From: an uncultured Cycloclasticus sp.
Lineage (GTDB): Bacteria > Pseudomonadota > Gammaproteobacteria > Methylococcales > Cycloclasticaceae
DNA: 47,339 bases
Assembly (NCBI GenBank): GCA_913060865.1
Contig: CAJXTU010000014.1
Location: forward strand, 1 to 47,339
Direction of reading: 5' to 3'
Made by a program: the position numbers and the translations under genes. The notes under the pieces were generated by a model. It saw only the letters and a program-made list of their open reading frames with translations. It was not told the origin of the DNA and ran no database searches. Below are positions 1 to 47,339 of this stretch, piece after piece; position 1 is the first letter of the stretch, and every line of letters begins with the position of its first letter.

Positions 1-1084
1 AATTCCATGCGGTTTTATAAAACGCATCACGAGCTTTAGTGGATAAAGCACTGCTGGCGCTACTGACCAGACCTGGCCCATAAACTTTGGCGACGACAAA
101 CAGGGTCTTGGCGACTAACCACGTTGTGAGCACAGGCGCTAAACCTGATACTTGGAGTGCGGTAATAAACCCAGTAGTTCTAGCGGTTGTCCATTTAGCT
201 GTAGAAGCAATCTCTGCCTTGACCCGTTCTTTCTCTGCTTCGTCTGTAGCTGCAAAATACTGTTTCAATAAGGGTGTGATGTTAATCGCTAGACTAATAA
301 TGACCGCCAATGTTCCACCAACAACATACTCGTTATACGTATGCTCAGAAAGCTCTCCTAAAGTTTGCTCCACCACCTGACGCAGCTCTTCATTTTCAAA
401 ACCAGATGAAGTCACTTGCTCATTATTCATTGCACTGGCAACTTCATCCGTTGAAATCACATCCACATCAGGATTGTTTCTTAGATGCTCATAGATATAG
501 CTAATTGAGTCGGTCGCTTTTAATTGAACCTCTTCAGCAACCCCATCAGAATTAACAATAAGAATATCGGCCACAGGGTGATTAGTTTCATCAAACAAGC
601 TAGCGGTGTCCCCATTACCTGCTGTATTAATAGCATCAACTACTAATACCTCATGAGTGATACCCACAATATGGCTTACATGCCCAAGGATTTCTTCTTG
701 AGGAACAGCTTGAAAATATAAACTAATATCTTCAACAGAGGCACTAGGACTTATAGCGCTATAACCACGTCGTATAGCTTCTAAAGCAGCCAGTTCAATT
801 TGAGAATCAAAAACAAGATTGGAACCGTTCTTTAATGCAGCCAACACACTAATAACAACGATCTCTTCACGGAAAGCGTAAACGACTTCAGTCGCGTTTT
901 TGTATTTATCGTTTAATACGCTCTTAGTATCGTTAAAAAGCCTATCCGCACTATCAATAGCTTCGGGATAGGTTTCAGAAACATGGCTTGCACCCTTCTT
1001 CGCGCCCTGCCAGCCAAACTTAGCTGCTTTTTGGGAAAAGCTTATTAATTTATTAATAAAGTCAGATGATTTTTTTGCGTCCAT
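1..1084 (-). CDS. Unknown protein with PD-(D/E)XK-like motif and hydrophobic C-terminus (partial, 3' end off window)
   Basis: I do not recognise a named family. An uninterrupted frame of 361 codons runs from an ATG at 1084 to base 1 with no stop, so the C-terminus lies outside the window. An AAGGA ribosome site lies just upstream of the start. Residues 1-60 are polar and Lys-rich. Around 140-200 there is a GITHEVLVVD stretch, then D173 in ADILIV, then E185-V-Q187-L-K189, a spacing reminiscent of PD-(D/E)XK nuclease-like folds with a QxK variant; this is a by-eye motif match only. Residues about 251-275 and 305-340 are hydrophobic enough to be membrane segments. It is divergent from the two small genes at 1229-1881 and lies in accessory DNA next to a tRNA. 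It could be a defence or toxin-type effector, but that is inference. Confidence 0.75.
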   Translation of the reverse strand, partial: MDAKKSSDFINKLISFSQKAAKFGWQGAKKGASHVSETYPEAIDSADRLFNDTKSVLNDKYKNATEVVYAFREEIVVISVLAALKNGSNLVFDSQIELAALEAIRRGYSAISPSASVEDISLYFQAVPQEEILGHVSHIVGITHEVLVVDAINTAGNGDTASLFDETNHPVADILIVNSDGVAEEVQLKATDSISYIYEHLRNNPDVDVISTDEVASAMNNEQVTSSGFENEELRQVVEQTLGELSEHTYNEYVVGGTLAVIISLAINITPLLKQYFAATDEAEKERVKAEIASTAKWTTARTTGFITALQVSGLAPVLTTWLVAKTLFVVAKVYGPGLVSSASSALSTKARDAFYKTAWN

Positions 1085-1158
1085 TTACATTCCTTGTAAT
1101 TTACTAAAGAGCATATGACAAGAATATTCAAACAACAACACAAACTTCCAACTTACTA

Positions 1159-1197
1159 AGATTCGTGTAATATGGATTGCACTAACGAATGGAATCT
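1159..1197. promoter_or_regulatory. Operator-like inverted repeat between divergent genes
   Basis: ATTCGT (1161-1166) and ACGAAT (1185-1190) form an inverted repeat with an 18-base spacer. An outer pair AGATTC (1159-1164) / GAATCT (1192-1197) overlaps it. It sits between the divergent starts at 1084 and 1229, where a shared regulator would bind. No strong sigma70 promoter is obvious. The function is inferred from position only. Confidence 0.3.
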
Positions 1198-1228
1198 ATG
1201 TACTTAACAAAACTAAGGAGCATTAATC

Positions 1229-1627
1229 ATGTTTGGATTTTTCAAAAAAAACCGTGAACCCTCAGTCGAGGATATTCTAAAAAAAGTGGCGCACAGGCAT
1301 GAAGTTGGGAACGCTATTTCACATTACGCTAAAGACATCATTAACTTAGCAACTTCAAAAAGTGACGCTGAGGTCGCCACCTATAGTTTAACAACTATTA
1401 CTGCCATGATCACCGATGTAAAGACGAGGTATCACTTAAAAGTTTTACCTGATAGCATTTTTGCCAACTATTTAATAGCATTTGAAAAAGAAGATTTATT
1501 AACAATAGCGAAAATGACTCGCAACATGGCGGATATTCTTAATCAAACTGATGGCACGGTTCTGCAAGGAGCTTTAATTTACTCTTGGTTTGAAAGCAGT
1601 GAGTATTCATCTTTAGGAGGAAACTAA
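1229..1627 (+). CDS. Unknown small protein, first gene of a two-gene unit
   Basis: A 132-residue protein that I cannot assign to a family. It begins MFGFFKKNREPS and appears mainly alpha-helical and soluble, with no signal peptide or membrane segment. AAGGAG at 1215-1220 lies 8 bases before the ATG and supports the start. The stop at 1625-1627 is followed two bases later by the next ATG, and that gene's AGGAGG ribosome site lies inside the end of this one, so the two are almost certainly co-translated. The short Gly-Phe-Phe/Leu-Phe-Gly N-termini of both proteins are similar in style. The divergent neighbour is the large partial protein at 1-1084. A partner or immunity role is possible but not shown. 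Confidence 0.7.
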   Translation: MFGFFKKNREPSVEDILKKVAHRHEVGNAISHYAKDIINLATSKSDAEVATYSLTTITAMITDVKTRYHLKVLPDSIFANYLIAFEKEDLLTIAKMTRNMADILNQTDGTVLQGALIYSWFESSEYSSLGGN

Positions 1628-1629
1628 TA

Positions 1630-1881
1630 ATGGGCCTTTTTGGAAACATCGTAAACAAGCTTCAACAATCAGCAAATAACGGTAGAAACTCAACATTACT
1701 CCACCTTGTTTTTCAAGAAAACCAGAACTTTGCTAGCCTAGCGCTTAAGACATTTCAACGTTGTGCAGCCGAAAGAGGAGTCGAATTCAACGAGCAACTG
1801 ATGAGCGCTGCAAGACGGGAAGTGTCTAACGATCCTGATCTTACGATGGGTCGGTTTCTTGATGACTACTCAAACAAATGA
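1630..1881 (+). CDS. Unknown small protein, second gene of a two-gene unit
   Basis: An 83-residue soluble protein starting MGLFGNIVNKLQQS, with no recognised domain. It contains Cys45 and is predicted by eye to be helical, with a charged C-terminal half (AARREVSNDPDLTMGRFLDDY). A strong AGGAGG at about 1616-1621 precedes the ATG. It is translationally coupled to the preceding gene with a two-base gap. Its stop lies at the left border of the 1882-2323 non-coding stretch, where a 12-base inverted repeat starts five bases later. Function unknown; it lies in the accessory region beside the tRNA-Ser gene. Confidence 0.65.
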   Translation: MGLFGNIVNKLQQSANNGRNSTLLHLVFQENQNFASLALKTFQRCAAERGVEFNEQLMSAARREVSNDPDLTMGRFLDDYSNK

Positions 1882-1983
1882 ATGAGCGATTTAACATGAA
1901 CCCTTATTACTGTTGATTGGCTCTAATCCGCAAATAATTTTTTTGCAAAATTTTATAATTTTTAAAAACTTATATCTAAACGT

Positions 1984-2005
1984 GCATGGGTCCCCTACCC
2001 CATGC
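1984..2005. other. GC-rich hairpin in the island intergenic gap
   Basis: GCATGGG (1984-1990) pairs with CCCATGC (1999-2005) around an 8-base loop. It stands out as GC-rich between very AT-rich flanks (1930-1980). No T-run follows on either strand, so it is not a standard terminator. It may be a structured RNA or DNA element. Confidence 0.35.
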
Positions 2006-2171
2006 TCGCCATAAGGCACCCCACTTCGGATTCGGGTTTTCATCTCGAATGTAAATCTAGCAACAAACCGCTGAAACGAAAAAGCACCCTTTTCTGTCGA
2101 GCATTCAACCACTGAGAGTTCGCTCATTAATCATTCGCGCTTGTATCAGCATGATGTAAACATAATCAGCA

Positions 2172-2215
2172 ATTATGCGCAGTGTGCAAAACCACTGCCT
2201 GCTTCACCGCATAAT
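2172..2215 (+). promoter_or_regulatory. Folded element upstream of the radC-family gene (radC RNA motif candidate)
   Basis: An outer stem ATTATGCG (2172-2179) / CGCATAAT (2208-2215) encloses an inner stem CAGTG (2180-2184) / CACTG (2193-2197) with an 8-base loop and a 10-base 3' internal segment. It ends about 108 bases before the radC-family ATG at 2324. A conserved RNA structure called the radC motif is known upstream of radC, anti-restriction and integrase genes. Whether this is that motif needs a covariance-model search. Confidence 0.4.
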
Positions 2216-2323
2216 CGCAACTATGTTAAATCGCCTTGAGACTCAATTTATATAAAACCTAACTGCTCGTTTCTCTCACAGTTTTTCAGTCATTTCTTTA
2301 TGTTATTAACTAAGGAAACGATC

Positions 2324-2821
2324 ATGCAAGCATTCACACTAAATGAAACAACCGGGACTTATCAAACGACTCACACTGTAACAAGTGAGCAAATCATAGA
2401 TAAAGCCAAAGCGATACTACTTGAGGTATTACAAAGACCTAATTCAGAAACGATGAGCGACCCAACAACAGTGCGTCAGTTCTTAACTTTATCATTAGCC
2501 GACAAACAAAGAGAAATCTTTGCATGTTTGTATCTTGATAACCAGCATCGCTTAATCAAATACGAAGAGCTTTTTAAAGGCACTATCGACAGTGCTAGTG
2601 TTTACCCAAGAGAAGTCGTAAAAGCAGCTCTACAGCATAACGCCGCTGCCGTCATCTTCGCGCACAACCACCCATCCGGCATAGCAACTCCATCACAAGC
2701 AGATAAAGACATCACTCAGCGACTTAAACAAGCACTGGCAACCGTTGATATACGCACCTTAGACCACTTTGTGGTTGGTCACGACGAAACAGTCAGCTTT
2801 GCTGAGAAAGGTTACTTATAA
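2324..2821 (+). CDS. radC: RadC-family JAB-domain protein (island type)
   Basis: This is a short RadC/MPN(+) (JAB) domain protein of 165 residues with the start used here. The metal-binding signature is present: AHNHPSG followed by Asp after eight residues (HxH...D), with upstream Glu residues in EELFKGT. Full-length chromosomal RadC is about 220 residues with an N-terminal helix-hairpin-helix region. This protein lacks that region and resembles the YeeS/YkfG type found in prophages and genomic islands. The frame is open to an ATG at 2300, but AAGGA at 2312-2316 fits the ATG at 2324 with a 7-base spacer, so I prefer the latter. Its biological role is unsettled; a DNA-repair role for the family has been disputed. 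Confidence 0.85.
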   Translation: MQAFTLNETTGTYQTTHTVTSEQIIDKAKAILLEVLQRPNSETMSDPTTVRQFLTLSLADKQREIFACLYLDNQHRLIKYEELFKGTIDSASVYPREVVKAALQHNAAAVIFAHNHPSGIATPSQADKDITQRLKQALATVDIRTLDHFVVGHDETVSFAEKGYL

Positions 2822-2841
2822 GTTAGATAACCAATTCAATG

Positions 2842-2862
2842 TGGTGGGACGAATGGTGGGAC
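2842..2862. repeat. Two 9-base direct repeats near the tRNA 3' end
   Basis: TGGTGGGAC occurs at 2842-2850 and again at 2854-2862, giving a 12-base period. The pair lies about 55 bases from the 3' end of tRNA-Ser and 20 bases after the radC-family stop. Short direct repeats beside a tRNA-integrated element may be arm-type binding sites for a tyrosine integrase. This is inferred; no integrase is in the window. Confidence 0.3.
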
Positions 2863-2879
2863 AGTTAATCGATTATCAT

Positions 2880-2912
2880 AAAAAAACCCTACGTATCAAA
2901 TACATAGGGTTT
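2880..2912 (-). terminator. Rho-independent terminator after tRNA-Ser
   Basis: On the minus strand AAACCCTA pairs with TAGGGTTT (2884-2891 / 2905-2912). The inner GTAT/ATAC pair leaves a three-base loop, and the T-run continues to 2880. It begins 5 bases beyond the encoded CCA of the tRNA and would end the csrA/tRNA transcription unit. Confidence 0.75.
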
Positions 2913-2917
2913 ATATA

Positions 2918-3009
2918 TGGCGGAGAGACAGGGATTCGAACCCTGGATGGGCTATAAAACCCATACTCCCTTAGCAGGGGAGCGCCTTCAGCCACTCGGC
3001 CATCTCTCC
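2918..3009 (-). tRNA. serV: tRNA-Ser (anticodon GCT)
   Basis: A 92-base cloverleaf on the minus strand. The acceptor arms GGAGAGA and TCTCTCC pair, followed by discriminator G and an encoded CCA (2920-2918). The anticodon stem CTCCC/GGGAG carries loop CTGCTAA, so the anticodon is GCT, reading AGC/AGU Ser codons. The long variable arm (TATGGGTTTTATAGCCCAT) is typical of tRNA-Ser, and TTCGAAT marks the T-loop. It lies directly downstream of csrA, an arrangement seen in many gammaproteobacteria. The accessory DNA to its left begins at the tRNA 3' end, a common integration site for genomic islands. Confidence 0.97.
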
Positions 3010-3028
3010 GGAATTTATTACAGGCTAG

Positions 3029-3214
3029 TTATCTGTTACCGTCTGTTCCCTTTTCATCTTGAATTTTATTATAAATCTCTTCTCGATGAACAGTAACGCT
3101 TTTAGGTGCGTCAACTCCAATTCTTACTTGATTTCCTTTTACCCCTAAAACAATGATAGATACATCATCTCCTATCACTAGAGACTCACCAACTTTACGC
3201 GTTAAAATAAGCAT
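3029..3214 (-). CDS. csrA: Carbon storage regulator CsrA/RsmA
   Basis: The 61-residue protein starts [18 protein letters not shown] and contains [24 protein letters not shown], nearly textbook for CsrA. It is a homodimeric RNA-binding protein that binds GGA motifs near ribosome sites and controls translation of carbon storage, motility and biofilm genes. Arg44 of the conserved VHREEI stretch, needed for RNA contact, is present. AAGGAGC lies just before the ATG. It sits between lysC and tRNA-Ser as in Pseudomonas. Its mRNA leader has a small hairpin (3229-3244) next to the ribosome site, whose GGA could allow self-repression. A BarA/GacS-like kinase at 43631-45994 belongs to the family that controls CsrA through small RNAs, though a functional link here is inference. 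Confidence 0.97.
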
Positions 3215-3228
3215 AATAGCTCCTTATT

Positions 3229-3244
3229 GCTTCTTTTTTGAAGC
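3229..3244 (-). promoter_or_regulatory. Leader hairpin before the csrA ribosome site
   Basis: On the minus strand GCTTC, a six-A loop and GAAGC form a 5-bp hairpin ending a few bases before AAGGAG and the csrA ATG. It could present or shield the ribosome site in CsrA self-regulation. This is based on the position and sequence only. Confidence 0.3.
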
Positions 3245-3282
3245 GTTGCCAACCAATTACATTTTCTATTTTTATTGGAGAT

Positions 3283-3291
3283 ATTCTACCA
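3283..3291 (-). promoter_or_regulatory. Extended -10 promoter candidate for csrA
   Basis: The minus strand reads TGGTAGAAT, an extended -10 element (TGN followed by TAGAAT), about 70 bases upstream of the csrA ATG. The -35 region is poor, as expected for extended -10 promoters. Confidence 0.35.
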
Positions 3292-3326
3292 TAGCTAATT
3301 AAACTCAAACAGCTTTCAAACGATGA

Positions 3327-4547
3327 TTATTCATCTGAAAGATCAAAAGATTCGTGCAAAGTACGTACTGCTAACTCTAAATATTTTTCATCAACTACCA
3401 CTGAAATTTTAATTTCTGACGTTGATATCATTCGAATATTGATACCTTCGTCGGCTAACGCTGTGAACATCTGGCTTGCAATACCGGCATGTGAGCGCAT
3501 CCCAACACCTACGATAGATACTTTTACTATTTTATTATCGCCATCTACTTTTTCAGCACCTAATTCTGTACAGATATTTTGTAAAACCTGCATCGTTTCA
3601 TCATAATCATTTCTATGAACGGTAAACGTAAAGTCTGTTGTTTTATCTTCTGCAACATTTTGAACAATCATATCAATTTCAATATTTGCTTCTGAAATTG
3701 GTTTTAAGATGGCTGATGCAACACCTGGCATATCGGGTACGCCGGCTAAGGTTACTTTGGCTTCATCACGATTAAACGCAATGCCCGAAATTAATGCTTT
3801 TTCCATTTCATCATCCTCATAAGTAATTAACGTGCCCTCTCCATCAATAAATGTTGATAATACACGTAATGGAACATTGTATTTCCCTGCAAATTCAACT
3901 GAGCGAATTTGCAAAATTTTAGATCCTAAACTGGCCATTTCTAACATTTCTTCAAAGGTTATTTTATCTAACCTTCGCGCCTTAGGTTCTACTCGTGGGT
4001 CAGTTGTGTAAACGCCATCTACATCAGTATAAATTCGACACTCATCCGCTTTCAACGCTGCAGCAAGCGCAACCGCTGTTGTGTCCGATCCACCACGGCC
4101 CAACGTCGTAATAGCACCCTCAGCCGTAACACCTTGAAACCCAGCAACAACGACTATTTTATTGTCTTTTAAATCCGCTTGAATTTTATCTGTTTGAATT
4201 TCTTCTATACGCGCCTTACTGTGCGAATTATCAGTAATAATTTTGACTTGGCTACCTGTAAACGATGATGCTGCTTGACCCAATTCCTCCAAAGCCATAC
4301 ATAACAGCGCAATCGTCACTTGCTCTCCAGTTGATAAGAGCACATCCATTTGTTTATTTGATGGCGTTGACTGCATCTGCTTTGCTAAATCAGTCATCCT
4401 GTTTGTTTCACCACTCATCGCCGATACGACAACTACAAGGTCATGTCCTGTTGCATTTTTCTCATCGACTAATTTTTTAGCCACATTCTGAATTTTTTCA
4501 GCTGTGCCTACTGATGTACCGCCGTACTTATGTACATGTAAACTCAT
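3327..4547 (-). CDS. lysC: Aspartate kinase (LysC type, two ACT domains)
   Basis: It phosphorylates L-aspartate with ATP, the first step to Lys, Met, Thr and diaminopimelate. At 406 residues it is a monofunctional enzyme of the Pseudomonas/Corynebacterium class, not the homoserine-dehydrogenase fusion. KYGGTSVG (residues 7-14) is the N-terminal kinase signature. GFQGVTAEGAITTLGRGGSDTTA carries the substrate-binding loop, and TDVDGVYTTDPR is also conserved. From about 265 onward two ACT domains (GVPDMPGVASAILKPI and GVGMRSHAGIASQMF) bind the feedback amino acids. Members of this class often also make a shorter beta subunit from an internal start; I cannot tell here. The 122-base leader to alaS shows no lysine riboswitch. 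Confidence 0.96.
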   Translation of the reverse strand: MSLHVHKYGGTSVGTAEKIQNVAKKLVDEKNATGHDLVVVVSAMSGETNRMTDLAKQMQSTPSNKQMDVLLSTGEQVTIALLCMALEELGQAASSFTGSQVKIITDNSHSKARIEEIQTDKIQADLKDNKIVVVAGFQGVTAEGAITTLGRGGSDTTAVALAAALKADECRIYTDVDGVYTTDPRVEPKARRLDKITFEEMLEMASLGSKILQIRSVEFAGKYNVPLRVLSTFIDGEGTLITYEDDEMEKALISGIAFNRDEAKVTLAGVPDMPGVASAILKPISEANIEIDMIVQNVAEDKTTDFTFTVHRNDYDETMQVLQNICTELGAEKVDGDNKIVKVSIVGVGMRSHAGIASQMFTALADEGINIRMISTSEIKISVVVDEKYLELAVRTLHESFDLSDE

Positions 4548-4669
4548 AATTATTTTTACTGTTTTGTCTTTGTTATCGTCTATATTTATTAATCGTAAAA
4601 TCGAAAGTTATTGTTTTCAATTTTAATTAACCTACTGAGCTATAGATTTAGATTGTTTTGAATCAACTG

Positions 4670-7288
4670 CTAATTATTCTCACCACTAAGCTTGGCTTCC
4701 ACCCAACTAGGCACTGATTTTAATGCAGCATCTAATGCACTAGGGTTATCTCCTCCAGCTTGCGCCATATCAGGTCGACCACCACCTTTACCGCCAACTT
4801 TAAGAGCCACTGAATTCACCAACTCCCCAGCTTTAATGCGGCTCGTTTGGTTTTTAGAAACACCCGCTATTAAGGTGATTTTGTCACCTTGAACTGTTGA
4901 TAGCACTACAGCGGCATTACCTAATTTATCCTTCAACTGGTCAACTAAGTCGCGTAACGTTTTACCATCACTACCCTCTATGTTGGCAGCCAGCACATTA
5001 AGCCCATCGATTTGTACTGCTTGGTTAACCAAATCACCACTGGCCGCTTTTGCTAATTGTCCTTTTAGTTGCTCTAGCTCTTTTTCAAGCACCTTGTTTT
5101 TGTCTTGAATTTGAGTAATTTTATCTAATGTAGATTCGCGCTTTCCTTTGACTAGTTTAGTGATTTTTTGTAGTAACTCATCACCCTGCTCAACCCATGA
5201 TAAGGCACCCTCTCCCGCTACTGCTTCTATTCGGCGAACGCCGGATGCAATACCCGTTTCCGATAAGATTTTCATCAAACCAATATCACCAACACGATTT
5301 ACGTGCGTACCCCCACAGAGTTCCGTTGAGAAGTTCCCCATTTTTAAGACACGTACTTTGTCTCCATATTTCTCACCAAACAAGGCCATCGCACCATTAG
5401 CAATGGCGGTTTCTTGATCTGTTACTTGGGTTTCAACATCAACATTTAACCTAATTTGTGAGTTAACTAAGCGTTCAATGTCTTGTAACTGAGTACGGGT
5501 AACCGGCTCAAAATGACTAAAATCAAAGCGCAATCTTGTCGCCTCTACTAATGAGCCTTTTTGAGTTACGTGTTCACCTAACACGTTACGAAGGGCAGCA
5601 TGTAATAAATGAGTTGCCGAGTGATTAGAAGCTGTCGCAAGCCTGTCCTTGATATCAACCTGTGCACTGACAACTTGTTGTGCCTTAAATTGACCGCGGG
5701 ACACTCTACCTAGGTGAAAATAGGCTTGCCCTCTTTTCTGCACATCTGACACTTCAAAAGCAGCATTTCCCGTCTCAATTATGCCATGGTCACCCACTTG
5801 GCCACCTGATTCAGCGTAAAACGGTGTTTTATCTAATACCAGATAAGCATTTTCCCCGTCATTAATTGACTCTTGCTCAACGCCTTCTTTATAAATAGCT
5901 TGTATCGTAGCATCGGCCTGAAGTACTTCATAGCCAATAAACTCTGTGCTTAATTTAAGGTCGGGGAGTTCCGATTGCCCTGCAGCAAATGAGCTAGAAG
6001 ACCTTGCCCGTTCACGTTGAACGTCCATTGCCTTTTCAAAGCCATCAAAATCAACTGTTAAGTTATGCTCTCTTGCATAATCTGCCGTTAAATCAACTGG
6101 AAAACCATAGGTATCGTAGAGCTTGAATGCTGTCTCACCGGTAATCAAATTGTTTTTTAACGACTTTGTACCATCCTGTAAAAGCTTCATCCCTTGCTCT
6201 AAGGTTTCAGCAAAACGCTGCTCTTCTTTTAACAAAATATTACTGACCATCTCAGCTTTGGCCTTTAGCTCTGGATACGCATCCCCCATTTCATCAGCCA
6301 ACGGTTGAACTAATTTATGAAAAAAGGCTTCTTTCATTTCTAATTTATAACCATGACGAATAGCTCGACGAATAATACGCCGTAGCACGTAACCTCTACC
6401 CTCATTAGAGGGTTGCACACCATCAACAATTAAAAATGCACATGAACGAATATGGTCGACCAATACACGTAATGAGGTATGTTGCGTATCATTAGTGTTG
6501 GTTAATTCCGCCGCTTTTTTAATCAAGGCCTGAAATAAATCGATATCGTAATTATTGTGGACACCTTGCAATACAGCGGCAACACGTTCTAACCCCATAC
6601 CCGTATCAACGGAAGGCTTTGGTAAAGGCGTTAGTTCACCTTTATCATTACGGTCATACTGCATGAAAACCAAGTTCCATATTTCAACATAACGATCACC
6701 GTCTTCTTCGGGTGTTCCCGGTGGGCCACCGGCTACGTCCTCACCGTGATCATAAAATATTTCTGAACAGGGACCGCATGGACCGGTATCGCCCATTGAC
6801 CAAAAATTATCCTTTGCACCGATGCGTGACAAACGCTCAGAGCTTACACCGACTTCATTTAACCAAATATCAGCCGCTTCTGGATCTTCATCAAAAACCG
6901 TCACCCAGAGCTTTTCTGCCGGAATCCCCATTTCATTAACCAAAAACGCCCATGCATACTTAATCGCATCACGCTTAAAGTATTCACCAAAACTGAAGTT
7001 ACCAAGCATTTCAAAAAATGTGTGGTGACGAGCCGTATAACCAACATTTTCCAAATCATTATGTTTACCGCCCGCTCTGACACAACGCTGTGAGGAGGTA
7101 GCTTTTGTATACGTACGTTCCTCTTCACCAAGAAAAACATCTTTAAACTGCACCATACCGGCGTTTGTGAATAATAGCGTTGGATCATTACCGGGCACTA
7201 ACGAACTGGACGGTACGATGGTATGCCCTTGCTTTTCAAAATATGTCAAAAAAGCTGATCTAATCTCAGCACTGCTTAAATTCTTCAT
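4670..7288 (-). CDS. alaS: Alanine-tRNA ligase
   Basis: At 872 residues this is full length. It charges tRNA-Ala and clears Ser- or Gly-mischarged tRNA. The class II catalytic domain begins at residue 1 ([17 protein letters not shown], then [15 protein letters not shown] and [15 protein letters not shown]). The editing domain has the zinc ligands HSATH near residue 553 and CGGTH near 657. A coiled-coil segment around 715-745 leads to the C-Ala domain with the [14 protein letters not shown] glycine-rich motif. The gap to recX is only 16 bases, so co-transcription with recA-recX is likely. Confidence 0.98.
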
Positions 7289-7304
7289 CTATTTAAAACC
7301 TGCG

Positions 7305-7706
7305 TTAAGACAATTGATTAAATAACTGCCTAATCATGTCGTGTGTAAACCCTTTATGCTGAAAAAAACGTGTCCGCTTTGCCCGTTCTTTCATTGTGTT
7401 TGGTGCTTGTGGTCCATATTTTTTAACGTGCAATTCACACAACAACGCTTGCCAATCTGGTGCCTCTTCAAACACATCATTTATATTAGTCTCAACACCT
7501 TTTTCTTTTAGTTCATGTTGAATACGAATGGGGCCGAAACCTTTGTACAGCCTTGATCGCCCATAGCTTTCAGCAAACCGTTGATCACTTTGCCAATTCA
7601 ACTGGATAAACTCTTCTAGCAGAATACTGATATCGTCGGTTTCAAAACCCTTACTTGTTAACTTTTGAAAGAGCTCCTTCTGACTGTGTTCTCGTCTAGA
7701 CAGCAA
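7305..7706 (-). CDS. recX: RecX regulatory protein (start uncertain)
   Basis: RecX binds RecA filaments and limits their activity. The helical repeats typical of RecX are visible (REHSQKELFQKLTSKGF, then QSDQRFAESYGRSR and GFGPIRIQHELKEKGV). The coordinates given start at a TTG at 7706 and yield 133 residues. The same frame stays open upstream to a stop at 7769, and its residues LRASCLALLSRREHS match the conserved RecX N-terminus, so the TTG start would cut off a conserved helix. No ATG or GTG exists in that extension. The only other plausible initiator is a CTG at 7758-7760 that overlaps the recA stop. Translation may be coupled to recA termination at a rare start codon. Confidence 0.85.
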   Translation of the reverse strand: MLSRREHSQKELFQKLTSKGFETDDISILLEEFIQLNWQSDQRFAESYGRSRLYKGFGPIRIQHELKEKGVETNINDVFEEAPDWQALLCELHVKKYGPQAPNTMKERAKRTRFFQHKGFTHDMIRQLFNQLS

Positions 7707-7756
7707 AGCAAGGCAGCTTGCTCTTAACCTTGATCGCTCTTTTTTCTTCTCTTCGT

Positions 7757-8791
7757 TCAGGCTTCTTCACCTTTATCGCTAGCAGTGCCGAGTTGTTTCT
7801 GTTCCGGTAATAACGCCTCTCTAATATTCGCCTCAAGCTCAGCTGATTTATCAGGGTTATCTTTAAAGAAACTCTTCGCGTTATCCTTGCCTTGGCCAAT
7901 TTTAGCGCCATCATAGCTGTACCAAGAGCCCGCTTTTTCAACCAAATCTAGGCTCACACCCAAATCAACTAATTCACCTTCACGTGAAATACCTTCACCA
8001 TATAATATTTCAAAAAGTGCTTGTTTAAAGGGAGGCGCTACTTTATTTTTTACAACTTTTACACGCGTATCATTACCTAATATTTCATCACCCTTTTTGA
8101 TCGCACCAATACGGCGAATATCAAGACGAACAGAAGAGTAAAATTTCAGTGCATTACCGCCTGTTGTTGTTTCAGGGTTACCAAACATCACACCAATTTT
8201 CATACGAATTTGGTTAATGAAAACCACTAATGTATTAGAACGTTTGATATTACCCGTTAGCTTTCTAAGTGCTTGGGACATTAAACGGGCTTGCAGCCCC
8301 ACATGGTGATCACCCATATCGCCTTCAATTTCTGCCTTCGGTGTTAATGCTGCTACCGAATCAACAACAACCATATCAACCGCGCCAGAACGCACTAACA
8401 TATCTACAATTTCTAGTGCCTGTTCACCTGTGTCAGGTTGAGAAACCAGTAATTCATCCATATTAACGCCAATTTTATCGGCATAAAGAGGGTCTAAAGC
8501 ATGCTCAGCATCAACAAACGCAGCAGTACCCCCTGCTTTTTGACATTGGGCGATGGTTTCTAACGTTAAGGTTGTTTTACCTGAGGATTCCGGACCATAA
8601 ATTTCAACGACGCGTCCACGTGGTAGCCCACCAACGCCTAAAGCAACATCAAGTGCAATTGAACCGGTTGAATACGTTTCTATATCAGGAATACTTGAAC
8701 CATCGCCCATGCGCATCACTGAGCCTTTGCCAAATTGCTTTTCAATTTGAAGTAATGCCGCGCTTAATGCTTTTTTCTTATTTTCGTCCAT
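7757..8791 (-). CDS. recA: Recombinase RecA
   Basis: At 344 residues it has normal RecA length. It coats single-stranded DNA, drives strand exchange and triggers LexA cleavage. GPESSGKTT at residues 66-74 is the Walker A motif. [14 protein letters not shown] carries Walker [19 protein letters not shown] is the L1/L2 region, and [26 protein letters not shown] is the DNA-binding loop L2. The C-terminus ends acidic (SDKGEEA), as usual. It is followed by recX and preceded by pncC, the usual order. The 115-base upstream gap has no CTG-N10-CAG LexA box that I can see. Confidence 0.98.
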
Positions 8792-8906
8792 TTTAAATCC
8801 TCTTAAACGCTTCTACTCCCTGCAAAAGCTAGTTATCGTCAATAATCTTGAATTATCACACATACTTAAGATAAGCACATAATGAAATTAGCTGTTTTGT
8901 GGTGGC

Positions 8907-9407
8907 TTATGTAGTCAATTGATCAATCAGTAATGTTAGTGCTGTTAACACCGCTTTCTGTCTAACCTGCTCGCGATCACCTATAAAATTCTTCATAACT
9001 GAACTAACTGGCATATCTGTTGCCTTTACAGCAAACCAAACCAAACCCACCGGCTTATCAACTGTGCCTCCTGATGGTCCAGCAACACCTGTCACTGAGA
9101 GTGAAATTGAAGGCTTAAAACCCGCCTCTACTCCCTTAACCATTTGTTCTGCTACTGATTGACTCACCGCTCCATATTGGTCAATATCGCCTTTATTAAC
9201 GTTGAGAAAGTGTTGCTTCGCTTCATTGCTATAACTAACAACGCCACCTAAAAACCAATGACTACTGCCGGGTAAATCCGTTAATACTTTTGAGAGCCAG
9301 CCCCCCGTGCAGGATTCAGCAACCGCTACTGTCTTATTTTGCTGAATCAGCGTTTTTGCTAATTGATTGATCGACGAGACGATCTCATCATTAATTGATT
9401 CACTCAC
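8907..9407 (-). CDS. pncC: Nicotinamide-nucleotide amidase (CinA C-terminal domain)
   Basis: At 166 residues it corresponds to the stand-alone CinA_C/PncC enzyme, which deamidates nicotinamide mononucleotide to nicotinic acid mononucleotide in pyridine nucleotide recycling. The motifs AVAESCTGGWLSKVLTDLPGSS, GGVVSYSNEAK, YGAVSQSVAEQM and SVTGVAGPSGGTVDKPVGLVW are all present. It lies upstream of recA, as in many gammaproteobacteria. It is divergent from mutS with 65 bases between the starts. The N-terminal molybdopterin-binding-like domain of full CinA is absent, which is normal for Proteobacteria. Confidence 0.95.
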   Translation of the reverse strand: MSESINDEIVSSINQLAKTLIQQNKTVAVAESCTGGWLSKVLTDLPGSSHWFLGGVVSYSNEAKQHFLNVNKGDIDQYGAVSQSVAEQMVKGVEAGFKPSISLSVTGVAGPSGGTVDKPVGLVWFAVKATDMPVSSVMKNFIGDREQVRQKAVLTALTLLIDQLTT

Positions 9408-9472
9408 TCAATACTCCCTGAATTGTCTTATTAAAATTTACCGAATACCAACAAGATTGTTAAACTAACTGG

Positions 9473-12040
9473 ATGTCTAAAACCATAAAAATAAAACCCA
9501 CAATCACCCCAATGATGCAGCAATATTTACGCATCAAAGAGGGCTATCCAAACACCCTCTTATTTTACCGTATGGGTGACTTTTACGAACTTTTTCTTGA
9601 AGATGCCGTTAAAGCATCTAGCCTACTGGGCATTACCTTAACAAGCCGAGGACAAATTGAAGGCAAGCCTATACAAATGGCTGGTATACCCCATCATGCG
9701 GCCGATGGTTACTTAGCCAAACTATTAAAAGCTAGTGAATCCGTTGCTATTTGTGAGCAGGTTGGAGACCCAGCTACTTCAAAAGGCCCTGTTGAACGCA
9801 AAGTTGTTCGCGTTATTACTCCCGGCACACTAACAGAAGATTCCCTATTAGACGCTGCCACTGATAGCTTACTGTGCGCCATTTTTGCCCAAAAAAACAC
9901 CTATGGTTTAGCAACAATTGACTTGGCAAGTGGGCGTTTTTTATTACAAGAAATTGAAGGTGATGCCGCCTTAAAAACCGAACTATCACGCATCAAACCC
10001 GCTGAAACATTAATTAGCGAAAACAGCCCTTTGTCCAGCTTGCTCAAAGAACAAAAAGGTCTTTGCATGTTATCTGATTGGCACTTTGATCAACAAACAG
10101 CTGTTCGTCTTCTTAACAAACAATTTGGTACAAAAGACTTACAAGGTTTTGGCTGCCATACCATGAATTTTGCCATTAGTGCCGCGGGTGCATTAATGCA
10201 GTACCTTAAAGATACCCACCAGGCATCACTCCCACACTTACAATCAATCAAAGTCATCCAACAAACAGACTTTATTCTGCTTGACGCCGCAACACGGCAA
10301 CACCTTGAACTTGACTACCATCCAAGTGGCCATGTTAATTTCACCTTATTTGGTTTGTTAAACCGCTGCAAAACAGCGATGGGCATGCGTTTATTAAAAC
10401 GCTGGATTCACCTGCCATTACGCGACCACAACACTATAAAAAATCGTTATTTAGCTATCGAACAGCTACAAGGCCCCAATACAATAGACGAACTGCAAGC
10501 AGCCTTAAGGTTAACGGGAGATATTGAACGCATAACAAGTCGCATTGCTTTATTGACCGCTAAACCCCGAGACTTAGCCGTTTTACGGGATACGCTCAAA
10601 GCCCTTCCCGTTATCAAAACAAACCTAAGTAGCTTGGACGCACCTCGCCTAAAGACTTTACATCTGCAAATAGGTGATCATCTGCAACTATCAGCATTAT
10701 TGGATAAAGCCGTTGTTGAAAACCCACCTGTTTTAATGAGGGATGGCGGTGTTATCGCGCAAGGCTATAACAAGACTCTCGATGAGCTTAAAGGTATTAG
10801 TGCAAATGCAGACCAATTTCTACTTGATATGGAGCAAAAAGAACGTGAAGCCAGCCAAATCAGCACCTTAAAGCTTAATTACAATCGAGTACATGGCTAC
10901 TATATTGAAGTCCCCCGTTCTCAAGCAGACAAGGTTCCCGAGCATTTTATTCGAAAACAAACTCTAAAGAATGTCGAGCGCTATATTACGCCCGAACTAA
11001 AGGATTTCGAAGATAAGGTTCTGCACGCCAAAGAGCAAGCACTCAGCTACGAAAAGGAGCTGTATAACGAGTTACTAATAAGTTTCACTCCACAACTCAG
11101 CAAGCTTCAAGCTTGCGCTGAAGCACTGGCCGACATTGACGTCCTCACTAATTTTGCAGAACGCGCTTTGACACTAAATTTCATTCAACCCTCCTTAACG
11201 ACTACCGAGGGAATCAGTATTGAAAAAGGCCGTCACCCTATAGTAGAGAGCGTTATAGATACACCATTTATAGCAAATGATATAGAGCTGAACTCTGAAC
11301 GTAAAATGCTCATTATCACTGGACCAAATATGGGTGGAAAGTCCACCTATATGCGGCAAATAGCCTTGTTAACATTGATGGCTCATATTGGTTGTTACAT
11401 TCCAGCTTCGAGCGCTAGCTTTGGCCCTATTGATCAAATTTTCACTCGTATTGGCGCATCAGATGACCTGGCAAGCGGCCGATCAACCTTTATGGTTGAA
11501 ATGTCTGAAACCGCTAACATTCTTCACAACGCAAGTGATAAGAGCTTAGTTCTAATGGATGAAATTGGCCGTGGAACGAGCACCTTTGACGGCCTATCTT
11601 TAGCTTGGGCATCTGCTAACTACCTTGCTAATAAAACCCAACCTTTTACTTTATTTGCAACACATTATTTTGAAATGACATCGTTGCCAGAACAGGCGAC
11701 AACGGCTGCCAATGTCCATTTAGATGCTATTGAGCACGGTGATCATATCGTATTTTTACATGCTGTCAAAGAAGGTGCTGCTAACCAAAGCTACGGCTTA
11801 CAAGTGGCTGCGTTAGCAGGCGTGCCGAAAGCCGTTATAAAGGATGCACGCATCAAACTATCAACCTTAGAAGCACAAAAAAATACGCCTTCAGTTACCC
11901 AAGCAAACCCCCAGTTTGATATTTTTAATTCAGCTATCAATCAAGAAACATCAGATTTTATAACACAATTATCACCCGACGATTTAAGCCCCAAGGAGGC
12001 GCTTGAGGCTTTATATACGTTAAAGTCCTTAATCAGCTAG
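9473..12040 (+). CDS. mutS: DNA mismatch repair protein MutS
   Basis: At 855 residues it is full length. It recognises mismatches and small loops and recruits MutL. F37-Y-E39 in [11 protein letters not shown] is the mismatch-reading Phe-x-Glu. The connector and clamp regions follow, and the ATPase has Walker [10 protein letters not shown] near residue 617 and Walker [17 protein letters not shown]. The C-terminus has the short helical region [15 protein letters not shown] used in tetramer contacts. It stands alone on plus, divergent from pncC, and its stop lies two bases from the dsbC stop (convergent). Confidence 0.98.
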
Positions 12041-12042
12041 CA

Positions 12043-12744
12043 TTACCATTTCAAATGCTTAATCAGCTCTTTAGCAGGAACAAAGCCAGGAACCATCGTA
12101 CCGTCATCGGCGATAATGGAGGGCGTTCCAGTAACACCAAAGTTTTGGGCAATTCTCATGTGATCATCGACTGGGTTATCACAGGTTTTATTTACCACCC
12201 GGTCGTGAAGCTTCGCATCGGTTAGCGCCTTGTTTCGGTCCTTTGCACACCAAACAGAAACCGCTTTAAAGTATGACTCTGTATTTGGCCCCGTGCGTGG
12301 GAAAAGCAAATAACGCACCGTCATACCCGCATCAGTATAGCTGCTGATTTGCGCGTGCAACTTTCTGCAATAACCACAATCGATATCTGAAAATATAGTG
12401 ATAGTATGTTTTTCATTTTTAGCTGGGAAAATAATCATTGATTGCTCATCAATTTTAGACAACGCCTCTTTACGGGCTACTTTCAATGCCCTATCGGTCA
12501 TATTTTCACGATTAACCAAGTCAACCATCTCACCTTGTATAATGTATCGCCCATCTTCAGAAGCATAAATAACCTGAGCACCGACCATTACTTGGTACAA
12601 GCCTGCTACAGGCGTTTTAGAAATATTCTCTTTTGCAATATTAGGGATAGCTTTAGACAGACCTGACGCAACGGATGTTGCATCAGCAAAAACCGTCGCA
12701 CTGAAAATCAATATAAAAACACCCGTCATCAAAAACTTATTCAT
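12043..12744 (-). CDS. dsbC: Thiol:disulfide interchange protein DsbC
   Basis: A periplasmic disulfide isomerase. An N-terminal signal peptide (NKFLMTGVFILIFSATVFADA, cleavage near VFA/DA) is followed by the dimerisation domain and then the thioredoxin-fold domain with CGYC (Cys123-Cys126) and a cis-Pro loop GTPSII. A second Cys pair (VWCAKDRNK ... KTCDNP) matches the structural disulfide of DsbC. GAGGA lies 11 bases before the ATG at 12744. The frame is open to a GTG at 12753, but that is too close to the ribosome site. It follows xerD, the usual gammaproteobacterial order. Confidence 0.94.
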   Translation of the reverse strand: MNKFLMTGVFILIFSATVFADATSVASGLSKAIPNIAKENISKTPVAGLYQVMVGAQVIYASEDGRYIIQGEMVDLVNRENMTDRALKVARKEALSKIDEQSMIIFPAKNEKHTITIFSDIDCGYCRKLHAQISSYTDAGMTVRYLLFPRTGPNTESYFKAVSVWCAKDRNKALTDAKLHDRVVNKTCDNPVDDHMRIAQNFGVTGTPSIIADDGTMVPGFVPAKELIKHLKW

Positions 12745-12818
12745 TTGCACCACTTCCTCATTTAATTAATTCTATTAGACACGTTTCAACCCAAAAAACA
12801 TACACGCTATTTTATTTT

Positions 12819-13709
12819 TTATCCTCTTGGATGAAACTGTTCATGGATATCCTTTAACCGCTCTTTTGCAATGTGCGTATAGATTTGAGTGGTTGATAAA
12901 TCACTATGGCCCAGCAGCAATTGCACGACTCTTAAGTCAGCACCATGGTTCAACAAATGTGTCGCAAAGGCATGCCGCATCGTATGAGGAGAGATCTTTT
13001 TATTAATGCCTGCCTTAATAACATAGCGCTTAATAATGTGCCAAAAAGCCTGCCGAGTCATCCCACTGCCACGATTTGTAGGAAAGACAAAGTCCGTTTT
13101 TTTATCACCTAAAATATCTAGTCGCCAATGATTAATAAAATCATTCATCCAAAATAGCGCATCCTCACCCACTGGAACCAGGCGATCCTTATTCCCTTTT
13201 CCGGTGATCCGAACCAACCCTTGTCTAAAGTTTATTTCAGATAATGTCAGACCGACTAGTTCACTCACCCTAAGACCACTAGCATATAATAATTCAAGCA
13301 TAGCCCTATCTCTAAAGCCCAGCGCAGTATGAGTGTTCGGTGCACTTAACAAACGATCAACATCGGCCTCAGACAATGTCGACGGTAAACTCTGGCCTAA
13401 CTTAGGTGCATCTATAATAGCCGTTGGGTCGCCCACCACCTTTCCTTCACGTACAGCAAAGATATAAAAACGTTTTAGGCTAGATAAAAACCGTGCCGAT
13501 GATCGTGCCGATATTCCTTTTCCTAGACGATCCGCTAGAAAAGACGATACATCTGATGACTCACACGTTAAAAGCGTTTTTTGTTGCAGACCGAGCCATT
13601 TAGAAAACTGTTTTATATCAGTTCTATAAGCTGCTAACGTATTGTCACTCAGCCCACTTTCAACCCAGAGCCCATCAAGAAACAAACGAATTTCATCGTT
13701 ATCGCTCAA
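12819..13709 (-). CDS. xerD: Site-specific tyrosine recombinase XerD
   Basis: At 296 residues it has normal XerD length. With XerC it resolves chromosome dimers at dif under FtsK control. The full catalytic set is visible: R147 (SGLRVSELVGL), K171, H242-x-x-R245 (PHTMRHAFATHLL), H268 (LLGHSD) and the nucleophile Y277 (IYTHI). The N-terminal SAM-like core-binding domain spans about 1-95. The context beside dsbC and downstream of rplS supports housekeeping XerD and not a mobile-element integrase. Confidence 0.96.
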   Translation of the reverse strand: MSDNDEIRLFLDGLWVESGLSDNTLAAYRTDIKQFSKWLGLQQKTLLTCESSDVSSFLADRLGKGISARSSARFLSSLKRFYIFAVREGKVVGDPTAIIDAPKLGQSLPSTLSEADVDRLLSAPNTHTALGFRDRAMLELLYASGLRVSELVGLTLSEINFRQGLVRITGKGNKDRLVPVGEDALFWMNDFINHWRLDILGDKKTDFVFPTNRGSGMTRQAFWHIIKRYVIKAGINKKISPHTMRHAFATHLLNHGADLRVVQLLLGHSDLSTTQIYTHIAKERLKDIHEQFHPRG

Positions 13710-13795
13710 TTAACATACCTTTTTCAAAACCATCATTTGCTCATCTTACCAATAAAACTCACCTTATTTATTAGTAAATAATAAATGCCAGGTAC

Positions 13796-13827
13796 AAAAA
13801 AAGGGCCGATTAAATCGGCCCTTTTTT
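13796..13827. terminator. Strong bidirectional-type terminator downstream of rplS
   Basis: GGGCCGAT (13803-13810), loop TAA and ATCGGCCC (13814-13821) form a perfect 8-bp GC-rich stem. Seven A precede it and six T follow, so it can act on either strand. On the minus strand it ends the rpsP-rimM-trmD-rplS transcript before xerD. Confidence 0.9.
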
Positions 13828-13870
13828 CACAACTTATCGGGCAACTTACACCAAAGCGGCACAACTTATG

Positions 13871-13893
13871 TTGAGGCTAAACAGCAGCCTCAA
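13871..13893 (-). other. Hairpin just after the rplS stop
   Basis: TTGAGGCT (13871-13878) pairs with AGCCTCAA (13886-13893) around a 7-base loop, 7 bases beyond the rplS stop. No T-run follows, so it is probably a 3'-end stabiliser or pause site upstream of the true terminator at 13796-13827. Confidence 0.5.
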
Positions 13894-13900
13894 TATAAAC

Positions 13901-14245
13901 TTATAGTTTTTCTTTAATACGCGCTGCTTTACCACGAAGTTCACGAAGGTAATAAAGTTTAGCACGGCGTACTGAACCACGTCTTTTTACTTCAACACCT
14001 GCAATCAATTTACTATATGTTTGAAAAACACGCTCAACGCCTTCACCATGTGAAATTTTACGTACGGTAAAAGCTGAATTAAGGCCACGGTTACGTTTTG
14101 CAATCACAACACCTTCAAATGATTGAATACGCTCTGTAGTTCCTTCTTTAACTTTGACTTTAACAACAACAGTATCACCAGCACTAAATGCGGGTAAGTC
14201 GTTCGTCATTTGTTCTGCTTCTAATTGTGCAATTATATTACTCAT
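13901..14245 (-). CDS. rplS: 50S ribosomal protein L19
   Basis: The 114-residue protein carries the L19 signatures [50 protein letters not shown] and VFQTYS. It lies at the 30S-50S interface. It is the last gene of the rpsP-rimM-trmD-rplS operon, 16 bases after trmD, and is followed by a hairpin and a strong terminator. Length and C-terminus ([15 protein letters not shown]) are normal. Confidence 0.98.
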
Positions 14246-14261
14246 TTTTAGTTCCTTAATT

Positions 14262-15011
14262 TTAACTCTTTAAATTATTCTGTTCTTGTATATATTCATC
14301 AAGTAATGATTGTTGATGTTTACTCAACTCAATTTTTTCTAGTAAATCAGGGCGTTTTTGCCAAGTTTTACCTAATGCTTGCTTTTCTCGCCAGGTTGCA
14401 ATTTTTTTATGGTCGCCAGTTAACAAAACATCTGGTACCGCAACCCCATCAAACACATCTGGCCTAGTGTAATGCGGATGATCTAACAATCCAGCAATAA
14501 ACGAGTCTTCATTAGCTGAACATTCATGCCCTAAAACACCCGGTAATGTTCTAGCCACAGCATCCATTAACACCAATGCAGGTAGCTCACCACCACTTAA
14601 TACAAAATCACCTATTGACCATTCTTCATCAATATAGTCATCTAATAACCGCTCATCAATACCTTCGTATCGACCTGCTAACAATACTAGGCGAGAAAAC
14701 TGTGATAAATAATTCACGCCTTGCTGATCTAACCTTCGCCCCTGAGGACTCAAATAAATAACCTTAGTCGATTCTTTAACAAACTCGACTGCTGATTGAA
14801 TTGTTTTTCTTAACGGTTCAATCTTCATAACCATCCCGGGGCCACCCCCGAAAGGTCGGTCATCTACTCTCCTATGTACATCTTCAGTAAAATCCCTTGG
14901 ATTCCACGTCTTCAACTGAATTTTATCAGATGAAATTGCCCGTCCAACGACACCCATTGATGCTGTCTTCTCAATTACCTCTGGGAACAACGTTATAACA
15001 TCAAAACGCAT
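14262..15011 (-). CDS. trmD: tRNA (guanine37-N1)-methyltransferase
   Basis: It methylates G37 next to the anticodon with S-adenosylmethionine, which prevents +1 frameshifting. The 249-residue SPOUT enzyme begins [12 protein letters not shown] and shows the deep trefoil-knot motifs ([22 protein letters not shown] and [20 protein letters not shown]). The C-terminal [14 protein letters not shown] segment binds tRNA. It lies between rimM (5-base gap) and rplS. Confidence 0.98.
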
Positions 15012-15016
15012 ATTGT

Positions 15017-15553
15017 TTAAAAATCCGCATCCCAGTCAACAATCATTTGTTGCTTATCCAGGTCAACTGACTTAACAACCTGCTCGGTGACATAAGGAAT
15101 TAATCTTTCTCTATCCCCTTTCACAACGATCACATCGTTAGCACCTGTTTCAAGCATTTGGTCAATAACCCCAAATTCCTCGCCATTAGTAGAAACAACC
15201 TGCAAACCAATTAAGTCAGACCAGTAATATTCCCCCTTACTTAATTTAGGGAGTTGATCTGACTTCATGTAAATATCAGATCCAACCCATAACTCTGCCT
15301 CATTTCTATCATCAACTCCGTCTAACTGGACGATGATGGTTTTACCATGAGGCTTACCGGCTTTTAACTTAACTGCCTGACGAACCTTATTACGCTCTAT
15401 ATACCAAGGTTGATAAGAAAGTATATTTTCTTTTTTATCCGTATTTGCGTAAACCTTCAACCAGCCTTTAACACCAAACACACCTGATATATTACCTAAC
15501 TTTAACCACCTGCTTTCTTTACCTAGCTGTTCAGCTTGTGTCGATTCAGACAC
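15017..15553 (-). CDS. rimM: 16S rRNA processing protein RimM
   Basis: A 178-residue 30S maturation factor that binds S19 and helps form the 16S rRNA 3' domain. The N-terminal RimM barrel (LGNISGVFGVKGWLKVYANTD) and the C-terminal PRC-barrel (YYWSDLIGLQVVSTNGEEFGVIDQMLETGANDVIVVKG) are both present. It is two bases from the rpsP stop, inside the ribosomal operon. Confidence 0.97.
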   Translation of the reverse strand: MSESTQAEQLGKESRWLKLGNISGVFGVKGWLKVYANTDKKENILSYQPWYIERNKVRQAVKLKAGKPHGKTIIVQLDGVDDRNEAELWVGSDIYMKSDQLPKLSKGEYYWSDLIGLQVVSTNGEEFGVIDQMLETGANDVIVVKGDRERLIPYVTEQVVKSVDLDKQQMIVDWDADF

Positions 15554-15555
15554 CG

Positions 15556-15807
15556 TTAAGCAGTAGCTTCAGCGGCCTCTTTTACAAGCCTAGCAACTCG
15601 TTCTGTTGCTTGCGCACCTTGCGCAACCCAGTGATCAACACGAGCAGAGTCAAGTGTTAAACGAACTTCACCACCTGTCGCTCTTGGGTTGTAATAACCG
15701 ACTCTTTCGATATATCGACCATCACGACTTCTGCGACTATCTGCTACAACAACGTGATAGAAAGGACGTTTTTTTGCGCCAGTTCTTGAAAGACGTATCT
15801 TTACCAT
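15556..15807 (-). CDS. rpsP: 30S ribosomal protein S16
   Basis: The 83-residue protein starts [25 protein letters not shown] and contains [14 protein letters not shown], both diagnostic of S16. It is the first gene of the rpsP-rimM-trmD-rplS operon. A sigma70-like promoter candidate lies 50-78 bases upstream (15857-15885). Length is normal. Confidence 0.98.
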
Positions 15808-15856
15808 TTATTTTCCTTAAATTCTGTTTTTAAATCTTGATTGAGTTAACCAGTTA

Positions 15857-15885
15857 ATTTTACGCGAATTATTTGATTTCGTGAA
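15857..15885 (-). promoter_or_regulatory. Sigma70-like promoter candidate for the rpsP operon
   Basis: On the minus strand TTCACG (15885-15880) and TAAAAT (15862-15857) are separated by exactly 17 bases. Four and five of six bases match the consensus -35 and -10. The expected start site is about 40 bases before the rpsP ATG. Confidence 0.5.
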
Positions 15886-15936
15886 GTTTTTTTACTTCCA
15901 AATAACAATTGCTTAAAAATTATTTTAACTTGTCCA

Positions 15937-17301
15937 TTAAAAAGGTGAGCCCTGCCCTTGCCCAAGCTGCCCTTTTAAACCGCGCATCATTTTTGCCATG
16001 CCGCCTTTGGACATTTTTTTCATCATTTTTTGCGCTTGCTTATATTGCTTCATCAACTTATTTACATCTTGAACCTGCAAGCCCGCACCTGCCGCTATGC
16101 GCTTTCTTCTTGAGCCATTTATTAGATTAGGGAAGGTTTTTTCCTTCCGAGTCATTGAGTTAATCAACGCTATTTGCCGAGTAAAGTCTTTATCATTTAC
16201 CTGACTTTTTACATTTTGAGGAACATTAGACATGCCTGGGATTTTATCCATCATCGCACTCATGCCGCCCATGTCCATCATTTGGCTTAACTGATCTTTA
16301 TAATCATCTAAATCAAAACCCTTACCTTTTTGAATTTTTTTCGCTAATTTTTCGGCTTTTTCTTTATCAACCTTACGCTCAATTTCTTCAACGAGACTTA
16401 ACGCGTCGCCCATACCTAATAAACGAGAAGCAACACGATCAGGGTGGAAGGGCTCTAGGGCATCTGTTTTCTCACCAATCCCTAAAAATTTGATGGGCTT
16501 CCCAGTTATCTGACGAATTGATAGCGCAGCACCACCTCTTGCATCGCCATCTGTTTTAGTCAGCACAACACCTGTCAAAGGCAACACATCATTGAATGCC
16601 TTTGCTGTATTCGCTGCATCTTGCCCCGTCATACTATCAACAACAAATAAAGTTTCAGCAGGGTTTGCTGCGGCATGGACCTGACGAATCTCGTCCATCA
16701 TGTCATCATCAATATGTAAACGACCGGCCGTATCAACAATCAATACATCACTAAATTGCTTCGTGGCTTGAGTAATCGCGTCATTAACGATATTAACTGG
16801 CTTTTGATCTACCGTACTTGGGGAAAATTTTGCCCCAACTTCTGCCGCTAATGTTTGAAGCTGGTCTATCGCCGCTGGGCGATAAACATCGGCACTCACC
16901 ACCATCACCGATTTTTTATGACGCTCAATTAACAAACGAGACAACTTCGCCACCGTTGTTGTTTTACCGGAACCTTGCAAACCGGCCATTAAAATAACGA
17001 CTGGTGGAGCCGCCGATAAATCTAACGATTCATTGGCCTCACCCATTGTTTTAACAAGCTCATCATTAACAATTTTTAGCATCGCCTGGCCTGGTGATAA
17101 GCTTTGCATCACCTCCTGCCCTAATGCTCGATCCTTCACAACATCCGTAAACTCTTTAACGACCGGTAGCGCAACGTCCGCTTCTAGCAAGGCCATCCTG
17201 ACCTCGCGCATCGTGTCTTTAATATTGCTTTCTGTTAACCGCCCCTGCCCCCTAATGTTTTTAAAAGTGGCGTTTAAGCGATCGGTTAAATTGTCAAACA
17301 T
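15937..17301 (-). CDS. ffh: Signal recognition particle protein Ffh
   Basis: The GTPase component of SRP, which targets membrane proteins co-translationally. The 454 residues comprise an N domain, a G domain with GLQGSGKTT at 107-115, DTAGR (IVDTAGRLHIDD) and TKTDGDARGG, and a Met-rich M domain (QMMDMGGMSAMMDKIPG, KMMKKMSKGGMAKMMRG) that binds signal peptides and 4.5S RNA. The 4.5S RNA gene itself is not seen in the window. It is divergent from ypjD, as in many gammaproteobacteria. Confidence 0.98.
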   Translation of the reverse strand: MFDNLTDRLNATFKNIRGQGRLTESNIKDTMREVRMALLEADVALPVVKEFTDVVKDRALGQEVMQSLSPGQAMLKIVNDELVKTMGEANESLDLSAAPPVVILMAGLQGSGKTTTVAKLSRLLIERHKKSVMVVSADVYRPAAIDQLQTLAAEVGAKFSPSTVDQKPVNIVNDAITQATKQFSDVLIVDTAGRLHIDDDMMDEIRQVHAAANPAETLFVVDSMTGQDAANTAKAFNDVLPLTGVVLTKTDGDARGGAALSIRQITGKPIKFLGIGEKTDALEPFHPDRVASRLLGMGDALSLVEEIERKVDKEKAEKLAKKIQKGKGFDLDDYKDQLSQMMDMGGMSAMMDKIPGMSNVPQNVKSQVNDKDFTRQIALINSMTRKEKTFPNLINGSRRKRIAAGAGLQVQDVNKLMKQYKQAQKMMKKMSKGGMAKMMRGLKGQLGQGQGSPF

Positions 17302-17440
17302 AACTATTATCCTAAAAAATTAACGTTTATATTTTCGCACGTCTTACTGCTCGATGCAGTTGATTTTTCCGTTTAAAACGAGACTTTGCCGATATTTTCA
17401 ACCTTCAACACTTCTACCCTACCGTCCTTTGTGACACACT

Positions 17441-18271
17441 ATGCGCATGCTTTTTTCAATCACCCTATTTAATACGCTAACTATTGTTTGTGCACTTATG
17501 TACATCATCAGTGCTTCGCTTGTTGCTATTAATATCAGCAAGGGCTTGAGTCAAAACATTCAACGTCAATGGGTGCTTTTAAGCGCTTTTGCTGCGATCA
17601 TCACTCATGCCTTACTGGTCAGCCACAGCTATAATGTGAACCATATTATTTCGAATGATTTTTTTAGTATGCTGTCCTTGATATTCCTTGTTATTAGCCT
17701 ACTGTTTATCCTCTCAGCCATTAAGCAACCCATTGAAACGTTGGCTATTATAATTTTTCCTTTTTCTGCCATCGCTGTTTTTCTCAATATTAACAATGCC
17801 GCGCCACTTACTCCTTCGGTTAACGTTAATGGCCATTTACAGACGCATATCATCCTATCCATCTTGTCGTATAGTTTGCTAACCGTCGCAGCCTTCCAAG
17901 CTATTTTTCTCTCTTTTCAAGAAAAACAACTTCATGACCGGCACCCAAGTAGGCTTATCAACTGCCTGCCGCCTATGCAATTAATGGAAGCTTTATTGTT
18001 TCGTGTGCTTTTTTTAGGGCTGCTCTTGCTTACCTTTGCACTGGCGAGTGGGTTCATTTACCTTGATGATATTTTCGCCCAACAACTCGCCCACAAGACC
18101 GTACTGTCTATATTAGCTTGGATTTTGTTTACCACTTTATTATGTGGGCGATACTTTTTAGGTTGGCGCGGGCAAAAAGCCGTGAAATGGACTTATGGTG
18201 GCTATTTTGCACTCATGTTAGCGTATTTTGGTAGCAAATTCGTTTTACAGCTAGTATTGAACCAAGGCTAA
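17441..18271 (+). CDS. ypjD: Inner-membrane cytochrome c assembly-like protein (YpjD/CcsA family)
   Basis: A 276-residue integral membrane protein with about eight hydrophobic segments. The motif HLQTHIILSILSYSLLTVAAFQA and the end WILFTTLLCGRYFLGWRGQKAVKWTYGGYFALMLAYFGSKFVLQ match the CcsA/YpjD family, whose conserved His residues suggest haem handling. The divergent position next to ffh is typical for ypjD. The exact function of YpjD is not established. Its stop lies two bases from the convergent phosphatase gene. Confidence 0.85.
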   Translation: MRMLFSITLFNTLTIVCALMYIISASLVAINISKGLSQNIQRQWVLLSAFAAIITHALLVSHSYNVNHIISNDFFSMLSLIFLVISLLFILSAIKQPIETLAIIIFPFSAIAVFLNINNAAPLTPSVNVNGHLQTHIILSILSYSLLTVAAFQAIFLSFQEKQLHDRHPSRLINCLPPMQLMEALLFRVLFLGLLLLTFALASGFIYLDDIFAQQLAHKTVLSILAWILFTTLLCGRYFLGWRGQKAVKWTYGGYFALMLAYFGSKFVLQLVLNQG

Positions 18272-18273
18272 CG

Positions 18274-18744
18274 TTATAGCTTTTTTTCCAACTCAATCAT
18301 TAGCCCTTCGCAGGCATCCTCAAGCATATCTAATACTCGCTCAAAGCCATTTCCTTGACCATAATAAGGATCAGGCACTTCCTTCAAAGCAGTACGTTCG
18401 GCAAAATCTAAAATCAACTTTACTTTATGCTGGTATTCTTTCGGACACGACTCAAGCGTTAAATGATAATTATCGTTATCAGCCACCAATAAATAATCAA
18501 ATTCCTCGAAGTCATAATCATCAAGCTGCCTAGCAGTTAAATCGCGTATATCTATACCACGAGAAAGTGCGGTTTGCACCGATCTAGCATCTGGGCTTTT
18601 ACCAATGTGATAAGCGTGCGTGCCTGCAGAATCAACTTCTATTAAGCCTTCTAAGCCCTTATCCCGCAACATCTTTCGAAAAACACCTTGTGCCGTTGGT
18701 GACCGGCAGATATTACCCATACAAATAAATAATACTTTGATCAT
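18274..18744 (-). CDS. Low molecular weight protein-tyrosine phosphatase
   Basis: The 156-residue protein has the LMW-PTP P-loop C8-MGNIC-R14 followed by SPTAQGVF, and the general acid D125 in VPDPYYGQ. It dephosphorylates protein phosphotyrosine. In exopolysaccharide clusters the partner is a BY-kinase, but here the context is the lpxK-kdsB block, as for PtpA in Pseudomonas. The ATG overlaps the kdsB stop by four bases, so translation is coupled. Confidence 0.93.
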   Translation of the reverse strand: MIKVLFICMGNICRSPTAQGVFRKMLRDKGLEGLIEVDSAGTHAYHIGKSPDARSVQTALSRGIDIRDLTARQLDDYDFEEFDYLLVADNDNYHLTLESCPKEYQHKVKLILDFAERTALKEVPDPYYGQGNGFERVLDMLEDACEGLMIELEKKL

Positions 18745-19499
18745 GGGCCTAAAATCCTATTCACCCGATCTAAATCTTCTTGCGTATCTACCCCTGCCTC
18801 GGGCACTTGATCAACAGAAGGCACAATAATGCGCTCACCTTGATACAGGATTCTCAACTGCTCAAGTGACTCAATTTCTTCAAGTGCACAGGGAGGCCAT
18901 GTAATATAGCGCCTCAAAAAACCAACGGTATAACTATAAATCCCAATGTGCCTGAAATGAATCTTCTTAGCACCTAAGTTATTAGTCGGGAATACATCAC
19001 GATCCCAAGGGATGGGAGCTCGGCTAAAATATAGCGCGTAATCTCTAGCATCACGAACAACTTTGACTGCATTCGGGTTAAACACTTCTTCTGCATCATC
19101 AATAGGCGCACATAAACTGGCTACTTGCGCTATATTCTGCCCTATCAATGAGCTTGCTGCTTTACTGATAAGCTCAGGGGGTATCAAGGGTTCATCACCT
19201 TGGCAATTAACGATGACGGTATCATCATTCCAGTGCATTTTATTCGCCACTTCAGCCAGCCGTTCTGTGCCACTGGTATGCGATGCTAACGTCATAACTG
19301 CATTAAACCCAGCCTGTTTGACGCACTTTAAAATACGCTCATCATCTGTTGCAACAACAACCTCCTGCGCACCCGCCAGTGAGGCCTTCTCGCAAACATG
19401 CAGAATCATTTCTTTTCCCGCTATTTTGAGCAGCGGTTTGCCGGGTAATCTAGAAGAAGCATAACGTGCAGGAATAACAACTTTAAAACTATTTTCCAT
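18741..19499 (-). CDS. kdsB: 3-deoxy-manno-octulosonate cytidylyltransferase
   Basis: It activates KDO as CMP-KDO for lipid A inner-core assembly. The 252-residue sequence starts VVIPARYASSRLPGKPLLKIAGKEMI, the nucleotidyltransferase signature, and carries NCQGDEPLIP and FRHIGIYSYTVGFL. It lies between ycaR (4-base gap) and the phosphatase gene, in the same order as in Pseudomonas, next to the lipid A kinase lpxK. Confidence 0.97.
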   Translation of the reverse strand: MENSFKVVIPARYASSRLPGKPLLKIAGKEMILHVCEKASLAGAQEVVVATDDERILKCVKQAGFNAVMTLASHTSGTERLAEVANKMHWNDDTVIVNCQGDEPLIPPELISKAASSLIGQNIAQVASLCAPIDDAEEVFNPNAVKVVRDARDYALYFSRAPIPWDRDVFPTNNLGAKKIHFRHIGIYSYTVGFLRRYITWPPCALEEIESLEQLRILYQGERIIVPSVDQVPEAGVDTQEDLDRVNRILGP

Positions 19500-19503
19500 A
19501 CGT

Positions 19504-19692
19504 TTATCTCAGCGCATTGGCCTCATCGGCGGTAAGCTGTCTAGCCTCATTGACCAACATAATAGGAATATCATCTCGCACGGCATAGGCAAGACGGCAA
19601 GGAATACATACCAACTCTTGTTCTTCTTTAAGGTACTTCAAACTCGACTTACAAGAAGGGCAAGCCAATATATCCAGTAGTTTCTTATCCAT
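19504..19692 (-). CDS. ycaR: Trm112/YcaR-like small zinc-ribbon protein
   Basis: A 62-residue protein with two CxxC pairs (LACPSCKSSL and LVCIPCRLAY) and the ending RDDIPIML, matching the UPF0434/Trm112-like family. Its frame overlaps the lpxK end by 8 bases. Position between lpxK and kdsB is conserved in gammaproteobacteria. A role in lipid A synthesis is suggested only by context; the eukaryotic relatives activate methyltransferases. Confidence 0.92.
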   Translation of the reverse strand: MDKKLLDILACPSCKSSLKYLKEEQELVCIPCRLAYAVRDDIPIMLVNEARQLTADEANALR

Positions 19693-20683
19693 TTATTTTC
19701 TCTTTTATTAGCGATAATAACGTTAAGCCAAATTTTTGTGTCATTTGTGCTTTGATCGGTACATACCAATGCTTCTCTTTTGCCATGTGGGTACATTTCA
19801 CGGCATCTTTTTCTGTCATCAGTATGTGTTTATCATCATTAAAATTTATATCTTTCTCAGTATACTTAAAATGATCGGGAAAAATATGCGGCTCAACAGT
19901 TAACCTATATTTTTTTAAGTGCGAAAAAAAACGAGACGGGTTACCTAAACCCGCTATCCCATGACAAGACTCTGATCTAAAACTGTCTAATTTGAGTCGT
20001 TCACTTTCATCAAGTAATTTAACCGCCTCTTCGCCTTCTACTTTCAACGGATATTCATCTGAATTAGCCAAGCCATTACAAATGACAAAATCCACCGATT
20101 TCAAACGTTCAACGGGTTCACGTAATGGTCCCGCAGGTAATAAAAAACCATTGCCATAACGACGCTCTCCATCAACTAACGCTATTTCAATATCGCGCTG
20201 CAAGGCGTAATGCTGAAGACCATCATCAGAAATAATAATATCGCATTGGTGGTGATCTATCAGCGCTTGGGCGCTATCGGCACGATTAGGTCCTACAGCA
20301 ACTGGGCAATCTGTACGCCGTGCTAACACCTTTGCTTCATCGCCCACCACTCTTGAATCACTATCTGCTCGGACTTGTTGTGGCCAACTGGAGGCAATCC
20401 CACCGTATCCTCGACTAATAACACCTGGAGAGTAACCCGCTGCTTTTAAAAGTTCAGCTATCCAAATGACCACCGGTGTCTTCCCTGTTCCACCGACAGT
20501 GACATTACCAACAACAATAACTGGTACGGCTACACGTGTAGATTTAGCCCAACCTTTTTTATAGAACAGCAAGCGTAGCTTAACTACTAAACCAAATAGC
20601 CATGACAACGGAACGAACAACAACGCTATAGGGCGCTGCCCATACCACATACTATCGAAAAAACGACTCATTTTATGACTCAT
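19685..20683 (-). CDS. lpxK: Tetraacyldisaccharide 4'-kinase
   Basis: It phosphorylates the lipid A precursor at the 4' position, the sixth step of lipid A synthesis, at the inner membrane. The 332-residue protein has an N-terminal membrane-associated helix (ALLFVPLSWLFGLVVKLRLLFYKKG), a P-loop VGGTGKTP near 63-70, VISRGYGG and DDGLQH. The frame has two close in-frame ATGs (residues 1 and 5), neither with a strong ribosome site. It lies 18 bases after exbD. Confidence 0.96.
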   Translation of the reverse strand: MSHKMSRFFDSMWYGQRPIALLFVPLSWLFGLVVKLRLLFYKKGWAKSTRVAVPVIVVGNVTVGGTGKTPVVIWIAELLKAAGYSPGVISRGYGGIASSWPQQVRADSDSRVVGDEAKVLARRTDCPVAVGPNRADSAQALIDHHQCDIIISDDGLQHYALQRDIEIALVDGERRYGNGFLLPAGPLREPVERLKSVDFVICNGLANSDEYPLKVEGEEAVKLLDESERLKLDSFRSESCHGIAGLGNPSRFFSHLKKYRLTVEPHIFPDHFKYTEKDINFNDDKHILMTEKDAVKCTHMAKEKHWYVPIKAQMTQKFGLTLLSLIKEKING

Positions 20684-20701
20684 TAAACTTAAAAGAGCGC
20701 C

Positions 20702-21121
20702 TTACTCTTTTGACTTTGGTTCATTCGCGGCAAAAGTAATATTAACGAAACCTAACTGACCGGCTGCATCCAATACCGTCATCACTGATTGATGCGTTGC
20801 CTGACCATCTGCACTTATCAATAGAGGCGGACTTTCTTGGTCACCTGCTTCTTGCTTTAAGGCTTTTTTGATCGTCTCTATACCTGAATTAACCACTTCT
20901 TTTTGATTAACGAAAAAACGGCTCTTTGAGTCAATACTAATTTCTAATGATTTGGTCGCTTTTTTTTGTTCGCCAGACGCCTGTGGCAACTCAATTTTTA
21001 ACTGTGTCTCACGATCAAATGTTGTCGTCACCATAAAGAAAATAAGCAGCAAAAAAACGACGTCAATTAACGGCGTTAAGTTTAGATCAAATTCATCATT
21101 AGATTTACGTTTGAAATTCAT
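20702..21121 (-). CDS. exbD: Biopolymer transport protein ExbD/TolR family
   Basis: The 139-residue protein has one N-terminal membrane helix (LTPLIDVVFLLLIFFMVTTTF) containing the proton-path Asp in LIDVVF, followed by a periplasmic domain. ExbB-ExbD drives TonB using the proton gradient. This pair lies beside lpxK, as in Pseudomonas, with no tonB gene visible. It could power the two TonB-dependent receptors at 38652-42698, but it is equally likely to be an envelope motor of unknown partner. Confidence 0.93.
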   Translation of the reverse strand: MNFKRKSNDEFDLNLTPLIDVVFLLLIFFMVTTTFDRETQLKIELPQASGEQKKATKSLEISIDSKSRFFVNQKEVVNSGIETIKKALKQEAGDQESPPLLISADGQATHQSVMTVLDAAGQLGFVNITFAANEPKSKE

Positions 21122-21127
21122 GAGTAC

Positions 21128-21736
21128 TTACTCGCGATCGCCATGCATCATTTCAACTAATTTTAACGCTTCGGTCTCCATTTGTATGACCAATTCGTCT
21201 ACCTTTCCTCTAAAGTAGCGATAAAACATCAGTGATGGAATAGCCACAGACATGCCTGAAGCGGTCGTTATAAGTGCTTGAGAAATACCACCTGCTAGAA
21301 CGGTAGGGTCACCTACACCATTCGCCATAATCGCCGCAAAGACATTAATCATACCGATCACTGTTCCAAGCAAGCCTAGTAACGGTGTAATAGATGCTAT
21401 CGTACCTAATGAATTCAAGTATTTTTCAAGGTCGTGTGCAATCTGACGCCCAACTTCTTCAATGCTCTCTTTCATAATCTCACGACCATGAGATTGATTC
21501 ATAATACCAGCAGCAAGCACTCGCCCAAGAGGTGAACTATTCGACAAACTTTGCACCTTACTTTTATCTAACTGATTAGCTTTGTGCAGCTTCCAAACCG
21601 ATGAAACGAGTTCACTTGGCAGTATTTTTTTACTATTTAATGACCAAAAGCGCTCTCCAATTATCGCCAGTGAAACAATCGAACAAGCAATAATAGGAAC
21701 CATTAACCAACCACCAGATACTAATATTTCAAGCAC
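21128..21736 (-). CDS. exbB: MotA/TolQ/ExbB-family proton channel protein
   Basis: The 202-residue protein has three predicted membrane helices (residues about 8-26, 110-135, 155-178) and the conserved GTVIGMINVFAAI and ISQALITTASGMSVAIPSL motifs of the MotA/TolQ/ExbB family. It forms the proton channel with ExbD, whose gene starts 6 bases downstream. Short ExbB of this kind, without the long periplasmic N-terminus, is typical of the lpxK-linked copy. Confidence 0.93.
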   Translation of the reverse strand: MLEILVSGGWLMVPIIACSIVSLAIIGERFWSLNSKKILPSELVSSVWKLHKANQLDKSKVQSLSNSSPLGRVLAAGIMNQSHGREIMKESIEEVGRQIAHDLEKYLNSLGTIASITPLLGLLGTVIGMINVFAAIMANGVGDPTVLAGGISQALITTASGMSVAIPSLMFYRYFRGKVDELVIQMETEALKLVEMMHGDRE

Positions 21737-21826
21737 AACATCCTCTATTTAAAGTAATTAATCATTCTTATCATACTACTTTATTTTTAGACGCTAAGCA
21801 CCCTTGTAAATGGGTTTAACTCATAT

Positions 21827-24118
21827 TTAAAGTCTCCAGTTCCAAAACTTAGACGACTCACTTCGGAAACTCTCTACGCGAATATCTAACCCATCGTAGA
21901 AACGCACTGTTAAGGCACCATCTGTTGCCGTATCGAACCCTCTAATACGTTCCTTTTTATACCTATCAATAATCATTTTATTTGGAAACCCAAAACGGTT
22001 TTTATAGCCGACTGGGTACAACACATACCGTGGATTTATCGCTTCTAAAAATTCTATCGTCGATGATGTTTTACTGCCATGATGCGGCGCAATTAATACG
22101 TCCGCCTTAAGTTTCTCTCGTTTATATTGAACCAAAGAACGCTCGGTATTTTTTTCAATATCACCTGGCAATAAAACACTACCATTCACTGAACTAATTT
22201 TTAGTACGCATGAGGCATTATTGCCCTCAAATAAATCATTACGATCTGGAGCCAAAAACTCAAAATTAACACCGTCTAAACGCCAACTTATACCTTCTTT
22301 GCAAGATACCGGCTTATGCCCTCGAAAAAGCTCGGGAACACTCGTCATTAAACTATTAACTGGGATATTTTTTAGCAGAGTTTTCGCACCACCTGCATGG
22401 TCATTATCTCCGTGACTAATAATTAACCTTTCTAACTTCTTTATCCCTTCTCCATTTAAATATGGAAGTATAACGGTAGAGGCCAAATCACTTTTTTCAC
22501 TGTATTTAGCACCCGCATCAAATATCAACACGTTATCAGCGGTGTGTATGACTGCCGATAACCCCTGACCAACATCTAACAACACCAACTTAAACTCCCC
22601 CTTTGCGAGCTCGTTAGATTGAGTTGGGGACAATAAGGGTAAAAAAAGTAAACAAGCTACCGGCTTAGGAAATAACCCCTTCGGCATCAGCAGTAGCGTC
22701 ACCCCAACCATTGCTATAAGACACTCAATTAACGAAACAGGCGATAAGCTCATCGAAGAGAAACTGGTCTTGGATATGACGTCTAAAAAAACCCACAAAA
22801 CATCAACGAGATACGCCACTAAATTAAACGCCATTAAGCCTAACCCATTATGGAATAACGATAACAGCAACGCTATTAGCAACAAAGGAACAACAGCAAA
22901 ACTAACGAAGGGTACCGCTATAACATTTGCTAACGGTGCAAGTAAGGACACCTGCTGAAAAAAATACAACACCAAAGGCACCAAACCTATGAAGACCCAC
23001 GATTGAACTTTCAACAACTGCGTCACGAACGTTGGCTTTTTGATTCGCCCAGTTCCAGCATATAGAATAATTCCAACCGCTCCAAAAGAAAGCCAAAAAC
23101 CTGCCGACATGGGAGCCAATGGGTCGATAATTAACACCGCCACTAAAGCAACCGAAATAACATGAAAAGGTCGATAATATCGCTGCCAAAATATACCACC
23201 TAACACCACAGACACCATTATTAACGCCCGTTGAGTCGGCACAGAAAACCCCGCCAATGCAGCATATAAGATAGCGGACAATAGGCTCGCTAGTATCGCC
23301 AACCTTGTCACATCGCTTCTTAAACAAGAAATTCTAAGCCCAAACCAGCGAAAAACCGCGAACACTAACGCGCTGATTAAGCCAATATGCAACCCTGAAA
23401 TCGCAATCAAATGCGACGTTCCAGTTTTACGAAAAACATCCCATTGGTCGACACTAATATCACTTCGATCACCCAATACCAACGCCTTAATAACCCCTAT
23501 ATGTTGGCTACCGGCAAGGGCTATATCCAAATAGTCTTTCAGTGATTCACGCCAACGCCCAACAGACCACCACGGAGCGGCTGTTAGGCGTTTATTACCA
23601 TCTGTTTTGCGAACATAGCCCGTTGCACCAATATTATGTTGAAAAATCCATTTCTCATAATCAAACCCATGTGGGTTTGACAAACCATGCGGCCTTTTTA
23701 ATTTAACTAAAAACTGCCACTTTTCACCAGAACGCACTTGTTTACTGCGATCATACCAACTTAAACGCAATTTATTAGGGAATGCTAACTGCCCTATAGG
23801 CGTGATGACTTCATCAACCTTAAATAAGAACTTAATTGAACGAACATCCTGAGCGGGCAAATCAATCACCTGTCCCCTGATTAATATTTCCTTAGATTCC
23901 AACTCATTAGGAAGTTGATTATTGTGTATTAAACTGGAGTAAGCAGCAGCCCAAACAAAGCCTAAGATAAGAAAACTTAGCCCGCTAGCCCACCTATAAG
24001 CAAGCAATGCAGCTATAGCCCCGATAATTAAATGAAATATCGACGGTAACGCTATTAACCATTGAACAGATACAATACCTGTACAAAAAAACAAGGTTAA
24101 TTTTTGAAAATTATTCAT
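21827..24118 (-). CDS. comEC: ComEC/Rec2-family DNA internalisation protein
   Basis: The 763-residue inner-membrane protein carries an N-terminal DUF4131-like region, a Competence domain (GLSNPHGFDYEKWIFQHNIGATG, then SGLHIGLISALV and many helices), and a C-terminal metallo-beta-lactamase-like domain with SHGDNDHAGGAK and APHHGSKTSS. It transports single-stranded DNA across the inner membrane in natural transformation. Length is near normal, so it looks intact. It starts the comEC-exbB-exbD-lpxK block with a 90-base gap to exbB. Confidence 0.94.
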   Translation of the reverse strand: MNNFQKLTLFFCTGIVSVQWLIALPSIFHLIIGAIAALLAYRWASGLSFLILGFVWAAAYSSLIHNNQLPNELESKEILIRGQVIDLPAQDVRSIKFLFKVDEVITPIGQLAFPNKLRLSWYDRSKQVRSGEKWQFLVKLKRPHGLSNPHGFDYEKWIFQHNIGATGYVRKTDGNKRLTAAPWWSVGRWRESLKDYLDIALAGSQHIGVIKALVLGDRSDISVDQWDVFRKTGTSHLIAISGLHIGLISALVFAVFRWFGLRISCLRSDVTRLAILASLLSAILYAALAGFSVPTQRALIMVSVVLGGIFWQRYYRPFHVISVALVAVLIIDPLAPMSAGFWLSFGAVGIILYAGTGRIKKPTFVTQLLKVQSWVFIGLVPLVLYFFQQVSLLAPLANVIAVPFVSFAVVPLLLIALLLSLFHNGLGLMAFNLVAYLVDVLWVFLDVISKTSFSSMSLSPVSLIECLIAMVGVTLLLMPKGLFPKPVACLLFLPLLSPTQSNELAKGEFKLVLLDVGQGLSAVIHTADNVLIFDAGAKYSEKSDLASTVILPYLNGEGIKKLERLIISHGDNDHAGGAKTLLKNIPVNSLMTSVPELFRGHKPVSCKEGISWRLDGVNFEFLAPDRNDLFEGNNASCVLKISSVNGSVLLPGDIEKNTERSLVQYKREKLKADVLIAPHHGSKTSSTIEFLEAINPRYVLYPVGYKNRFGFPNKMIIDRYKKERIRGFDTATDGALTVRFYDGLDIRVESFRSESSKFWNWRL

Positions 24119-24231
24119 TTAGCGGCATCCATGCTCTGCTACACTTAAGGGGTCTATTTCATGAATTGATAAAGCCTTTTATAGCTATGCCTTACCCATC
24201 CTTAAAGTATTAAAACGTTAATTCAAGCGAC

Positions 24232-24735
24232 ATGCCAAAAAAATTTGTTAAAAAGTACTTCCCTGACAGACAGAAAATTAAAGAAAATAAGCACCTCAAG
24301 GTATTTGGAAGCCTTTTACACAATCAAAACTTATGGCACCTAAACCGCCGTTCATTTGCAGGAGCCATTGCAACGGGGCTATTTATTGCTTTTATACCAC
24401 TCCCTACACAAATGCTGATTGCGGCAGCTGCCGCCATTGCCTTACACGTTAATTTGCCCGTTGCAGTGGCTACTGTTTGGGTGAGTAACCCAATCACTAT
24501 GCCAGCGATTTTTTATGCTGCCTACTCAGTCGGCGCAAGCCTTCTGGAAATTCCTCCAGACGCGCAAAAATTTGCCTTTTCTCTTACCTCCATTCTCGAT
24601 AGCTTAGGCGCAAGCTGGAAACCCTTTCTGCTGGGCTGCTTTATACTAGGTTCTGCAACAGCCGCTGTGGGTTATGTTTCAGCACGAGTTCTATGGAGAT
24701 GGTTTGTAATAAAGAAGTGGTTAGCCCGTCAATAA
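24232..24735 (+). CDS. DUF2062 membrane protein
   Basis: A 167-residue protein. Its basic N-terminus ([19 protein letters not shown]) is followed by [51 protein letters not shown], the DUF2062 signature, and a C-terminal hydrophobic segment around 135-160. Function unknown; it is usually found between comEC and lolD, as here. Its 3' end overlaps the convergent lolD end by 15 bases. Confidence 0.88.
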
Positions 24736-25401
24736 ACCATCATCAAGTGTTAACACTTTATCCATTTTATTCGCTAAATCATTATCATGCGTCACGAGTA
24801 ACAAACTAATATTCAAACGCTGATTCAACTCCAACATTAACTCATAAATCTGTTCGGCTGTTTTTTTATCTAAGTTGCCTGTGGGTTCATCTGCCAGAAC
24901 GCACTTAGGTTTAGTTACTAAGGCACGCGCAATAGCAACCCGCTGCCTCTCTCCACCGGATAACTCACCATAACGGTGCTCTACCCTATTTTCTAAACCA
25001 ACTTGCTTCAGCATATTGAATGCTTGCTCTTTCGCCAATTCAACAGAATGGCCACCAATTAATAAGGGCATAGCAACATTTTCTAAGGCCGTAAACTCAC
25101 CTAATAAATGATGAAATTGATAAACAAAACCCAGACTTTTATTTCTTAATGATGAACGTTCAACTTCGGTCAATTCAGTCAGGTTTTTTCCATTCATCAT
25201 CACACTACCAGACGTTGGTTTATCTAACCCGCCTAGTAAATGTAATAAGGTACTTTTACCTGAACCCGATGTACCCATAATAGCTAGGCGATCACCTTGG
25301 TTTAAGCTCATATCGATGCCTTTTAACACAGGCACTACTAACTCTTTTTCACCAAATGTTTTGGTCAACCCCGTGCAACTTAAAAAAGGTTCATTATTCA
25401 T
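24721..25401 (-). CDS. lolD: Lipoprotein-releasing ABC ATPase LolD
   Basis: The 226-residue ATPase powers extraction of outer-membrane lipoproteins from the inner membrane to LolA. Walker [10 protein letters not shown], signature LSGGERQR, Walker [10 protein letters not shown] and switch His (VTHDNDLA) are all present. Its start overlaps the lolC end by 8 bases. Convergent with the DUF2062 gene. Confidence 0.96.
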
Positions 25402-26641
25402 AGCGTAATGCCTCCGCTGGATTCACTCGCGAAGCTTGCCAAGCTGGGTAAATTGTTGAAATGAACGATAAAAAGAATGAGTAAGTCGCAATGGTTATGA
25501 CATCTGACCAGACTAATTTTGAGGGTAAATCACTAATGTAGTAAATATCCGCCGGTAAAAATTGAACGTGGAAAAATTGCTCTATCGTATGCACAATCGT
25601 TTCAACATTTAATGCTAAGGCAACACCAGATATCACACCAAAGGCCGTTCCAATTAAACCTATTAAGGTGCCTTGCACCATAAAAACACCCATCACCGAA
25701 CGAGGTGTTAAACCAAGTGTTCTTAAAATAGCGATTTCAGATTGTTTGTCCGTTACTACCATCACCAACGTAGACACAATATTAAACGCCGCGACGGCAA
25801 CAATTAACATCAAGATGATAAACATCACACGCTTTTCAGTTTTGATGGCTTTAAAGAAATTACTGTGCTCCATCGTCCAATTAGAAATACTGTAATTCGG
25901 TGTTAATTTTTGTGCCATTTCACGGGTCACATAAGGCGCTTGAAACATATCATTCAGTTTCACCCTAACCCCCGTCACTCCTTTATTCAAACGTAATAAT
26001 TTAGAGCCATCATCGAGGTGAATCAGCGCTAAATTTCGATCATATTCATACATGCCGACTTCAAACAAACCTATCACCGTAAAGCGGCGTAATCTTGGCA
26101 AAATACCGGCCGGCGTTGGGGTTACCTGTGGTGTAATAACCGTCACTTTATCACCCACTGAAACGCGAAGGTAACGCGCTAACTCTGACCCTAAAACAAT
26201 ACCAAATCCCGACGTTTTTAATTGGTCTAAGCGGCCATCAATCATTTTCTCAGCGATATCAGAGACCGCACCTTCTTTTTCAGGAAGAATCCCTCGTAAT
26301 AAGCTGCCACTAACGCGTTGATTTGCACTTAACATGACTTCAGCATTAACAAAGGGCGCCCAACCGGTCACATCGTCGATCTGACTTAAATCATCGCCTA
26401 GCTCACCCCAATTGTGCAGTGCATTTTGGTATTCAGAAATAGTGACATGAGACGCCATTCCTAAAATTTTCTCACGAAGCTGCGCCTCAAAACCATTCAT
26501 CACAGATAAAACCGTTATCAATGCCATAACGCCTAAAGCGACTCCTAGCATTGAGGTCATACTAATAAATGAGATGAAGCCCGAGCGTTGTTTTGCTCGC
26601 GTATAGCGTAGGCCAATATAAATTTCGATGGGTTTAAACAT
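25394..26641 (-). CDS. lolC: Lipoprotein-releasing permease LolC/LolE (single-copy LolF type)
   Basis: The 415-residue permease has one N-terminal helix (about 24-48), a large periplasmic domain, and three C-terminal helices (about 270-295, 315-343, 381-406), the LolC/E fold. The N-terminus ([30 protein letters not shown]) is the family signature. Only one permease gene lies next to lolD, whereas enterobacteria have lolC and lolE flanking it. Organisms with a single gene make a homodimeric permease often called LolF; whether a second copy lies elsewhere is unknown. Confidence 0.93.
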
Positions 26642-26755
26642 AGTTGCGAATTAGATCATAAAATTACGTTTTTAGTTGATTTTCTCTATAGAGAATTATC
26701 AATATTTCAACTGGAGGTGATATATTGACACTAGACAACCAATAAGGACATTAAC

Positions 26756-27058
26756 ATGACTTTCCAAAAAATTATTTTAGCGAGCATTTTCTGCATTGCC
26801 TCTTTCACAACCAATGCCGACGTTTTACTCATTGATGTAATAAAAGAAGAACCCGTTAACAGTGCTAGTGGATTACTAAGGCCAAAAAATGGGCAATCAA
26901 TGGACCAAGTTAGATCGCAATTTGGTGAACCAACAAAAGTCTACGCCACCGTTGGCGAGCCACCTATTACACGATGGAATTACAGTCATTTTTCTGTTTA
27001 TTTTGAACATAACTTGGTGATTCATAGCGTTGTTAACAAGCCCAAAAAAGCGCCTTAA
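26756..27058 (+). CDS. Small periplasmic protein, BamE/SmpA-like fold guess
   Basis: A 100-residue protein with a signal peptide (MTFQKIILASIFCIASFTTNA, cut before DV). The middle segment SMDQVRSQFGEPTKVYATVGEPPITRWNY followed by FSVYFE resembles the two-helix/sheet pattern of BamE/SmpA-type domains, where MxxVxxxFGxP is typical, but it lacks the lipobox Cys. Function unknown. AAGGA precedes the ATG. It lies just upstream of the rhodanese gene on the same strand (70-base gap). Confidence 0.8.
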   Translation: MTFQKIILASIFCIASFTTNADVLLIDVIKEEPVNSASGLLRPKNGQSMDQVRSQFGEPTKVYATVGEPPITRWNYSHFSVYFEHNLVIHSVVNKPKKAP

Positions 27059-27128
27059 GTGAACTGTTTGTAAAGGGCATAATAAAACCGTAACGTTTTT
27101 GCCGCTCCCTTAAAATATTGGAGGAAAA

Positions 27129-27782
27129 ATGAAAAGTGCAACATTAATCACTTTATTAGTTTTCACCTTATCCGCCTTACTCAGTTTTAATGCCGCTGCT
27201 GAAAGAAAAGTTAAGATTACGCCCGATATTGGTAGCATCAACGTCCTGCATAATGGCAAGCAAGTGATTATCGAGCGCTATCAAGATTCAGATAATACGA
27301 TTGACCCACATTATGCAAAAACCTCCCGCCCTTGCCCTCCCTTTTGTATACGCCCCATTTCATTAGCACCGGGCGTTGAAACCATTGGTGAGTTAGAGTT
27401 AATGCAATACCTTGGAAAATTAGGCTCTGATGACACCATAATGGTTATAGACTCCCGAACACCCGATTGGGTTGCACGTGGAACCATTGCAGGCGCTGTT
27501 AATACCCCCTGGGTTAAACTTGATGCTAAAAAAGGTGCTACTGAACTTGATATTGAGTTAATCGTTGTTGATGAATTTGGCGCAACTCACGAGGACGATC
27601 AATGGGATTTCAGCCAGGCTAAAACGCTCATTTTATTCTGCAACGGTATGTGGTGTGGACAATCACCAAGAAATATCTATTCATTACTCAAATTAGGATA
27701 TCCAGCAGAAAAATTAAAATGGTACCGCGGTGGAATGCAAACTTGGCATACCCTTGGTTTATCTACAGTTAAACCAAATTAA
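27129..27782 (+). CDS. Periplasmic rhodanese-like protein with CPPFC motif
   Basis: The 217-residue protein has a signal peptide (cleavage near NAAA/ER), then a distinctive RPCPPFCIRPISLAPGVETIGELELM segment (Cys69 and Cys73), then a rhodanese domain (VIDSRTPDWVARGTIAGAVNTPW) with the active-site loop CNGMWCGQS, Cys171 as the likely sulfur carrier and Cys176 nearby. Sulfurtransferase or thiol redox activity in the periplasm is likely, but the substrate is unknown. GGAGGA lies 5 bases from the ATG. A strong terminator follows at 27806-27838. Confidence 0.88.
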   Translation: MKSATLITLLVFTLSALLSFNAAAERKVKITPDIGSINVLHNGKQVIIERYQDSDNTIDPHYAKTSRPCPPFCIRPISLAPGVETIGELELMQYLGKLGSDDTIMVIDSRTPDWVARGTIAGAVNTPWVKLDAKKGATELDIELIVVDEFGATHEDDQWDFSQAKTLILFCNGMWCGQSPRNIYSLLKLGYPAEKLKWYRGGMQTWHTLGLSTVKPN

Positions 27783-27805
27783 GTTACCTCCATTCTATTT
27801 AAAGT

Positions 27806-27838
27806 AGCCTAACTAGTTTTTTAGTTAGGCTTTTTTTT
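27806..27838 (+). terminator. Rho-independent terminator after the rhodanese gene
   Basis: AGCCTAACTA (27806-27815) and TAGTTAGGCT (27822-27831) form a 10-bp stem around loop GTTTTT, followed by a T-run to 27838. It separates the small periplasmic genes from mfd. Confidence 0.9.
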
Positions 27839-27920
27839 AACTAAATGAAGCACACCCTATGTTTTGTTTATGAGAAAATGAAGGCCTTATTATTGTCAGT
27901 GTTTTTGTACCTTTTCAGTT

Positions 27921-30900
27921 ATGCCAGAACTTCCAAAAAAATCTACGCAATCCATCTCTTGGGGCGAATTCGACGGTTGTGCTGATGCACTCACTATTGC
28001 AAAAGCCGGTTTAGCATCAGAACAACTACTACTCGTCATTTGTTCTGACACGCAATCGGCTCTTCGGTTAGAGCGTGAAATCCCATTTTTTCTAACCGAG
28101 GCATTACCCGTTATTTACTTTCCAGATTGGGAGGTTCTTCCTTACGATAGCTTTTCCCCTCTGAGCGAAATTATTTCTGACAGGCTAGCCACCCTATATA
28201 ACTTACAGACCTTAGATCATGGTATTTTGATCATAACGGCAGCCTGCATACTCCAACGGTTAGCCCCGCGCGAACAATTACTTAATGAATGTTTTTCATT
28301 GTCGATCGGCGATACGTTAAATATAGAAAAAACTTGCTTAAACCTCGGTAAACTAGGTTACCAAAACGTACATTCTGTACAAGAATACGGCGAATATTCT
28401 GTCCGTGGGGCTATTCTGGATATGTTTCCAATGGGCAGCAAAAAACCCTATCGTATCGACTTATTTGACGATGAAGTAGAATCTATTCGAACGTTCGACA
28501 CAGAAACTCAGCGCTCTATTGATAAAGTTGATTCGATTCAATTGTTCCCTGCGCGAGAATTTCCTATAAATGACAAAAGCATCCAATTATTTCGCCAACA
28601 ATTTCGAGAAAAATTCCCTAATGTATCCGACAAAAATACCTTGTACCAACAAGTATCCAAAGGGAATATTCCTAACGGTATAGAAAATTATTTGCCGCTG
28701 TTCGTTGAACATACTGAGTCATTTTTCGATTACATTCCGTCGGCCACCCTTATTTTACATAATGACATTACGTCAGCTGCTGAAGAGTTTGCCACACAGG
28801 TGATTGAGCGCTTCACCCATAGACAATGCGATATTGATCGCCCTGCTTTGCGCCCTGAATTGTTATTTCACGATGTAGAAAGTTTAAGGAAACGAATAAC
28901 ACAGTACCCGTCCGTTTCACTTCAAAGCAGCATTCACGAAACTGACAAAAAAGCATTAATAGCCGTCGGTAAAGATGATGCTAATAAGCCATTATTTGAC
29001 ATCCTTAACCAAACGGATCATAAAACATTATTTGTCGCTGAATCGCCAGGGCATCGCGAATCGATGCTTCACCAGTTACACAAATTAAATATTCGCCCCA
29101 CGTTGGTAGAAAGCTGGGTGCAATTTACTCGAAGTGAACTATCACCCTGTATCGTCGTTGCGCCTATTGACGAAGGCTTGAGTTCACCTAGCCTCAGCCT
29201 TATCACAGAAAACAACCTATTCGGCACACGTGTTCAACAGCGTAGGCGCAGACGTTCCTCATCTAGCCAACGGCTTGAAAATGTATTCAATAGCCTCGCC
29301 GACCTTGAAGTGGGCTCACCTGTCGTTCACCAAGAACATGGGGTTGGCCGATACATTGGCTTAAAACACCTTGTAGTCGACCAAATTGAAACTGAATTTC
29401 TTACCCTAGAATACGCCAATAACGACAAACTCTATGTTCCCGTTTCTTCGCTCAATTTAATTGGCCGATACATGGGCACACAAGGCGATACCGCACCGTT
29501 ACATCGACTCGGTAGTGACCAATGGGAAAAAGCACGGAAGAAAGCGCTTAAAAGAGCACGAGATGTAGCGGCTGAATTACTAGATATACACGCGAGGCGC
29601 GCCGCTAAACCCGGCAGACCGATGGTGGTTGAATCAGCCGACTATGACAACTTTGCTCGTGCATTCCCATTCGAAGAAACCGACGATCAAGCAACCGCCA
29701 TTCAACAAACGCTGCATGATATGAGCCTTGCCAAGCCAATGGACCGTGTTGTCTGCGGTGATGTCGGTTTTGGTAAAACAGAAGTGGCTATGCGCGCTGC
29801 GTTTACCGCTGCAAGCAATCATTACCAAACGGCTATTTTAGTACCCACAACCCTACTCGCCCAACAACATTACCAAAATTTTTCCGATCGTTTTGCCGAC
29901 TGGCCCATTCGCGTTGAGGTGCTATCTCGTTTTATTAGTACAAAAAAACAAAACCAAATTATTGCCGATACAGCTGACGGAAAAGTTGATATTTTAGTTG
30001 GCACTCATAAACTTTTTCAAAAATCGATGAGTTACAAAAACCTTGGTTTAGTTATTATCGATGAAGAGCAACGCTTTGGTGTTCGCCATAAAGAACACTT
30101 TAAATCCATGCGGTCTGACGTCGATATGCTAACGCTCACCGCAACGCCCATTCCAAGAACACTCAACCAAGCCATGTCGGGGCTGCGTGACATTTCCATT
30201 ATTGCCACACCACCCCCTAACCGACATGCGATTGAAACGTTTGTATCAGAATGGAATAACGGCCTAATTCAGGAAGCTTTTCAACGTGAAATACGGCGCG
30301 GTGGGCAATTATTTGTCTTACACAACGATATTTCCACAATGGATAGACTTATACGAGAGTTAGCTGAATTAGTCCCAGATGCTCAAATACAAAAAGCACA
30401 CGGACAAATGCGCGAAAGCGAACTTGAACAAATTATGCTCGATTTTTACCACGCACGATTTAATGTACTGGTTTCTACAACCATTATAGAAAATGGTATT
30501 GATCTCCCGAATGCCAACACCATTATTATCAATCGCGCCGATAAACTTGGGTTATCTCAATTACACCAATTAAGAGGCCGCGTTGGGCGTTCACATCACC
30601 GCGCATACGCCTATATGATCATACCGCCTGAAGGCATCATGACTAAAGATGCTAAAAAACGGATAGACGCCATTCAAAGTAGCGCCGACTTGGGCGCTGG
30701 CTTCAGTTTATCAACACATGATATGGAAATTCGTGGTGCCGGTGAATTACTCGGCGATAACCAAAGCGGAGAGATTCAAGAAATTGGCTTTACCCTTTAT
30801 ACAGAGTTACTCGACAATGCAGTTAATGCAATTAAATCAGGCAAGCAACCTGAGTTAGAACAACGGATTGATGGCGGGCCTGAAATTGATCTTCACGCCA

Positions 30901-31325
30901 GCGCCTTGATACCCGACGATTATCTACCTGATGTGCATACTCGTTTAGTGTTATACAAACGTATCGCCAGCACTCAAAACACCGATGAATTGCGTGATTT
31001 ACAAATCGAAATGATTGATCGTTTTGGTTTATTACCAGACAGCACTAAGTGTTTATTTGGCATCAGTGAAATAAAGCAACACGCTCAACGTATTGGGGTT
31101 AGTAAAATAGACTTTGCTAAATCTAATGGACGCATCCAGTTCACAAATGAACCGAGCATTGACCCTGCAAAAATTATTGAGCTTATTCAAACACAACCAC
31201 AAGTTTTCCAACTCGATGGGCCACAAAAATTACGCTATAGTAAAAAACTTAATACCACTGAGGAGAAGGTAGAGTTTATACTCGAACTCATTAATTCTAT
31301 TGCGCTAAACGAGCACAAAAAATAA
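27921..31325 (+). CDS. mfd: Transcription-repair coupling factor Mfd
   Basis: At 1134 residues it is full length. It removes RNA polymerase stalled at lesions and recruits UvrA. The N-terminal UvrB-homology region (PDWEVLPYDSFSPLSEIISDRL), the RNA polymerase-interacting domain (DLEVGSPVVHQEHGVGRYIGL), the RecG-like helicase motifs (VCGDVGFGKTEVA, DEEQRFGV, TATPIPRTLNQA, GRVGRS) and the C-terminal TRCF domain are in order. No clear ribosome site is seen before the ATG. The stop overlaps the next ATG by one base (TAATG). Confidence 0.98.
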   Translation: MPELPKKSTQSISWGEFDGCADALTIAKAGLASEQLLLVICSDTQSALRLEREIPFFLTEALPVIYFPDWEVLPYDSFSPLSEIISDRLATLYNLQTLDHGILIITAACILQRLAPREQLLNECFSLSIGDTLNIEKTCLNLGKLGYQNVHSVQEYGEYSVRGAILDMFPMGSKKPYRIDLFDDEVESIRTFDTETQRSIDKVDSIQLFPAREFPINDKSIQLFRQQFREKFPNVSDKNTLYQQVSKGNIPNGIENYLPLFVEHTESFFDYIPSATLILHNDITSAAEEFATQVIERFTHRQCDIDRPALRPELLFHDVESLRKRITQYPSVSLQSSIHETDKKALIAVGKDDANKPLFDILNQTDHKTLFVAESPGHRESMLHQLHKLNIRPTLVESWVQFTRSELSPCIVVAPIDEGLSSPSLSLITENNLFGTRVQQRRRRRSSSSQRLENVFNSLADLEVGSPVVHQEHGVGRYIGLKHLVVDQIETEFLTLEYANNDKLYVPVSSLNLIGRYMGTQGDTAPLHRLGSDQWEKARKKALKRARDVAAELLDIHARRAAKPGRPMVVESADYDNFARAFPFEETDDQATAIQQTLHDMSLAKPMDRVVCGDVGFGKTEVAMRAAFTAASNHYQTAILVPTTLLAQQHYQNFSDRFADWPIRVEVLSRFISTKKQNQIIADTADGKVDILVGTHKLFQKSMSYKNLGLVIIDEEQRFGVRHKEHFKSMRSDVDMLTLTATPIPRTLNQAMSGLRDISIIATPPPNRHAIETFVSEWNNGLIQEAFQREIRRGGQLFVLHNDISTMDRLIRELAELVPDAQIQKAHGQMRESELEQIMLDFYHARFNVLVSTTIIENGIDLPNANTIIINRADKLGLSQLHQLRGRVGRSHHRAYAYMIIPPEGIMTKDAKKRIDAIQSSADLGAGFSLSTHDMEIRGAGELLGDNQSGEIQEIGFTLYTELLDNAVNAIKSGKQPELEQRIDGGPEIDLHASALIPDDYLPDVHTRLVLYKRIASTQNTDELRDLQIEMIDRFGLLPDSTKCLFGISEIKQHAQRIGVSKIDFAKSNGRIQFTNEPSIDPAKIIELIQTQPQVFQLDGPQKLRYSKKLNTTEEKVEFILELINSIALNEHKK

Positions 31326-32002
31326 TGACTCACTCAAGCTTATTATCCAAATTTGCCGCCACTATTTTTCTTATTAATTGCGCTTACGTTTTCGCCGAAA
31401 CCGAAACGAAGCCTAGCGCTACCGCTTGGTATAGTATTGAGTACATTGTTTTTGAAAACAATCCGTTAAGCAACCAACCATTAGAAGTTTGGAGCAAAGA
31501 GCCCTTCCAAATGCCTATTGATGCGATTGACCTAGAGCCTTTATTTAGAAACAAGGCGTTTAGTCTACTGAATACTAATCAGCAACAGCTCCACGGCGTT
31601 TATAGACGGCTTGAAAAACTTTCATCGTACACACCGATCGCTCACGGGGGCTGGATTCAACCACTGAAGAAAAAAGGAAAACTAAATAACGTTAAAATCA
31701 CTCATCAAACAGGTGCTCACCGACTTGAAGGCACTCTCACCTTTCATCGAGGACGGTTTTTACACTTAAACGTCGATTTACAACTCAGCGAAATGTTTCC
31801 ACTACCCATAAATAATGGCTATGTTACAAACAACGTTATCCAACCTGCAACGTTATATCGACTAAAAGAAACTCGTCGAATTAAAACCAGTCAATCGAAT
31901 TATTTTGATCACCCACGTTTTGGCGTTTTAGCCATTGTAGAAAAAATAAACCCACCCAACGCGTCTACATCATCAAGCCAAGCGGTGAAAGAACAACAAT
32001 AA
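31325..32002 (+). CDS. csiV: CsiV-type periplasmic protein
   Basis: The 225-residue protein has a signal peptide (cleavage near VFA/ET). The segment WYSIEYIVFENNPLSNQPLEVWSKEP and the later GAHRLEGTLTFHRGRFLHLNVDLQL match the CsiV family, described in Vibrio as a peptidoglycan-binding activator of lytic transglycosylase activity. The location immediately after mfd, with a one-base stop/start overlap, is the family's usual context. Assignment rests on motif and context. Confidence 0.85.
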   Translation: MTHSSLLSKFAATIFLINCAYVFAETETKPSATAWYSIEYIVFENNPLSNQPLEVWSKEPFQMPIDAIDLEPLFRNKAFSLLNTNQQQLHGVYRRLEKLSSYTPIAHGGWIQPLKKKGKLNNVKITHQTGAHRLEGTLTFHRGRFLHLNVDLQLSEMFPLPINNGYVTNNVIQPATLYRLKETRRIKTSQSNYFDHPRFGVLAIVEKINPPNASTSSSQAVKEQQ

Positions 32003-32037
32003 CTCAACACGACTGAAATAAAAGAACCTAATGAACG

Positions 32038-32745
32038 CTAAGTTAAATACGCCTCTTTTGTCGCATTGTAATCATTAACAATCTTATCAATCGCACTTTG
32101 CTCATAGGGCCTCAATCCACTCACCACCATATCTTTAGTACCGTGCCCAATTTTCTGGCCATCAACAAACAAGTCAAACTCTAGTTTTACGCTGCCTTTT
32201 TTGCCCTCAACGTTCATAAAGGCATCAGAAAACTCCAACTCTAATTCGCCGTCAGGAAACTGATCTATCTCCACCACCATATCTTTATAAATAATAAGTG
32301 GTCTAGCAGGGTTAATCATTACGTTATTCTTCTGCATTAAATCAATGATTATTTCTGGAAATGTTCGGCCTGAAAATTGAACATATTTTTCGATTAAGCT
32401 GGTAATAAAGTGACTATTTTTAGTTTTTTCACCGGCGCTATGAATCTTCATCATCGACTTATCATTTTGATCTAACAAACTAAACTCAGCTGATAATTCC
32501 TTTGGAATCATTACCTTAGTTTGCTCAGTCACCATACTTTCAAAATTGAAGCGCATCGACTGAGAAACGCCCAGTTCAGTTAAGGCCACCGCAAATAATA
32601 AATCGCCGGGAACGCAAAAACGTTTCGTCTCAATATCGTGTAAAGGATTAAAATCACCTGCTACCGATTTAGCAAAAAGGCTCGCCTGCTCTCGGGTAAA
32701 ACTAACCTGCTGCCCCTCAATTTTATAAAATTTTCTTAAATCCAT
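32038..32745 (-). CDS. DUF3581 protein with hot-dog-like N-terminus
   Basis: A 235-residue cytoplasmic protein. FAKSVAGDFNPLHDIETKRFCVPGDLLFAVALTELG fits the DUF3581 family, and the GDFNPLHD element resembles the active-site loop of MaoC-like hot-dog dehydratases, suggesting an acyl-CoA-like ligand. Function unknown. It lies 37 bases after the MTIP gene on the same strand and may be the last gene of the nagZ-hpt-MTIP transcript. Confidence 0.8.
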   Translation of the reverse strand: MDLRKFYKIEGQQVSFTREQASLFAKSVAGDFNPLHDIETKRFCVPGDLLFAVALTELGVSQSMRFNFESMVTEQTKVMIPKELSAEFSLLDQNDKSMMKIHSAGEKTKNSHFITSLIEKYVQFSGRTFPEIIIDLMQKNNVMINPARPLIIYKDMVVEIDQFPDGELELEFSDAFMNVEGKKGSVKLEFDLFVDGQKIGHGTKDMVVSGLRPYEQSAIDKIVNDYNATKEAYLT

Positions 32746-32782
32746 GATTTTTATTATCCATTATAGAAACTAAAATTATACG

Positions 32783-33541
32783 TTATTCGCTCGTTTTCAC
32801 GTCCATTTCGTAAACCAAAACCTGGAGTAATTGCTCCACTTTAGCTATTCCTTTTTTCGCAAAACCCTCAATGTCCTGCATACTAATTTCATCCCCTTCT
32901 AACCCAGCCGCCCAATTTACAACCAGTGCACAACAGGCATAATTCAAACCTAGCTCTCTCGCCAGCGCAGCTTCTGGCATGCCAGTCATACCCACTAAGT
33001 CACAACCATCTCGCTCTAACTTTCTAATCTCCGCTGCTGTTTCTAACCTTGGCCCTTGCATACAACCATACACCGCTCTATCTAAAATGGAGATATCAGC
33101 CTGATACATCGACCTTTTTATTTTATCTCTCAGTTTTGTCGTGTAAGGGATTGTAAAATCGATATGCGTCACATTTTCTAAGTCATCTTCAAAATACGTT
33201 GAAGCTCTCCCCCAAGTGTAATCTATTAACTGATCAGGCAACACGAGACTAGCAGGTGGCATTGAGCGATTAATGCTTCCTACTGCGGCTACTGCTACCA
33301 CATCGGTGATCCCTACTTCTTTCAGCGCCCACATATTAGCCCGGTAATTGATACGATGCGGCGGAATAGTATGACCATAGCCATGACGTGCCATAAATAC
33401 GATATCCACCCCATTCAACTGACCTAATGTTACAGGTGAAGATGGCTCTCCATAAGGCGTTTTGATGACCCGTTTACTGATATTTTCTAGGTTAACTAGC
33501 TTACTTAACCCTGTGCCACCAATAACAGCTAATCTCGACAT
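32783..33541 (-). CDS. S-methyl-5'-thioinosine phosphorylase (MTAP/PNP family)
   Basis: The 252-residue protein has the family start IGGTGLSKL and carries FMARHGYGHTIPPHRINYRAN, MQGPRLETAAEI and GMTGMPEAALARELGL. At the base-binding site it reads VVNWAAG: Asn at the position where 5'-methylthioadenosine phosphorylases have Asp, a change linked to 6-oxopurine preference. It therefore likely cleaves methylthioinosine to hypoxanthine and methylthioribose-1-phosphate, as known in Pseudomonas aeruginosa. The neighbouring hpt gene, overlapping by 13 bases, would salvage the hypoxanthine. Specificity is inferred from that residue and the context. Confidence 0.85.
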   Translation of the reverse strand: MSRLAVIGGTGLSKLVNLENISKRVIKTPYGEPSSPVTLGQLNGVDIVFMARHGYGHTIPPHRINYRANMWALKEVGITDVVAVAAVGSINRSMPPASLVLPDQLIDYTWGRASTYFEDDLENVTHIDFTIPYTTKLRDKIKRSMYQADISILDRAVYGCMQGPRLETAAEIRKLERDGCDLVGMTGMPEAALARELGLNYACCALVVNWAAGLEGDEISMQDIEGFAKKGIAKVEQLLQVLVYEMDVKTSE

Positions 33542-34104
33542 AACAACTCCTCTAAATTCTCAGGGCACGCATACAAACCATTTATATTTCGCAAATAACC
33601 TTTGTAATCCATGCCCAAACCAAATAAGTACTGATCACCTGCTTGAAACCCAACAAAATCAGCTTTGATTGGCTTTTCTTTTTTTATTTCTTTATCAACC
33701 AAAACAACTGTATAACAACGCAACGCACCCTGCTCTTTACAATAGCTCTTTAACTTGCTCATTGTGACACCTTCATCCAGTACGTCATCAATAATAATAA
33801 CGGTTCTATTTAACAGTGAGGTAGTAGGCAATTGTTTCCATTGTAGTTCTCCCCCCACCACCTCACCTTGGTATCGCGTCGCGTGGACATAATCAACTTC
33901 AAGCGGAAAGTTTAATTGAGGCAACAACATCCCTACAGCAACAACCGCACCGGTCATAACGCAAAGAATAACTGGGTTTTCGTACTGACACGCTTCGGTT
34001 ATATCTGCGGCTAGCTTGCTAACCATCACGTCAACAGCATGCTCATCTAATAAACAGCTACTATTTGCTTGAACGTACTCTATTTCGGCCAACGAAACTG
34101 GCAT
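33529..34104 (-). CDS. hpt: Hypoxanthine-guanine phosphoribosyltransferase
   Basis: The 191-residue type I PRTase carries the PRPP-binding motif VIIIDDVLDEGVTM and the flexible-loop and base regions (VDYVHATRYQGE, KADFVGFQAGDQYLFGLGMDYKGYLRN). It transfers phosphoribose to hypoxanthine or guanine. Its start overlaps the nagZ stop by one base, and its 3' end overlaps the phosphorylase gene by 13 bases, so the three are a coupled operon. Product of the neighbour (hypoxanthine) is its substrate. Confidence 0.92.
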   Translation of the reverse strand: MPVSLAEIEYVQANSSCLLDEHAVDVMVSKLAADITEACQYENPVILCVMTGAVVAVGMLLPQLNFPLEVDYVHATRYQGEVVGGELQWKQLPTTSLLNRTVIIIDDVLDEGVTMSKLKSYCKEQGALRCYTVVLVDKEIKKEKPIKADFVGFQAGDQYLFGLGMDYKGYLRNINGLYACPENLEELLCRD

Positions 34105-35138
34105 TAACTTATCTCTTCAATCACACGCCGACAGTGTTGCCAGCGTCGTGAATCTTGGATATTTCCAGCGATAGCCGCCTGCGTAGGACGCATTCTATTT
34201 AACCGCACAATAGACTGGGCATTAATCTCAAGTCCACTTAAGCCATCAATAATTTTTTCAGCTGCCGGTCTATCATTACAAACCAATGCCATATCACCAC
34301 CCGCTTTCAGTGCCTGTCTTGCTCGTTGTTCAAAATCACCCACCACACTAGCACCGTGCATACTAAGGTCATCACTAAAAATAGCACCTTCAAATCCAAG
34401 TTGTTCACGCAAGATACTTTGTAACCAAAACTCAGAGAACCCTGCTGGCATCTCATCCACTTGCTGATAAATAACATGCGCCGGCATAATCCCTTTCATG
34501 CCTGATTTAATCAACTGCTTAAAAGGCTGCACATCATTTTGCATAATGTCCTCGATCGGCCTGTCATCGATAGGAATCGCTATATGAGAATCGGGAGCTA
34601 CCGCGCCATGACCAGGGAAGTGCTTCCCAATACTTGCCATACCAGCCTCAGTTAGCCCTTGTTGAAAGGCTTCCGCTACATCAGCAACCACTTGCTTATC
34701 CGCTGCAAAGGCCCGGTCGCCAATAATCTCACTACAACCATAATCCAGGTCTAACACTGGTGCAAAACTAAAATCCACTCCCACTTTTCTCAGTTCCATT
34801 GCCATTAACCAGGCCACACTTTGTGCATAACCGACCCCTCGTTGCTTATTATCAGCATAAACCTCACCCAAGGTTTGCATACAAGGAACACGTGTAAAGC
34901 CATCCTTAAAACGCTGTACTCGCCCCCCTTCATGATCAACCGCAATTAATAGTGGCTCAGCCCTCAAACGATGAATTTCCTCACAAAGAACCGATACCTG
35001 CTCTACTGCTTCGTAATTTCTAGAAAACAGAATTACCCCCCCCACTAGAGGGTGCTTAAGAATATCTCGATCAACTGACGACAATTCAACACCGTCAATA
35101 TCAATCATTAAAGGCCCAAGGGGCATAGGCGATTTCAT
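34104..35138 (-). CDS. nagZ: Beta-N-acetylhexosaminidase NagZ
   Basis: The 344-residue family 3 glycosidase removes GlcNAc from anhydro-muropeptides in the cytoplasm during peptidoglycan recycling. The signatures HEGGRVQRFKDGFTRVP, SIGKHFPGHGAVAPDSH and IFSDDLSMHGA (with the catalytic Asp of SDDLSM and His of PGHG) are present. No signal peptide. It is the first gene of the nagZ-hpt-MTIP operon. Confidence 0.96.
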   Translation of the reverse strand: MKSPMPLGPLMIDIDGVELSSVDRDILKHPLVGGVILFSRNYEAVEQVSVLCEEIHRLRAEPLLIAVDHEGGRVQRFKDGFTRVPCMQTLGEVYADNKQRGVGYAQSVAWLMAMELRKVGVDFSFAPVLDLDYGCSEIIGDRAFAADKQVVADVAEAFQQGLTEAGMASIGKHFPGHGAVAPDSHIAIPIDDRPIEDIMQNDVQPFKQLIKSGMKGIMPAHVIYQQVDEMPAGFSEFWLQSILREQLGFEGAIFSDDLSMHGASVVGDFEQRARQALKAGGDMALVCNDRPAAEKIIDGLSGLEINAQSIVRLNRMRPTQAAIAGNIQDSRRWQHCRRVIEEIS

Positions 35139-35199
35139 TTTTATAGTCTATCCTTATTAATAATATTTTTTATCGATTACGATGTTTCAGGAGAGTTTT

Positions 35200-35589
35200 A
35201 TGCGTTTAGCTATTTTAATTTGCGGTCTACTTTTTTTCACCCCTATTGCGTTTGCTGAGGAAGGCGAAGAAGCAGCAGACATCATCTATATGCCGTTAAC
35301 GCCTCAATTTACTGTTAATTTACTTGGCAATAAACATTATTTACGCACGAGTATTCAACTACAACTAACCGACGAATCAACAAAAGATGCCATTGAGGCT
35401 AATGACCCCGCTATTCGACATGCGCTTATTGTATTGTTAAGCAATAATAATGTGGAAGATATCTCTAGCGGTACTGGCAAAATTGATTTGCAAAATAGAG
35501 CGATTGAGACACTTAATAAAACATTAACAAAATATGCAAATAATAGTGGTGTGGAAGCCGTTTTTTTTACTGAATTTGTATCTCAGTAA
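35200..35589 (+). CDS. FliL-like periplasmic protein (not linked to flagellar genes)
   Basis: With the start used here, 129 residues. A signal peptide (MRLAILICGLLFFTPIAFA, cut before EE) precedes a FliL-type domain (IIYMPLTPQFTVNLLGNKHYLRTSIQLQL ... RHALIVLLSNNNVEDISS ... VEAVFFTEFVSQ). True FliL is anchored by a membrane helix. This one looks secreted and stands alone with no flagellar genes nearby. CAGGAG at 35189-35194 fits the ATG at 35200, and an upstream ATG at 35182 has no ribosome site. Confidence 0.82.
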   Translation: MRLAILICGLLFFTPIAFAEEGEEAADIIYMPLTPQFTVNLLGNKHYLRTSIQLQLTDESTKDAIEANDPAIRHALIVLLSNNNVEDISSGTGKIDLQNRAIETLNKTLTKYANNSGVEAVFFTEFVSQ

Positions 35590-35590
35590 G

Positions 35591-36082
35591 TTATTCATTA
35601 ATACACACTGTGGTACCCACCGTAATGCGCTTAAAAAGGTCCATCACATCTTGATTTAACATTCGAATACAGCCATGCGACGAAGGCGTTTCACTCACTA
35701 ATTCATCCGGCGCGCCATGAATGTAGATATAACGCCTCATCGTATCAACATGACCTAAGCGGTTTTTGCCTTTTTCAAGACCTGACAACCACAAAATTCG
35801 CGTTAAAATCCAATCTCTATTAGGCTGATTTTTAGCTAGTTCAGGTTGGTATACCTCTCCCGTTAATCGACGCCCTACAAATACGCTACCTAACGGTTCT
35901 CCATCACCGATTTTTGCGCGAATAACATGCTCGCCTCTCGGTGTACATTCACTACCAAATTGCTCACCAACACCATTTTTAGCGGTACAAATTCTATACG
36001 ATTGAATTAACTGTTGATCCTCGTATACACTCAACAACTGCTCACTGATACTGACAACAATGCTGAGATTAGGCTTTTTCAC
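35591..36082 (-). CDS. L,D-transpeptidase (YkuD) without a signal peptide
   Basis: The 163-residue YkuD-fold protein has the catalytic signature SSHGCIRM (nucleophile Cys138) and IHGAP upstream, so it should form or break L,D cross-links or anchor lipoproteins. Unlike most members it begins MKKPNLSIVVSISEQLLSVY with no signal peptide or membrane segment, so it is predicted cytoplasmic. It starts with GTG directly at the end of rlmD, with zero bases between. A role on muropeptides recycled in the cytoplasm is possible, given nagZ nearby, but this is inference. Confidence 0.85.
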   Translation of the reverse strand: MKKPNLSIVVSISEQLLSVYEDQQLIQSYRICTAKNGVGEQFGSECTPRGEHVIRAKIGDGEPLGSVFVGRRLTGEVYQPELAKNQPNRDWILTRILWLSGLEKGKNRLGHVDTMRRYIYIHGAPDELVSETPSSHGCIRMLNQDVMDLFKRITVGTTVCINE

Positions 36083-37411
36083 TTACTTTTCAAATAAAGC
36101 AATAGATTCAACATGAGAGGTATGAGGAAACATATCCATCACACCGGCCTTTTTCAGTTTATAACCTAACTCATTCACCAAAATAGCTGAATCACGCGCT
36201 AACGTCGACGGGTTACATGAAATATACAGAACTTGCTCCGCACCCCATTTAGGCAAATAATGCAAAATTTCCTTCGCACCCAATCGAGGCGGATCGATCA
36301 ATACTTTATTATATTTCTTCTTTGTCCAAGGTTCGCTGCCCACCTCTTCCATTAAGTTTGCGGTATAAAAATCTACGTTATTGAGATGGTTTTTATCAGC
36401 GTTTTCTTTTGCTCTAAGAATTAACTCTTCACTGCCTTCCACCCCTGTTACATGCCCAGCTACACGGGCCATTGGCAACGTGAAATTACCTAAACCACAG
36501 AACAAATCGAGCACGTTATCATGTTCATTAAGGTCAAGTGCATCTAACGCTCTATTGATCATAGAACGATTCAGTTCAACGTTAACCTGAACAAAATCAC
36601 TAGGACCAAAATACAAGGTGACATCATTAGGCAATTGATAACTTAACGCGGGCTTTACACCACTTAGCGGCGCGATGGTATCAGGACCTTTAGACTGCGT
36701 ATAGATATCTACATCAGCAGATTGTTCAAAACGCTTCAATACTGACTCATCATCTTCAGTTAAGGGCTCTAGAATTCTAAATACCAACGCGGTTCGATTA
36801 TCACAAATAGATACTTCAATTTGCGGAATTTTATCTTTAATAGATAACTCGCCAACCAATGCTGACAAGGCCATTAAACGCTTACCCACCGATGGGTGCA
36901 ACACGTCACATTGCTCGATTTCTGCCAAAAAGGGACTCGCCTTTTCTCTAAAACCGACGAGAACACGACCTTTCTTAACAACATCTTTCACACCTAAACG
37001 CGCCCGATGTCGATACCCCCATAAAGGCCCTGTTAAGGCAGGCCATAATTCAATATCATCTAACTTTGCAATACTTTTGAATTGATCAACAAGGATGCCT
37101 TGCTTAGCAAGAATTTGCTTAGTTGGTTCAAGGTGTTGAAAACTACAACCACCACAAACTGAGTAGTGTTGACAACCTGGTTCAACACGGTCTTCAGATG
37201 CCTTTAAAACCTCTGTTACCCGCCCTTCAGCAAAGTCTTTTTTCTTTTTACTATATTCAAAAGTAACGCCTTCGCCAGGTAAGGCACCAGAAATAAAAAC
37301 TGCTTTATCATCCACATAAGCCACACCACGACCATCATGCGCCATTGATTCTATCGTTGCGTTTGCAATTTCAGGGGGTAAATTTTTTCTTCTATTTCTA
37401 CGTCTCGCCAT
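36083..37411 (-). CDS. rlmD: 23S rRNA (uracil-1939-C5)-methyltransferase RlmD
   Basis: The 442-residue enzyme carries a TRAM domain (about 10-70), the iron-sulfur cysteines C80, C86, C89 and C168 (GCQHYSVCGGCSF and EQCDVLH) and the SAM-dependent domain with LDLFCGLGNFTLPMA and the catalytic Cys in YISCNPSTLARD near residue 396. Spacing matches E. coli RumA/RlmD. It is followed with no gap by the L,D-transpeptidase gene. Confidence 0.96.
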   Translation of the reverse strand: MARRRNRRKNLPPEIANATIESMAHDGRGVAYVDDKAVFISGALPGEGVTFEYSKKKKDFAEGRVTEVLKASEDRVEPGCQHYSVCGGCSFQHLEPTKQILAKQGILVDQFKSIAKLDDIELWPALTGPLWGYRHRARLGVKDVVKKGRVLVGFREKASPFLAEIEQCDVLHPSVGKRLMALSALVGELSIKDKIPQIEVSICDNRTALVFRILEPLTEDDESVLKRFEQSADVDIYTQSKGPDTIAPLSGVKPALSYQLPNDVTLYFGPSDFVQVNVELNRSMINRALDALDLNEHDNVLDLFCGLGNFTLPMARVAGHVTGVEGSEELILRAKENADKNHLNNVDFYTANLMEEVGSEPWTKKKYNKVLIDPPRLGAKEILHYLPKWGAEQVLYISCNPSTLARDSAILVNELGYKLKKAGVMDMFPHTSHVESIALFEK

Positions 37412-37551
37412 GTTGCTTTTAAAACCATATTGTCTGAATTTAAGAAGTCGATATTTTAAACGTTAAACAAAACTTATAGTTACAAACCATCGCCTTCATT
37501 GAATTAAAGATGGTTTAATCTAAGAATGGCACTAAAGCGATAGTTTTACTC

Positions 37552-37630
37552 AAACGTTACTACCGTTTGGCTCAGCTTTACACCCAAGGGGCATAAGTTT
37601 CGCTTAAACGTTACTACCGTTTGGCTCAGC
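37552..37630. repeat. Two copies of a 25-base direct repeat (54-base period) after cysM
   Basis: The identical 25 bases at 37552-37576 and 37606-37630 begin AAACGTTACTACCGTTT, itself an inverted repeat (AAACG/CGTTT), and end GGCTCAGC. The flanks are also alike, so this is a degraded tandem duplication of about 54 bases. The second copy abuts the cysM stop. It may be a REP-like element or a duplicated terminator; no T-run follows. Confidence 0.75.
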
Positions 37631-37631
37631 G

Positions 37632-38519
37632 TTACCCTGGGAAGACACCAGTTGAAATATAACGGTCTCCTCGATCACAAATAATAACAACAATCGTCGC
37701 GTTACTTAGCTGCTTGGAAAGCTCTAGCGCTACATGCGTGGCCCCGCCTGACGAGACACCACAAAAAATGCCTTCTTCCTCTGCTAACCTTCTCATCGTA
37801 CCTTCAGCTTGTTGTTGATTAACCTCAAGAATTTCATCCACGCGTGAACGATCATAAATCTTCGGCAAGTATTCTTCTGGCCAACGACGGATACCGGGGA
37901 TCTTTGAATCTCCTTCCGGCTGAACACCTACAATTTGAATATCGCTATTTTGTTCTTTTAGATACATCGATGTACCCATAATCGTGCCGGTCGTACCCAT
38001 TGAGCTAACAAAATGTGTAACACCTCCAGCCGTATCACGCCAAATTTCAGGACCGGTGCCTTTATAGTGAGACAAGGGATTATCCGGGTTGGCAAACTGA
38101 TCTAAAATACGACCTTCACCCTCAGATTCCATTTGTCTTGCCAAATCTATTGCCGCTTCCATACTACCAGCAGCTGGCGTTAAGATGATCTCTGCACCGT
38201 AGGCTTTCATTGAGGAACGACGTTCCGCGCTCATATTATCCGGCATAATCAGCGTCATTTTGTAACCTTTAATAGCCGCCGCCATCGCCAAAGCAATGCC
38301 CGTATTGCCACTCGTTGCTTCAATCAGGCGATCACCGGGTTTAATATCGCCCCGTAATTCAGCTTGTTGAATCATACTAATCGCTGGCCGATCTTTGACA
38401 GAACCCGCTGGATTATTACCTTCTAATTTCAGCAGAATGTTATTCGTCGTTGAATCCATCCGCTGCAATCTAACCAGTGGGGTATTTCCAACAAAATCTT
38501 CAATAGTGGGGTATATCAT
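37632..38519 (-). CDS. cysM: Cysteine synthase B (CysM)
   Basis: The 295-residue PLP enzyme makes cysteine from O-acetylserine with sulfide or thiosulfate. PLP lysine K42 lies in LEGNNPAGSVKDRPA, the motif of CysM rather than CysK. Phosphate loop EATSGNTGIALAMAAA and the C-terminal FCGVSSGGATHVAL are conserved. Transcribed away from the TonB-dependent receptor operon, with 132 bases between starts. No Cys-operon partners nearby. Confidence 0.96.
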   Translation of the reverse strand: MIYPTIEDFVGNTPLVRLQRMDSTTNNILLKLEGNNPAGSVKDRPAISMIQQAELRGDIKPGDRLIEATSGNTGIALAMAAAIKGYKMTLIMPDNMSAERRSSMKAYGAEIILTPAAGSMEAAIDLARQMESEGEGRILDQFANPDNPLSHYKGTGPEIWRDTAGGVTHFVSSMGTTGTIMGTSMYLKEQNSDIQIVGVQPEGDSKIPGIRRWPEEYLPKIYDRSRVDEILEVNQQQAEGTMRRLAEEEGIFCGVSSGGATHVALELSKQLSNATIVVIICDRGDRYISTGVFPG

Positions 38520-38651
38520 CCGTTCTCTTCAAAACTAAATAAGCAGGGAAGATTACCATACCTTGCAACTCACCTTAATAGTTTTGGGTTATGTGCTTAG
38601 TGCCATATACTTATGATAAGATTTTGAAAAAAAACAGGACTTGGTTGGTCA

Positions 38652-40751
38652 ATGCAAATCATTAAAACGCTACCGTTTAGTACGCGACATTTCTTAATCA
38701 CTTTACTCAGTTGTTCCTTATCACCGTTTGTCGGCGCAAACGAAATAGACGACCTATCTTTTTTTAACACGGACATCCCCATTGTTTTGTCCGCCACCCG
38801 GCTCGCCCAGCCTCAAACTGAAGCACCCGCCTCAATTACGCTTATTGATCGCCAAATGATTAAGCTATCGGGCGCTAAAGCCATTCCCGAGTTATTTAGA
38901 CTAGTACCTGGTATGCACGTAAATTATTTTCGCGGTAACAGCCCTACCGTTGGTTACCAAGGGTTGAACAGTGAATACCCTCAGGGTGTACAAGTACTCG
39001 TTGACGGTCGCTCTATGTACAATCCCTTATTTGGCGGCGTTAATTGGCGATCATTCCCCATTAGCATTGATGAAATCGAACGCATTGAGGTCATTCGTGG
39101 TTCCAATAGCACCTCTTTTGGTTCCAACGCTTTCCAAAGCGTTGTTAGCATTACGACCATTCACGCAAGCCAAACTAATGGCATACAGCTTAAATCAACT
39201 ATTGGTGAGCGAGGTTACCAACGCTCTTACTTAAGAGCTGGGCACTCTTTTTCTGACCTCGACTTTCGTTTTAGTGCATCTCATATAGATAACAACGGCT
39301 ACGACAATAATGCAGATGATACTCGCCAAGATATGCTTAGTGCCCGTCTCGACTACCAAATAACACCTTTGGACAGTATTCAAATTAATGCGTCAGCCAA
39401 TAATACCTTATTAGAAAGTGTTAATCCTAACACCAGTGACTTTGACCCCATTGGTTTTGATCCAACTGACCCCCGACGCAATTTAGATGAATCAAACTTT
39501 GCACTTCATGCAAAATGGGAGCATTTAACCCAGAATGACCAACAATTTATAACGCAACTTTCCTATGCACGCTTTAAAACAAAAGATGCTTTTTCAACCC
39601 AATATACTGACCCTGTTTTTGGTCCAACACTGATCAACGTTGATTACACAACAGCTTTTGATCGTTGGCATTTTGAGTTTGAACACCAACTTAAACCCAC
39701 TGAAAAAACCCGGCTTACTTGGGGACTCTCTCTAAGAAATGACAGAACGTACCTGCCCTTATGGACCGGTACTCGTAGCAAACACGATAATTCCCTGCAA
39801 CGCCTGTTTAGTAACCTTGAATGGCGCCCAATAAACGACTTAATTATAAATGTAGGTGCATTATGGGAACATAGCCAACGTACTGGTGATGATTTTGCGC
39901 CTCGCCTCGCCGCAAATTATTTATTAACACCTCTACAAAGCCTACGTTTCATCGCGTCTCAATCGTTTAGGTCGCCTGTTATCGTAGAAAGCGACATTGA
40001 TGCTGAATTACAATTCAATATAACCGGTGGACCACTCCAAGCATTAAGCCCCTTAGTTATTCCGATATTTGAGAGTACACAAAATTTAACCCCCGAAGTG
40101 GTGGACTCTATTGAACTTGGCTATCACGGTCTATTTATTGATAACACGTTAACGTTAGATCTTAAATTATTTAGAAATGAATATGATCGGCTTATTGGCG
40201 ACATTGAGTGCCCTACCTGTGACGAAGGTACACTCGCTGGATTCCCCTTCAGCCAAATACCGCCAGCACTAGGCGGCCCAATTACCTCTCCTATTGATGT
40301 CAGAACCCTATTAAATCGACATCAGGTGAACGTGAATGGTTACGAAATTGAAGTTAACTACAAGCCCAATAAACAAAATTTAATACACGTCGGTTATGCC
40401 TATAACCATGCCAATGTAGGTAGCAAAAAAACAGGGGACATTGGGAATATATACTCTTCGATCCCTACGGATGTTTTTAATGCGTTGGTAGCGCATACGT
40501 TTGACAATGGTCTATGGGCGAGCGCAGCTTTTTATTATACAGGTAGCCTTGAGAACCTTGATTCTGGCCAACCACTGGGCCCAATGAGGCGTTTAGATTT
40601 AAATACCGGAAAAACGTTTCGAGTTACTGAAGGGCAAAATTTGGAATTCAACCTAAGCTTGCAGTTAGCCCTTGATAAAAACAAAGACTTTCTCAATGAA
40701 TTTATGCTCGACAACCGAGCCTTTATAGAGGTTAATTATAACTATCAATAA
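38652..40751 (+). CDS. TonB-dependent outer-membrane receptor 1
   Basis: The 699-residue protein has a signal peptide (cleavage near VGA/NE), a TonB-box-like IPIVLSATR, a plug domain (EAPASITLIDRQMIKLSGAKAIPELFRLVPGMHV ... IERIEVIRGSNSTSFGSNAFQSVVSITT), and a long beta-barrel with alternating aromatic strands ending in NYNYQ. It imports an unknown ligand across the outer membrane. A paralogue follows 48 bases downstream and shares more than half of the plug residues by eye. The next two genes are a periplasmic binding protein and a sensor kinase, suggesting a ligand-sensing unit. Confidence 0.92.
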   Translation: MQIIKTLPFSTRHFLITLLSCSLSPFVGANEIDDLSFFNTDIPIVLSATRLAQPQTEAPASITLIDRQMIKLSGAKAIPELFRLVPGMHVNYFRGNSPTVGYQGLNSEYPQGVQVLVDGRSMYNPLFGGVNWRSFPISIDEIERIEVIRGSNSTSFGSNAFQSVVSITTIHASQTNGIQLKSTIGERGYQRSYLRAGHSFSDLDFRFSASHIDNNGYDNNADDTRQDMLSARLDYQITPLDSIQINASANNTLLESVNPNTSDFDPIGFDPTDPRRNLDESNFALHAKWEHLTQNDQQFITQLSYARFKTKDAFSTQYTDPVFGPTLINVDYTTAFDRWHFEFEHQLKPTEKTRLTWGLSLRNDRTYLPLWTGTRSKHDNSLQRLFSNLEWRPINDLIINVGALWEHSQRTGDDFAPRLAANYLLTPLQSLRFIASQSFRSPVIVESDIDAELQFNITGGPLQALSPLVIPIFESTQNLTPEVVDSIELGYHGLFIDNTLTLDLKLFRNEYDRLIGDIECPTCDEGTLAGFPFSQIPPALGGPITSPIDVRTLLNRHQVNVNGYEIEVNYKPNKQNLIHVGYAYNHANVGSKKTGDIGNIYSSIPTDVFNALVAHTFDNGLWASAAFYYTGSLENLDSGQPLGPMRRLDLNTGKTFRVTEGQNLEFNLSLQLALDKNKDFLNEFMLDNRAFIEVNYNYQ

Positions 40752-40799
40752 AAAGGATCTTGATATTAGCCAAACAACACATGGAATGTCGTAAAAAAA

Positions 40800-42698
40800 A
40801 TGATTAGGTATACACTGAAAGCTTTGCTATTGCTGTGTTTAACAAGCGCTTCTCAGGCTGAACATGAAGGTATCTTTTTTGATAACCAGATTATACCTGT
40901 TGTGCTATCTGCAACTAAATTGCCTCAACAACAACGTGAGGCGCCCGCTAGCATCACGGTTATTGATCGTGCGCTCATTGAGGCATCCGGCGCCACTGAT
41001 GTTGCTGACATATTCCGCTTAGTACCAGGCATGCAAATCGGTAACTCTCGTGGAAATTTCCCTATCGTGGCTTACCAAGGTTTAAGTTCTGAATTTCCAC
41101 AAGGTGTTCAAGTTATTATTGATGGCAGCTCCGTGTACTCTCCTATTTTTGGCGGCGTTATCTGGAGCCTCCTACCGGTTCTTTTAGAAGATATTGAACG
41201 CGTTGAGGTTGTTAGAGGACCCAATAACACGTCTTTTGGTGCCAACTCTTTTCAAGGCGTTATCAATATCACAACGGCTCATGCCTCCCAAGTACCGGAG
41301 TTGAGTAGCAGTTTCAAGCTCAATAACAACCAGGCCGAACGTGCTTTTTTACGCTTTAGTAATTCACAGGTAAATGACCGACTAAACTATCGTATCAGCG
41401 TTGCTTCTGAAAAAAGTGAAGGGTATAAAAAACTGGCGGATGACTTTAGCAAACAACAATTATCTAGCCGAATAGACTTTCGTTTAAATACACATAATAC
41501 CTTACAATTTAATTTTTCTGCTCTAGATTCAATACGACAAACTCGCAACCCTATAGCCATTGCTGTGCCAATTGACCCAAAGCGTGACCGTAACGAATCA
41601 TCTCAATTTGCTCAATTAATATGGGAGCACCAAAAACCAAATGCTGAACAATTTAATGCTCATCTATCTTTCCATCATTTTGATGGAAAGGATAAATACA
41701 ATGTCGCCTCCAACACCCTAGATTTAACCACAGAGTCAACAACCTGGAATATTGATATCGAACACATTCAGGCTCTAAGCGATTCACAACGTTTAATCTG
41801 GGGGCTCGGTGCTTTACACGAATCTGTTTATGCCCCCTTTCGTACTAACTCGAAAACCAATCACACTAATACTCGTCTACGCTTGTTTGGAAATTTAGAA
41901 TCATACTTAACAAATAAACTCATACTAAATATAGGCGGTCTAGTTGAGCACGACAAACTTTCTGGCGTTAATACGTCACCTCGCATTACCTTTAGTTACC
42001 TAGCATCAGCCAAAGGCGCTTATCGCTTAACAGCCACTCAAGCTTATAGAACACCTGTTATTACTGAAGAAAAGCGTGAGATATTGCTACCTGTGGTTGG
42101 TATTATTCAATCATCAACCGGCCATTTAGATCCCGAAACAGTCCGCTCAGTTGAAGCCGGTTATCACGGCATCTTCCTGCAAAACAAGCTCAATACCGAT
42201 CTAAAATTTTTTCAAAACCATTATGAAAGACTAATTAATAACAACCTAAGTATCGCTCCAAAAGTTCTAGATAATCAACACCATGCTAGAACCTATGGCA
42301 CCGAATTAGAAGTCAACTTTCGCCCTAATCGAAAAAACATTATCCATATGGGATATGCATACACGCGTGTCAATCACGCATCAGATGAGCGATTAGAAAC
42401 CTCTGTACCTAAACATAATTTCAACCTATTGTTCTCACGCCAATATACCAATGGCTGGCACAGCGGCCTTGAATATTATTACATGAGCAAAATGCAATAT
42501 TTAGGCGGCCAAAACGACCCTCAAAGCCCTTACCAACGATTAGATTTATCCGTTGGAAAAATATTTAAGTTGGCAAATAACCAAACGATTGATATTACTC
42601 TCGACGCACAGTTAGCGCTGAATAAGAATATAGACCTTCACCAACAGGCAACGGCTGATAATTTAATTTATCTAGGGGTTCAATATCATGTTGAATAA
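40800..42698 (+). CDS. TonB-dependent outer-membrane receptor 2 (paralogue)
   Basis: The 632-residue protein has a signal peptide (cleavage near SQA/EH), an IPVVLSATK TonB-box-like segment, the plug (EAPASITVIDRALIEASGA ... IERVEVVRGPNNTSFGANSFQGVINITT) and a shorter barrel than receptor 1. The plug is strikingly like receptor 1, whereas the barrels diverge more, pointing to duplication followed by ligand change. The ribosome site is weak. Its end overlaps the next gene start by 11 bases, giving translational coupling. Confidence 0.9.
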   Translation: MIRYTLKALLLLCLTSASQAEHEGIFFDNQIIPVVLSATKLPQQQREAPASITVIDRALIEASGATDVADIFRLVPGMQIGNSRGNFPIVAYQGLSSEFPQGVQVIIDGSSVYSPIFGGVIWSLLPVLLEDIERVEVVRGPNNTSFGANSFQGVINITTAHASQVPELSSSFKLNNNQAERAFLRFSNSQVNDRLNYRISVASEKSEGYKKLADDFSKQQLSSRIDFRLNTHNTLQFNFSALDSIRQTRNPIAIAVPIDPKRDRNESSQFAQLIWEHQKPNAEQFNAHLSFHHFDGKDKYNVASNTLDLTTESTTWNIDIEHIQALSDSQRLIWGLGALHESVYAPFRTNSKTNHTNTRLRLFGNLESYLTNKLILNIGGLVEHDKLSGVNTSPRITFSYLASAKGAYRLTATQAYRTPVITEEKREILLPVVGIIQSSTGHLDPETVRSVEAGYHGIFLQNKLNTDLKFFQNHYERLINNNLSIAPKVLDNQHHARTYGTELEVNFRPNRKNIIHMGYAYTRVNHASDERLETSVPKHNFNLLFSRQYTNGWHSGLEYYYMSKMQYLGGQNDPQSPYQRLDLSVGKIFKLANNQTIDITLDAQLALNKNIDLHQQATADNLIYLGVQYHVE

Positions 42699-43647
42699 CG
42701 CCCTTCACCTGATAAAAAAGTTGCGTTATATCTATCTACTCATGGTGCTATTTGCTATGCCAATAACATCGTTTGCGCAAAACGTAACGCTTATTTATGA
42801 TGACAACAGTCTCTATCAAACTAATTTCGTTAACAGCCTCTCAGCTCAGTTGCTTTCCAACACGCATGTAAACTTAACAACAATAACGACAACCTCACTG
42901 TCGATAGAAACACTAAAAAAAGCGCCTAGCGATATCATTGTTAACGTTAATAACGATACGATAAAAAAACTCATCGCATCCAATATACCCACAACGACTT
43001 TTCATGCCTTAACCACCCTGTCACGGTCTATTGGTTTTGCGCCTTGTTTGCCAGACTGTAAAAAGAAACTACCTCAACATCATTTCTTTGTCTTAGATCA
43101 ACCACCGGCCCGACAATTAAATTTAATCCAACTCATTAACCCAATGTTTAAAGAGGTTGGCATCGTGGTAACCGAGCAATCAAAAAACCAGTTAACGCAA
43201 TTAAAGGAAATTGCCGCGCGTAAAAAATTAACGATTAACGAGCACATTAGCAGTTCAAAAAACGTACGTTACCAGATAGACAATATTTCAAAATCATCTG
43301 ACATTATTTTAGCCATAGCCGATACTGATATATACAACGCCACGTCTCTTTCTCAAATTTTACTGACCAGTTATCGCTATAGAACACCTATCATTGGGTT
43401 CTCAAAAGGCTTCATTAGAGCCGGCGCTATTGCTGGCGCGGTTAGTAGTATTGAACAGCTCGCTCAACATCTTGCTGAAAGTATTTCAACGTTTAATAAC
43501 ACGAGCGAACCCTTAAGCAACAATGTTATTTACCCCAAATACTTTAATGTTGTTAGCAATAGAAGTGTTGCGAAAAGTCTAAACTTGCACTTACCCAATG
43601 ATAATAAGTTAAAAGAGAGATTAATCACTTATGAGTCTACTCGATAG
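42688..43647 (+). CDS. Periplasmic ABC-type substrate-binding protein (ABC_sub_bind-like) without a transporter
   Basis: The 319-residue protein has a signal peptide (MVLFAMPITSFA, cut before QN) and a two-lobed periplasmic binding fold reminiscent of the ABC_sub_bind family (EVGIVVTEQSKNQLTQLKEIAARKKLTI; DIILAIADTDIYNATSLSQILLTSYRYRTPIIGFSKGFIRAGAIAGAVSS). No ABC permease or ATPase gene is near. Its 5' end overlaps receptor 2 by 11 bases and its 3' end overlaps the kinase by 17 bases. That arrangement suggests it hands a ligand to the kinase, as LuxP-LuxQ or TorT-TorS do, more than to a transporter. Confidence 0.82.
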   Translation: MLNNALHLIKKLRYIYLLMVLFAMPITSFAQNVTLIYDDNSLYQTNFVNSLSAQLLSNTHVNLTTITTTSLSIETLKKAPSDIIVNVNNDTIKKLIASNIPTTTFHALTTLSRSIGFAPCLPDCKKKLPQHHFFVLDQPPARQLNLIQLINPMFKEVGIVVTEQSKNQLTQLKEIAARKKLTINEHISSSKNVRYQIDNISKSSDIILAIADTDIYNATSLSQILLTSYRYRTPIIGFSKGFIRAGAIAGAVSSIEQLAQHLAESISTFNNTSEPLSNNVIYPKYFNVVSNRSVAKSLNLHLPNDNKLKERLITYESTR

Positions 43648-45994
43648 GTTTCAGTTAAAAGATAAATTACTTCTTTTAGGTGTTATCCCAGCCGCTACAC
43701 TGGCTATTATTCTAGCGGCTTACCTTACCTCAACTCGTTTAAACGACATGTATGACTTATTACATAAAACGAATGAGAATTTGGCCAGCTCACTGGCTGA
43801 GTCGAGTATTAGCGGTGTTTTTTCAGGTAACTTAGATTCCTTAAATACTATTATAAATTCGGCCATTAACGAGCCTGACGTTGTATCTATTAAAATCACC
43901 AATAGATCAAACACCGTACTCGCACAAGCGACCAGTAAAATCGCTACACCGACTTTAATATCTAACCCTCCTAAAAGCATCACCCAAGCAATCGAACTTA
44001 AAGCACTTAATCAAGTTGATGACTTTGATGCCTTTCTCGTTGGTCCTATCTCTACAGTCAATGAAACAATCGGTTATGTAGTATTAACTCTTTCATATGA
44101 CAGCATTCAACAGCGCCAACAGGATATATTACTGAACTCTATTTTCATCACCGTACTACTATTGTTCCTTATTGCGCTTCTCGCAAAATATTTCAGCGGT
44201 ATCATCAGTCGCCCTATTCTCCAATTAACGTCTAATGTTAAAAACATTAGTAAAGGGAATTACACCCCGCCTTCCAATATCACCCATCATAGTAATAAAG
44301 ATGAAATTACTGTTCTCGCTGATGGTATTGACGAAATGGCTCGCCAAATCAACGATCACCAACGAATACAAGAGCAAAAAGTTCTCGAGGCCACTCAAGA
44401 ATTAAGATTACAAAATGACAAGCTCTTTTCTGCTCAAGTGGAAATAGTAAAGTCAGCTGAAGCAAAGTCACGTTTTATTTCACACATCAGTCATGAAATA
44501 CGGACACCTTTAAATGGCATTATTGGTTTTCTTGAAATCATTCAACAAACTAAACTTGATAGCAACCAAATCAAGTTAGTTAACGCCTCTTATTCATCAT
44601 CAAAAAACTTGCACACCATCATCAATGAAGTCCTTGATTTTGCTGAAATTGAAGCCGGTAAAGTCATCATTAATAAAACCAATTTCAACCCTAAAGAAAC
44701 CATTCAAGATACCTTGCTACTGTTATCTTCTCAAGCAAAAGAGAATGGTGTAACGCTGGACTATCAACAGCAAGAAAATATACCTAAAATCATTCACCAA
44801 GACCGTGTTAAATTTGGTCAAATACTGATCAACCTTGTTAGTAATGCAATCAAGTTCAGTCACAACGCTACCGTTACTGTTAGGCTAAGCCTCAACCCTC
44901 AAAAAAATAACATCCTTGAAATAGCTGTTATCGACCAGGGTATCGGTATTAGTAAGCAAAATATCAAACAACTCTTTCAAGAGTACTCTCAACTTGACAA
45001 TGACACACGCAACCAAGGCAGTGGCTTAGGTTTAGCCATTACGAAACAAATTATAGATGCGCTTCATGGTTCAATTCTAGTTGATAGCACCGTAGATAAA
45101 GGCTCAACATTTACAGTCAACTTGCCGTTCACGCAGGTAAAAGACAGCTATATTAGCGCCGATACAGCAACCTTAGAGTCCCTACCTGATTTAAGCGCGT
45201 TGAATATATTAGTAGCCGATGACAATGAAATTAATCGTTTGTTATTAAGTCATTTACTAGAAAGGCAACACGCTAAAGTAACTTGCGTTAATGACGGCCA
45301 ACAAGCCGTTGACAGAGCCCGTCATCAACAATTTGATTTAATACTCTTAGACCTGAGAATGCCCATTAAAATGGGAACTGAGGCGCTGCTTGAAATTCGC
45401 AGTCAAGCCAATAATCTCAATTATAAAACACCGGCTATTGCCATCACCGCGCACATTACATCCGGAGAGGAAAGAGCTCACCACATTAGTTCATTCGATG
45501 GTTATCTGGTCAAGCCCATTGATCAGCAACAATTTTTTCAGTTAATTGAGCAGCTTATCAACGAGCATGATTACGATACACAACCTTTTATATCGACAAA
45601 TAAAAACAACGCTATCAATCTATCGAATAAACCTTTTGTTTATGAGCTCGCCAAAAAAAGCATGAATGCAGACCCATTATTCATGTCCATTATGCTTGAA
45701 AAGTTTTTTTCTGAATTACCCAAACACGACGCTAAAATCTCCTTCTTAATTCAACAGTGTGACTTTAAAAGTGCAGCTGACATTGTCCATAAAGTACACG
45801 GTTCTGCCGCTTACTGCGGAACACCCTCACTAAAAACCTCAGCCAAACAACTTGAAGAGTCTTTAGCCAAAGCTAATGACGAGCAGATTCAACAAGCACA
45901 TGACAAATTCTGCCGTGACATAAAGGCACTACTCACTTTAAAAAAAGACATACTTACCTTACTAAAAAAAAACCTAGATAAACAAGGGGTTTAA
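43631..45994 (+). CDS. Hybrid sensor histidine kinase (BarA/GacS-like: HAMP-HisKA-HATPase-REC-Hpt)
   Basis: The 787-residue kinase has membrane helices at about 13-32 and 167-187 flanking a periplasmic sensor region, HAMP (188-240), HisKA with H288 (SHISHEIRTPLN), ATPase N-box (LINLVSNAIKFS), G1 (DQGIGI) and G2 (GSGLGLAI), a receiver with D574 (LILLDLRMP) and K628, and a C-terminal Hpt with H720 (IVHKVHGSAAYCG). The chain H288-D574-H720 is complete but no response regulator or output domain is in the window. The N-terminus (LLGVIPAATLAIILAAYLTSTRLNDMY, SLAESSISGVFSGNLDSL) resembles BarA/GacS, but the operon shows it is a specialised paralogue or relative. Confidence 0.92.
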   Translation: MSLLDRFQLKDKLLLLGVIPAATLAIILAAYLTSTRLNDMYDLLHKTNENLASSLAESSISGVFSGNLDSLNTIINSAINEPDVVSIKITNRSNTVLAQATSKIATPTLISNPPKSITQAIELKALNQVDDFDAFLVGPISTVNETIGYVVLTLSYDSIQQRQQDILLNSIFITVLLLFLIALLAKYFSGIISRPILQLTSNVKNISKGNYTPPSNITHHSNKDEITVLADGIDEMARQINDHQRIQEQKVLEATQELRLQNDKLFSAQVEIVKSAEAKSRFISHISHEIRTPLNGIIGFLEIIQQTKLDSNQIKLVNASYSSSKNLHTIINEVLDFAEIEAGKVIINKTNFNPKETIQDTLLLLSSQAKENGVTLDYQQQENIPKIIHQDRVKFGQILINLVSNAIKFSHNATVTVRLSLNPQKNNILEIAVIDQGIGISKQNIKQLFQEYSQLDNDTRNQGSGLGLAITKQIIDALHGSILVDSTVDKGSTFTVNLPFTQVKDSYISADTATLESLPDLSALNILVADDNEINRLLLSHLLERQHAKVTCVNDGQQAVDRARHQQFDLILLDLRMPIKMGTEALLEIRSQANNLNYKTPAIAITAHITSGEERAHHISSFDGYLVKPIDQQQFFQLIEQLINEHDYDTQPFISTNKNNAINLSNKPFVYELAKKSMNADPLFMSIMLEKFFSELPKHDAKISFLIQQCDFKSAADIVHKVHGSAAYCGTPSLKTSAKQLEESLAKANDEQIQQAHDKFCRDIKALLTLKKDILTLLKKNLDKQGV

Positions 45995-46042
45995 TTAATT
46001 TTTAATAGTGACCTGCTCTTCTTAAGTAGTGCTAGGAAGATG

Positions 46043-47339
46043 TTAATCTGCTAATACAGCCCAATCATTAAACCTATGTAATGGTTCACATAACTGCTCC
46101 ATACACTGGTTTTTCCATGGACCTAGAATAAGCCCATGTAGACGAATTTTTTGTTTACGTTTAAGCTCTAAAATTTGAGTTATATTTGAGTCTTGCAAAG
46201 AAAATCGTCCATCACTCATTAATAAAATATCGGCCTTTTTCCAATTATCGTTACGTTGTTTCTCAAGTGCTTTTAACAAGGGTTGAGCAACATCGGTACC
46301 CCCATGAAAAGAATATTGCAGGAAGGCTAACAATTGGGCTAAACCACCACGGGTTAGGTCCAGTTTATGCTCAATGATTTCATCAGGTCCACCAAATATA
46401 TACAGGTGACATGCTCTGCCTTCATCGAAAGCAATTCTTAGCGCCTCTAAGGTCACCGCCTTTGCCAGCTGCTCGGGTTCACCATGCATTGAACCCGAGG
46501 TATCTAAACAAATAATAACGGGGCCCATTCCCTTAGTTTCTTTTTCTCTCAGCCCCAGTGAGTCAATGGATTCTTGTTGTTCTGGCGCCTCTAATTCAGG
46601 AGAGTATCCTTGATATTGATAGGTTAACAACATCCTTTCTGCGTAACGTGAGAACCATAAGGTTTTCATTGTAGAGCTACCCAGTTGTGCTAACTCACTC
46701 GGTAACATACGATTTAATTCATTCCCACGCTCTAGGCCACCTGTTTCCATAACAATATGTGGAATTAACTTTTCCTCTTTTTCAGGGTTTCGTCTAATAG
46801 GATCAACTAGTTTTCCACTGAGTGAACAGCCCGACTCGGTGTCGGTAACAGACTGTAGTCGGCCTAACATCTTCATTAGGCGTTTTATTTCAGGCAACTG
46901 TTTAGTTAACTGACGATAACGGATAATATCCCGCCAACCTTGAGATGCGAGTACGCCTTGAGTTAAATCCCAACCTTGTCCCAAAAAACCACTTAATTCG
47001 TTAAATGACTCACTTAACTCATCCCAACTTTCTACTCGTTCTTGCCACTTGGATAAATGAGCAATTGTCTCTTTATTAGAAATTTGTTCATATGCCGATC
47101 GTTGGCGCTCTAGAGGCGTTGATACCTCATTTTTTTTAACTTTAATAACATCATCAAGATCACTAAGCGGTAACTGTTGATGAGCCTCGTCTTCATCGTC
47201 AATTTCTACAAATTTATCGTTATAGGATGGCTCTAACAATGGTGGAGCTATTTGCGCTTCCATTGGAGTAGCTGATGTTTCGGTTGTTTCGGTTGTTTCG
47301 GTTGTTTCGGTTGTTTCGGTTGTTTCGGTTGTTTCGGTT
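46043..47339 (-). CDS. VWA-domain protein with (Thr-Glu-Thr)n N-terminal repeat (partial, 5' end off window)
   Basis: The C-terminal half is a von Willebrand A domain: MIDAS DTSGS at residues 254-258 of the 406 residues from the ATG at 47263, GGTDVAQPLL and LLMSDGRF. The family resembles CoxE/ViaA-type VWA proteins, which partner MoxR-type AAA ATPases. None is seen here, but it may lie beyond the right edge. The frame has no stop between the ATG at 47263 and the window end, and the 9-base repeat there reads Thr-Glu-Thr, so the true start is probably outside the window. The charged region at 20-60 is likely disordered. Confidence 0.85.
   Translation of the reverse strand, partial: TETTETTETTETTETTETTETSATPMEAQIAPPLLEPSYNDKFVEIDDEDEAHQQLPLSDLDDVIKVKKNEVSTPLERQRSAYEQISNKETIAHLSKWQERVESWDELSESFNELSGFLGQGWDLTQGVLASQGWRDIIRYRQLTKQLPEIKRLMKMLGRLQSVTDTESGCSLSGKLVDPIRRNPEKEEKLIPHIVMETGGLERGNELNRMLPSELAQLGSSTMKTLWFSRYAERMLLTYQYQGYSPELEAPEQQESIDSLGLREKETKGMGPVIICLDTSGSMHGEPEQLAKAVTLEALRIAFDEGRACHLYIFGGPDEIIEHKLDLTRGGLAQLLAFLQYSFHGGTDVAQPLLKALEKQRNDNWKKADILLMSDGRFSLQDSNITQILELKRKQKIRLHGLILGPWKNQCMEQLCEPLHRFNDWAVLAD
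47278..47339. repeat. 9-base tandem repeat, about 7 copies, running off the window
   Basis: TTTCGGTTG repeats perfectly from 47278 to the last base (six full copies plus eight bases). On the minus strand it encodes Thr-Glu-Thr in frame with the VWA protein. Copy changes would alter length without shifting frame. Confidence 0.95.

Follow-up and report, generated by a model that had tools for sequence, protein, structure and literature searches.

A periplasmic binding protein and TonB-dependent receptors encoded beside a GacS/BarA-type kinase in Cycloclasticus

Background

What do GacS/BarA-type kinases sense, and could the genes that adjoin one of them in Cycloclasticus, a marine oil-degrading bacterium, encode the proteins that receive its signal? 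GacS/BarA is a global regulator that controls lifestyle switching in many Gammaproteobacteria. In the available parts of papers on the system, the GacS ligand is described as unknown, as late as 2025 (PMC7695008, PMC12148439), sensing is ascribed to the kinase's own periplasmic domain (PMC7695008, PMC5595915, PMC12148439, PMC8639471), and acetate is proposed as the BarA ligand (PMC8639471). The available text of PMC7695008 makes no mention of cysM or TonB and uses "periplasmic binding" twice, for a binding site and in a reference title, and that of PMC12148439 contains neither "periplasmic binding" nor "substrate-binding", its TonB passage being a comparison with BtuB.

The locus described here carries genes for two TonB-dependent receptors (TBDRs), a periplasmic binding protein of the ABC_sub_bind family (PBP) and a hybrid kinase. 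On balance we think it probable that this unit forms a sensory system of the GacS/BarA type equipped with input genes of its own, in which a signal would pass from receptor to PBP, kinase, UvrY, a small RNA and finally CsrA. Among literature titles and abstract openings, no description of a TBDR-PBP-GacS/BarA unit was found; the GacS/BarA system itself is known, and what appears to be new is a version that has TonB receptors and a binding protein dedicated to it. The recurrence of the arrangement suggests a testable answer to what GacS/BarA-type kinases sense, and a PBP gene beside such a kinase gene points to a specific receptor that could be purified and used to look for its ligand. If the PBP does present the signal, screens using the kinase domain alone would have missed the ligand.

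The four-gene unit and its surroundings

The window, the whole 47,339-nucleotide stretch that was analysed, is contig C14 of a Cycloclasticus genome of 2.43 Mb in 39 contigs. The unit opens with TBDR 1 (699 aa, 38652..40751, plus strand), which has Pfam plug and barrel domains and no detected N-terminal signalling domain, followed by TBDR 2 (632 aa, 40800..42698, plus strand), in which Pfam finds the plug. The PBP (319 aa, 42688..43647, plus strand) matches PF04392, and the kinase (787 aa, 43631..45994, plus strand) combines an sCache-like sensor, scored under cut-off, with HAMP, HisKA, HATPase, REC and Hpt domains. On one side the unit is flanked by two divergent genes that mark the GacS/BarA-type locus, cysM (37632..38519, minus strand; CysM model 528.5 bits, cut-off 413) and rlmD (36083..37411, minus strand), and on the other by a ViaA-like gene. 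With these as its flanks, the unit is adjoined by neither ABC permease nor ATPase genes, nor by a gene for a separate response regulator.

Much of what the earlier note had read from the letters is thus upheld. The open reading frames do lie on one strand with a gap of 48 bases and overlaps of 11 and 17, the binding protein and the kinase do lack the neighbours that the note had reported absent, and the phosphorelay it had called complete is indeed present, with H288, D574 and H720 found in the motifs SHEIRTP, DLRMP and HKVHG. A scan of the unit for promoters and terminators gave fewer sites than shuffled sequence (10 vs 20.8 and 4 vs 7.1).

Conservation within Cycloclasticus

A search with the PBP returned matches in 31 of 301 genomes of the order, and in 14 of the 18 same-genus genomes among those listed, the window's own included. 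Beyond the window, 14 PBP loci from 13 genomes of the genus were read, and the gene order envisaged in the earlier note holds throughout: the kinase follows the PBP directly at all 14, as two open reading frames at two loci of one genome (L038 and L065, both G068). Such consistency means that the arrangement is not due to chance. One to three TBDR genes, some broken or partial, lie upstream at each of the 13 loci with upstream sequence, and cysM is found on the other side at all 11 loci that reach that far, with rlmD in the 10 that reach further. The four-gene unit is therefore real and not a one-off.

The four genomes of the genus without a PBP match suggest that the unit has been lost as a block. 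In G039 the flanks are conserved and the entire unit between them is missing; in G027 the unit is absent at cysM and no kinase orthologue was found; G031 retains a receptor remnant near a contig end, again with no kinase orthologue found; and in G065 the kinase sits at a contig end.

Recurrence across the Gammaproteobacteria

With an alignment of 16 PBPs as query, a match was obtained in 120 of 370 genomes of the class. From at least 150 matches listed, 100 stretches were fetched: one belongs to the window's own genome, two to other genomes of its order (G008, G015) and 97 to genomes of the class. The next gene on the same strand after the PBP encodes a histidine kinase at 71 loci, a fused kinase-GGDEF-EAL protein at 3 and a GGDEF-EAL protein at 8, leaving 18 with none of these. 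Among the 71 kinase loci, 54 have overlapping PBP and kinase reading frames; the overlap is exactly four bases in 29, and 11 large overlaps may be start-codon overcalls. At 36 of the 71, cysM, rlmD or relA lies within the fetched stretch. Counting 36 class genomes that carry the linked unit and fall in 23 family groups, together with the window's own group, a PBP gene stands directly beside a kinase gene at the cysM/rlmD locus in 24 sampled family groups.

The earlier note had treated the four genes as a single unit, and it is the PBP-kinase pair that emerges as the core of it. TBDRs are not a constant part: one lies within about 700 bases at 26 of the 36 linked pairs, and none was detected within that distance at the other 10, although at two of these (L234, L240) a TBDR is present a little way beyond it.

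The 18 loci left over in this count are a mixed set. Six have a likely ABC ATPase gene; at two the kinase comes before the PBP (L223, L242), and one has a further HAMP-HATPase kinase (L246). At L248:4925-7557 the PBP is followed by a HAMP-SpoIIE phosphatase in place of a kinase, and at L255:7508-10904 by a stand-alone sCache_4-HAMP protein and then a separate kinase, in effect a split sensor. The remaining seven involve a contig edge, unrelated genes or a TBDR after the PBP. All told, the PBP precedes GGDEF-EAL, kinase-GGDEF-EAL, HAMP-SpoIIE and split-kinase outputs as well as hybrid kinases, and of three GGDEF-EAL partners scanned from the order (L053, L056, L060), two pass the HAMP cut-off. 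Whatever the output, the PBP stands next to a signalling protein bound to the membrane, and most of the partners scanned carry HAMP. Most simply, this would mean that the PBP signals by way of the periplasmic part of its partner.

Several related arrangements were seen along the way. The window's own genome has a second unit on contig C13 (L271:2858-10420, minus strand), with a TBDR, a PBP and a 1489-residue kinase-GGDEF-EAL protein on one strand. At three loci (L204, L229, L231) the genes after a TBDR-PBP pair include no sensor; those at L204 encode TrmO, a FabA-like protein, a ketoacyl synthase and an RlmL-like protein, and those at L229 and L231 are of similar sizes. An apparent PBP-GGDEF fusion at L063 proved to be an effect of ORF calling, there being two overlapping reading frames in different frames.

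Of 85 non-fused PBP-kinase loci, 27 have all four reading frames complete, and partial distance correlations given cysM were computed for these. The values were 0.52 for PBP-TBDR, 0.50 for TBDR-sensor and 0.45 for PBP-sensor, and 0.40, 0.35 and 0.35 for PBP, TBDR and sensor, respectively, against the kinase core. These values reflect shared history, not contact.

The unit and the GacS/BarA locus

An independent search approached the locus from the kinase side, using E. coli BarA as query against 115 genomes of the class (E 1e-90 or better, the best seven or fewer candidates scored per genome). Matches were found in 32 genomes. By comparison of coordinates, 17 of the 32 best matches lie beside a PBP gene, 16 in PBP-kinase order and one reversed (G348); 6 others directly adjoin cysM and have no PBP, 3 are located at rlmD or relA, and 6 have neither within 1.5 kb. 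The matches without a PBP at cysM and at rlmD or relA indicate that the unit occupies the GacS/BarA position. E. coli barA itself adjoins rlmD-relA, and together with the outcome of the search this means that the GacS/BarA locus either contains the TBDR-PBP genes or has lost them.

Some of the PBP-linked kinases qualify as BarA by score. Among seven class kinases scanned, picked partly for their high BarA scores, three exceed the BarA cut-off of 890 bits (L211, 921.2; L216, 914.1; L245, 908.0). These three belong to one family group, their PBPs pass the Pfam cut-off, and L216 and L245 are also near rlmD-relA. The other four are BarA-like end to end and score under the cut-off (L186, 731.4; L207, 813.6; L182, 796.2; L224, 709.6). 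The same input pair thus recurs beside GacS/BarA-type kinases across the Gammaproteobacteria, and where the earlier note saw an unusual LuxPQ-like pathway, the unit is instead a widespread variant of the GacS/BarA locus.

Kinases of this type that occupy the same locus with no PBP raise another explanation, that the GacS/BarA-type kinase senses a small ligand of its own and the TBDR-PBP genes serve in uptake or scavenging and have no link with it beyond a shared transcript. The variable presence of TBDRs would fit, as would direct binding of acetate by E. coli BarA, reported in the available part of PMC8639471. An uptake module sits poorly, however, with the finding that the ATPase profile detected no ABC ATPase gene near the PBP at the cysM/rlmD/relA-linked loci. 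(A LivH-based permease profile matched nothing anywhere and is uninformative, which leaves the ATPase profile as the sole criterion for ABC genes.) Nor does a merely shared transcript account readily for the overlap of PBP and kinase reading frames at most kinase loci, or for a PBP pairing that persists when the output is GGDEF-EAL or SpoIIE. We regard this explanation as rather unlikely, and continue with the reading in which the PBP belongs to the sensory system. A bolder version of that reading, possible and put forward tentatively, is that a TonB-receptor-fed PBP was an ancestral ligand-receiving subunit of the GacS/BarA kinases of Gammaproteobacteria, lost in lineages like that of E. coli, and that its ligand is the Gac signal where it has been kept.

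Class assignment of the kinase

The window kinase has the GacS/BarA-like domain order HAMP-HisKA-HATPase-REC-Hpt in Pfam, with the relay residues in HisKA (H288), REC (D574) and Hpt (H720) and hydrophobic segments at residues ~9-35 and ~163-194. Its sensor region gives an sCache_4 match of 21.4 bits, just under the cut-off of 22.1, a weak resemblance to the BarA-type sCache_4 domain. A structural model of the N-terminal 280 residues, built from a 4-row alignment, had a mean pLDDT of 47.0, too low for interpretation. Among NCBIfam models BarA scores highest, with 399.7 bits; since the cut-off of 890 is not reached, we call the protein GacS/BarA-type and not a BarA equivalog. E. coli BarA (918 aa) is 131 residues longer, and in the window kinase REC comes close behind the ATPase domain.

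Phylogenetic placement is weak as well. In a tree of 129 kinases, a group of 73 rows (SH-aLRT 81) contains E. coli BarA together with 27 of 39 cysM-tagged kinases, all 4 regulator-tagged kinases and 2 of 6 rlmD-tagged kinases. Outside this group are the 13 Cycloclasticus rows, which share a long branch and of which 10 are cysM-tagged, along with L212, L232 and four rlmD-tagged rows. A more careful run on 40 rows chosen from this set places the Cycloclasticus and BarA-type kinases on one side of a branch (65/96), with fused GGDEF-EAL and similar kinases, TorS, RcsC and ArcB on the other; the alternative topology with Cycloclasticus outside the BarA group is not rejected (p-AU 0.387). By score, placement and length, then, the window kinase is divergent.

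LuxP-LuxQ pairs a periplasmic binding protein with a hybrid kinase and has no importer, an outline that the unit shares with it and with TorT-TorS, whose genes were seen to be adjacent. The unit differs from both in the family of its PBP (PF04392), in a sensor with no LuxQ-type match and in its TonB receptors. Membership of either kinase family can be rejected: the LuxQ model gives 259.1 bits against 1200, its best stretch running from residue 268 on, and the Pfam scan of the kinase found no LuxQ-type periplasmic domain; TorS gives 343.2 bits against 676.5, from residue 230 on. The closer likeness is to GacS/BarA-UvrY(GacA)-Csr/Rsm, with which the unit shares the locus beside cysM/rlmD/relA and the domain layout, and whose other parts (a UvrY-type regulator, CsrA and a candidate CsrB/RsmZ-like RNA) the host genome has. 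Set against that likeness, the available parts of known descriptions mention no binding-protein or TonB-receptor partner, and the window kinase is shorter and below the BarA cut-off.

The binding protein

The PBP scores 40.9 bits against PF04392 (cut-off 25.9), and its N terminus, read by eye, is signal-peptide-like. Four named relatives (L031-L034) are all from Cycloclasticus, and solved relatives include 3lkv, 6hni and 3lft; a model from a 5-row alignment had a mean pLDDT of 51.1, too low for interpretation. The best NCBIfam model is TrpX, which relates the protein to TrpX-type ABC binding proteins, but the score is far below cut-off (47.3 vs 390 bits) and ABC genes are absent alongside, so TrpX-type import was rejected. 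An ABC importer binding protein more generally was also set aside for the unit, permease and ATPase genes not having been found among the neighbouring genes, which is what the test covered.

A PBP could still work with a distant ABC permease, its place beside a kinase being historical, and the six loci with a likely ABC ATPase gene show that some members of the family do have such a neighbour. A tree of 131 PBPs argues against extending this to the unit. Rooted at the midpoint, it splits into clades of 89 and 42 rows. The larger contains the window PBP and all 47 PBPs of cysM/rlmD-linked kinases and has no ABC-labelled row; a looser ATPase check flags only one of the 89 (L188), its ATPase-like gene lying on the opposite strand. 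The smaller contains most GGDEF-EAL-linked, all fused-output-linked and the ABC-linked proteins, and the PBPs of the six ABC-ATPase loci are confined to one seven-row clade. An importer role is thus very unlikely indeed, and the PBP is better seen as a probable sensor subunit.

Relatives of the window PBP (28-30% identical) also occur directly upstream of minC-minD in two genomes from the same taxonomic order (L048:8226-9209 and L049:8307-9293).

The receptors

TBDR 1 and TBDR 2 share the same best NCBIfam model, the TOL_0244 family (183.3 and 199.4 bits, respectively), which is also the best for four receptors from related loci. At 173-247 bits against a cut-off of 645, these TBDRs are relatives of the TOL_0244/OmpS-type receptors and not members. 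The barrel region of TBDR 2 has no Pfam match; a barrel there is predicted from the NCBIfam receptor models and from similarity to TBDR 1. In the available part of PMC6304351, TOL_0244 is reported to be up sevenfold on n-C28 alkane and to be 40.3% similar to OmpS, itself described as essential for alkane detection. The likeness is a weak hint, drawn from sequence similarity, that the ligand may be hydrophobic in this oil degrader.

FecA-type signalling receptors are alike in being outer-membrane receptors tied to regulation, but the unit has no FecR- or sigma-factor-like gene, and a Pfam scan (E up to 1) found no STN domain in either TBDR. A FecA-type transducer was ruled out on the latter ground.

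A proposed route from receptor to CsrA

In the sensory system that we favour, the TBDRs would bind a ligand and import it into the periplasm, where the PBP would capture it and dock on the sCache-like domain of the kinase. Phosphate would then move within the kinase along the observed residues, from H288 to D574 to H720, and on to an unlinked UvrY/GacA-type regulator. That regulator would activate a candidate CsrB/RsmZ-like RNA through its Gac box, and the RNA would sequester CsrA, the end point of the pathway. The genes for the later steps are present in the genome. A csrA match lies in the window itself, outside the unit (matched stretch 3059..3214, minus strand; PF02599, 93.2 bits, above cut-off), and a search of 8 genomes of the genus recovered CsrA from 6, all but G053 and G031.

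The earlier note had posited an unlinked regulator, and a candidate does exist: one UvrY/SirA/GacA-type LuxR regulator on contig C36, scored at 226.5 bits by its best model, UvrY/SirA/GacA (cut-off 280), is the best candidate partner of the kinase, a pairing that we infer. Co-occurrence of an orphan regulator with the unit, which the note had proposed as a check, holds across the class and only loosely within the genus. UvrY-family regulators (E 1e-40) are found in 37 of 37 genomes with a cysM/rlmD-linked unit vs 8 of 16 controls that had neither PBP nor BarA matches (Fisher test, p 1.5e-5, kinship ignored), or in 25 of 37 vs 4 of 16 above the curated cut-off. The 37 comprise the window's own genome and 36 class genomes; G351, with reversed order, is part of this sample, and G566, the genome of L234, was left out. 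In Cycloclasticus the regulator does not track the unit: an orthologue is found in 11 of 14 unit genomes, missing from G013 (99% complete), G062 and G068, and, among genomes without a PBP match, in G027, G031 (partial, at a contig edge) and G065 and not in G039.

For the RNA, genomes were scanned with what we take to be the Gac box consensus. A perfect box at C1:157372 is also perfect in G053 and has one mismatch in G023 and G019, and in all four Cycloclasticus genomes it is followed by an intergenic candidate of about 165 bases in which GGA occurs 7-9 times (shuffle p 0.006 or less), and which also has a TATACT element and a terminator (L281:1501-1735 in the window's own genome; also L283, L293 and L288). 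Box counts alone are weak evidence: with up to one mismatch, forward boxes barely outnumber the reversed control in three of the four genomes (own 8 vs 5, G023 4 vs 3, G019 3 vs 2; G053 has 7 vs 1). Hence only the box conserved in the four genomes together with a GGA-rich stretch was used; a second perfect box in the window's own genome (C3:127836) is inside a reading frame (L285). Rfam matches at the candidate were all sub-threshold, with CsrB at 23.1 bits vs 71 in one of four orthologues and, in L281, Hrs13 at 24.9 vs 52 and Bp1_162 at 32.6 vs 50 on the other strand.

LuxR-type response regulator genes lie upstream, on the same strand, of a number of PBP-kinase units, most with a TBDR (L197, L198, L200, L208, L219, L233, L234, L239, L241, L242 and L246); these units are possibly ready-made cognate pairs. 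Such units, together with the divergence of the window kinase and the presence of the unit in G013, which lacks a UvrY orthologue, could mean that a separate two-component system was inserted beside cysM and signals to a regulator other than UvrY, for instance an orphan LuxR-type or receiver protein. That view has to contend with the cysM/rlmD locus being shared by BarA-type kinases with and without a PBP. In the window's own genome, moreover, the only GerE (LuxR-type) matches above the family cut-off are UvrY and one other protein, L082, whose receiver appears degenerate by eye. Such an insertion we judge distinctly improbable, and the UvrY/GacA-type regulator on C36 is kept as the candidate partner in the pathway set out above. 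The L082 gene (L082:1486-2112, minus strand; C1:257654) lies between genes resembling outer-membrane efflux and membrane-fusion proteins.
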